Source: Parafrankia elaeagni
Lineage (GTDB): Bacteria > Actinomycetota > Actinomycetes > Frankiales > Frankiaceae
Reading direction: 5' to 3'
NCBI RefSeq assembly: GCF_000374165.1
Contig: NZ_KB893756.1
Span: 100 to 36,850 of the forward strand
Length of the DNA: 36,751 nucleotides
Shown here: positions 1 to 36,751 of the stretch, piece by piece
How the letters are laid out: each line of letters starts with the position of its first letter
Position numbering within the stretch: the first letter of the stretch is position 1
Position numbers and translations under genes: made by a program
Notes under the pieces: generated by a model
Database searches by the model: none
The model's input: the letters and a program-made list of their open reading frames with translations, nothing else
Told to the model about the DNA's origin: nothing

Positions 1-194
1 CCGATCAACGACGGAAGATCCGTCAGATCACCCTCCAACAGCACCACCCCCGGCACCAGCCGCTCCACCCTCTCCACCTTCGGGTTCGACTGCCCACGCA
101 CCAGCCCGAACACCTCGTACCCCCGACCCACCAGTTGCTCGCCCAGATACAGGCCATCCTGGCCGGTGATTCCCGTAATCAGCGCACGAGGCAC
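1..194 (-). CDS. gmd: GDP-mannose 4,6-dehydratase, N-terminal part (runs off the window)
   Basis: Cytosolic short-chain dehydrogenase/reductase that converts GDP-D-mannose to GDP-4-keto-6-deoxymannose, the first step toward GDP-fucose or GDP-rhamnose for surface polysaccharide. Only the first 64 or so residues are present. They begin with the Rossmann signature TGITGQDGLYL and continue through EVFGLVR, a typical Gmd opening. The start is decided by the ribosome binding site: AGGAGG directly abuts an ATG at 200, which leaves no spacing, while GTG at 194 sits six bases downstream and gives the family-typical start MPRALITGITGQDG. It lies 64 bases downstream of the acyltransferase gene on the same strand, so the two may share a transcript. 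Identification is strong; completeness cannot be judged. Confidence 0.88.
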   Translation of the reverse strand, partial: MPRALITGITGQDGLYLGEQLVGRGYEVFGLVRGQSNPKVERVERLVPGVVLLEGDLTDLPSLI

Positions 195-258
195 GATCAT
201 CCTCCTGTGAACCGTGGAGTACTGCTGCGGAAGGTTAGCGCCAGGTGAAACGAGCAGG

Positions 259-2937
259 TCAACCGGGGTCTGGGCCCGCCGGGCCTGTCGGGGCCGCCGG
301 GCCGCCGGCGGTGGCCGGCCCGGGCTGCTGCCCCGCGCCCGCCGCGCCACCCGCGGCCGGGCGCAGCAGCTGAAGTAGCTGCGGCACTACGAGTTTTCCG
401 GCCCGCGCGCCACCGCCGTTGCTGATGTGCACGCCGTCGTCGTCGCGTATCTGAACACCGTCGATCTCGCCGCGGTACTCGTTGCCCGGGCTGAGGACCG
501 CAGCCAGATCGATGACAGTGGTCACCCCGGGATGCCGGGCGGCGGCCTGACGGAGCAGAGCATTGAACTTGATCACGCGGTCGGTCCGGGTTTCCGGAAA
601 AATGCTACCGGATGCGCTTTCGCCCGTTTCGAACATGGGTGTGGTCAGCAGTACGACCTTGGCCCCGCGCGCGGACATCGTGGTGATCGCCAGGTCGAGC
701 TCCCGACCCAGGTAGGCGTCGAACTGCGGGTCGCCGATCTGGGTTCGCCGGCCGTTCAGGATCTGGTCGGTGACCTCCCAGCGTCCTACCAGCAGCAGCG
801 CCAGGTCGGGACGGATCTCGTCCACCTTCTGCTGGATCCTCGTGGGCCAGTTGACGCAGGTGTGCGGGGGCGGGAACGGCTCGCCGCCGAGGAAGCGCGT
901 CTCGGCCCGAGACACTCCGCAGCCGAGCTCGGCCGCGTCGTGGACCTCCAGCCCCGCGCCCGCCGCGGTGACCGAGAACTCGCTGAACCCCAGTGTGAGC
1001 GCCAGCGAGTCCCCGGCCAGGATCGCCCGCAGGGGGCGGCCGCCCCCCACCGCCTGGGCGTTCACCGTCGGCGGCGCGGCGTTCGCGGCCTGCGCCGCCA
1101 GGCGCTCCAGGTCGTCGGCGCCGCGTCCGGCGGACGGGTCCGGGATGGTCGCGACCATGACCACGGCGACGATCGCGAGGATCGCGGCCGGGACGGTCAC
1201 CCGCGGCACCGGGAAGCGGATCTTCCTGCGCCGGATCGGGTTCTCGACCAGGTGGAACGAGACGAGGGTGATCGCGGCTGTCACGGCGACCCGGGCGGCG
1301 AGCAGCGCCACGCCGCTCAGGCCCGTCCGGCCCGCGGTGACGGTCAGAAAGACCGGCCAGTGCCACAGGTACAGGCCGTAGGAGACCCGCCCGATGGCGG
1401 GCAGCGGTGGGCAGGAGAGCACCCGGGCAGCCGGCCCTCTCGGCACCTCCACGATCGAGGCGACCAGGAGCATCACGACGACGGCGACTCCGAGGAACCC
1501 ACCCGAGTACAGGACGCGGCTCTCGCCGTCCACAGTCGCCCAGATGCCGAGCATCGCCGCCCCGGCGAGGGCGCCGACGACCGCGAGGCCCTTCTTCGTC
1601 CGGTCGGTGAGCGGGGTCCGGCGCTGGATCCGCCAGACGGCGAGCGCCGCACCGACGAGCAGCGCCTGGGCCCGGCTGTCGGTGCCGTAGTAGATCCGGG
1701 ACGGGTCGATGTCGAGGACCACCAGCAGCAGCCCGAGCAGGGCCGACGCCTCCGCCCCGAGCACGGCGACGGTCAGGATGAGCGTCTGCGCCTTCCGGCG
1801 CTGGGCGCGCCAGCGGGCCGCCGTCCGGCCGCTGTGCCACATGAGCAGGTACACGCACAGCGGCCACAGCACGTAGAACTGCTCCTCCACCGCCAGCGAC
1901 CAGGTGTGCAGCAGCGGGGACGGCGTGGAGAAATGGTCGAAGTAGCTCTGGTCCGACAGCGCGAACCGCCAGTTGGCGACATAGCCGAGGGTCGCCAGCG
2001 CGTCCGTGCGCAGCGTCGTGACCTCGCTGGGTGCGGCCACCCACTGGGCGTACGCGGCCACCCCGACCATCATCGCGAGCAGCGCCGGCATCAGCCGGCG
2101 GGTGCGGCGGATCCAGAACGACCGGAGGTCGATGCGCCGGGTGGTGCGGTACTCGGCGACGAGGAGCCCGGTGATCAGGAACCCGGAGAGCACGAAGAAC
2201 GCGTCGACGCCGAGCAGACCGCCGGGCATCCAGCTCAGGCCCGCGTGGTACGCCATGACCCCGAGCACGGCCAGCGCCCGCAGCCCGTCCAGCGCGGGGG
2301 AGTGGCCGAGCGGGGCCAGCACCGGGGCGGTCAGCGGCCCGGTCTCCAGCGGTCCGGTCTCCAGCGGTCCGGTCTCCGGCTCGCTCGGCGCGCGCCGAGC
2401 GGCCGGCACCGCCTCCGCCGGGATGCCGCGGCGCGTTCCCGCACGGTCCGCCACGCCGGCCCGATCGCGACCGCCTGGCGGGCCGGGGCGCGGGCCGCCG
2501 GGCCGCGGCGACCGGTTGGGGCTGGTCGGCGCGGGGACGACACGGATCCCCGGGCGCCCGCCCTTGGTGCCGCGAGGCTTCTCCCAGGCCTGGTCGGCCC
2601 CCATCGCGCGGCGCTCGATCCGCTCGGTCTCGTCGCCCTGGTACCTGCGCGGCTGACGCAGCCGGCCCTCGGGATCGAGGTAGGCGTCGTCCTGGTAGGC
2701 GGCGTCGAGGTGGGAGCGGTCCAGGAACAGGCCCGCGAGGTGGTCCTGGGCCTCGTCGCCGTCCGCGCCCGGGTCGAGGGCCTGGCTCTGGTCGCCGGCC
2801 CGGCCCGGCCCGGTCCGCGCGGGATCGCGCTCCCGCCGACGCCGGCCGGGTTCGGGGCGGGCCAGCGGGTAGGTGTCGAACTCTCGGCGGCTCAGCCCGG
2901 TCCCCTTCCCGAAGTCGTCGTGGACGCCTGACTTCAC
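259..2937 (-). CDS. Membrane acyltransferase-3 with C-terminal SGNH domain (OafA/YrhL type)
   Basis: Likely O-acetylates a surface polysaccharide: the membrane domain carries the acyl group across and the external SGNH domain transfers it. Residues 1-205 are hydrophilic, rich in Arg/Pro/Gly and probably cytosolic and disordered. The acyltransferase-3 domain starts near residue 214 (ALDGLRALAV, conserved His231, then DAFFVLSGFLI and RRTRRLMPALL) and has about ten membrane segments to near residue 600. The SGNH part has the nucleophile block GDSLA (Asp643, Ser644) and the C-terminal D-x-x-H (Asp834, His837), so the esterase-type triad looks intact. Total length is 892 residues, longer than the usual 650-700 because of the N-terminal extension. 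The start is a GTG with a poor ribosome binding site, so a later start inside the extension is possible. It precedes gmd on the same strand, which fits a polysaccharide role. Confidence 0.85.
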   Translation of the reverse strand: MKSGVHDDFGKGTGLSRREFDTYPLARPEPGRRRRERDPARTGPGRAGDQSQALDPGADGDEAQDHLAGLFLDRSHLDAAYQDDAYLDPEGRLRQPRRYQGDETERIERRAMGADQAWEKPRGTKGGRPGIRVVPAPTSPNRSPRPGGPRPGPPGGRDRAGVADRAGTRRGIPAEAVPAARRAPSEPETGPLETGPLETGPLTAPVLAPLGHSPALDGLRALAVLGVMAYHAGLSWMPGGLLGVDAFFVLSGFLITGLLVAEYRTTRRIDLRSFWIRRTRRLMPALLAMMVGVAAYAQWVAAPSEVTTLRTDALATLGYVANWRFALSDQSYFDHFSTPSPLLHTWSLAVEEQFYVLWPLCVYLLMWHSGRTAARWRAQRRKAQTLILTVAVLGAEASALLGLLLVVLDIDPSRIYYGTDSRAQALLVGAALAVWRIQRRTPLTDRTKKGLAVVGALAGAAMLGIWATVDGESRVLYSGGFLGVAVVVMLLVASIVEVPRGPAARVLSCPPLPAIGRVSYGLYLWHWPVFLTVTAGRTGLSGVALLAARVAVTAAITLVSFHLVENPIRRRKIRFPVPRVTVPAAILAIVAVVMVATIPDPSAGRGADDLERLAAQAANAAPPTVNAQAVGGGRPLRAILAGDSLALTLGFSEFSVTAAGAGLEVHDAAELGCGVSRAETRFLGGEPFPPPHTCVNWPTRIQQKVDEIRPDLALLLVGRWEVTDQILNGRRTQIGDPQFDAYLGRELDLAITTMSARGAKVVLLTTPMFETGESASGSIFPETRTDRVIKFNALLRQAAARHPGVTTVIDLAAVLSPGNEYRGEIDGVQIRDDDGVHISNGGGARAGKLVVPQLLQLLRPAAGGAAGAGQQPGPATAGGPAAPTGPAGPDPG
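2332..2376. repeat. Three tandem 15-bp units inside the acyltransferase gene
   Basis: Three units of cagcgg(c/t)ccggtctc lie head to tail and keep the frame, encoding a repeated ETGPL peptide just before the acyltransferase domain. It is a small in-frame minisatellite in a disordered linker. Confidence 0.8.
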
Positions 2938-3050
2938 CTCACAGGCGGCGCTGGCCGATGGCCCTGAATGTCGTCATCCTGATTCGACAACATTTATCTA
3001 GTATGTCCGGATCCCCGGTCGGCCCGTCGTCGAGGCTACGACGGAACGAC

Positions 3051-3088
3051 GGGGCCGTGACACCCATGGGGTGTCACGCTACGGCCCC
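3051..3088. other. Strong hairpin in the intergenic region
   Basis: The arms GTGACACCC and GGGTGTCAC pair perfectly over 9 bp around a 3-base ATG loop, and outside them GGGGCC pairs with GGCCCC across a 5-base bulge. There is no T-run after it, and no gene ends nearby on either strand, so a terminator role is not obvious. An operator or RNA leader element for the minus-strand acyltransferase is possible. Confidence 0.5.
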
Positions 3089-3443
3089 ACCGGCCATCCC
3101 GCGGCGGGGCCGAAGGCCGTCCCGGCCGGTCGGCGCGGGCCGCTCCCCAGGGACTGCCGGCAACTCCCCGGCGGGACTGCCGGCCGGCACCCGGAAGGTC
3201 CCCGGATGTCCGCCAGTTCATGGGATCACAGACCCGCCGGCTCCTCGGGACGGGGGTCGCCCAGCCGGCACCTGCGCCCGGTTCCGCCCGGGGCCGCGCC
3301 ATCCGCGCACGCCGGCCGCGCCAGCTTGTTCGCGCCGGCGGTCCGGGCGGCCGGGCCGGCGCGAGGAATGTCGGCGCAGTACCACTTCCGATGTATTGGC
3401 GCGGAAAATCCGTGCTGCCCCAGCCCCCCGCCGGGGCCCCTGC

Positions 3444-3463
3444 CGACCAGAACGTTCTGGTCG
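3444..3463. promoter_or_regulatory. Perfect 20-bp palindrome, candidate operator
   Basis: The half site CGACCAGAAC is followed directly by its exact reverse complement. A perfect 20-bp palindrome with no spacer suits a dimeric regulator. It is about 340-400 bp upstream of the plus-strand acyltransferase, which is rather far for a simple operator. It lacks the spacing of the actinobacterial LexA box. Confidence 0.35.
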
Positions 3464-3806
3464 TTGATCGCACACACTCCGGATGGTCCTGCGATACAGC
3501 CGCGGGGGCCGGCGCCGGCCAACGAGGCGGCATATATCACTCTCCGTACTGAATGAATCGAGTTCGGACGTGTCCTCGGATGCCGCCGGCCGGCCCTCGC
3601 CCACCGCGGCGGGCCGGGAAGTGCTAGCCGTGGTGAGGGTCTCAAAGCCCCAAGGAAGGGCGTCCGGCCTGCGGTTTCGTGTGGGGAGTGGCGTCCGGCC
3701 GCGTCGCCGGGCGGCTCGCCGTCGGGGCCGCGAGCAGCTGGGTGGCGGGTGGGGAGCTGTAGCTTGCGAGCGTGCCTGACATCACCGACAGTGGCGGTCG
3801 CGGTAG

Positions 3807-5600
3807 GTGACCGCCGGCTTCCCTCGCCGGAGCGGGTCGGTGTCCACCCGCCTGCCCGGCGGGCCGGCCGACGCCGCACGCCGCGGGGGCACCGCCGCGG
3901 AACCCGCCGAGCGCTCAGCCGGGTCGGCGACGACCGTCGTCTTCCCCGGGTTCGACGGGCTGCGCGCGATCGCGGCGCTGCTCGTGATGGTGGTCCACGT
4001 CGCCTTCTACAGCGGTCTGACGCTCACCAGCCCCGTCGGGGTCTACACCGCCCGCGGTGAGGCCGGTGTCGAGGTCTTCTTCCTGATCTCGGGCTTCCTG
4101 CTGTACCGGCCGTTCGCCGCGGCGCACCTGAGCGGGCACGCGGCACCGGACGCCCCCGGCTTCTTCGTTCGCCGCCTGCTCCGGATCATCCCGCTGTACT
4201 GGCTGGCGCTCGTGGTCGCCCTCAACATCCTGCCGGACGACAGGCTGGGCGTGCAGGGCCTCCCCGGCCTGCTGCAGACAGCCTTCTTCCTGCAGGGCTA
4301 CCGCAGGGAGACGGCCATCCAGGGCCTGACCCAGGCCTGGACCCTCAACATCGAGTTCGCCTTCTACCTGTCGATCCCCGTCTACGCCTGGCTGCTGGTT
4401 CGCCGCCGGCGCGCCCCCCGCGACCAGTTGCGGGTGGAGCTCCTGGCCCTTGGGGTGATCTTCGTTGTCAGCCGGGTCCTGCACTACAGGCTGATCGGCT
4501 CGGATGTCTGGTGGGCCGACGGCTGGACGGTCTGGCTGCCGGTCTGGTGGGACCTGTTCGCGATGGGCATGCTGCTGGCGGTCCTGTCGTGCTGGTACGC
4601 CCAGAACGGGCGCACTCCGGCGTGGGCGCGGTGGCGATGGTTCGGCGGAGCCTGCTGGCTGGTCGCCGCGTTCTTCTTCTGGGTGGCGAGCACCCGGATC
4701 GACCTCCCGCGTGAGCCGATGTTCGTGCCTGACCGGTCCCAGGACATGGGGCGCCACCTCTTCTACGGCCTGTTCGGGTTCTTCCTGCTCCTGCCGGCGG
4801 TCTTCGGCCCGCCCCGCCAGGGTCTCGTGCGGCGGTTCCTGTCGTGGCGGCCGATGGCCTACCTCGGACTGATCTCGTACGGCATCTATCTGTGGCACAC
4901 GACGGTGATCGAGCTGGTCATGGAACACACCGGCCGGCAGGGCGGCGCGCTCGCCTTCGTGCCGTTCCTCCTGGTCGTGATCGTCATCACCTGTGCCCTC
5001 TCGACCCTGACCTACTTCCTGGTCGAACGGCCCTGCACGGTGCTGGCCAGGGAGTGGGCGCGCGCTCTCCGGGCCCGCCGGGCCCGCCGGGCCGGTCGGG
5101 CCGGTCGGAGCGGGCCGCCCGGCGCCGGCGGGGAGGGCGGGGGCAGCGGGCCCGGTGGTGCCGCGGCCGGGGCGGGGCGACCCGCCACCGACGGGAGGTG
5201 GAGCCGGGAGGTCTCCAGCACCGGCCACGGCACCCTGGCCGTGGCCGCCCGCCGCGGCTACCCCCGCCTGGCCGTGACAGGCCCGCGCGACGCCGCGATC
5301 GACCACTCCGACGGAGATCCGGCGCGGACCTTCCCGCTGCGCGCGGGCCGCCGGGCGGCCACCTACGGGCGACACACCCACGGGGCGGACCGATGGTCCG
5401 TCCGCGGTCGGGCGGGTGGTGTGCCCGCCACCCGGATGCCGCCCGACGCCGGGCCGAGCGTGCCGACGCCGCGGGCGCCGTCCGGCGGCGAGGGGCAGCC
5501 CGGGCGGTGGGTCCAGCGGTTCAGCGGGCGTTCAGTCGGCGCCGCCACAGGGCGCCGACTGGGCCACATTCGCTCGCGTCTCCGGGACGAGACCCGGTGA
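3807..5600 (+). CDS. Membrane acyltransferase-3 family protein
   Basis: Integral membrane acyltransferase of the OafA/NodX type, expected to acylate a surface carbohydrate or secondary metabolite. The catalytic block FDGLRAIAALLVMVVHVAF carries His64, and the second signature GVEVFFLISGFLLYRPF and the RRLLRIIPLYWLAL segment follow. Around ten membrane helices end near residue 415 with YFLVERP. The last 180 residues are hydrophilic, low in complexity and without a recognisable domain; unlike the first acyltransferase there is no SGNH domain. An in-frame TAG lies directly before the GTG at 3807, so the gene cannot start earlier. GTG at 3840, with GGAG seven bases upstream, is the better ribosome binding site and may be the true start. 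The gene stands alone on this strand. Family assignment is firm, substrate unknown. Confidence 0.85.
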   Translation: MTAGFPRRSGSVSTRLPGGPADAARRGGTAAEPAERSAGSATTVVFPGFDGLRAIAALLVMVVHVAFYSGLTLTSPVGVYTARGEAGVEVFFLISGFLLYRPFAAAHLSGHAAPDAPGFFVRRLLRIIPLYWLALVVALNILPDDRLGVQGLPGLLQTAFFLQGYRRETAIQGLTQAWTLNIEFAFYLSIPVYAWLLVRRRRAPRDQLRVELLALGVIFVVSRVLHYRLIGSDVWWADGWTVWLPVWWDLFAMGMLLAVLSCWYAQNGRTPAWARWRWFGGACWLVAAFFFWVASTRIDLPREPMFVPDRSQDMGRHLFYGLFGFFLLLPAVFGPPRQGLVRRFLSWRPMAYLGLISYGIYLWHTTVIELVMEHTGRQGGALAFVPFLLVVIVITCALSTLTYFLVERPCTVLAREWARALRARRARRAGRAGRSGPPGAGGEGGGSGPGGAAAGAGRPATDGRWSREVSSTGHGTLAVAARRGYPRLAVTGPRDAAIDHSDGDPARTFPLRAGRRAATYGRHTHGADRWSVRGRAGGVPATRMPPDAGPSVPTPRAPSGGEGQPGRWVQRFSGRSVGAATGRRLGHIRSRLRDETR

Positions 5601-5671
5601 CTTTTCGTACTATGAGGGCGCCAAAGGGTGAGTCCCGTGGCGGACTGGCTCCGAGTCTGTGCGCTCTCCCG

Positions 5672-5701
5672 TTGACCACCCGGGACACCGCTCCCTAGAC
5701 T
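5672..5701 (+). promoter_or_regulatory. Probable housekeeping promoter of rpsA
   Basis: TTGACC at 5672-5677 and TAGACT at 5696-5701 are separated by 18 bp and match the group-1 sigma (HrdB-type) consensus well. Transcription would begin near 5708, leaving a leader of about 155 bases before rpsA. No riboswitch fold was recognised in that leader. Confidence 0.6.
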
Positions 5702-5864
5702 TGGGAGTTGCACGAGGGTTCGTGGGTCTCAGACCGAGCGGATCCACTCGAGCAGTCGTTATCGGTTCTGACAGTGTCGTTCTCAGCGCGGTGCCTGTCC
5801 CTCCGTCCCGGCGGTTCGACCCGGCCCTCGCGCGACGAGACGATTCCCAGTCGGAGCCGACCCC

Positions 5865-7349
5865 TTGACGAGCACCACCGACGTACGACCCGTGGAGACC
5901 GTGACCACCTCGCACAGCCCGACCACACCACAGGTTGCGGTCAACGACATCGGCTCGGCCGAGGACTTCCTCGCCGCGGTCGACAAGACGATCAAGTTCT
6001 TCAACGACGGCGACATCGTCGACGGCATCATCGTCAAGGTGGACCGCGACGAGGTGCTCCTCGACATCGGTTACAAGACCGAGGGTGTCATCCCGTCACG
6101 GGAACTCTCGATCAAGCACGATGTCGATCCGCACGAGGTCGTCACGGTCGGCGACCACGTCGAGGCCCTTGTCCTCCAGAAGGAGGACAAGGAAGGCCGT
6201 CTGATCCTGTCCAAGAAGCGTGCGCAGTACGAGCGCGCCTGGGGCACGATCGAGAAGCTCAAGGAGGAGGACGGCGTCGTCACCGGCACCGTCATCGAAG
6301 TCGTCAAGGGTGGTCTCATCCTCGACATCGGCCTCCGTGGCTTCCTCCCCGCCTCGCTCGTGGAGATGCGCCGCGTCCGCGACCTGCAGCCCTACGTGGG
6401 CCGCGAGCTCGAAGCCAAGATCATCGAGCTGGACAAGAACCGCAACAACGTGGTTCTGTCCCGCCGCGCCTGGCTGGAACAGACCCAGAGCGAGGTGCGC
6501 TCCGAGTTCCTCGCGCAGCTCGCCAAGGGCCAGATCCGCAAGGGTGTGGTCAGCTCGATCGTCAACTTCGGTGCCTTCGTGGACCTGGGTGGCGTCGACG
6601 GCCTGGTGCACGTCTCCGAGCTGTCCTGGAAGCACATCGACCACCCGTCCGAGGTGGTCGAGGTCGGCCAGGAGGTCACGGTCGAGGTCCTCGACGTCGA
6701 CCTGGACCGCGAGCGGGTCTCCCTGTCGCTGAAGGCGACGCAGGAGGACCCGTGGCGCCAGTTCGCGCGGACCCACGCCATCGGCCAGGTCGTTCCCGGC
6801 CGGGTCACCAAGCTCGTTCCGTTCGGTGCGTTCGTCCGGGTGGACGAGGGCATCGAGGGCCTGGTGCACATCTCGGAGCTGGCCGAGCGCCACGTCGAGA
6901 TCCCCGAGCAGGTCGTGAACGTGGGCGACGAGATCCTGGTCAAGGTCATCGACATCGACCTCGACCGCCGGCGGATCAGCCTGTCGCTCAAGCAGGCCAA
7001 CGAGGCCTCCGGGCTGGCTGGTGAGGGCGACTCGTTCGACCCGAGCCAGTACGGCATGGAAGCCAAGTACGACGAGCAGGGCAACTACGTCTACCCCGAG
7101 GGCTTCGACCCCGAGACCGGCGAGTGGCTGCCGGGCTTCGAGGAGCAGCAGGCCGAGTGGGAGCGGCAGTACGCCGAGGCTCAGACCCGGTTCGAGGCCC
7201 ACCAGGCCCAGATCCGGGCCGCGCAGGAGGCTGACGCGGCTGCGGCAGCGCCGTCCTCCTACACCTCGTCGCAGCAGTCCGAGCAGCCCGCCTCGGCCAT
7301 CGACGAGGAGGCGCTGCGGCGCCTGCGGGAGCAGTTCGGCCGCGAGTAG
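5865..7349 (+). CDS. rpsA: 30S ribosomal protein S1
   Basis: RNA-binding ribosomal protein that helps the 30S subunit capture mRNA. Four S1 (OB-fold) domains are visible at about residues 48-118, 135-201, 222-291 and 307-377, with the last two showing the classic pattern NFGAFVDLGG-VDGLVHVSELS and PFGAFVRVDEGIEGLVHISELA. The four-domain form with an acidic, Gln/Ala-rich tail (residues 385-494) is usual for actinobacteria, compared with six domains in E. coli. The start is a TTG preceded by GGAG at eight bases; the next candidates are GTGs at codons for Val12 and later. It is transcribed alone from the promoter at 5672 and ends before a strong hairpin. In many actinobacteria the next gene is coaE, which is absent here. 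Codon use is typical of a highly expressed gene, richer in C-ending codons than its neighbours. Confidence 0.98.
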   Translation: MTSTTDVRPVETVTTSHSPTTPQVAVNDIGSAEDFLAAVDKTIKFFNDGDIVDGIIVKVDRDEVLLDIGYKTEGVIPSRELSIKHDVDPHEVVTVGDHVEALVLQKEDKEGRLILSKKRAQYERAWGTIEKLKEEDGVVTGTVIEVVKGGLILDIGLRGFLPASLVEMRRVRDLQPYVGRELEAKIIELDKNRNNVVLSRRAWLEQTQSEVRSEFLAQLAKGQIRKGVVSSIVNFGAFVDLGGVDGLVHVSELSWKHIDHPSEVVEVGQEVTVEVLDVDLDRERVSLSLKATQEDPWRQFARTHAIGQVVPGRVTKLVPFGAFVRVDEGIEGLVHISELAERHVEIPEQVVNVGDEILVKVIDIDLDRRRISLSLKQANEASGLAGEGDSFDPSQYGMEAKYDEQGNYVYPEGFDPETGEWLPGFEEQQAEWERQYAEAQTRFEAHQAQIRAAQEADAAAAAPSSYTSSQQSEQPASAIDEEALRRLREQFGRE

Positions 7350-7418
7350 CCGAACAGCCGCACCGGCGCCGGCAGGTACCTCTGCCGGACCGACCGGTCG
7401 GTGAGACAGAACCGTCCT

Positions 7419-7459
7419 TCAGGGCCCGTGGGATCACCCCGCGGGCCCTGAGGCGTTTC
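7419..7459 (+). terminator. rpsA terminator hairpin
   Basis: TCAGGGCCCG (7419-7428) pairs over 10 bp with CGGGCCCTGA (7442-7451), and GGG/CCC extend the stem inward around an ATCA loop. A short TTT follows at 7456-7458. It lies 70 bp after the rpsA stop and overlaps the 3' end of the converging kinase-like gene, so it may serve both strands. Confidence 0.8.
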
Positions 7460-8123
7460 CCGGTCGTTGACCCGTGCCCGGCTCACCCGGCCCGGGCCGG
7501 GTGAGCCGGGCACGGGTCAACGCCTCGAGGGCCCAGGCCGCCTGCGCGAGCACCTTGTCCGGCGGCTGCGTGCCGTCCAGCTCCACGACGTTGTCCGCCC
7601 GGGCCATCACCTGCTCGTAGTCGCCGGCCTGCCTGACGAGCCGGGCCCGCAGCGCGGCCGGGGTCAGGACCCGGGTGCGGCGGTCGCCCCGGGCGATCAT
7701 CCGCTCGTAGGCGAGTGCCGGGGGGACCCGCAGCCACAGCAGCGGGTCGGGCCGGGGAAGCAGGTCCTCCAGCTGTTCCAACCACCCTCGATGCTGCTCC
7801 CCGTATGGCCCGCACCGCACCTCCCAGGACTGCACCCATCCCTCGAAGAGCAGGTCGGGAGGTCCGCCCGGGCCGGAGCGGTAGTGCAGCTGGGCGGACA
7901 GCTCGACGAGGTGCGCGAGCCGGCGCACGGGTCCGGGGACGACCGACTGGTAGAGGACGGTGTCGTCTGGTTCGGCGATGGCCCGGAAGATGTCCGCGGT
8001 CACGCGCGCCGGCCGGCTGCCCCGCAACGGGCGCAGCAGCGTCTCCAGGCCGCGGATCAGCGTGGTCTTTCCCGCCCCGTCCACACCCTCCACCGCCACG
8101 AGAAGTGGATCGCGCCAGGTCAT
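7434..8123 (-). CDS. Thymidylate-kinase-like P-loop protein, intact Walker A
   Basis: Belongs by fold to the dTMP kinase / deoxynucleoside kinase group of P-loop proteins and probably phosphorylates a nucleotide or similar small substrate. Residues 9-22 give a complete Walker A (VEGVDGAGKTT). In place of the DRY/DRW substrate motif it has EGW at residues 94-96, then the block W-V-Q-S-W-E-V-x-C-G (96-105) and an arginine-rich lid-like stretch near 142-151. At 229 residues it is close to normal Tmk length, but EGW instead of DRY makes true Tmk activity doubtful. The start ATG at 8123 gives MTWRDPLLVAVEG, a natural beginning for this fold. The last 25 residues are encoded by a 58-bp palindrome and part of the rpsA terminator, which suggests the gene has read into old terminator sequence. 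It is divergent from, and paralogous to, the gene at 8240. Confidence 0.7.
   Translation of the reverse strand: MTWRDPLLVAVEGVDGAGKTTLIRGLETLLRPLRGSRPARVTADIFRAIAEPDDTVLYQSVVPGPVRRLAHLVELSAQLHYRSGPGGPPDLLFEGWVQSWEVRCGPYGEQHRGWLEQLEDLLPRPDPLLWLRVPPALAYERMIARGDRRTRVLTPAALRARLVRQAGDYEQVMARADNVVELDGTQPPDKVLAQAAWALEALTRARLTRPGPGEPGTGQRPGNASGPAG
7465..7522. terminator. Perfect 58-bp palindrome, probable bidirectional terminator
   Basis: The arms of 27 bp, beginning CGTTGACCCGTGCCCGGC, are exact reverse complements with only CCGG between them, so all 58 bp read the same on both strands. It lies between the convergent rpsA and kinase-like genes but within the coding region of the latter, where it encodes ALTRARLTRPGPGEPGTGQ. 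Long stems without a U-run are common actinobacterial terminators. Confidence 0.75.
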
Positions 8124-8239
8124 GTCCGGACTGTAGATCGTTTTCAGCGGTTTCGTGGTGGATCCGTCCCTTGCCGTACCGTCCGCAGGGCAGCAGAATC
8201 GGGTCTGCCAGGCGCTGGGGGGCAGCCGATCCGGTCGGG

Positions 8240-8893
8240 ATGTGTGTGGCCAGCGAAGCCTTTACTGACGGAACGACACCGGTGCTCCCGTATGCGCTGG
8301 TGGCGGTCGAGGGAGCGGCGGGCTGCGGGAAGCGGGCCTTGGCGCGGTGGCTGGCCGCCCGCCCCGGGGCCGTGGGGCTCCGGCTCGCGCCGCGGACGTC
8401 CGCCGCACTCGAGGAGCTAGCCAGCCGCCTGACCGGGCCCGGCGGGCAGCGGGGCCGGGTGCCGGCGGACCTGCTGCACACCGCCAGCCTGGTCGAGTGC
8501 GCCGTCCAGTTCGAGTACGCGCGGGAGACCTTCGCCGGAGCCGATCTGGTCGTCGCGGACCGCTGGCTGCAGACCTGGGAGGTCTACTGCGGGGACCTCG
8601 GCGAGTATGCCGAGTGGTACCTGCAGATAGCCGCGCAGGTACCGGCCCCTGACGTCCTGCTCTACCTGCGGGTGTCGCCGCGGGTCGCCGCCGCGCGGCT
8701 GGCCCGCGTGCTGTGCCGCGACGAGGCGGCACTGCTGCACCACACCACCGTGCTCTGCGCCCGGTATGACGAGGTGATGTCAGGCGTCGACTGCGTGGTC
8801 GTCGACGCCGATCCGCCCGCGCCGGCGGTGCTGGCGCACGTCGCGGGCGTCCTGCGGGAGGCGGGCCTGGTCGCTCCGGTCACAGCGGAGTGA
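8240..8893 (+). CDS. Thymidylate-kinase-like P-loop protein, degenerate Walker A
   Basis: Paralogue of the divergent gene at 7434-8123. Shared signatures are VAVEG at the first strand, LVE-x-x-x-Q-x-x-Y, the block W-L-Q-T-W-E-V-Y-C-G (residues 109-118), GE-x-x-x-W, PD-x-LL-x-LRV and a C-terminal Y-x-(Q/E)-V-M. It keeps the Tmk-like DRW at 107-109, which its partner lacks, but its P-loop reads GAAGCGKR: Arg32 stands where Ser/Thr should hold the magnesium. Phosphotransfer may therefore be weak or absent. The ATG at 8240 is chosen because it opens the domain correctly; the ribosome binding site is poor and GTG 8246 is an alternative. The 116 bp between the two genes must carry both promoters; TTGCCG and CAGAAT 17 bp apart near 8173-8201 are a weak plus-strand candidate. 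The 3' end overlaps the converging P450 gene by 14 bp. Confidence 0.65.
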   Translation: MCVASEAFTDGTTPVLPYALVAVEGAAGCGKRALARWLAARPGAVGLRLAPRTSAALEELASRLTGPGGQRGRVPADLLHTASLVECAVQFEYARETFAGADLVVADRWLQTWEVYCGDLGEYAEWYLQIAAQVPAPDVLLYLRVSPRVAAARLARVLCRDEAALLHHTTVLCARYDEVMSGVDCVVVDADPPAPAVLAHVAGVLREAGLVAPVTAE

Positions 8894-10544
8894 AGCGCAC
8901 CGGCAGGGCGGCGAGGCTGCGGACCCAGACCGACGGGCGCCACTGCAGTGCCGCGGGCTCCACGGCGAGTTCCAGGCCTGGCAGGCGGTCGAGAAGCACC
9001 TCGACGGCGGTCGTCGCGATGGTCTCGGCGGCCATCTGCGCGGGGAACGGGCACCGGTGCTCGCCGTGCCCGAACGCCAGGTGCGCGTTGTTGCCCGCGG
9101 CCCGCCCGGACGGCTGCGGCCGTGCCCGCGGGTCCGCGTTGGCCGCCGAGAGCCCGAAGATCAGCAGGTCCCCGGCCCGGATCCAACGGCCGCCGAGCCG
9201 GACGTCCCGGCGCGCCCAGCGGGCGACGAGGTTCTGGATCGGCGGGTCGGCCCACAGCACCTCGGCCATCGCGCTGCCGATGCTGAGCCGGCCCCCGGAG
9301 AGATCCACCGCGAACCGGTCGTCGGTCAGCATGAGACGCAGGGTGTTGCCGATCCAGTCGGCGGTCGGGGCGTGGCCCGCGATCAGGGTCGCCATGACGT
9401 CCTCGACGATCTCGTCGTCGCCGAGGTCGGCCGGATGGCTGATCAGTGCCGAGACGGCGTCGTCGGCGGGCTGCGCGCGGCGGCGGCGGACGACCCGCAT
9501 CAGCATCGCGTGCACGTGCCGGCGGGCGTCCCGCGAACCCGTGCCGCCGCTGACGAGCAGCGTGAGGTCCCGGGCCAGCCCGGTCAGGTCGCTGTCCGGC
9601 AGGCCCCAGATGCCGGCGGTGACCATCGCCGGCAGCGGGCCGGCGTACTGGGTGATCAGCTCGGCCCGGCCGTTGCCGGCGACCGCGTCGATGAGGGTGT
9701 CGGCACCGCGGGTCGCCCGCGTCCGCAGCTCGTGCGGCTCGAACATGCCGAGCACGTCGCCGATCGCCTCCAGCCGGCGGGTGTGCGCCGGCCCGTCCAG
9801 GCTGCGCAGGGACGGCCGCTGGCCGACCACCGACTGCAGCGGCCAGCCCGCGGGGACGAGGTCCCAGGCGTTCCAGATCCGGCAGTCCCGCCCGAACAGC
9901 GCCGGGGTGCCGGCGACGTAGACCACCTCGCGGTAGCCGAGGACAAGCCAGGCCGGGATGTCCGCCTCCAGCAGGACCGGCGCGACCGGTCCCTGCTGGT
10001 CGCGCAGACGCCGGTAGAAGCCGGCGAGGTCGCTGCCGGGCCCGCCGCCCGGCAGCCGCACGGCCGCGCCGTGCGCGGGCCAGCGCTCACCGAAGTCGGA
10101 CCGGCCGGGTGTCTGGGCCCGTTCCCGGCCCCGGCCATCCTCTCCGGGCGGAGCGACCGGCGGGACCGGCGGGGCCGAGGGGGGGAGAGCCGGGACCGGG
10201 CTCCTGGTCACGGAGGGGCCGGCAGCCGGCCCGGCGACCGGTCGGGCCGGTGACCCGGTGCCGGGCCGGGCCGCGGGTCGGACCGCGGAACCCGCGGCGT
10301 TTCCCGGCGGGGGCGTCCGGGGCGGCGCCGGTGCACGGGTCGAGGTCGAGGTCGGGGTGGGGGTCGAGGTCGGGGTGGGGGTGGTCGGCGCGTCGGGCGC
10401 CGCCGTGCCGCCGCCGCGGCGGGTCGCCGGCTGCGGGCAGATCGCGCCGTACTGGCGTAGTGCGCCGTACTGGCGCGCGGCGCCGAGCGCGCGGGGCATG
10501 CCGCTCGCGCACGCCCCGAGCTGGCGGGGATGGGGATGGGTCAT
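8880..10544 (-). CDS. Cytochrome P450 b of conservon 1, ExxR-less (CYP157-like)
   Basis: P450-fold protein, last gene of conservon 1. The haem-binding loop is clear: FGHGEHRCPFPAQ with Cys498 as axial ligand. The I-helix segment reads AGHAPTADWIG. The K-helix motif ExxR, otherwise nearly universal, is replaced by EVLW at 428-431: Glu is kept but Arg is Trp. Loss of ExxR is the known mark of the CYP157 family, whose members sit in Streptomyces conservons. Residues 1-150 are a Pro/Thr/Ala/Gly-rich disordered extension with TPTPTST repeats, so the catalytic part is about 400 residues, a normal bacterial P450 size. The start ATG has GGAG seven bases upstream and lies 58 bp after the stop of the first P450, so co-transcription is likely. 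No ferredoxin or reductase gene is nearby. The substrate is unknown. Confidence 0.88.
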   Translation of the reverse strand: MTHPHPRQLGACASGMPRALGAARQYGALRQYGAICPQPATRRGGGTAAPDAPTTPTPTSTPTPTSTSTRAPAPPRTPPPGNAAGSAVRPAARPGTGSPARPVAGPAAGPSVTRSPVPALPPSAPPVPPVAPPGEDGRGRERAQTPGRSDFGERWPAHGAAVRLPGGGPGSDLAGFYRRLRDQQGPVAPVLLEADIPAWLVLGYREVVYVAGTPALFGRDCRIWNAWDLVPAGWPLQSVVGQRPSLRSLDGPAHTRRLEAIGDVLGMFEPHELRTRATRGADTLIDAVAGNGRAELITQYAGPLPAMVTAGIWGLPDSDLTGLARDLTLLVSGGTGSRDARRHVHAMLMRVVRRRRAQPADDAVSALISHPADLGDDEIVEDVMATLIAGHAPTADWIGNTLRLMLTDDRFAVDLSGGRLSIGSAMAEVLWADPPIQNLVARWARRDVRLGGRWIRAGDLLIFGLSAANADPRARPQPSGRAAGNNAHLAFGHGEHRCPFPAQMAAETIATTAVEVLLDRLPGLELAVEPAALQWRPSVWVRSLAALPVRFTPL

Positions 10545-10602
10545 GTGCAGTCTCCGGCCTGGGTTCAGCGTGGTGCCGCAGCGGCGCGGCCGGTCGCGGT
10601 CG

Positions 10603-12048
10603 TCAAACGGGGCTGAACCGCACTGGCAGGGCTGTCAGGGCCCGGTTCCAGGCGGTGCGCCGCCAGACCAGCGCCTCGGCCGGGACGGCGAGCCGGATGT
10701 TGGGCAGTCGGTCGAGGAGAACTTCGATCGCGGTCCGGGTGATGACCTCGGCGATCTCCTGCGCGGGGTAGGGGCAGCGGTGGGCGCCGTGCCCGAAGGA
10801 GAGGTGGGCGCTGTTGGTGCCGGTTCCGGTGACCCGCGGGTCGGAGTTCGCCGCCGCCAGGCCGAGAGCGATCATGTCGCCGGCCTGGATGTGCTGCCCG
10901 CCGAGCTGGATGTCGCGGGCGGCCCAGCGGCCCGCGGCCACCTGCACCGGGGTGTCCTCCCAGAGGACCTGGGTGAGTGCCTGCATGACGCTGCGTCGGC
11001 CGCCGGACAGCTCCAGGGCGAACGATCCGTCGGTCAGCAGCAGGCGCAGCGAGGTGCCGATCCAGGCCGTCACCGTGCGCATCCCGAGGCCGAGGACGAC
11101 CGCCAGATCCTCGACGATCTCGTCGTCGGTCAGTTCCTCGGGGTGGTCGACCAGGGTGGAGATGATGTCGTCGGAGGGCTCGTCGATCCGGTCGGCGAGC
11201 AGGCCGCGCAGCCGATCGAGAAGCCGGCGGTGGCCGCGGACGGCGTCCGAGCGGTTGTCGACCAGGGCCACCAGATCATCGGCGATCTCGTCGGCACCGA
11301 GATCGTCCGGCCCGCACAGCGACGCCAGCGCGAGCGCGGGCACCTGATGCGCGAAGGCGGAGATCAGGTCGGCCGAGCCGGTTCCGGCGAACTCGTCGAT
11401 CACACTGTCCGTGACCGCCTCCGCGCGGGCCCTGAGGAGGAAGACGTCCACGTCGCTGAGGACGTCGTTGATCGCCCGGTACCGGCGCCGGTGCTCGTCG
11501 CCGTCGGTGTGCAGCAGCGACGGGCGCCGCCCGGCCCCGGGCAGCGGCGCCCAGTCGGGCGAGACGGGCCCGCGGCGGGCCCGGTGCCGCGGGTCGCAGG
11601 TGAAGATCTCCGGGCTGCTCAGCACGAAGTGCAGCTCCCGGTAGCCCAGGACCAGCCAGGCCGGCCGGTTGCCGTCCAGCGACACCTGCACGATCGGGCT
11701 GGGCGCGCGCCGCGGGTCGCGGTTCCCGTCCCGCCGGCCGTCCCTGGGCGGGTCGCGGCGTTGCTCGCGAGACTGATCCGGCCGCGCCTGGTCGTGACGG
11801 GCCCGGTCGCCGCGGGGCCGGTCCTGACGCGGCTGGTCGTGACGGGGCTGGTCGTGGCGCGGCTGGTCGTGACGGGGCTGGTCCGGCCGCAGGTCGCGCT
11901 GCAGGCCCTGCTGCCCGTCGCGCTGGGTGGTGCGCGGCGCCCGGACGGGGCAGCGCCGCGCCTGGGGCACGTCCGCGAGGGCCTGGGTGGTGGCGGGCCC
12001 GCCGGTTTCCGGCCGGGCTCGGCCACCCGGGTCGAGCATCGTGCTCAT
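10603..12048 (-). CDS. Cytochrome P450 a of conservon 1, ExxR-less (CYP157-like)
   Basis: Second P450-fold protein, 481 residues. The haem loop is FGHGAHRCPYPAQ with Cys425. The K-helix motif is fully lost: QVLW at 360-363 replaces both Glu and Arg of ExxR. The I-helix is also unusual (LGLGMRTVTAWIG) and lacks the normal acidic-Thr pair. Residues 1-110 form an extension with a DQPRH repeat, charged and presumably disordered. The start is ATG at 12048, which overlaps the stop of the GTPase gene by ATGA and has GGAGG six bases upstream; a longer open frame exists upstream but would be antifamily and overlap the GTPase. Translational coupling to the GTPase suggests that the P450 is a stoichiometric partner of the conservon. 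It resembles the downstream P450 through most of its length, so the pair may be an old duplication. Confidence 0.9.
   Translation of the reverse strand: MSTMLDPGGRARPETGGPATTQALADVPQARRCPVRAPRTTQRDGQQGLQRDLRPDQPRHDQPRHDQPRHDQPRQDRPRGDRARHDQARPDQSREQRRDPPRDGRRDGNRDPRRAPSPIVQVSLDGNRPAWLVLGYRELHFVLSSPEIFTCDPRHRARRGPVSPDWAPLPGAGRRPSLLHTDGDEHRRRYRAINDVLSDVDVFLLRARAEAVTDSVIDEFAGTGSADLISAFAHQVPALALASLCGPDDLGADEIADDLVALVDNRSDAVRGHRRLLDRLRGLLADRIDEPSDDIISTLVDHPEELTDDEIVEDLAVVLGLGMRTVTAWIGTSLRLLLTDGSFALELSGGRRSVMQALTQVLWEDTPVQVAAGRWAARDIQLGGQHIQAGDMIALGLAAANSDPRVTGTGTNSAHLSFGHGAHRCPYPAQEIAEVITRTAIEVLLDRLPNIRLAVPAEALVWRRTAWNRALTALPVRFSPV
11773..11885. repeat. 15-bp period tandem repeat in the first P450 gene
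   Basis: About seven degenerate copies of a ctggtcgtgacgggg-like unit run in frame and encode DQPRH and variants. The copies nearest the 5' end of the gene are almost identical, and those further on have diverged. Confidence 0.75.
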
Positions 12049-12653
12049 GATGCCTCCTTGCGGGCGGAGGCCTGGTCGTAGAGGTGCCGCACCAGGGTGA
12101 TCAGCACGTCCTTGCTGGACGAGCGGTGCCGCGCGTCGCAGTCGATGATGGGCACGTCGGGGGAGAGGGAGAGCGCCTCGCGCAGGTCGTCCAGCGAGTG
12201 CTCGGGCTCCCCGAAGTTGTTCCGGGCCACGATGAACGGCATCCGGTGGTGTTCCAGCCGGTCGATTGCATACCACGAGTCGGAGACCCGTCTGGTGTCG
12301 ACCAGGACCACCGCGCCGAGGGTGCCGGCGAACAGGCGGTCCCACAGGAACCAGAAGCGTTCCTGCCCCGGGGCGCCGAACAGGTAGAGCACCATCTGCG
12401 CGTCGAGACTGATCCGTCCGAAGTCGAACGCGACGGTGGTGGTGTTCTTCTCCTCCACGGCGCCGGTGTCGTCGATGCCGACGCCGGCCTCGGTCATGAC
12501 CTCCTCGGTGCTCAGCGGGCGGATCTCACTGACGGAGCGGACCATGGTGGTCTTGCCCACGCCGAATCCGCCGACGATCACGATCTTGACGCCGTCCTTG
12601 GCCGTGGTCTGCAGCGGTGGCCGGGCGACAGGCTCAGAGCTTCTGGAGTCCAA
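12045..12653 (-). CDS. cvnD: Conservon 1 Ras-like GTPase (CvnD)
   Basis: Small GTPase of the conservon/MglA-like group, thought to work as the switch of a membrane complex with CvnA-C. The G1 P-loop is GGFGVGKTT (residues 28-36). The G3 region reads FGAPGQERFWFLWD, a variant of the DxxGQE switch II with Ala-Pro. The G4 NKxD motif is altered to NNFG, as usual in this family. The length of 202 residues is normal. The TTG start at 12653 gives MDSRSSEP, which resembles other CvnD N-termini, and overlaps the end of the DUF742 gene by 20 bases; AGG seven bases upstream is an acceptable ribosome binding site. The stop overlaps the P450 start, so the two are translationally coupled. Confidence 0.93.
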   Translation of the reverse strand: MDSRSSEPVARPPLQTTAKDGVKIVIVGGFGVGKTTMVRSVSEIRPLSTEEVMTEAGVGIDDTGAVEEKNTTTVAFDFGRISLDAQMVLYLFGAPGQERFWFLWDRLFAGTLGAVVLVDTRRVSDSWYAIDRLEHHRMPFIVARNNFGEPEHSLDDLREALSLSPDVPIIDCDARHRSSSKDVLITLVRHLYDQASARKEAS

Positions 12654-12993
12654 CGAGCACCTGCTTCAGGAACGCGGGATCGGGAAGTTGCAAGGGGTCG
12701 GTCGGGCTGGTCGGGTGGCTCGCGAAGATCAGGCCCCGCTCCAGCAGATCGGAGAGAAGGATCTTCACGATGCTCACGGGGAGCTTGAGGTCCGCCGAGA
12801 GCTCCACCACAGCGGTCGGGGCGCGGCACACCCGCAGGATCCGGACATGCTCGGACTGCATGCCGGGTACGGGGTCCGCCCGGCTGGTGACGAGGGTGAC
12901 GAGGTCGAAAGCGTTGTGGCCGACCCGGCTGCGACCGCCGGTGAGCGTGTAGAGCCGGTCCGGGTCCTCACTGTCGACGAGCCGACGGATCAC
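12634..12993 (-). CDS. cvnC: Conservon 1 DUF742 protein (CvnC)
   Basis: DUF742 family protein of 119 residues, a winged-helix-like partner protein of conservons whose exact role is not known. The family features are an N-terminal RLYTLTGGRSR, central ELSADLKLPVSIVKILLSDL (helix-turn-helix-like) and a C-terminal VLVGLQKL. The start is GTG at 12993, overlapping the roadblock stop as GTGA; the much longer open frame upstream is only the shadow of the roadblock gene. It shares the same order and overlaps as conservons described in Streptomyces coelicolor. Confidence 0.92.
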   Translation of the reverse strand: MIRRLVDSEDPDRLYTLTGGRSRVGHNAFDLVTLVTSRADPVPGMQSEHVRILRVCRAPTAVVELSADLKLPVSIVKILLSDLLERGLIFASHPTSPTDPLQLPDPAFLKQVLVGLQKL

Positions 12994-13409
12994 GGCTGTC
13001 GCACGGACTGGACGGGGTCGCGCGGTGCCGCGCTGAGGTACTCGCCGATCTGTTCGACCAGCTCGCTCATGTTGTGGCCGATGATGCCGGCGTCCGCGTC
13101 GTCGGTCGCCACCACGGCCAGGTGGGCGCCCTGGCCGGCATCGACGATGAACAGCAGCCCGCCGTGGAACTCGGTCATCGACTGCCGGACGCCCCCGGTG
13201 CCGTCGCCGAACTCGATGGACGCTCCGTGCGCCAGGCTCTGGATGCCGGAGGCGATCGCGGAGAGCTGGTCGGCCTGGTCGATGCTCAGGCCCGCCGACC
13301 GGCACAGCTTGAGCCCGTCCCGGGAGAGCACCAGGGCGTGGTGGGTCCCGGGGGTACGCGCCAGGAGATTCTCCAGCAGCCAGTCAAGGTCGCTCTCAGT
13401 GGTATTCAT
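12990..13409 (-). CDS. cvnB: Conservon 1 roadblock/LC7 protein (CvnB)
   Basis: Roadblock/LC7 domain protein of 139 residues, expected to dimerise and to regulate or anchor the GTPase CvnD, as MglB does for MglA. It begins with DLDWLLENLLARTPGTHHALVLSRDG and continues with LSAIASGIQSLAHGAS and GGLLFIVDAGQGAHLAVVA, all typical of the actinobacterial family. The start ATG at 13409 fits the family N-terminus exactly although no clear ribosome binding site precedes it. It lies 113 bp after the cvnA stop and overlaps cvnC by four bases. Confidence 0.93.
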   Translation of the reverse strand: MNTTESDLDWLLENLLARTPGTHHALVLSRDGLKLCRSAGLSIDQADQLSAIASGIQSLAHGASIEFGDGTGGVRQSMTEFHGGLLFIVDAGQGAHLAVVATDDADAGIIGHNMSELVEQIGEYLSAAPRDPVQSVRQP

Positions 13410-13522
13410 CGGGATTGCGGGGCGCCGTGCGGTGGGCCCGCCCGGCCTGCCCCTGCCTCCAATCGGGTCGTCCAGTGCTGGTCTGGTCGTTCTGGGAAGC
13501 CCTGGTCGTTCGTCCGGCGCCA

Positions 13523-16078
13523 CTACCGGCCTGCCGGGACGTCGTCGCCGTCGTCGCGGCGGGGCCTCCTCGGCCGGCCCGCCCGCGCCGGCCCCGGGCG
13601 CGGGACGGCTGCCCGCCCGTCGCGTCCGGTGCCGCGGGAGGTCGGTGCGGCTGCCGGGACCGCCGCGTCCCGCGGTCCGTCCTGCGCCGCGCCGCTGCCC
13701 GCGGCCGAGCTCTTTCGGGTGCCCGTGGCCCGGCCGGTGCTGGTGCCCGCGGCCCCGTCCGTTCCTGCGGTGCTGTCGGTCTCCGCGGTGCTGGTGGAGC
13801 GCACGGTGCTGGTGGAGCGCACGGTGCTGCCGGAACCCGGCTCGGTGCCGCCCGCGGCCGGTACGGCCTGGGCGGCGGAGGTGCCGTGGCCAGTGGGCTC
13901 GACGCCGTCCTCCGGCTCGGCGTGGTTCGGCTCGTCCATGATCGGTGCGGGCTCGGGCGTCGGTGTGGGCGCTGCGGCAGGGGGAGGGGCCAGGGCGAGG
14001 GCGGGGGGAGGCGCCAGCGCGAGTGCCCGAACGGTGGATGTCGCGGCTGGCGCTGTGCCGGCGCCGGGTTCGGCTGTGGGCGCGGGTGTGGTGTCGTCCG
14101 GGCCGCTGCCGGCTGCTGCCGGCTCGACGGGTGCCGCCTCGACGGGTGCCGCCTTGACGGGTGCGGGCAGGCCGGCGGCCTCGCCGGCTGATGCGGTGAA
14201 CGGAGTCGTCGGTGCCGGGGTCACGGGCGATGACGCCGTCGGTACCGGGGTCAGGGGCGACGGGGCTGAGGCGGACTCCGCCGACGCGGGAGCCGGGGGG
14301 GCGGGCGTTGTCCGGGTGCTGGCGGATCCCGCCGGGCGCATTGCCCGGCGGAACGCCGCGAAGTTCGCGATGGAGCTGCGGCGGGCCCGGTGCGAGCGTG
14401 GACGGGTGGTCGTCGGCGCGGCGGCCCGGCTGGTGCTGGCGGTGAGCGACTGGCCGCGGGCCCGCTTGGGCAGGGTGATCCGCGCGGTCACGGCGCCCGC
14501 GTCCACGGCACCGAGCCCGCCGACGGCGCGCAGCGTGCCGGTCATCGCGAACGTTCCCGCGGTGCCGAGATCGGCGGTGGTGGAGACGTCCCCGTCCAGA
14601 GTGCGGCGGGGCGTGCCCTGGACGTCCGGCGGCAGGTTCCTGGAGGTGCCGCGGTGCTGGAACGCGCCGTGTCCGCGGGCCGGCAGGGATCCCTCGGCCG
14701 TCGCGGCGAACGGCCGGTCGGTCCGCTCGGGCTGGTCGAACCGGTTGGGCTGGTCGGTCCGGTCCGCCCGGTCGGAACGCCGTGGCGGGAGGCCGAGGCC
14801 GCGCAGGTCGGCTCCGCCCGCCGGCCCTGTGCGCGGGACGAGAGTGCTCGCCGCCGCGGCGGGCGCGGGCGGCAGGGCCCGCGGGGACCTGGCCGTGACG
14901 GCGGTGCGCAGGCCGGTGGTGGTCGCGTCGGTCGTGTCCGCGAGCGCGGGCGGGGGCTCCACGGAGCGCGGGGCGGTGATGAGCTGGCGCGGGATCATCA
15001 GGATGACCCCGGTGCCGCCCCGGGACGAAGGACGGAAGGACACGGTCAGGCCGTGCTTGCGGGCGAGGACGCCGACCACGGCCAGTCCCAGGCGGGTGCC
15101 GGAGAGGGTGGTGAGGTCGAGTGCCTCCGCGGAGACCGCGCGCTCGGCTCGGGCCAGTGCCGCCTGCCCCATGACCAGTCCGCCGTCCTCGATCGTGATG
15201 ACGACGCCGGTCTGCACCTCCTCGACGTAGACGTGCACTTCCTCGGAGGGCGGGGAGAAACTGGTGGCGTTGTCCATGAGTTCGGCCAGCGCATGCATGA
15301 CGCCCTCGGCGGCATAGCCGACCACAGCCACCGTGCTGGTCGAGTGCAGCCGGATCCGCTGGTAGGCGCTGATCCGTCCCATCGCCCCGCGCAGGATGCT
15401 CTCCATGACGATCGGTTTCGTCCACCGGCGGCCGGAGCGCCCGCCGGTGAGCACCGCGATGCTGTCCGCGAGCCGGCTGGCCTGGGCGGTGAGGTGATCG
15501 AGCCGCAGCAGGTCGCCGAGTACCTCCTCGCTGTGCCGCTCCTCCATCGCGCGCAGGTCGGCCAGCATGCTGGTGCTCAGCGCCTGCATGCGTCCGGCGG
15601 CGCTCGCGCAGGCCGCCATCGCGGCGGACCGCATGCGTTCGCCGCGGCTGACCTCCTCGGCCACTGTGCGCAGGATGTGCAGGTGGGCCTCGTCCGTGCC
15701 GCGCGGCGCCTCGGCGAGGGCTGTCTGGACTGTGGTGCCCTCGCGCAGACGGGTGACGACGAGGGGAAGGACTTCGCGGGAAAGGCGCTCGGTGTGTGCG
15801 GACGAGGTCCTGACCCGTGACTCGAGGGTGACGATCCGGTTACGCAGCTCGCGGGCGAGCTGGCGGTTGCGGACGGCCATGACGGTTGCCAGCCCGACGA
15901 TCATGGCGGCGACGCAGGCGCAGAACAGCACCGGTCCGCGCGCCCCGGCGGGCGAGGAGGCGGCAGTGGCGAGGCCGATGAGCATCACGGCCAGGACCGC
16001 CGCGACCGGCGGCCCGATCAGCTCACGCGCGGTCGGTGGCCGCTGCACCTGATGACGAGCGATTGCGTGTTCTGACAT
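13523..16078 (-). CDS. cvnA: Conservon 1 membrane histidine-kinase-like protein (CvnA)
   Basis: Membrane-bound sensor of the conservon. Two membrane helices (about 21-40 and 49-69) enclose only a short outside loop (SSPAGARG), so it is unlikely to sense a ligand with a large external domain. A helical region follows, then RLDHL at 192-196 in the DHp-like segment, where His195 is the candidate phosphoacceptor. The ATPase domain has an N-box ELMDNATSFSPP (266-277), a G1 box reduced to EDGG (297-300), and GTRLGL (327-332). The normal DxGxG is incomplete, so kinase activity is uncertain. Residues 370-851 are a very long, Pro/Ala/Thr-rich tail, with several in-frame repeats, that has no domain. 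The ATG at 16078 has GAGGA seven bases upstream. It is the first gene of a six-gene operon. Confidence 0.9.
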   Translation of the reverse strand: MSEHAIARHQVQRPPTARELIGPPVAAVLAVMLIGLATAASSPAGARGPVLFCACVAAMIVGLATVMAVRNRQLARELRNRIVTLESRVRTSSAHTERLSREVLPLVVTRLREGTTVQTALAEAPRGTDEAHLHILRTVAEEVSRGERMRSAAMAACASAAGRMQALSTSMLADLRAMEERHSEEVLGDLLRLDHLTAQASRLADSIAVLTGGRSGRRWTKPIVMESILRGAMGRISAYQRIRLHSTSTVAVVGYAAEGVMHALAELMDNATSFSPPSEEVHVYVEEVQTGVVITIEDGGLVMGQAALARAERAVSAEALDLTTLSGTRLGLAVVGVLARKHGLTVSFRPSSRGGTGVILMIPRQLITAPRSVEPPPALADTTDATTTGLRTAVTARSPRALPPAPAAAASTLVPRTGPAGGADLRGLGLPPRRSDRADRTDQPNRFDQPERTDRPFAATAEGSLPARGHGAFQHRGTSRNLPPDVQGTPRRTLDGDVSTTADLGTAGTFAMTGTLRAVGGLGAVDAGAVTARITLPKRARGQSLTASTSRAAAPTTTRPRSHRARRSSIANFAAFRRAMRPAGSASTRTTPAPPAPASAESASAPSPLTPVPTASSPVTPAPTTPFTASAGEAAGLPAPVKAAPVEAAPVEPAAAGSGPDDTTPAPTAEPGAGTAPAATSTVRALALAPPPALALAPPPAAAPTPTPEPAPIMDEPNHAEPEDGVEPTGHGTSAAQAVPAAGGTEPGSGSTVRSTSTVRSTSTAETDSTAGTDGAAGTSTGRATGTRKSSAAGSGAAQDGPRDAAVPAAAPTSRGTGRDGRAAVPRPGPARAGRPRRPRRDDGDDVPAGR
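13788..13823. repeat. Two exact 18-bp tandem units in cvnA of conservon 1
   Basis: The unit gtgctggtggagcgcacg occurs twice in tandem and a third copy begins. It encodes STSTVR repeats in the disordered tail, and the frame is kept. Confidence 0.8.
14123..14167. repeat. Three 15-bp tandem units in cvnA of conservon 1
   Basis: Units of ctcgacgggtgccgc, the last one slightly changed, encode AAPVE-type repeats in the disordered tail. Confidence 0.8.
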
Positions 16079-17155
16079 CGATCAGGTCCTCGTCGTCGGT
16101 GGTCGGTGGCTCAGGCCCGGTCCGCCGCGGTCCGAAAAAGCCGCGGTGAATGCATTCGGCCGCAGCGTGTTCCCGACCTGACCGGTGGCCTCGGAGCCGC
16201 TTCCGGGGGTCGCCCCAGAATCCCGATGAAGCGTCCGCGACCGGTCACAGACGCCTTTGTTCCAACGTCTGCCGCCGGCGTGGACGAATATGTCTCCCTG
16301 GCCGTTCCGCGGTGCATTCCGGTGCTGGTGAGCACCGGGTTGGAGCCCGTCTTCGGCCGTGCTGACCGCGTCGATCTTCGCCCCCTCGCCGTCGCCCCGA
16401 TGCGCCGCTGCGTCCGGGCCGGTCCCGAGCCGAAACCGAACCATCAGTGCAGGTCATATGCGCGTTGCACATGCTAGGGACAGGTCGGACGGGTTGCCTG
16501 GCGGGCGCTTCGGCCCCCCGACGACCGATAGCCGAAAGTGGTATCAGAGTGTTTCCGTTGTGTTTCTGTAGTGATAGTGGATTGCATCCGTTTTGCTGGA
16601 ATCCCGTGCGGTCGCCCGGATCGAACGGGTGCGGCCGCGTGCGGAGTTGACAGTCTGGCATTCTTGTCGGCCGCTCTGGCCCGACCGTGTTACCTGACGG
16701 CTAATCTGGCGACCTGTTTACGTCTCGACCGGCGGCGCTGGTTATGTGCTAAATTCGTTCTCAGTTTCCGCCGGACGCCCCTCGGGCCGGGCCGGCGCGA
16801 TGCGGGATTCGCCTGATCCAGGCACAATTCGGGCGCGGTTCCGGCGGGTGGGGTGACCGCGGGCACCTCCGGACGGGGGTACCCGGGCCGGGTCGGGGGA
16901 GCCCCGAGCATCCGAGGTCGGAGGGTTCGGCTGCCCCGTGTCAAGCGTCGTGCGTCCGCGCGGCGTGGCGTGTCGCCGGTCGGAACACCACCTGCGGTCG
17001 CCCCCCGGTTGGCTCAGGCGGGCGGCGAGGGCGTCCGCGCGCCGGCTCGTGTGCCGGCGCCCGCGTTACCTGGGTGGGCCTTTCGCGCCGATTCGGCGGC
17101 GGCGCATAGTCTGACCGGGGGCGTCCTTCGGCGCCCGTCGCCGGCGGGAGGTTGG
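16079..17155. other. Long intergenic region between conservon 1 and the GNAT gene
   Basis: About 1.1 kb without a convincing gene. The minus-strand leader of cvnA holds CCGCGG twice (16125-16130 and 16141-16146) around an A-rich loop and, next to it, the palindrome GAATGCATTC (16148-16157). The part 16540-16770 is clearly richer in AT than the rest of the window and contains TTGACA at 16648, but no good -10 hexamer follows at the right distance. Immediately before the GNAT gene, CATAGT near 17105 could be a -10 element with a poor -35. Both promoters of this divergent pair must lie in this stretch. Confidence 0.5.
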
Positions 17156-17905
17156 ATGGGTCCGACGGGCGCGAGCCCGAGCGCGTTGCCGGAGCCTCTC
17201 GCCGGATCGGTGGCCGTCACCACCCCGGAGTCCGCGCTCGACAACCCGGTCTGGGCATCGCTGTCAGGCGTCCACGCACATGTCGCCATCGCCCACGGGC
17301 GGGCGGCGCGCTACCCACCCGAGATGTCGCCGTTCGCGGCGGTGAGCGACGACAAGGACCCCGACGCCTGGGGAGATCTCGCCGCGCTCGTCGGGCCCGG
17401 GGCGCTGCTCGGCTTCGCCGGCCTCAAGTCGCTGCCGCCGCCCGGGTGGGACGTGGTGACCGCGGTGCCCGCGGTCCAGCTGCTGGGCGATGATCTGGCG
17501 CCCCGGGCCGACCCGGAGGCGGTCCGGCTCGGCGTGGCGGACGTCCCGGAGATGCTCGACCTGGTCGCGCGGACCCAGCCGGGGCCGTTCGGGCAGCGCA
17601 CCATCGAGCTCGGCACCTACCTCGGCATCCGCCGTGGCGGCCGGCTTGTCGCGATGGCGGGGGAGCGCATGCGCTTCCCCGGCCGGACCGAGATCAGTGC
17701 CGTGTGCACCGATCCGGCGTATCGCGGCGAGGGGCTCGCCACCCGGCTCATCCTGGCGACCGCGCTGCGCGTGCACGCCCGCGGCGACCGGCCGTTCCTG
17801 CACGTCGTGGTGTCGAACATGGATGCGATCCGGCTGTACGAGACGCTCGGTTTCACCGCGCGGCGGGAGATGTCGTTCGTCCAGATGCGCACGCCGCCGG
17901 CCTAG
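17156..17905 (+). CDS. GNAT-family N-acetyltransferase (FR47-like)
   Basis: Acetyl-CoA dependent acetyltransferase, soluble, substrate unknown. The C-terminal half carries the acetyl-CoA site: ISAVCTDPAYRGEGLATRLI with the R-G-x-G-L-A loop, followed by the Asn-containing V-S-N-M-D-A-I-R-L-Y-E-T-L-G-F motif B typical of FR47-like proteins. The N-terminal 100 residues are a degenerate second GNAT-like half. The start is ATG at 17156 with GGGAGG five bases upstream, which removes about 100 residues of Arg-rich open frame that precede it. The product is 249 residues. It is followed after 138 bp by the glutathione peroxidase gene on the same strand. Confidence 0.85.
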   Translation: MGPTGASPSALPEPLAGSVAVTTPESALDNPVWASLSGVHAHVAIAHGRAARYPPEMSPFAAVSDDKDPDAWGDLAALVGPGALLGFAGLKSLPPPGWDVVTAVPAVQLLGDDLAPRADPEAVRLGVADVPEMLDLVARTQPGPFGQRTIELGTYLGIRRGGRLVAMAGERMRFPGRTEISAVCTDPAYRGEGLATRLILATALRVHARGDRPFLHVVVSNMDAIRLYETLGFTARREMSFVQMRTPPA

Positions 17906-17926
17906 TGCCGGCGGCCCGCAGATTTC

Positions 17927-17968
17927 GTCACCATGGCGGTGACAGAATCCTGGCGGTGCAGGTAGCGT
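17927..17968 (+). promoter_or_regulatory. Hairpin and weak promoter candidate before the peroxidase gene
   Basis: GTCACC and GGTGAC form a 6-bp stem at 17927-17943. Overlapping its right arm, GTGACA (17939-17944) and TAGCGT (17963-17968) are separated by 18 bp and could be a sigma-70-type promoter. An operator overlapping a -35 element is possible, but both parts are weak. Confidence 0.3.
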
Positions 17969-18043
17969 CCGATGTGTCCGCGCCTGTTCGGCGCCCGCCG
18001 CCGGGCCCGCCGCCGGGCCCGCCCATCGAGAGCCAGGTCGATC

Positions 18044-18580
18044 ATGACTGTCCATGACTTCACCGTCGAGGCGACGGACGGCGCCCCCCGCCCGCTGCGT
18101 GACTACGCCGGCAAGACGCTGCTCATCGTCAACGTCGCCAGCAAGTGCGGCCTCACTCCGCAGTACGAGGGCCTGGAGGCGCTGTATCGCGAGCTGAACG
18201 GGCGCGGCCTGGAGATTCTCGGCTTCCCGTGCAACCAGTTCGCCGGGCAGGAGCCGGGCACCAACGCCGAGATCCAGGACTTCTGCTCGACGAACTTCGG
18301 CGTGACCTTCCCGGTCTTCGCCAAGATCGAGGTAAACGGCCCCGGCGCGGACCCGCTGTACACCTATCTGCGGGCGGAGGCCCCCGGCGACTTCGGGCCC
18401 GACTCCGGCTTTCTCTTCGAGCACATCAAGCGCTCGCGGCCCGAGACGATCGGCACCGACGAGGTGAAGTGGAACTTCACCAAGTTCCTGGTGGACGGGG
18501 ACGGCAAGGTCGTCCGCCGCTTCGAGCCGAACGTCACGCCCGAGGAGATCCGCGGAGAGCTCGACTCCGTTCTCGCCTGA
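18044..18580 (+). CDS. Glutathione peroxidase family thiol peroxidase (Cys, thioredoxin type)
   Basis: Reduces hydrogen peroxide or lipid hydroperoxides. The catalytic tetrad is present: Cys35 in NVASKCGLTPQY, the Gln of FPCNQF (residues 61-66), and Trp143-Asn144 in KWNFTKF. It is a cysteine, not selenocysteine, enzyme. Cys81 in QDFCSTNFGVTFP matches the resolving cysteine of the two-Cys members that use thioredoxin and not glutathione, which fits an actinobacterium that makes mycothiol. Length is 178 residues, normal for the family. The ATG at 18044 gives a natural N-terminus; an open frame continues upstream but is Arg-rich and unlike the family. A hairpin terminator follows directly. Confidence 0.95.
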   Translation: MTVHDFTVEATDGAPRPLRDYAGKTLLIVNVASKCGLTPQYEGLEALYRELNGRGLEILGFPCNQFAGQEPGTNAEIQDFCSTNFGVTFPVFAKIEVNGPGADPLYTYLRAEAPGDFGPDSGFLFEHIKRSRPETIGTDEVKWNFTKFLVDGDGKVVRRFEPNVTPEEIRGELDSVLA

Positions 18581-18581
18581 G

Positions 18582-18619
18582 CCGGTTCCTCGGAACCCCG
18601 AGCGGGTTCCGAGGAACGG
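18582..18619 (+). terminator. Terminator hairpin after the peroxidase gene
   Basis: CCGGTTCCTCGGAACCC pairs with GGGTTCCGAGGAACGG over 16 bp with one bulged G, around a CGAGC loop. It starts one base after the stop codon. There is no T-run. Confidence 0.8.
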
Positions 18620-18744
18620 AAACGGACAGGGAACAGACGGGCAGGTAGGTCGCCGCCCGGCTCGGCCGGGCGGCGGACCGCCGGTGCCCGCCGTAGCCCG
18701 TCGGCGCAGCCGGGCCACAGCGGGGTCTCGGGGTCTCGGCCGGG

Positions 18745-19191
18745 CTACGGGCGGGCCCGCACCTCACCGATCCGGGTGACCGTCGTCCTCCCCATGTCCA
18801 CCTGCTCCCCGCAGTGCGCGCAGACGCACCGGGGGCGCAGCTCCGCGCCGCACTCGTGGGTCCAGACCGTCGGTGGCGGGCCGGTGGTCACGTACCGGTC
18901 GCCCCAGTCCATCAGGCCGAGCAGCACCGGCGTCAGTGCCCGGCCGGCCTCGGTGGCCACGTACTCGTGCCGCGGCGGATGCTCGCTGTACTGCCTCTTC
19001 TCCAGCACGCCGGCCTCGACCAGGGTGCGCAGCCGCGCTGCCAGGATGTCCCGGCTCGCCCCGGTGTTCTCGACGATCTGGTCGAACCTGCGCACCCCGA
19101 GCAGGATCTCCCGCAGGGTGAGCAGGCTCCACCGTTCACCGACGACGGCGAGCGCGTTCGCGATCGAGCACTCCCGCGCGGTTCGCCCCAT
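18745..19191 (-). CDS. HxlR-family transcriptional regulator with C-terminal Cys cluster
   Basis: Winged helix-turn-helix regulator of the HxlR/DUF24 group, 148 residues. The N-terminal signature C-S-I-A-N-A-L-A-V-V-G-E-R-W (Cys8 onward) and the recognition region FDQIVENTGASRDILAARLRTLVEAGVLEKRQY are textbook. Cys8 sits where redox-sensing relatives such as HypR have their reactive cysteine. The C-terminal part, beyond the usual HxlR end, has His112, Cys114, Cys122, Cys124 and Cys127 in a zinc-ribbon-like arrangement. Start ATG at 19191 has GGAGG seven bases upstream. It is divergent from dabA, with 685 bp and three short repeats between them, and convergent with the peroxidase gene. Control of itself or of dabA is possible but only inferred from position. 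Confidence 0.9.
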   Translation of the reverse strand: MGRTARECSIANALAVVGERWSLLTLREILLGVRRFDQIVENTGASRDILAARLRTLVEAGVLEKRQYSEHPPRHEYVATEAGRALTPVLLGLMDWGDRYVTTGPPPTVWTHECGAELRPRCVCAHCGEQVDMGRTTVTRIGEVRARP

Positions 19192-19876
19192 CGTCGGCCT
19201 CCTCGCCCGGCCGCCCCCGGCGCCGGGGGCGGCGTGGGCTGCCCGGTGCCGGATCGGCCGTGGTCCATCCGAAAATCAAACTTACCACCTCCGAGGCCAC
19301 CTTCCGTTCTCCGGCGCCGCCGATGATGTGGTGCGGGCTCTTCGCGCAATGCCCCGGCGGCGCTTGCCGTAAAGCGGCGGGGGCTTGCCGTAAAGCGGCG
19401 GCGCTTGCCGTAAAGCATTGTGCGAGGTCACGGCCTCGATGGCCGACGGAATGCGCTGGAATTTCCAGGTGGCCCGGGGTGATGGTCACCGAAAGCGTTC
19501 CGGTGATTCTCGCCACCGCGATGATCGGCACGTGTCGAGTGGGCCCAGAGTCCCCCATACTGATACATGTCGGGCGACCGGAGTGCCGATGGCGCACCGG
19601 TCAGCCTGGTCGGCCCTGGGGTGGGGTGGAGTCGGCCGCGCATTTCTCGCGGGATGCGCGGCCGCCTTCGGCAGGGGTTTTCCGCAGCGCAGCGGGCCCG
19701 GCCGGCCCTGTCGGCGGCGAAAGGCCGGTACGGGCCGTGCGTCACCGGTGGAAAGGCCGGTCGGCACCGTTCCCACGGCGCCGGAAGGCGCGTATTCGTC
19801 CCGGATCCCGTGGTATCTGCGGTATCTGGGAGAAAACCGGAGAACCGGGCCGCCACCATCGGGGACGGGAGGGGAC
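19192..19876. other. Intergenic region between the HxlR gene and dabA
   Basis: No gene is supported here: the open frame upstream of dabA is an Arg-rich extension with no conserved start. It contains three 14-bp repeats (19362-19416), a small perfect palindrome CTGGAATTTCCAG (19456-19468) and TCACCG/CGGTGA arms at 19486-19506. No reliable promoter hexamers were found; TATCT motifs at 19810-19830 are weak -10 candidates for dabA. Confidence 0.5.
19362..19416. repeat. Three direct repeats of a 14-bp unit, candidate regulator sites
   Basis: GCTTGCCGTAAAGC occurs exactly at 19362-19375, 19383-19396 and 19403-19416, with 21 and 20 bp between starts, which is two helical turns. Each unit also has GCTT/AAGC ends in inverted order. 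Regular phasing on one face of the helix suggests cooperative binding of a protein. It is 170 bp upstream of the HxlR start and 460 bp upstream of dabA. Confidence 0.6.
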
Positions 19877-22800
19877 ATGGCTCACGTCGAGGACCAGAGC
19901 GAGCTGATCACCCGCATTGTCGAGGAGGTGGCCGAGCTTCTGCCGCCGCAGGCCCCCCTCGGGTACTTCTCGCATCACAACCCCCTACACGCCCTGGAGG
20001 AGCTCCCGTTCTCGCGCGCGGTCGAGCACGCCTCGGCGATGCTGGGCACGCAGGCCTTCCAGACGGAGGAGTCGTTCGCCGCCCACCTGTCCTCCGGCCG
20101 CATCCTGGCCCGTGACCTCGTCGCCGTTCTGGCGCAGCACGACAGCTCCGCCCCGGCGATCGGGGGCACCGGCACCCGTCCCGGAACCGAGATCGTCCCG
20201 GGCGGGCCCAGCTGGGACGACTTCCGGCTCGCCCGGCTCGGGCTGTTCGTCGACGTCCCCCGGGCCGCCGGGGTTCCGTGGCGGCTGTCGGACGGCGGGG
20301 AGCTGCGTGAGTTCCACCCGCTGGTCTCCGCGGCGCGCCGCGACGAGCTGACCCGGCAGGCCCGGCGGCGCTTCCCGTCCGAGCGGCGGCGCACCCGGCT
20401 GGGCCGCACCACCGCACGCGCCGCCCTGCGGGCCCGGCTGCTGACCGAACTGTGGGCCGACCTGGCGCGCCACGCCCCGCCGGCCGTCCCGCCGCCCGCC
20501 CTCCCGCGCCGACGCGACCAGCTGCTCGAGCGTTTCGGCGTGGACGTCGACGAGGCCGTCCACCCGGTGCTGACAGCGCTGTGCGCGGCCTTCCTCGACC
20601 AGGGGATGGCCGCCTGGGATCTGCCGCATCGCGAGCAGGGCCTGCTCACCGCGTTCCGGCACCTCCACGGCACGATGGGCGCCCCTCGCGACCCGCTCTG
20701 GGCCCTGCTCGGCGGTCATCTCCGTCAGCAGCTCCGGGGTGACTGGTCGGCGCCGCGGACGGTCGCCTGGGCGCTGTGGTCGCTGGGCGTGCCGGTGCCT
20801 GCCTGGGCGGGCGCGATCCGGGCGACGCTGGTGTCGCTGCGCGGCTGGGCGGGGATGGTCCGCCAGTTCGAGTGCCACCCCGACCGGGCCCCTTCCCAGC
20901 CGGCGCCGGCGCGCCTCATGGACTATCTCGCCGTCCAGCTCACGCTCGAGGCGGTCGCCACCCACAACCTGCTGGGACGCCTCGCCGGCCCCGGTGCCGG
21001 CCCCGAGGTCCTCGGCCCGCTCGACTCGTTCGACTCGCTCGGCCCCGGCGCGCAGAGCGGGGCGGACCTGGAGCTGGTCTACGAGGCGTTCATCCTCGCC
21101 CAGATCATGGACGTCGACACCGAGCTGCTCGGCGACCCGCGGTGGGCGGGGGCCTGGCTCGGCGCCGTCGCCGGGCTCGGGTCGCGGGAGCGGCGCTGGC
21201 TGCTGCACCTCGCGTACGAGCGGCGCTACCGCACCCAGATCCTCGACGCCCTCGCCGCGCACGACCAGCGCCTCCCCGATATCGTCCCGCCCGCCGACTT
21301 CCAGGCCGTGTTCTGCATGGACGAGCGGGAGGAGTCGCTGCGCCGGCACCTGGAGGAGATCCACCCGCGGGTCCGCACCTTCGGCGCCGCCGGCTACTTC
21401 GGTGTCGCGATGGCCTACCAGGGCCTCGACGACGTCCGCCCGCGGGCGCTGTGCCCCGTGGCCATCACGCCCACCACCCTGGTCGTCGAACGTGCCGTGG
21501 AGGCCGGCGAGGTGGCGGCCTACGAGCGGTCGCGGCGCCGCGACGCCCATCGCCACCACATCCTCACGGCCGCCCGCGGCAGCTCCGGACGCCCCGCCGG
21601 GTACGCCGCGGTGGCCGGGCTCGCCGGGCTGCTTCCGCTGGCGGTCGGCGCCGTCGCGCCGAGAAGCGCCGGTGAGCGGGGCCGGCCGCGGACCGGTGAT
21701 CACCAGGGTGACGATCACCGGGACGGCGAGCGGCCGCGGACGCGCCTCGCCCTCGAAGCCGCCGAGACGGCCGAAGCCGTGAAAACGGTCGGCCTGGTGC
21801 CCGGCGTCGGCACGCGGCCGCTGCGGCCGGGGTTCACCGTCGCGGAGATGACCGAGATCGTCGACACGCTGCTCACGACGATCGGCCTGACCGGCCCGGC
21901 GGGGCCCCTCGTCTTCGTGATCGGGCACGGCTCGTCCAGCGTCAACAACCCGCATGCGGCGGCCTACGACTGCAGTGCCACCGGCGGCGGCCGCAGCGGC
22001 CCGAACGCGCGGGCGTTCGCCGCCATGGCGAACCACCCGCAGGTCCGTGCAGAGCTGGCACGCCGCGGACGCCCGATCTGGCCGGGAGCCTGGTTCGTCG
22101 GCGGCCACCACGACACCTGCGAGGGCTCGCTGACCTGCTACGACACCGACCTTGTGCCCGCCCACCTGCAGACCCCGCTCGCCCGGGCCACCGAGGCGCT
22201 GCGGTCAGCCGTCGAGCTCGACGCGCACGAGCGCTGCCGCCGGTTCGAAACGGTCGGACCCGACGTGGCCGCGGGTGCCGCGCACGCCCACGTGCGGGGG
22301 CGCTCGACCGACATCGCCCAGTCACGCCCCGAGTACGGGCACAGCACCAACGCCACCTGCGTGATCGGGCGTCGCTCGCGAACCCGCGGGCTGTACCTCG
22401 ACCGGAGATCCTTCCTGGTCTCCTACGACCCCACCACCGATGCGGACGGGGCGGTGCTCACCCGGCTGCTCCTGTCCGCGGGGCCGGTCGGCGCCGGCAT
22501 CAGCCTCGAGTACTACTTCAGCCGGGTCGACCCCACCGGGTTCGGCGCCGGGTCGAAGCTCCCGCACAACATCAGCGGTCTGGTGGGCGTCATGGACGGG
22601 CACGCCTCCGACCTGCGCACCGGCATGCCCTGGCAGTCGGTGGAGATCCACGAGCCGATGCGGCTGCTGATGATCGTGGAGGCGGAGCCGGAGCTGCTGG
22701 CCCGGATCGTGCGGGACAGTCCGCCGCTGCGCAGGCTCGTCGACGGCGGCTGGATCCAGCTCGTCGCCTGGGACCCGTACTCGCCACGGACCTGGGTCCA

Positions 22801-23086
22801 CCGCGACGGCGGTTTCGAGGCGCACGAACCGGAGAACCTCCGCCTGCCCGTGGTGGCCCGTTCGGAGCACTACTACGCGGGCCAGCGTGACCATCTGCCG
22901 CCCGCGCACGTCCTCGCCGCCTTCGGCGCTCCGTCCCCCGAGCGGGTTCTCGAGCCGGTTCCGGAACCGGTTCCGGAACCGGAGCCGGAGCCGGAGCCGG
23001 GCGCGGGCGGGCGCCGTCAGGCGGCGGTCATCCGGCTGCCCGAGCAGGCCCACGAACCGCGACCGGTCCGGCAGGACAGTTCATGA
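19877..23086 (+). CDS. dabA: DabA (DUF2309), inorganic-carbon transport subunit
   Basis: Cytoplasmic-face subunit of the DAB complex, which hydrates CO2 to bicarbonate with a beta-carbonic-anhydrase-like zinc site driven by ion flow through DabB. The four zinc-site residues are present: Cys480 and Asp482 in VFCMDERE, His684 in IGHGSSS and Cys699 in AAYDCSA; the spacing of 15 between His and Cys equals that in characterised DabA. Other family blocks are FSHHNPLHALEELPF near the N-terminus and GPNARAFA. At 1069 residues it is longer than the usual 800-1000 owing to a disordered PEPVPEPE tail (about 1010-1040). ATG at 19877 is chosen for its GGAGG five bases upstream; 150 residues of low-complexity frame precede it. 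The stop overlaps dabB by ATGA, so translation is coupled. Confidence 0.92.
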   Translation: MAHVEDQSELITRIVEEVAELLPPQAPLGYFSHHNPLHALEELPFSRAVEHASAMLGTQAFQTEESFAAHLSSGRILARDLVAVLAQHDSSAPAIGGTGTRPGTEIVPGGPSWDDFRLARLGLFVDVPRAAGVPWRLSDGGELREFHPLVSAARRDELTRQARRRFPSERRRTRLGRTTARAALRARLLTELWADLARHAPPAVPPPALPRRRDQLLERFGVDVDEAVHPVLTALCAAFLDQGMAAWDLPHREQGLLTAFRHLHGTMGAPRDPLWALLGGHLRQQLRGDWSAPRTVAWALWSLGVPVPAWAGAIRATLVSLRGWAGMVRQFECHPDRAPSQPAPARLMDYLAVQLTLEAVATHNLLGRLAGPGAGPEVLGPLDSFDSLGPGAQSGADLELVYEAFILAQIMDVDTELLGDPRWAGAWLGAVAGLGSRERRWLLHLAYERRYRTQILDALAAHDQRLPDIVPPADFQAVFCMDEREESLRRHLEEIHPRVRTFGAAGYFGVAMAYQGLDDVRPRALCPVAITPTTLVVERAVEAGEVAAYERSRRRDAHRHHILTAARGSSGRPAGYAAVAGLAGLLPLAVGAVAPRSAGERGRPRTGDHQGDDHRDGERPRTRLALEAAETAEAVKTVGLVPGVGTRPLRPGFTVAEMTEIVDTLLTTIGLTGPAGPLVFVIGHGSSSVNNPHAAAYDCSATGGGRSGPNARAFAAMANHPQVRAELARRGRPIWPGAWFVGGHHDTCEGSLTCYDTDLVPAHLQTPLARATEALRSAVELDAHERCRRFETVGPDVAAGAAHAHVRGRSTDIAQSRPEYGHSTNATCVIGRRSRTRGLYLDRRSFLVSYDPTTDADGAVLTRLLLSAGPVGAGISLEYYFSRVDPTGFGAGSKLPHNISGLVGVMDGHASDLRTGMPWQSVEIHEPMRLLMIVEAEPELLARIVRDSPPLRRLVDGGWIQLVAWDPYSPRTWVHRDGGFEAHEPENLRLPVVARSEHYYAGQRDHLPPAHVLAAFGAPSPERVLEPVPEPVPEPEPEPEPGAGGRRQAAVIRLPEQAHEPRPVRQDSS
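22950..23002. repeat. Short tandem repeats at the end of dabA
   Basis: Copies of ggttccggaacc and then ggagcc encode PEPVPEPVPEPEPEPEP. It is a simple-sequence linker in the C-terminal tail. Confidence 0.75.
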
Positions 23087-25389
23087 CCGGCGACTCGGCA
23101 GGCGGAACCTCCGGTGGGCTCCTGCCCGCGGCGCTGGTGACCGCGGTCGCCGCCCCCGCCGCCGCCGTCACGGTGCTCGCCGGCCTCATGTGGTTCGGCC
23201 GGGCCCGGTCGGAGCGGCTGATCAGGGCCATCGTGGCGTCGTCCTTCACCGTCGTGGCCCTCGCCTGCGGGCTGCTCGCCGGTGGCATGGTCCTGCGCGG
23301 CCACGAGTCGATCGGCGCCGAGGCCGGTCCGTGGTTCGGCGCCGGGGAACACACGTTCACCTGGCAGCTGAGCGCGGACGCGGTCTCCGTCCCGTTCGCG
23401 CTCGTCGCCGCCGTCCTCATCGGGCTGACGGGTGCGGTGTCGGCCCGCTACCTGCACCGGGAGCCCGGCTTCGCCCGGTTCCACCTGCTTCTGCTGCTGT
23501 TCGGCGGCAGCGTCGAGCTGACGGTCCTGGCCGGCGACCCGCCGGCGCTGTACTTCGGGTGGGAGCTCGTCGGGCTGACATCCGCGCTGCTCATCGCGTT
23601 CTTCGTCGAGCGGCGGGCGCCGGTGCGCCACGGCCTGCGGGCCTTCCTCACCTACCGCGCCGGCGACGCCGGTCTGCTGGTGGCCGCGATCTGGATCGGG
23701 CAGCTCGCGAGCTCGCCCGACGGCGGTGACCCCGCGCACGCCGACGGCTGGGACGCCATTCTGGCCGCGCCGGGCGTGGTCGCCCATGCGCCGGCGCTGT
23801 GCTTCCTGCTGCTGGCCGCGGTTCTGGCCAAGTCGGCCCTGATCCCCGTCGGCGGCTGGCTCCCGCGGGCGATGGAGGGGCCGACCCCGTCCAGCGCGGT
23901 GTTCTACGGGGCGGTGTCCATCCACCTCGGCCCCTACCTGCTGCTGCGCGCCGAGCCGCTGTTCGCGCACGCTCCGGCCGCCCGCGTGGCGGTGGTGTTC
24001 GTCGGGGCGCTGACGGCCCTGCACGCCACCGTGGTCAGCCGGGCCCAGAGCGACGTCAAGAGCGGGCTGGCCTACGGGTCGATGACCCAGGTCGGGCTGA
24101 TCGTGGCCGAGATCGGGCTGGGGCTGCACACGCTTGCGCTCACGCACATCCTCGTCCACGCGACGCTGCGCTGTGCACAGATCCTTCGCTCACCCAGCGC
24201 GCTGCGTGACAGCCAGCGCCTGGAGCAGGCACAGAGTGGTGCCCCCACATCCGCATCCCGGCCGGGACGGATCACGCCCGCGCGGTGGCAGCCCCGGCTG
24301 TACCGGTACGCGTTCGAGAGGGGAGACGCAGACGTGGTGCTTCGCCAGGTCGGAGGAGCCGCCGCGCGTGCGCTGACGGCGATCGACCGCTGGCAGCGGC
24401 AGGCTGCCGGCATCATCAGCGGGGGGAACGGCACCGCCCTCACGCCCGCTCATCCTGCCACCGGGCAGGTCGGCGGCCCGGGTGGTTCCGCCAGTGGGCC
24501 GGAACCGGTCCACGGGGACTGGTGGCCGTGGGCGACGACGGACACCGTGGTGGCACCGGCACCGGCTGAGCCGACACCGCGGCCTGAGCAGGCACCGCGG
24601 CCTGAGCCGACACCGCGGCCTGAGCAGGCACCGCCGAGGGCCGGCAGCAGGCCGCTGGACGGTGGGTCGCTGGACGGTGGAGCAGCACCGCAGCACTCGG
24701 CACCTGTGACGACGTCCCGCCCCGCGGGACGCCGGGCGCAGGAAGGCTCCGGGCCCTACGGCGCGGACTCGTACACCTTCGAAACCACCTCGGAACCATC
24801 CCCATCGGCCCTGGCGGCGCACCGGATTCCCGGGCAGCCGGGTCCGCTGGCGGTCTCCCGCCCCGGGGCCGTCTCCCGCCCCGGAGACCCGCCGGGCCTG
24901 CCGGAGACCACCCGGCCCTCCGTGCCACCCAGGCTCCCGGTGCCGCGCCCGGCGGTGGACGATGCCGTCGTCGCCTCCCGCCCCGCCGCCGGACCCGCCT
25001 CCGCCGAGCCGGTCGAGGCTGATCCCGTGACGGGTGATCCCGTGACGGTCGAGCTGGTGCCGGTCGAGCTGGTGGCGGTCGATCCTGCGGCGGAGGAGCC
25101 GATGACGGCCGAAGCCGCGGCCGGCGTCGGTGTCGGCGCCGACACCGACACCGACGCCGCGCCGGGTACCAGTGCCGAGCCGGCCGGCAGGCCGACCGAC
25201 GCGGACAAGGCGCCGGCGAGGGCGGCGGACGTCCGACCCGCCTGGCCGGACAACGAGCCCCCGCGGCGCCTCACCGCGCATCGTGACTCGGCCGGTGGGG
25301 GGACCCGCCCGGCGCTGCCCGCGGAGGACCGGCCGCGCTTCCCGACCGACGTCCGCCCTGTCCGGCCGCGCGCGGGCGGGCCGTGGTGA
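23083..25389 (+). CDS. dabB: DabB-like proton-channel subunit, short membrane part with long tail
   Basis: Membrane partner of DabA, related to NuoL/MrpA antiporter subunits. Conserved ion-path residues are present: Glu161 in GWELVGLTSALL (TM5 type), Lys250 in LAKSALIP followed by WLPRAMEGPTPSSAVFY (TM7-8 type), and Lys326 in SDVKSGLAYGSMTQVG. The membrane part ends near residue 370 just after HILVHATLRCAQIL, which corresponds roughly to TM12 of NuoL; the remaining helices of that family are missing. Residues 372-768 are hydrophilic, Pro/Ala/Glu-rich, partly repetitive and probably cytoplasmic or outside, with no known domain. It is translationally coupled to dabA (ATGA) and overlaps the next gene. 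The tail is nearly 400 residues, which is exceptional for this family. Confidence 0.85.
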   Translation: MTGDSAGGTSGGLLPAALVTAVAAPAAAVTVLAGLMWFGRARSERLIRAIVASSFTVVALACGLLAGGMVLRGHESIGAEAGPWFGAGEHTFTWQLSADAVSVPFALVAAVLIGLTGAVSARYLHREPGFARFHLLLLLFGGSVELTVLAGDPPALYFGWELVGLTSALLIAFFVERRAPVRHGLRAFLTYRAGDAGLLVAAIWIGQLASSPDGGDPAHADGWDAILAAPGVVAHAPALCFLLLAAVLAKSALIPVGGWLPRAMEGPTPSSAVFYGAVSIHLGPYLLLRAEPLFAHAPAARVAVVFVGALTALHATVVSRAQSDVKSGLAYGSMTQVGLIVAEIGLGLHTLALTHILVHATLRCAQILRSPSALRDSQRLEQAQSGAPTSASRPGRITPARWQPRLYRYAFERGDADVVLRQVGGAAARALTAIDRWQRQAAGIISGGNGTALTPAHPATGQVGGPGGSASGPEPVHGDWWPWATTDTVVAPAPAEPTPRPEQAPRPEPTPRPEQAPPRAGSRPLDGGSLDGGAAPQHSAPVTTSRPAGRRAQEGSGPYGADSYTFETTSEPSPSALAAHRIPGQPGPLAVSRPGAVSRPGDPPGLPETTRPSVPPRLPVPRPAVDDAVVASRPAAGPASAEPVEADPVTGDPVTVELVPVELVAVDPAAEEPMTAEAAAGVGVGADTDTDAAPGTSAEPAGRPTDADKAPARAADVRPAWPDNEPPRRLTAHRDSAGGGTRPALPAEDRPRFPTDVRPVRPRAGGPW
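24566..24637. repeat. 18-bp tandem repeats in the dabB tail
   Basis: Four units of a ctgagc(c/a)g(a/g)caccgcggc-type sequence at 24566, 24584, 24602 and 24620 encode PTPRPEQAPRPE. Units alternate between two forms, which suggests duplication of a pair. Confidence 0.75.
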
Positions 25390-26726
25390 CGCTGGCGGTC
25401 GCCCCGCTCGTCGCCACAGCCGCCCTGCTGGCCGGTTCGGCCGCGGCGTGCCGGGCCCCTGACGCCCGGGCCGCCCGGGCGGTCGCGACCGGCTGCGTCG
25501 CCGTGACGACCGCCGCCGCTGCCGCCGCGATGGTGGTGGAGCGCGTGGGCACGCCGACCGGCGTGCCCGGGGTGGTGCTGTTCGCGTCCGGTGCCGGGCG
25601 CTGGATGCCGCTGGTGACCCTGCTCGCCGGCCTGGCCGCGACGGCGCTCGCTCCCGTGCCGTCCCATGGTCGCCGCACGTTCGCCCGGATTCTGCTCATC
25701 CTGGCCTGCGGCGCCGCGGCCACGGCGGTGGCCGCACCCGCGGCGGCTGTCGCGTCCTGGGCACTGTCCGCCTTCGTCGTCTGGCGAGAGCTTCGCGCGG
25801 ACGGGGGCGGGGCGGGTCGGCGCGGCGCGGCGCGGTTGTTCGGACTGCATCACGCGCTGGGGGTGGGCGCCTGTACGAGCGGCCTGCTGCTGGCCCACCG
25901 GCCCGGAACGACCGCGCTGGCCGCATTGCTGGTCACCGTCGGGGTGGGTGTCCGTCAGTGTCTCCTGCCGCTGCACCTGTGGCACGACTCCCTTGCCCGG
26001 GCCGCCCCACCGGGGATCCTGGTCGCGTTCACAGCGGGGCCGGCGGGGCTGCTGCTGCTTCCCGAGATCACCGCGGCGCTGCCCGCGAGTGGCCCGGCCG
26101 GCTCCGGGGGGTGGGGCTGGGACTGGGGCTGGCCCGCCGTCGCCGCCGCCCTGGCGACCGCGCTCCTGGGAGCCGGGCTCGGGCTCGTCGCGCGTGACAT
26201 CCGTACCGCGCTGGCCCAGGTCAGCCTTGCCCTGACCGGCATCGTGACCTGTGGTGCGCTGGCCGGGTCCGGGCTGGCGCAGGCCGGAGCGGTCGTCGCC
26301 TGGCAGGTCGGCGCGGTCGCCACCGGCGGCGCGGTCATGATCGCGGCGGCGACGGAGGCCCGGCGCGGTCCGATGGCGCTGCCCGGCCAGGGCGGTTGCT
26401 TCGCCCGTACCCCGCGGCTGGCCGTGGCGTTCCTGTTGTTCGGGCTCACCGCCGTCGGCTACCCGGCGACGGTCGGCTTCATCTGGGAGGACCTGCTCCT
26501 CGACGGTGTCGGGGGCTGGTTCGTCCCGCTGGCCGGCGCCCTCGTGCTGGCCGTCGCCGGCTCCGGCGCAACCATCATGAAGTGGTACTTCGCCGGCTAC
26601 ACCGGACGTCGTGACCATCTCGGCGAACACGACCTGACCACCCGCGAGTTCCGGGCTGTCACCCTGCTGCTTGCCGTGCTGCTGCTGGCCCAGGTGCATC
26701 CGGGCCTCATCCTGCCCCGGTACTGA
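25383..26726 (+). CDS. Second antiporter-like membrane subunit of the dab operon
   Basis: Very hydrophobic protein of about 447 residues with about 12 helices, related to the NuoL/M/N family by the block LLPLHLWHDSLARAAPPG (195-212), which matches the LPxHxWLPxAHxxAP segment of antiporter subunits. The usual ion-path residues are not conserved: the TM5 Glu position reads W-A-L-S (Ala127) and the TM7 Lys position is Arg191. It is likely the complement to the shortened DabB, or a structural partner. The start is GTG at 25383 or the next GTG at 25386, which gives a four-base GTGA overlap with the dabB stop. It ends the three-gene operon; 109 bp follow before the phosphatase gene. I find no name for it. 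Confidence 0.75.
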   Translation: MVTLAVAPLVATAALLAGSAAACRAPDARAARAVATGCVAVTTAAAAAAMVVERVGTPTGVPGVVLFASGAGRWMPLVTLLAGLAATALAPVPSHGRRTFARILLILACGAAATAVAAPAAAVASWALSAFVVWRELRADGGGAGRRGAARLFGLHHALGVGACTSGLLLAHRPGTTALAALLVTVGVGVRQCLLPLHLWHDSLARAAPPGILVAFTAGPAGLLLLPEITAALPASGPAGSGGWGWDWGWPAVAAALATALLGAGLGLVARDIRTALAQVSLALTGIVTCGALAGSGLAQAGAVVAWQVGAVATGGAVMIAAATEARRGPMALPGQGGCFARTPRLAVAFLLFGLTAVGYPATVGFIWEDLLLDGVGGWFVPLAGALVLAVAGSGATIMKWYFAGYTGRRDHLGEHDLTTREFRAVTLLLAVLLLAQVHPGLILPRY

Positions 26727-26835
26727 GCCCCGCCGGCAGGGGTACGGCCGGGGACGGCCGGGAACAGGGGAAAGGTGGTTCTGGACGAGACACGGCGGAG
26801 CGGGGCCCGCTGATGGACGTCACGGGCTGGCCGCG

Positions 26836-28071
26836 GTGAGCGCGTCTCGGAGCGCCGGGCGAACCGGCAGGGTGGCGACCTGGCGGGCCGCCCGCAGCGC
26901 TGGCAGCCCGGTGGCCGGGCTCGCGCGCCAAGGGGTCGCACTGGCGGCTCCCCTGGTGCTCTTGTGCGCGATCCTCGCGATCCAGCTGGCCAGCACCCAC
27001 TGGACGATCCTGGAACTCACCGTGCTGTCCCCGCTGCTCGCCGCGACCCTGTCCGGGCCGGTGCTGACCGGCGCCTACGCGATACTGGCCATTCTCGGCA
27101 GCGCCCTGGTGGGGCTCGTCGACGGCCTGTTCACCGTGCAGGACGGCGGTCTGGCCGCCCAGCTGGTCCGACTGACCGGCATCCTGCTGGGCGGTGTGAT
27201 GGCCGTCCTGGTCAGCAGGTACAACACCCGCCGCGAGACCAAGCTGCAGAACGTGACCAGAGTCGCCGAGGTGGCCCAGCGGGCCGTCCTGCCGCTGGCA
27301 CCGACGGTCTCGGGAGATCTGCGCCTCGCGGTCCGGTACGAGAGCGCCGCCACCGACGCGATGGTCGGCGGCGATCTCTACGAGGTCGTCGACAGCCCGT
27401 GGGGAACCCGGCTGCTGGTCGGCGACGTGCGGGGGAAGGGCCTGGACGCGGTCCGGATCGCCAGCCACGTGCTCGGCTGTTTCCGGCTCGTGGCCAAGCA
27501 CCGGGCCGGTCTCGTCTCCGTCCTCGCCGACCTGGACGAGGAGGTCGCCGACGTCAGCGGTCTCGACGACTTCGTCACCGCCGTCGCCGTGCAGATCCGC
27601 GACGGCCGGCTGGACATGGTCAACGCGGGCCACCCCGACCCGCTGCTGGTGCGCGCCGGCATCGCGCGGGCACTCGCCCCGCACGGCCGGAGCTCGCCCC
27701 TCGGACTTCTCGCCGGCGACATCGACATCACCTCGTTCACCCTCCAGGCCGGCGACCGCGTGCTGCTGTACACCGACGGCATCGCCGAGGCGCGTAACAG
27801 TGAGTCGAGAGCCTTCTTCCCGCTGGCGTCGGCCGTGACGGAGACACTCAGCCAGGACCGTCCCCTCGGTGACTGCCTGGACGACCTCGTCCGCAGGGTG
27901 CAGCGGTGGACCAGGTCCGCTCTCGGTGACGACGTCGCGCTGCTCGCCGTCGAGCTGCCCGCAGCGGTGCCGCGGCACCGGCCAGCACCGGCGGCCCGGT
28001 CCGACCCGATCGCCGCCGGCGGATCAGGGCCGGACCCGGCCCCCCGACCGGCCGACCACACCCGAACCTGA
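26836..28071 (+). CDS. Membrane PP2C-type Ser/Thr phosphatase (SpoIIE/RsbU domain)
   Basis: Dephosphorylates phospho-Ser/Thr proteins, in this family usually anti-sigma-factor antagonists. Three to four membrane helices lie at about 34-52, 58-98 and 111-127, without a sensor domain. The catalytic domain (about 160-375) has the metal ligands: Asp180 in MVGGDLYEV, Asp197 in VGDVRGKG, Asp313 in YTDGIAEA and Asp365 in GDDVALL. The start is GTG at 26836; longer open frame upstream overlaps the previous gene and has no family support. The GTG has a weak ribosome binding site. The product is 411 residues. It follows the dab operon on the same strand by 109 bp and could be read from the same transcript. 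It converges on the kinase gene. Its target cannot be told from the sequence. Confidence 0.9.
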   Translation: MSASRSAGRTGRVATWRAARSAGSPVAGLARQGVALAAPLVLLCAILAIQLASTHWTILELTVLSPLLAATLSGPVLTGAYAILAILGSALVGLVDGLFTVQDGGLAAQLVRLTGILLGGVMAVLVSRYNTRRETKLQNVTRVAEVAQRAVLPLAPTVSGDLRLAVRYESAATDAMVGGDLYEVVDSPWGTRLLVGDVRGKGLDAVRIASHVLGCFRLVAKHRAGLVSVLADLDEEVADVSGLDDFVTAVAVQIRDGRLDMVNAGHPDPLLVRAGIARALAPHGRSSPLGLLAGDIDITSFTLQAGDRVLLYTDGIAEARNSESRAFFPLASAVTETLSQDRPLGDCLDDLVRRVQRWTRSALGDDVALLAVELPAAVPRHRPAPAARSDPIAAGGSGPDPAPRPADHTRT

Positions 28072-28098
28072 CACCAGCTGGCTCACACCAGCTGGCTC
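28071..28098. repeat. Tandem 14-bp repeat between convergent genes
   Basis: ACACCAGCTGGCTC occurs twice in direct tandem; each copy contains the palindrome CCAGCTGG, and a third degenerate copy follows. It begins at the phosphatase stop codon and may help to terminate transcription from both sides. Confidence 0.6.
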
Positions 28099-28126
28099 AC
28101 ACCGGGTGGGCCGGCATCGGGCGTCG

Positions 28127-30493
28127 TCAGTGCTCGTCCACGGTGCCGTCACAGCTGTAGACGAGAATCCGGTCGTCGTCGTTGTCGTCCGTGTGGCTGA
28201 TCCTCATCGAGCTGGCGCGGACCCAGCCGTAGTTCTCGGTGCCGTCGAGCCGGGCCCACCACCAGACGTCGTCCGACTTGGCGACGACGCTGCACCACAG
28301 CCAGAACTTCCGCCCGCGGACGTAGGTCGCGCTGCTGTCGCAGCTGTCGTCGGGGCCGTCCCGCAGCTCCGCAACGCCGGTCAGGACGCCGGTTCCGTCG
28401 CTGTTGGCCCGGGTCGCCGGCCTGGCCGGGCAGCCCAGCTGCTGGACGGGGCGAGCGGGAGCGCCGGTCGCCCCGTCCAGCCAGTCGGTGGCGGGACTGC
28501 CACTGGCCGGGCCGGGACCGGTCGCGCCGTCGGAGCCGGAGCCGGAGTCGGAGCCGGACGGGGTGGGTGTCGGTGCGGTGCTGGGCACCGCCTCGCGGAC
28601 ACCGCCCGCCACTCCGTTGCCGCGCGACGGTGTGATCACGAGCGCCACCGGCTCGCCGCCGCCCACGGGCTTCGACAGCAGCCAGAAGAACACCGCGCCG
28701 ACGATGACAAGCACGGCCAGCAGGACAGTCACGAACCGGCGCCGGCGCCCGCGCCCGCGAGTACGGCGCGGGTGCGGCGGCTCGGCCGGCCCGTCGGCGG
28801 CCTCGCTGCCGGCGGATGCCGACGGAACGCCGACGGCTGCGACAGCGTCGGTGACCCGGCCGCCGCCGTCCGGCGGCTCCGCTGCGGCGGAACCGCCACC
28901 TGCCGCCGCAGCCGTGCCGGTAGGTGCGGGCGGGTCACCTGCGGTGTGCGCCCCGCCCTCAGCCGGTGGGATCCCCGGGGTGCCGCCCTCGGCCGAACGG
29001 CCAGCACCACCGGCGTGGCTTCCAGCGCCCGGCCGGCCTGCGCCGGCAGCCGCGAGTGCCCCGACGGCGGCGACAGCGATGTCGGTCGGTGCCCCGGCCT
29101 CCAGCGCGCGGGGAGTCGGCGGCGCGCACAGCGCCCGGGGCACCCGCCCCGCGGTGAGCGCCCGGGGGGCGCCGGCCGTGCTGAGCGCCCGGGGGGCCTG
29201 GTGAGGCTGGTGGGGCGGCAGAGCGTGGTGGGCCGGGTGTGCCAGGGGTGCTGACTGGGCGAGTGGTGCCGGTACTGCCGGCAGGCCGGGCACACCGGCG
29301 CTGACGGGCACGCCGGGACCGCCGGGACCGCCGGGACCGCCCGGCGGGCGGTGCGGGAACGGCGCGGACGACGGGTGCGGTCCCGCGATCGCGTCGGTCG
29401 GTGCGGGTTCGCTGGGGAAAGGCGTGCCGAGGGCGTCCATCGCGTCCGGTGCGCCGGTCGGCGCGGACTGGAACGTCGACGGTGGCGCCGGCAGCAGCGT
29501 CGTCGTCGGGGAGGGCACGGTGGAGATCCGGTAGCGGGTCACCTCGGCCGCCACTGTCGGCGGCAGCCACCCGCCCCCCGTGGAGAGGAACAGGTCGTCG
29601 GTGATCGCGGACCGGCACAGATCGATGACCTGCGTGGACGTCGGGCGCTCCGCGGGATCCTTGGCCAGGCACCGGGCGAGCACCTCCCGGACGTTCTCCG
29701 GGCAGTGGTCCCAGTCGGGCTGCTGGTGCTCGATGCGGTGGAACACCGCGGCGTCGGAACCGAACGGCGGCCGTCCGGTCAGTGCGTAATAGGCGGTCGA
29801 GCCGAGTGCGAACACGTCGCCCGCCGCGTCGATCTGTTTTCCGCGGACCTGTTCCGGTGACATGAATGCGGGTGTTCCTATGCGTACACCCGTTTGGGTC
29901 ATTGCCGCGGTTGATGTTTCGATCGCACGCGCCACACCGAAATCAATGACCCGTGGTCCGTCGTCGGCGAGGATGACGTTGCCGGGTTTCAGGTCACGGT
30001 GGATCACGCCCGCGCTGTGGATGGACTGCAGTGCCTCGGCGACGCCCGCGATCAGCATGAGCACGGTCGCCGACGGCAGGGCGCCCTGGCGGACGACGGC
30101 GACCGCGAGCGAGGGCGCCGCGACGTAGGCGGTGGCGATCCACGGGCGCAGGGCCTCGGGGTCGGCGTCGATGACCGGCACGGTGTAGGGCCCCTGGACC
30201 CGCCGGGCGATCGCCACCTCCTTGGCGAACCGGCTGCGGAAATCGGGGTCGGTGGCGAGTTCCGGGCGGGCGACCTTGAGCGCGATCGGACGCCCGCCGG
30301 GGGTGTACGAGAGGTACACCGCACCCATGCCACCCTCGCCGATCCGGGCGCGCAGCAGATATCGGCTCACACTGTGCGGATCATGCGGTGTCAGCGGAGT
30401 AAACACCGCATCGCGCACGGGCTCGATCCGACCGGCGGGCGCTGCCGGCTCGCCTGGACCTACCCCGACCGCGCTTGGCGGTGTGTTGTTCAT
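28127..30493 (-). CDS. Membrane Ser/Thr protein kinase with SH3-like external domain
   Basis: Eukaryotic-type kinase of the PknB group, 788 residues. The kinase domain covers about 45-294: glycine loop GEGGMGAVYL (52-61), Lys73, catalytic HRDLKPGN (Asp167), DFG (184-186), and GTPAFMSPEQ as the P+1 loop. Then a long Pro/Ala linker (about 310-610), one membrane helix FVTVLLAVLVIVGAVFFWLL, and an external C-terminus that resembles a bacterial SH3 domain (LRDGPDDSC...WWWARLDGTENYGWVRASSM) with several cysteines able to form disulfides. Start ATG at 30493 is preceded by GGAGGGG; the longer frame upstream adds 38 non-family residues. It converges on the phosphatase and is divergent from lpdA. The signal is probably a cell-wall or small external molecule, which is inference. 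Confidence 0.92.
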   Translation of the reverse strand: MNNTPPSAVGVGPGEPAAPAGRIEPVRDAVFTPLTPHDPHSVSRYLLRARIGEGGMGAVYLSYTPGGRPIALKVARPELATDPDFRSRFAKEVAIARRVQGPYTVPVIDADPEALRPWIATAYVAAPSLAVAVVRQGALPSATVLMLIAGVAEALQSIHSAGVIHRDLKPGNVILADDGPRVIDFGVARAIETSTAAMTQTGVRIGTPAFMSPEQVRGKQIDAAGDVFALGSTAYYALTGRPPFGSDAAVFHRIEHQQPDWDHCPENVREVLARCLAKDPAERPTSTQVIDLCRSAITDDLFLSTGGGWLPPTVAAEVTRYRISTVPSPTTTLLPAPPSTFQSAPTGAPDAMDALGTPFPSEPAPTDAIAGPHPSSAPFPHRPPGGPGGPGGPGVPVSAGVPGLPAVPAPLAQSAPLAHPAHHALPPHQPHQAPRALSTAGAPRALTAGRVPRALCAPPTPRALEAGAPTDIAVAAVGALAAAGAGRPGAGSHAGGAGRSAEGGTPGIPPAEGGAHTAGDPPAPTGTAAAAGGGSAAAEPPDGGGRVTDAVAAVGVPSASAGSEAADGPAEPPHPRRTRGRGRRRRFVTVLLAVLVIVGAVFFWLLSKPVGGGEPVALVITPSRGNGVAGGVREAVPSTAPTPTPSGSDSGSGSDGATGPGPASGSPATDWLDGATGAPARPVQQLGCPARPATRANSDGTGVLTGVAELRDGPDDSCDSSATYVRGRKFWLWCSVVAKSDDVWWWARLDGTENYGWVRASSMRISHTDDNDDDRILVYSCDGTVDEH

Positions 30494-31216
30494 CGTCCCC
30501 CTCCCGGGGCCGCGCCCAAATCGAATGACCACGTCCTGGAGAACAGCCGTGTCATCGCAAATGGGATTAAGGCAGTCATCGCATCTTATGGGCGTGTACC
30601 AGCGCATCCGCCTGTTCGTGCGGGTGGCGTACCTCCGGTTGCCAGCCGCTCCCGGACCGCCGCTCCGGCTGCGCGGGAGATCGCCGGCCGTCCGCGGGCG
30701 GCCGTGTCCGGGCCTGCCACCTGCGTCGGACGGTGGTGTCGGGCAGTGGACAGGCAGGGCCGTCCGTGCTGGTCCGGACCCTGGCGGGATGCCCGCGTGC
30801 CGTCCGGGCGAGGCGCCCGTCGCCCCGACGGGCCGCCCGGATGGGTGGGAGCGGGCCGCAGGGCCCGACCTGGCGCCGGCCTTCCGGCCCTGGCGTCAGG
30901 ACCGCGGCTGTGATCCCCGCTACGGTCGGGAAGCAGGCGGCCACGATGGCGATCAGGCGCGGGCCGGCGCACCTCGGCCCGGCCGGCACACCTCGGCCCG
31001 GCCGGCTCCCGCGGGCCGCGGGCTGTGAATAGTGCGTCGTAGTGCGTCCGGTCGTCAGTCCGGCCTGATCGCAGTGAGCGCAGGCGGTCGCCCCGTTTGG
31101 CGGCGGGCCCGGCGTGCCCATCTGTGGGCGAGAAGGAACAGGGCTGGCACCATGCGTGGCTGAAGTCTCCGCACCGCGCCGTGAGTCGGCGTCCAGGACG
31201 ATCGTAGGGTGGACCT
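30494..31216. other. Intergenic region between the kinase gene and lpdA
   Basis: No gene is supported. It contains a direct duplication of a cacctcggcccggccggc unit at about 30968-31006. TAGGGT just before the lpdA ribosome binding site could be a -10 element, but no matching -35 is present. No promoter was found for the kinase. Confidence 0.45.
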
Positions 31217-32617
31217 ATGGCAGCGCACTTTGATCTCGTTGTCCTTGGTGGAGGTCCGGGCGGCTACGTCGCGGCGATCCGCGCGGCCCAGCTCGGGATG
31301 TCGGTCGCCGTCGTCGAGGAGAAGTACTGGGGCGGGGTCTGCCTCAACGTCGGCTGCATCCCCTCCAAGGCGCTGCTGCGCAACGCCGAGCTCGCCCATC
31401 TGTTCGCCCACGATGCCAAGACCTTCGGCATCTCCGGCGAGGTGAGCTTCGACTTCGGCGCCGCCTTCGACCGCAGCCGCCAGGTGGCGGACGGCCGGGT
31501 CAAGGGCGTGCACTTCCTGATGAAGAAGAACAAGATCACGGAATACACGGGCCGCGGCACCTTCCGCGACCCCAACACCCTGGACGTGGCGCTCTCCGAC
31601 GGCGGCAGCGACCAGGTGACGTTCGACAGTGTGATCATCGCGACCGGCTCGCGGGTGCGGCTGCTGCCCGGGGTCGAGCTGTCCGACAACGTCGTCACCT
31701 ACGAGACCCAGATCCTCACCCGCGACCTGCCGCGCTCGATGGCGATCGTCGGAGCCGGCGCCATCGGCATGGAGTTCGCCTACGTCCTGCGTAACTACGG
31801 CGTCGACGTCACGATCATCGAGTTCCTCGACCGCCCGCTGCCGAACGAGGACGCCGACGTCTCCAAGGAGATCCTCCGCCAGTACAAGAAGCTGGGCGTG
31901 CCGATCCTGACCTCGACCAAGGTCGAGACGGTGACCGACAACGGCTCCTCGGTGACGGTCGAGTACACCGGCTCCGGCGGCGCGCACGGCTCGCTGCAGG
32001 TCGACAAGGTCCTGATGTCCATCGGGTTCGCGCCGAACGTCGAGAACTTCGGCCTGGAGAACACCGGCGTCGCCCTCACCGACCGCGGTGCGATCGCGAT
32101 CGACGACTACATGCGCACCAACGTCGAGCACATCTACGCGATCGGTGACGTGACCGCCAAGCTGATGCTGGCGCATGTCGCCGAGGCGCAGGGCGTCGTC
32201 GCCGCCGAGGCCATCGCCGGCGCCGAGACGAAGACGCTCGGTGACTACCGGATGATGCCCCGGGCCACGTTCTGCCAGCCGCAGGTCGCCAGCTTCGGCC
32301 TGACCGAGGCGCAGGCCCGCGAGGAGGGCCACGACATCAGGGTCGCCAAGTTCCCCTTCACCGCGAACGGGAAGGCGCACGGCCTCGGCGACCCGAACGG
32401 TTTCGTCAAGCTCATCTCCGACACGAAGTACGGGGAGCTGCTCGGCGGCCACCTGATCGGCCCGGACGTCTCCGAGCTTCTGCCCGAGCTGACTCTCGCG
32501 CAGAAGTGGGACCTCACCGCGTTCGAGCTCGCCCGCAACGTGCACACCCACCCGACGCTCAGCGAGGGCCTGCAGGAGGCCATCCACGGCCTCGCCGGCC
32601 ACATGATCAACCTTTGA
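31217..32617 (+). CDS. lpdA: Dihydrolipoamide dehydrogenase (E3)
   Basis: FAD-dependent disulfide oxidoreductase that reoxidises dihydrolipoamide in pyruvate and 2-oxoglutarate dehydrogenase complexes and the glycine cleavage system. The FAD site is [16 protein letters not shown] (residues 10-25), the redox disulfide is Cys42 and Cys47 in [13 protein letters not shown], the NAD site is [11 protein letters not shown], a second FAD contact is IYAIGDV, and the catalytic pair His445-Glu450 is in HTHPTLSE. At 466 residues it is very close to mycobacterial LpdC. Start ATG at 31217 has AGGGTGG upstream. It is monocistronic here, with a hairpin after the stop, so the E1/E2 genes are elsewhere. Confidence 0.97.
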
Positions 32618-32618
32618 G

Positions 32619-32643
32619 GGTGACGCGCCCCCAGGGCGTCACC
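32619..32643 (+). terminator. lpdA terminator hairpin
   Basis: GGTGACGC and GCGTCACC pair perfectly around a 9-base loop, starting just after the stop codon. No T-run. Confidence 0.7.
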
Positions 32644-32672
32644 GGGGCCGGACGCTAGGCGCCGGCCCCGGT
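32641..32672. terminator. Second hairpin between lpdA and conservon 2
   Basis: ACCGGGGCCGG pairs with CCGGCCCCGGT over 11 bp around a 10-base loop. It covers the stop codon of the converging cvnD (32655-32657) and probably terminates conservon 2 as well as read-through from lpdA. Confidence 0.7.
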
Positions 32673-33332
32673 GTCCCCGGTGTTTCCCTTGTCCGCGGAC
32701 CTGGCCAGCGCCAGGGTGTGCACGACCAGCTCCCGCAGGACCTGCCCGGTCGAGGCTGAATCCCGGGCGTCACAGGTGACGAGCGGGACCTCCGCGCGCA
32801 GGCCGAGAGCCTCCCGGACGTCACCGACGTCGTGCCACAGCTTTCCCTCGAAGCGGTTGACGGCGACGATGAACGGAACCGTCGAGTCGTGCTCGAAGTA
32901 GTTCAGTGCGGTGAACGACTGCTCGAGCCGCCGGCTGTCCACGAGGACGATGGCGCCCAGCGCACCCCGTGACAGGTCGTCCCAGAGGAACCAGAAGCGC
33001 GGCTGCCCCGGGGTGCCGAAAAGATAGAGGATGAGATCCGGGTAGAGGGAGATGCGGCCGAAGTCCATGGTCACGGTGGTCGTGTGCTTCGCCTCGCTCA
33101 GCGTGAGGTCATCGATGCCCTCGCCGGCCTCCGTCAACCACGCCTCGGTGTTCAGCGGCGGGATCTCCGACACCGACCGGACCAGTGTCGTCTTGCCCAC
33201 CCCGAACCCGCCCGCGATGACGATCTTCGCGGAGATCGCGGGCGGGGGGTCGCCGGCGGCTGCCGCCGGATCGCCCTGGCCGGTGGAGCTGGCCACAGCC
33301 GCCGCGCTGCCGTTCGGCCTGAATCCGTTCAC
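32655..33332 (-). CDS. cvnD: Conservon 2 Ras-like GTPase (CvnD)
   Basis: GTPase of conservon 2, 225 residues, clearly homologous to the one at 12045. G1 is GGFGVGKTT (41-49), switch II reads FGTPGQPRFWFLWDD, and the G4 NKxD site is NRFEG. The first 35 residues are an Ala/Pro-rich extension absent from the first copy. The start is a GTG at 33332 with a weak ribosome binding site. No P450 gene follows; the operon ends here before a double hairpin. It is 33 bp from the end of cvnC. Confidence 0.93.
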   Translation of the reverse strand: MNGFRPNGSAAAVASSTGQGDPAAAAGDPPPAISAKIVIAGGFGVGKTTLVRSVSEIPPLNTEAWLTEAGEGIDDLTLSEAKHTTTVTMDFGRISLYPDLILYLFGTPGQPRFWFLWDDLSRGALGAIVLVDSRRLEQSFTALNYFEHDSTVPFIVAVNRFEGKLWHDVGDVREALGLRAEVPLVTCDARDSASTGQVLRELVVHTLALARSADKGNTGDTGAGA

Positions 33333-33365
33333 GGGCGTCCGCCCAGGTGCCGGACCCCGCGGCTG

Positions 33366-33791
33366 TCAGACCGGGAGTTCACGCAGGCCACTGAGAATCC
33401 TCTCCAGAACAGTGCGGTCGTGGTGGTAGGTGTGGGCTGTGGGATGCAGCAGGACGGCCCCCTGCGCGGCGAGATCGCTGATGAGTACACGGACCACTCC
33501 GAGCGGAATGGCGAGCATCGCGGACAGCTCGGCTATCGACAGCTGCGACCGTGCCCGCTCGTAGAGCGCCCGGGACTCCGGCATCAGTGTTTCGCTGAGC
33601 GTCGGATCGTAGCGCGGGACGGAGACCATGGTTTCCATCAGCAGGTGGTGCCGGGCCCTCGTCCGCCCGCCGGTGAGGGCGTACGGTCGGATCCGCCTGC
33701 TGCGCGGGCCCGGTTTCTCCTGCTTCTTCTGCCTCTCCTGGCTCTCCCGCTTCTCCGGTGTGCTCTGCGCGGCGTCTTCGGGCATGGTCAT
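33366..33791 (-). CDS. cvnC: Conservon 2 DUF742 protein (CvnC)
   Basis: DUF742 family, 141 residues. Core features are IRPYALTGGRTRARHHLLMETMVS, then a helix-turn-helix-like LSIAELSAMLAIPLGVVRVLISDLAAQGAV and the end ERILSGLRELPV. It differs from the other CvnC by a Lys/Gln-rich N-terminus of about 35 residues. The start is ATG at 33791 with GAG five bases upstream; GTG at 33800 and ATG at 33785 are alternatives. Role in the complex unknown. Confidence 0.92.
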   Translation of the reverse strand: MTMPEDAAQSTPEKRESQERQKKQEKPGPRSRRIRPYALTGGRTRARHHLLMETMVSVPRYDPTLSETLMPESRALYERARSQLSIAELSAMLAIPLGVVRVLISDLAAQGAVLLHPTAHTYHHDRTVLERILSGLRELPV

Positions 33792-33864
33792 CTGTCTCAC
33801 GTTCCTGGTCCGTCGCGCCCGGTGTGGTCCGCGGGGGTCTGACGCGCCGCGTCGCCGCATCCGC

Positions 33865-34314
33865 TCAGCTCAGGCCTGGTAGCTGCGGGCCGACCAGTAC
33901 GCGGCGCAGGTCGGCCCGACGGTCCGGAGTGAGGGCGTGGCCGGCGTGCAGGACGAACTGCGTCATCTCGTAGGCGACGACCTTCATGTCGCAGTCCGGC
34001 CCGGTCAGCACCGCGAGACCGGCCCCGTCGTTGATGCCCATGAACAGGAAGTAGCCCTTGGACATGCGCACGATGATCTGTTCACAGGTCCCCTTGGCGA
34101 ACAGCTGCGCGCTGTTGCGGGCAAGGCTGATCATCGCGCTCGCGATCGCGGCGAGCTGGTCGCGCTCGGCCGACGAGACGCCGTCGGACGCCGCCAGCGA
34201 CAGCCCGTCGGCGGAGAGGATCAGGGCGTGGGAGACGCCATGGACCTTGCCCACGAAGTCATTGATCAGCCAGCGGAAGTCGAAGTCCGCGGGGCGATTG
34301 CTCTGATCCGTCAC
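33865..34314 (-). CDS. cvnB: Conservon 2 roadblock/LC7 protein (CvnB)
   Basis: Roadblock/LC7 protein of 149 residues, expected to dimerise and act on the GTPase. The family blocks are FRWLINDFVGKVHGVSHALI, LAAIASAMISLARNSAQLF and GYFLFMGINDGAGLAVLT. GTG at 34314, with AGGA five bases upstream, gives the usual MTDQSNRP N-terminus and begins seven bases after the cvnA stop; the longer open frame would overlap cvnA. Confidence 0.93.
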   Translation of the reverse strand: MTDQSNRPADFDFRWLINDFVGKVHGVSHALILSADGLSLAASDGVSSAERDQLAAIASAMISLARNSAQLFAKGTCEQIIVRMSKGYFLFMGINDGAGLAVLTGPDCDMKVVAYEMTQFVLHAGHALTPDRRADLRRVLVGPQLPGLS

Positions 34315-34321
34315 TGATTTC

Positions 34322-36268
34322 CTAGTCCCCTCGCTGGTGCCGGTGGGCAGTCTGTTCGCCTTCGCTGAAGGCATCGAGGTCCGCGAGCAGCCGTGCGTGG
34401 TCGGCGGCCCGGTCCTCGTCCGGTGCTGTCGGCTGTGTCCGATGACCGTTCAGTCCGTTGCTGCCGGGCCCGTCTGGACCGGGAGCAGCTGTGTCGTGAC
34501 CGGCTGAGCCGGTGGGAGCCGACGCCGTCGCGTCGACGTCCTCGGCGTTGACCGGATCCGGCGCCGCGGTCTCGTTGCCGGTGCCAGCCGTAGCCGCGTC
34601 ACTCGCGGCCGTGTCGGCCGTGTCGGCTGTGTCAGTCGTGTCGGCGGTGTCGGTCGGTGTCCCGGTTTCGCCCGCGTCCGGACCGGGCGTGCCGGCTGTC
34701 GTGGGGCTGCCCGCGTTTCCGGGCGGGCCGGGGGGCTGGTCGGCGGCCGTCGTCCGCAGGCTGCGGGAGACCCGGCGGGGGAGGCCCGTCGACGTTGTCC
34801 CGCTCGTCAGCGCCGCCGTGGACGGGGGCCCGGAGAGCAGACCGCTCCGTTGGGCGGCATCCGGAGCGGTGTCGGCATCCGGAGCGGTGTCGGCGGGTGG
34901 CGCGGTGTCGGCGGGTGGCGCGCCTGGGCCGCCGAACAGCGAGCTCGGTGACCGTCCCGTGGTGCTGTGGGTGGCGTGATCGACGGCCGCGGAGCGGCTG
35001 AGGGCCGACAGCCGGAAAGAGCCGTTGTGCGGACCGCCGTTGTGCGGACCGGAGCCAGGTCCCGCGGTGGAACCGGTGCCCGCCGCCGGGGTCGCCGCGG
35101 ACTCGTCGGTGCCCCCGGCGGCGTCGTGCCGGGCAGCGCTGCCCCGCACCGGGAACCCCCTGCCCGCGGCGGCCGCGGGGTGGGGCTGCACCGTCTGGGC
35201 TCCCGACCAGTTGCCCTCGGGTAGCTCGCAGATCAGGCCGGGCGGGATCAGTACCGAGGCGGTCGTGCCGTGCGGCTGGCGGGTGTCCAGCCACGTCCGC
35301 AGGCCATGCCGGATCGCCAGTCGGTGGACCACAGCGAGACCCATGTGGCGGACGGCGTCATCGTCCAGGACCGGCTCGCCGGCCAGCCGCTCGTTGATCT
35401 GCGCGAGCCGCTCCGGCGGGAAGCCGATGCCGTCGTCCTCGACGCGCAACAGCGCGCTGCCGGTCTCCGTCAGGTGGATGCCGACCCGCACCGGCGCGGT
35501 GGGCGGCGACGACCTGGTCGCGTTGTCCAGCAGTTCGGACAGCACGCGCCCGACGTCCTCGGCGGCGAACCCGATGACACCGAGCGAGACCACCCGGCCG
35601 ATCACCACCCGCGAGTAGTGGTCGATGGACGACATCGCCGCGCGGATGACGTCGACGAGCGCGGTGCTGTCGGCAGTGCCCTCGCCGGCGTCGTGGCCGG
35701 CGAGGACGCGCAGGTTCTCGGCGTTGCGGCGCAGCCGCGCGGCGAGGTGGTCGAGACGGTACAGCTCGGCGAGGCGGTCGGCGTCCTCCTCCTTCGCCTC
35801 CATCTCCTCGAGCTGGGAGAGCAGCAGGTCGACGAGGTTCAGATCGCGCAGCGCGATGTCCGCGCAGATCGCGGCGAGCGCGTCGGAGCCGCTGCCCGCC
35901 GTGCCCTGCGCCGCACCGTTGCTGACCGCGGCGGACGCGGCGCCGGTCCCCTCCCGGTGCGACCTTGTCGTGCGCGAGATCCGTCCCGCGGGCGCCGTCG
36001 GCGTGCCCGGCCGCGCGGGCGCGGGCGAGGACGGCCCGCGCTGCGGTGCGCCGGCGGCGGGAACCCCCGGCCGGGTACGGGCTCTGGCAGACGACGGGGT
36101 CGGCCGGTCGCCGACGTCGCTGCCGTCACCGTCGTCGCCGTCGCCGGCTGGCTCGGACGCCTGATCGCGTAACTCGACCCCGGCGCCGGGCGGCGGGGAC
36201 GCGCTGTCGCGGGAGGCTCCCAGGAGCGAGCGTGATCGGTTGAGCAGATCTCGTGCTCGCGGCGTCAT
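34322..36268 (-). CDS. cvnA: Conservon 2 soluble histidine-kinase-like protein (CvnA)
   Basis: First gene of conservon 2, 648 residues. Unlike the conservon 1 protein it has no membrane helix. After a disordered N-terminus (1-125) comes a DHp-like helix pair with LYRLDHLAARLRRNAENLRVLAG (His174 as candidate phosphoacceptor) and an ATPase domain with a normal N-box ELLDNATRSSPP (246-257) and a complete G1 box DDGIG (278-282), so ATP binding is more certain here than in conservon 1. Residues 350-648 are a low-complexity tail with several in-frame repeats. Start ATG at 36268 has GGGA four bases upstream. It is separated by only seven bases from cvnB. Confidence 0.9.
   Translation of the reverse strand: MTPRARDLLNRSRSLLGASRDSASPPPGAGVELRDQASEPAGDGDDGDGSDVGDRPTPSSARARTRPGVPAAGAPQRGPSSPAPARPGTPTAPAGRISRTTRSHREGTGAASAAVSNGAAQGTAGSGSDALAAICADIALRDLNLVDLLLSQLEEMEAKEEDADRLAELYRLDHLAARLRRNAENLRVLAGHDAGEGTADSTALVDVIRAAMSSIDHYSRVVIGRVVSLGVIGFAAEDVGRVLSELLDNATRSSPPTAPVRVGIHLTETGSALLRVEDDGIGFPPERLAQINERLAGEPVLDDDAVRHMGLAVVHRLAIRHGLRTWLDTRQPHGTTASVLIPPGLICELPEGNWSGAQTVQPHPAAAAGRGFPVRGSAARHDAAGGTDESAATPAAGTGSTAGPGSGPHNGGPHNGSFRLSALSRSAAVDHATHSTTGRSPSSLFGGPGAPPADTAPPADTAPDADTAPDAAQRSGLLSGPPSTAALTSGTTSTGLPRRVSRSLRTTAADQPPGPPGNAGSPTTAGTPGPDAGETGTPTDTADTTDTADTADTAASDAATAGTGNETAAPDPVNAEDVDATASAPTGSAGHDTAAPGPDGPGSNGLNGHRTQPTAPDEDRAADHARLLADLDAFSEGEQTAHRHQRGD
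34855..34926. repeat. Four 18-bp tandem units in cvnA of conservon 2
   Basis: Two exact copies of cggcatccggagcggtgt are followed by two copies of cggcgggtggcgcggtgt. They encode APDADT and APPADT repeats in frame, in the disordered tail. A simpler GTGTCGGC-type repeat (TADTADT) lies close by at 34610-34660. Confidence 0.85.
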
Positions 36269-36751
36269 CGCGTCCCACTTGCTCTCGTCGGGTATGGGAC
36301 TCTCCTGACACCGGTAGCCCCGCTGGGGAGCTATGCAACCAGAAGCACTGGTTTGTGTTCAACTGCGACTTTCTCGATCATCTGACTGCGGGCCTCCGGC
36401 GGAACGAGCTGTTTCCCGTTTGATTAGCCCCGGCCGCGTGATGGGCATCCGCCGGGTCGGTTCCCAACCAGGGCTGCGCAGAGATCGCACCAGGTTGTGA
36501 TCAGTGACGTTCCGTAGCCACGTTGTGGGGCGCCTCAAGGTGCCTTGCGCGGAGCGGAGCGAGTTGGATGCGATCCCGCCACGCTCGCCCGGGATGGGCC
36601 GCACAAATCAAGGCCACGCACACCCGGATCAAATTCCGAGGAAACGACGCAGAGCTTCACCGGAGAAACTCCGGCAGCCGAATTACCGAAAACGTGGCCA
36701 GCCGTAGTGACGGAAGTGGCCTTCCAGTCGGATGATGAAAGCGCGACCAAA
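36269..36751. other. Region upstream of conservon 2, no gene seen
   Basis: No open frame here shows a domain. Small hairpins lie in the cvnA leader: CCCC/GGGG at 36317-36327 and AACCAG/CTGGTT around AAGCA at 36336-36352. The region is richer in A and T than the genes around it, so it probably holds the conservon 2 promoter, but I cannot identify the hexamers. The last 200 bp could be the start of a neighbour whose coding part is outside the window. Confidence 0.45.

Follow-up and report, generated by a model that had tools for sequence, protein, structure and literature searches.

The genome of Parafrankia elaeagni encodes a predicted CO2-capturing membrane machine made of three proteins instead of two. 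In the window, the whole stretch of 36,751 nucleotides that was analyzed, three overlapping open reading frames (ORFs) on the + strand (19877-26726) form an operon in which dabA is followed by a NuoL-like gene, here called B, and a NuoM-like gene, C. Judging from aligned residues, a key acidic residue of such systems appears in this form to have been transferred from the enzyme to the membrane subunits. We propose, with about even confidence, that DabA-B-C would function as a PMF-driven vectorial carbonic anhydrase whose essential carboxylates lie in the membrane subunits instead of the DabA finger.

A three-gene operon with a complete DabA zinc site

An earlier note on this DNA had described three overlapping ORFs, and the coordinates bear this out: dabA and B share an ATGA at 23083-23086, and B and C overlap by 7 nt at 25383-25389. 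The dabA gene (19877..23086, +) encodes a protein of 1069 aa that belongs to PF10070 (E = 2.6e-216) and is the single match of its kind in the host genome. The zinc site, which had been claimed to be complete, is so. Residues C480, D482, and R484 (21314..21328, +) align with C351, D353, and R355 of DabA2, and the zinc ligands H684 (21926..21928, +) and C699 (21971..21973, +) align with H524 and C539; all are unchanged in 89/89 DabA rows. The locus combines two features of DAB/DAC systems, a PF10070 DabA with the Cys-Asp-Arg-His-Cys zinc-site residues and an adjoining PF00361 membrane subunit. In the "finger" segment of DabA (21554..21676, +), Ala578 (21608-21610) occupies the column of DAB2 Glu444.

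A NuoL-like B subunit that ends after TM11

The B gene (23083..25389, +) encodes a NuoL-like DabB of 768 aa that matches PF00361 (E = 2.9e-33) and, falling short of the model's curated cut-off, TIGR01974 NDH_I_L (E = 9.2e-54). Its membrane core, TM1-11 (23083..24231, +), contains E161, D195, K250, Y275, H281, K326, H355, H359, and R363. The first four of the residues counted, E161, D195, K250, and Y275, are kept in all 128 B rows that have a residue there (130 rows, 2 gaps), K326 in 126/127, H355 in 126/126, H359 in 122/126, and R363 in 126/126; in these counts, L127 and L131 are entered twice, and L033 and L107 represent one locus. Tyr275 lies at the position of the NuoL TM8 His, and Arg363 at that of the NuoL TM11 Lys. 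Since alanine at the TM8 His of DabB2 (H260) or at K347 impairs the function of DAB2 (PMC13144422), the path through B itself differs from that of DAB2.

The earlier note placed the end of DabB after a TM12-like helix. Alignment with NuoL corrects this to a point after TM11, with residue 383 aligned to residue 362 in NuoL numbering and TM12-15 missing. A disordered tail of 400 residues had been described beyond that point; the tail is present, and its length is smaller, as a conserved amphipathic segment (residues 399-446; 24277..24420, +) comes first and is followed by a Pro/Ala/Gly-rich tail of 322 residues (24421..25386, +). The conserved end of this tail, EDRPRFPTDVRPVRPRAGGPW (25324..25386, +), is recognizable in 7/7 loci of the genus. 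Counted past the R363 column, L107, from the same genus, has 525 residues and the other separate B proteins have 81 to 125 (median, 104), as measured in 67 of 75 B proteins from the scan, all 67 of them separate proteins, with cut or fused B excluded. Short tails were found in L038 and L039. We rejected the idea that the long tail is essential to the system, because it is confined to one genus among the loci measured.

A third subunit with a predicted NuoM fold

The C gene (25383..26726, +; GTG start) encodes a NuoM-like third subunit of 447 aa. Its assignment to the antiporter family agrees with the earlier note and is supported by a match to PF00361 (E = 1.8e-12) and by a predicted NuoM fold. 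The AlphaFold model (pLDDT 91.6, pTM 0.92) is that of a complete antiporter of 14 helices, grouped by hand into 14 TM, with broken TM7 and TM12, and its best Foldseek matches are NuoM/ND4-type chains of complex I. The operon had been read as one in which the membrane subunit is divided in two. We rejected C as a split-off C-terminal part of DabB because it aligns with NuoM along its length and is predicted to form all 14 TM; the broader proposal, a DAB of three parts of which two are antiporter-like membrane subunits, is supported.

The channel residues of NuoM are the TM5 Glu, TM7 Lys, TM8 Lys, TM10 and TM11 His, and TM12 Glu, and the C protein of the window retains the TM12 Glu alone. As the earlier note had it, Ala127 (25761..25763, +) is found at NuoM Glu144 (TM5) and Arg191 (25953..25955, +) at NuoM Lys234 (TM7); the TM8 Lys, TM10 His, and TM11 His are also gone. 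Among 104 separate C rows, none has Glu at the Ala127 column (1 gap), and 103 have Arg at the Arg191 column. The TM12 carboxylates, Glu369-Asp370 (26487..26492, +), with Glu369 at NuoM Glu407, form a pair that is acidic in 99/104 separate rows; three others have no acid at the aligned pair (L109, L113, and L262), and two more are gaps. The loss of channel residues is not uniform, since the TM10 His is kept in 38/104 of these rows.

An exchange between the DabA finger and TM5 of B

Two-gene loci and all other classes sampled differ at two positions. The finger Glu is present in 29/29 two-gene rows, and the same column in 119 rows of other classes contains no Glu, 1 Asp, and 5 gaps. The TM5 Glu is found in 0/28 two-gene loci and in 23/23 loci of the other classes (10/10, 4/4, 7/7, and 2/2), as well as in 82/82 rows with a residue at this column in another alignment. 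In DAB2, the finger Glu444 completes the proton path, the substitutions E444A and E444Q abolish activity, and a Glu introduced at position 151 halves the growth yield (PMC13144422). Large clusters from the same phylum encode a B with its own C-terminal helices and nonetheless lack the finger Glu, so the exchange is not limited to systems whose B has lost TM12. Few evolutionary events may lie behind it.

Distribution, natural B-C fusions, and coevolution

The earlier note had suggested a search for further genomes with dabA followed by two NuoL/M-like genes. DabA occurs in 10 of the 36 genomes searched within the family; in nine of the ten, all three genes recur in the same order, which is more than chance would give, and in the tenth, G025, only pieces of both dabA and the third gene were found. 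The three-gene form also occurs in several phyla, which widens the known variety of the DAB family. At least 80 related loci were kept from the genome scan; 66 of them have a scored C, 2 have a B-C fusion, and in the remaining 12 of 80 the contig ends before the C position. L230, a 3,440-base contig with dabA, was left out of the locus classes, and L104, L103, and both halves of L262 were dropped before the DabA tree. No antiporter gene was found beside dabA in L248 and L254, which have a DabA of the multi-antiporter type.

The B-C fusions mostly retain only the later helices of C. All 17 fusion rows have the TM12 acid, and in 14 of them the Arg191 column is a gap. The AlphaFold model of one fusion, L127, has a pLDDT of 79.5 and a pTM of 0.84.

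Mutual information across 68 B-C pairs yielded several top pairs that join TM4-7 of B to TM12 of C. This hint was not repeated by ridge DCA on 114 B-C pairs, in which 3 of the top 100 were of this kind versus about 3 expected and a few hub columns led the ranking. L109, L113, L115, L116, L143, L123, and L032 were excluded before both runs.

Relationship to described systems

DAB2 of Halothiobacillus neapolitanus (DabA2-DabB2; PDB 9rd0; PMC13144422) has the same DabA zinc site, a NuoL-like B up to TM11, and the central Lys and His residues. It consists of one full-length, 15-TM DabB and a DabA with finger Glu444, and Ile151 takes the place of a Glu at TM5, whereas the Parafrankia system has the finger Ala578, Glu161 at TM5 of a B without TM12-15, and an added NuoM-like C. 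DAB1 of the same organism (hneap_0907-0909) also has three genes, including dabA and dabB, but its third protein is a small hypothetical transmembrane protein and not a 14-TM NuoM-like one (PMC13144422). In MpsABC of Staphylococcus aureus, MpsA and MpsB are homologous to DabB and DabA, and mpsC is described as dispensable and as a neighbor of mpsAB in staphylococci alone (PMC6689103).

According to the earlier note, described DAB systems have one full-length DabB. The gene order of the present form was reported in 2017 (PMC5700660). In the COGNAT "clade C" of that report, ybcC (dabA) precedes a nuoL homologue and additional nuoM-type (COG1008) and COG0659 genes; the order and the NuoM-like gene of the window agree with the first two of these and with the nuoM-type gene. 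That report gives gene order and suggests that subunit number may be related to the ions moved. In the parts of it and of other literature that were surveyed, we found no description of the B truncation or of the exchange and no experiment on a member of this clade. Larger dabA clusters found in this analysis, with at least three antiporter genes, have DabA proteins of kindred clades, no finger Glu, and a B with the TM5 Glu; they differ in having a NuoM-like gene before dabA and more NuoM- or NuoL-type genes after B. The abstract of Schmid 2021 reportedly mentions between one and three subunits.

Proposed mechanism and alternatives

In the reading we favor, DabA-B-C is a DAB/DAC member, in the clade with several antiporter-like subunits, that would be driven by the membrane potential. 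CO2 would be hydrated at the DabA zinc site, and B, in which the complex I-type TM5 Glu is present, would carry a proton between a cytoplasmic half-channel and the membrane center. The TM12 carboxylate supplied by C would complete this path in trans or couple to it laterally. Completion by C would make up for a B without TM12 and a DabA finger without the Glu that replaces the TM12 charges in DAB2. The analysis itself shows which genes are present and in what order, the conserved residues, the finger/TM5 exchange within the sampled loci, the natural fusions of B and C, and the NuoM fold predicted for C; from these we infer the assembly of the three proteins into a single complex, CO2 as the substrate, the proton direction, and the role of the C carboxylate.

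A rather unlikely alternative is that C sits on B in the manner of NuoM on NuoL in complex I, its TM12 acid facing Glu161 of B in a lateral charge relay instead of taking the place of the TM12 that B lacks. The TM5 Glu of B tracks the extra antiporter subunits and is absent from two-gene loci, the predicted NuoM fold of C is complete, larger clusters have more NuoM-like genes, and the 68-pair mutual information joins the expected helices, all of which would suit such a relay. The failure of the 114-pair run to repeat that hint argues against it, and fusions that mostly keep the later C helices fit completion in trans at least equally well.

The central channel residues are retained in B and not in C, in line with the earlier claim that a single membrane subunit carries ions. 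The rest of that claim, that the other subunit is structural, is doubtful. A C that merely covered the side of B opened by the loss of TM12-15, carrying no proton, would agree with the five channel residues lost from the window copy; the TM12 acid conserved in separate and fusion rows alike, the absence of the finger Glu from DabA, and the uneven retention of the TM10 His make it improbable. Another job altogether, such as transport of bicarbonate or transport coupled to sodium, both of the kind suggested for MpsAB, or operation in the opposite direction, might suit a host with four beta-carbonic-anhydrase matches (one partial) and is very improbable given a carbonic-anhydrase-like zinc site that is wholly retained. 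Those matches, and no match to the RuBisCO large chain in the search of the host genome, give no indication of a role in concentrating CO2 for RuBisCO.

If DabA-B-C does complete its proton path with carboxylates of the membrane subunits, it would be a second natural solution without the finger Glu, which the DAB2 structure paper proposed as the basis of proton coupling to DabA (PMC13144422), and that coupling model could be tested by shifting carboxylates between the two wirings. Tentatively, we suggest that DAB systems come in two such wirings, with the membrane carboxylate either on the DabA finger or on TM5 of B plus TM12 of C with complex I-like antiporter coupling, and that the three-gene form represents the second in its smallest version. 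The larger clusters may then translocate more than a single proton for each CO2.

Features of the locus and its host

Three overlapping genes on the + strand of the window (19877 to 26726) encode DabA (PF10070; E = 2.6e-216), a NuoL-like DabB, here called B (PF00361; E = 2.9e-33), and a NuoM-like third subunit, C (PF00361; E = 1.8e-12). The DabA gene is the only PF10070 match in the genome. An HxlR regulator and a SpoIIE-type phosphatase (identified with Pfam) flank the locus, as do genes that we labeled glutathione peroxidase-like and kinase-like; each occurs in 5 or 6 of 6 same-genus loci. We found four beta-carbonic anhydrase matches in the host genome, one of them partial, and a search of the same genome for the RuBisCO large chain returned no match, which makes a supply of CO2 or bicarbonate for ordinary carboxylations likelier than a supply for RuBisCO.

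In alignments, C480, D482, R484, H684, and C699 of DabA occupy the columns of the zinc ligands and Asp-Arg dyad of DabA2 from Halothiobacillus neapolitanus, the roles of which are described in the covered parts of PMC13144422. Glu444 of that system (DAB2) falls in a Phe-x-x-Val-Glu motif when residues are counted along the aligned 9rd0 chain. The window DabA has Ala578 in this column, which lies in the segment we refer to as the finger.

B and C subunits

Aligned with Escherichia coli NuoL, B retains E161, D195, K250, K326, H355, and H359 (NuoL E144, D178, K229, K305, H334, and H338), has Tyr275 at H254 and Arg363 at K342, and lacks TM12 to TM15. It continues as a conserved amphipathic segment followed by a disordered tail, which is long in this genus and short in the other B proteins measured. 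The last 21 residues of the tail (window 25324 to 25386) are recognizable in 7 of 7 genus loci, and the rest is variable. Across all pairs of these loci, the 21 terminal codons differ by 174 synonymous and 63 nonsynonymous changes, whereas a stretch of 21 core codons has 105 and 0. These counts are suggestive of selection at the protein level, though not proof of it.

Aligned with NuoM, C has Ala127 at E144, Arg191 at K234, a gap at K265, Leu284 at H322, and Gly310 at H348, while Glu369, adjoined by Asp370, falls at E407. Among 104 separate C rows, 103 have Arg at position 191 and 99 have the 369/370 acid (3 lack it and 2 have gaps); 38 retain the TM10 His, so its loss is not universal. The predicted fold (AlphaFold with 55 rows; pLDDT 91.6, pTM 0.92) best matched complex I NuoM/ND4-type chains in the PDB, with query TM-scores of 0.74 to 0.85 for the first ten.

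B and C are joined in some lineages, forming one 775-residue protein at two alphaproteobacterial loci (L127 and L131) and one open reading frame of about 625 to 808 residues in a divergent planctomycete clade. The TM12 acid is kept in 17 of 17 fusion rows and the Arg191 column has no residue in 14 of 17; fusion to B thus often removes the first part of C but leaves the TM12 acid in place. For the L127 fusion, an AlphaFold model built with 47 rows, including five read-through rows, had a pLDDT of 79.5 and a pTM of 0.84. Most of its listed Foldseek matches were NuoL/ND5-type chains, aligned over about 350 to 400 columns.

Exchange of finger and TM5 carboxylates

We compared 20, 20, and 17 stretches from three phylum samples, a subset of the matches. 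The finger column holds Glu in 29 of 29 rows of the two-gene class (dabA with one dabB), one of which, L085, has both parts in a single open reading frame. Finger Glu is found in none of the 97 three-gene rows (5 gaps), 12 large-cluster rows from the window's phylum (8 Gln, 3 His, and 1 Asp), 6 proteobacterial multi-antiporter rows, or 4 divergent planctomycete rows. The TM5 Glu of B shows the opposite distribution: 0 of 28 two-gene loci and 10/10, 4/4, 7/7, and 2/2 loci of the remaining classes. A separate count on the scan loci found it in all 82 rows that have a residue at that position. In a FastTree phylogeny of 144 DabA rows, with the root placed by us on the two-gene rows, these rows stayed together and the large clusters branched beside the proteobacterial and three-gene rows, some inner supports being weak. 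The pattern is consistent, though it may stem from few independent events.

According to the covered parts of PMC13144422, Glu444 in DAB2 occupies the place of the NuoL TM12 charges, activity is lost in both E444A and E444Q, and a Glu at DabB position 151 cuts growth yield by half. The A-B-C clade is reversed relative to DAB2 at both the finger and TM5 positions, and nearly all three-gene loci also encode a partner that has a TM12 acid. The simplest account is that C would supply, in trans, the carboxylate missing from the finger. The main alternative is a NuoM-on-NuoL type of contact, with TM12 of C set against TM5 of B; sequence covariation did not discriminate between the two. Two observations speak against a simple reading: B carries Tyr and Arg in place of the TM8 His and TM11 Lys, and the large clusters lack the finger Glu even though their B retains its C-terminal helices.

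Published descriptions, as far as the covered parts of each source extend, include ybcC upstream of nuoL, accompanied by additional genes of COG1008 and COG0659 (COGNAT 2017; PMC5700660) and MpsAB, which differs in that its third gene is dispensable (PMC6689103). Over the same extent, the A-B-C form is absent from the discussion in the DAB2 paper (PMC13144422) and is not mentioned in PMC10880623 or PMC12628692.

Distribution and related clusters

DabA was detected in 10 of 36 family genomes searched, and 9 of the 10 encode A-B-C; the tenth (G025, locus L040) has only pieces of dabA and the third gene, with no match to B. We scanned a genome collection with 12 DabA rows and obtained at least 592 matching stretches. 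Of these, 571 were confirmed; keeping the best 80 biases this set toward close relatives. Those best 80 of 571 include actinomycetes (e.g., Saccharothrix, Actinokineospora, and Pilimelia), Planctomycetota, Acidobacteria, Verrucomicrobia, Myxococcales, an Armatimonadetes bin, and two alphaproteobacterial bins. C was scored in 66 of the 80, some cut by a contig end; B and C form one protein in 2, and in the remaining 12 the contig ends before a whole C. We added 46 B/C rows from further genomes and fusions; two of these rows (L127 and L131) duplicate scan loci, and there may be further duplicates. Genomes with a PF10070 match numbered 23 of 396 in the window's phylum, 56 of 299 (55 over the cutoff) in that of L127, and 17 of 149 in that of locus L171. 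The clade's DabA profile matched 7/347, 8/288, and 58/382 genomes in three phyla, counts that include weaker matches to other DabA types.

In the large clusters of the window's phylum (L086 to L089, L091, L093, L095, and L099 to L101), which may belong to Acidimicrobiia and some of which run off the contig, a NuoM-like gene precedes a DabA of about 1,300 amino acids; NuoL- and NuoM-like genes come next, in many cases with another NuoL/N-like gene. In L095, a 1,153-amino-acid open reading frame combines NuoL- and NuoM-like parts. Two loci, L248 and L254, have a multi-antiporter-type dabA for which no adjoining antiporter-like gene was found. The order NuoM-like, dabA, B, NuoM-like, NuoM-like occurs at L246, L251, L252, and L256 (phylum of L127), where B has the three-gene residue signature. 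At three loci from the phylum of L171 (L268, L269, and L304), two dabA genes are transcribed divergently, and downstream of each lies a separate long B open reading frame, which we read as a B-C fusion. The genomes of L108 (a Myxococcales bin) and L186 (Bryobacterales) encode a second dabA besides the three-gene one (L187/L272 and L188/L271), with the finger Glu and an adjoining B gene.
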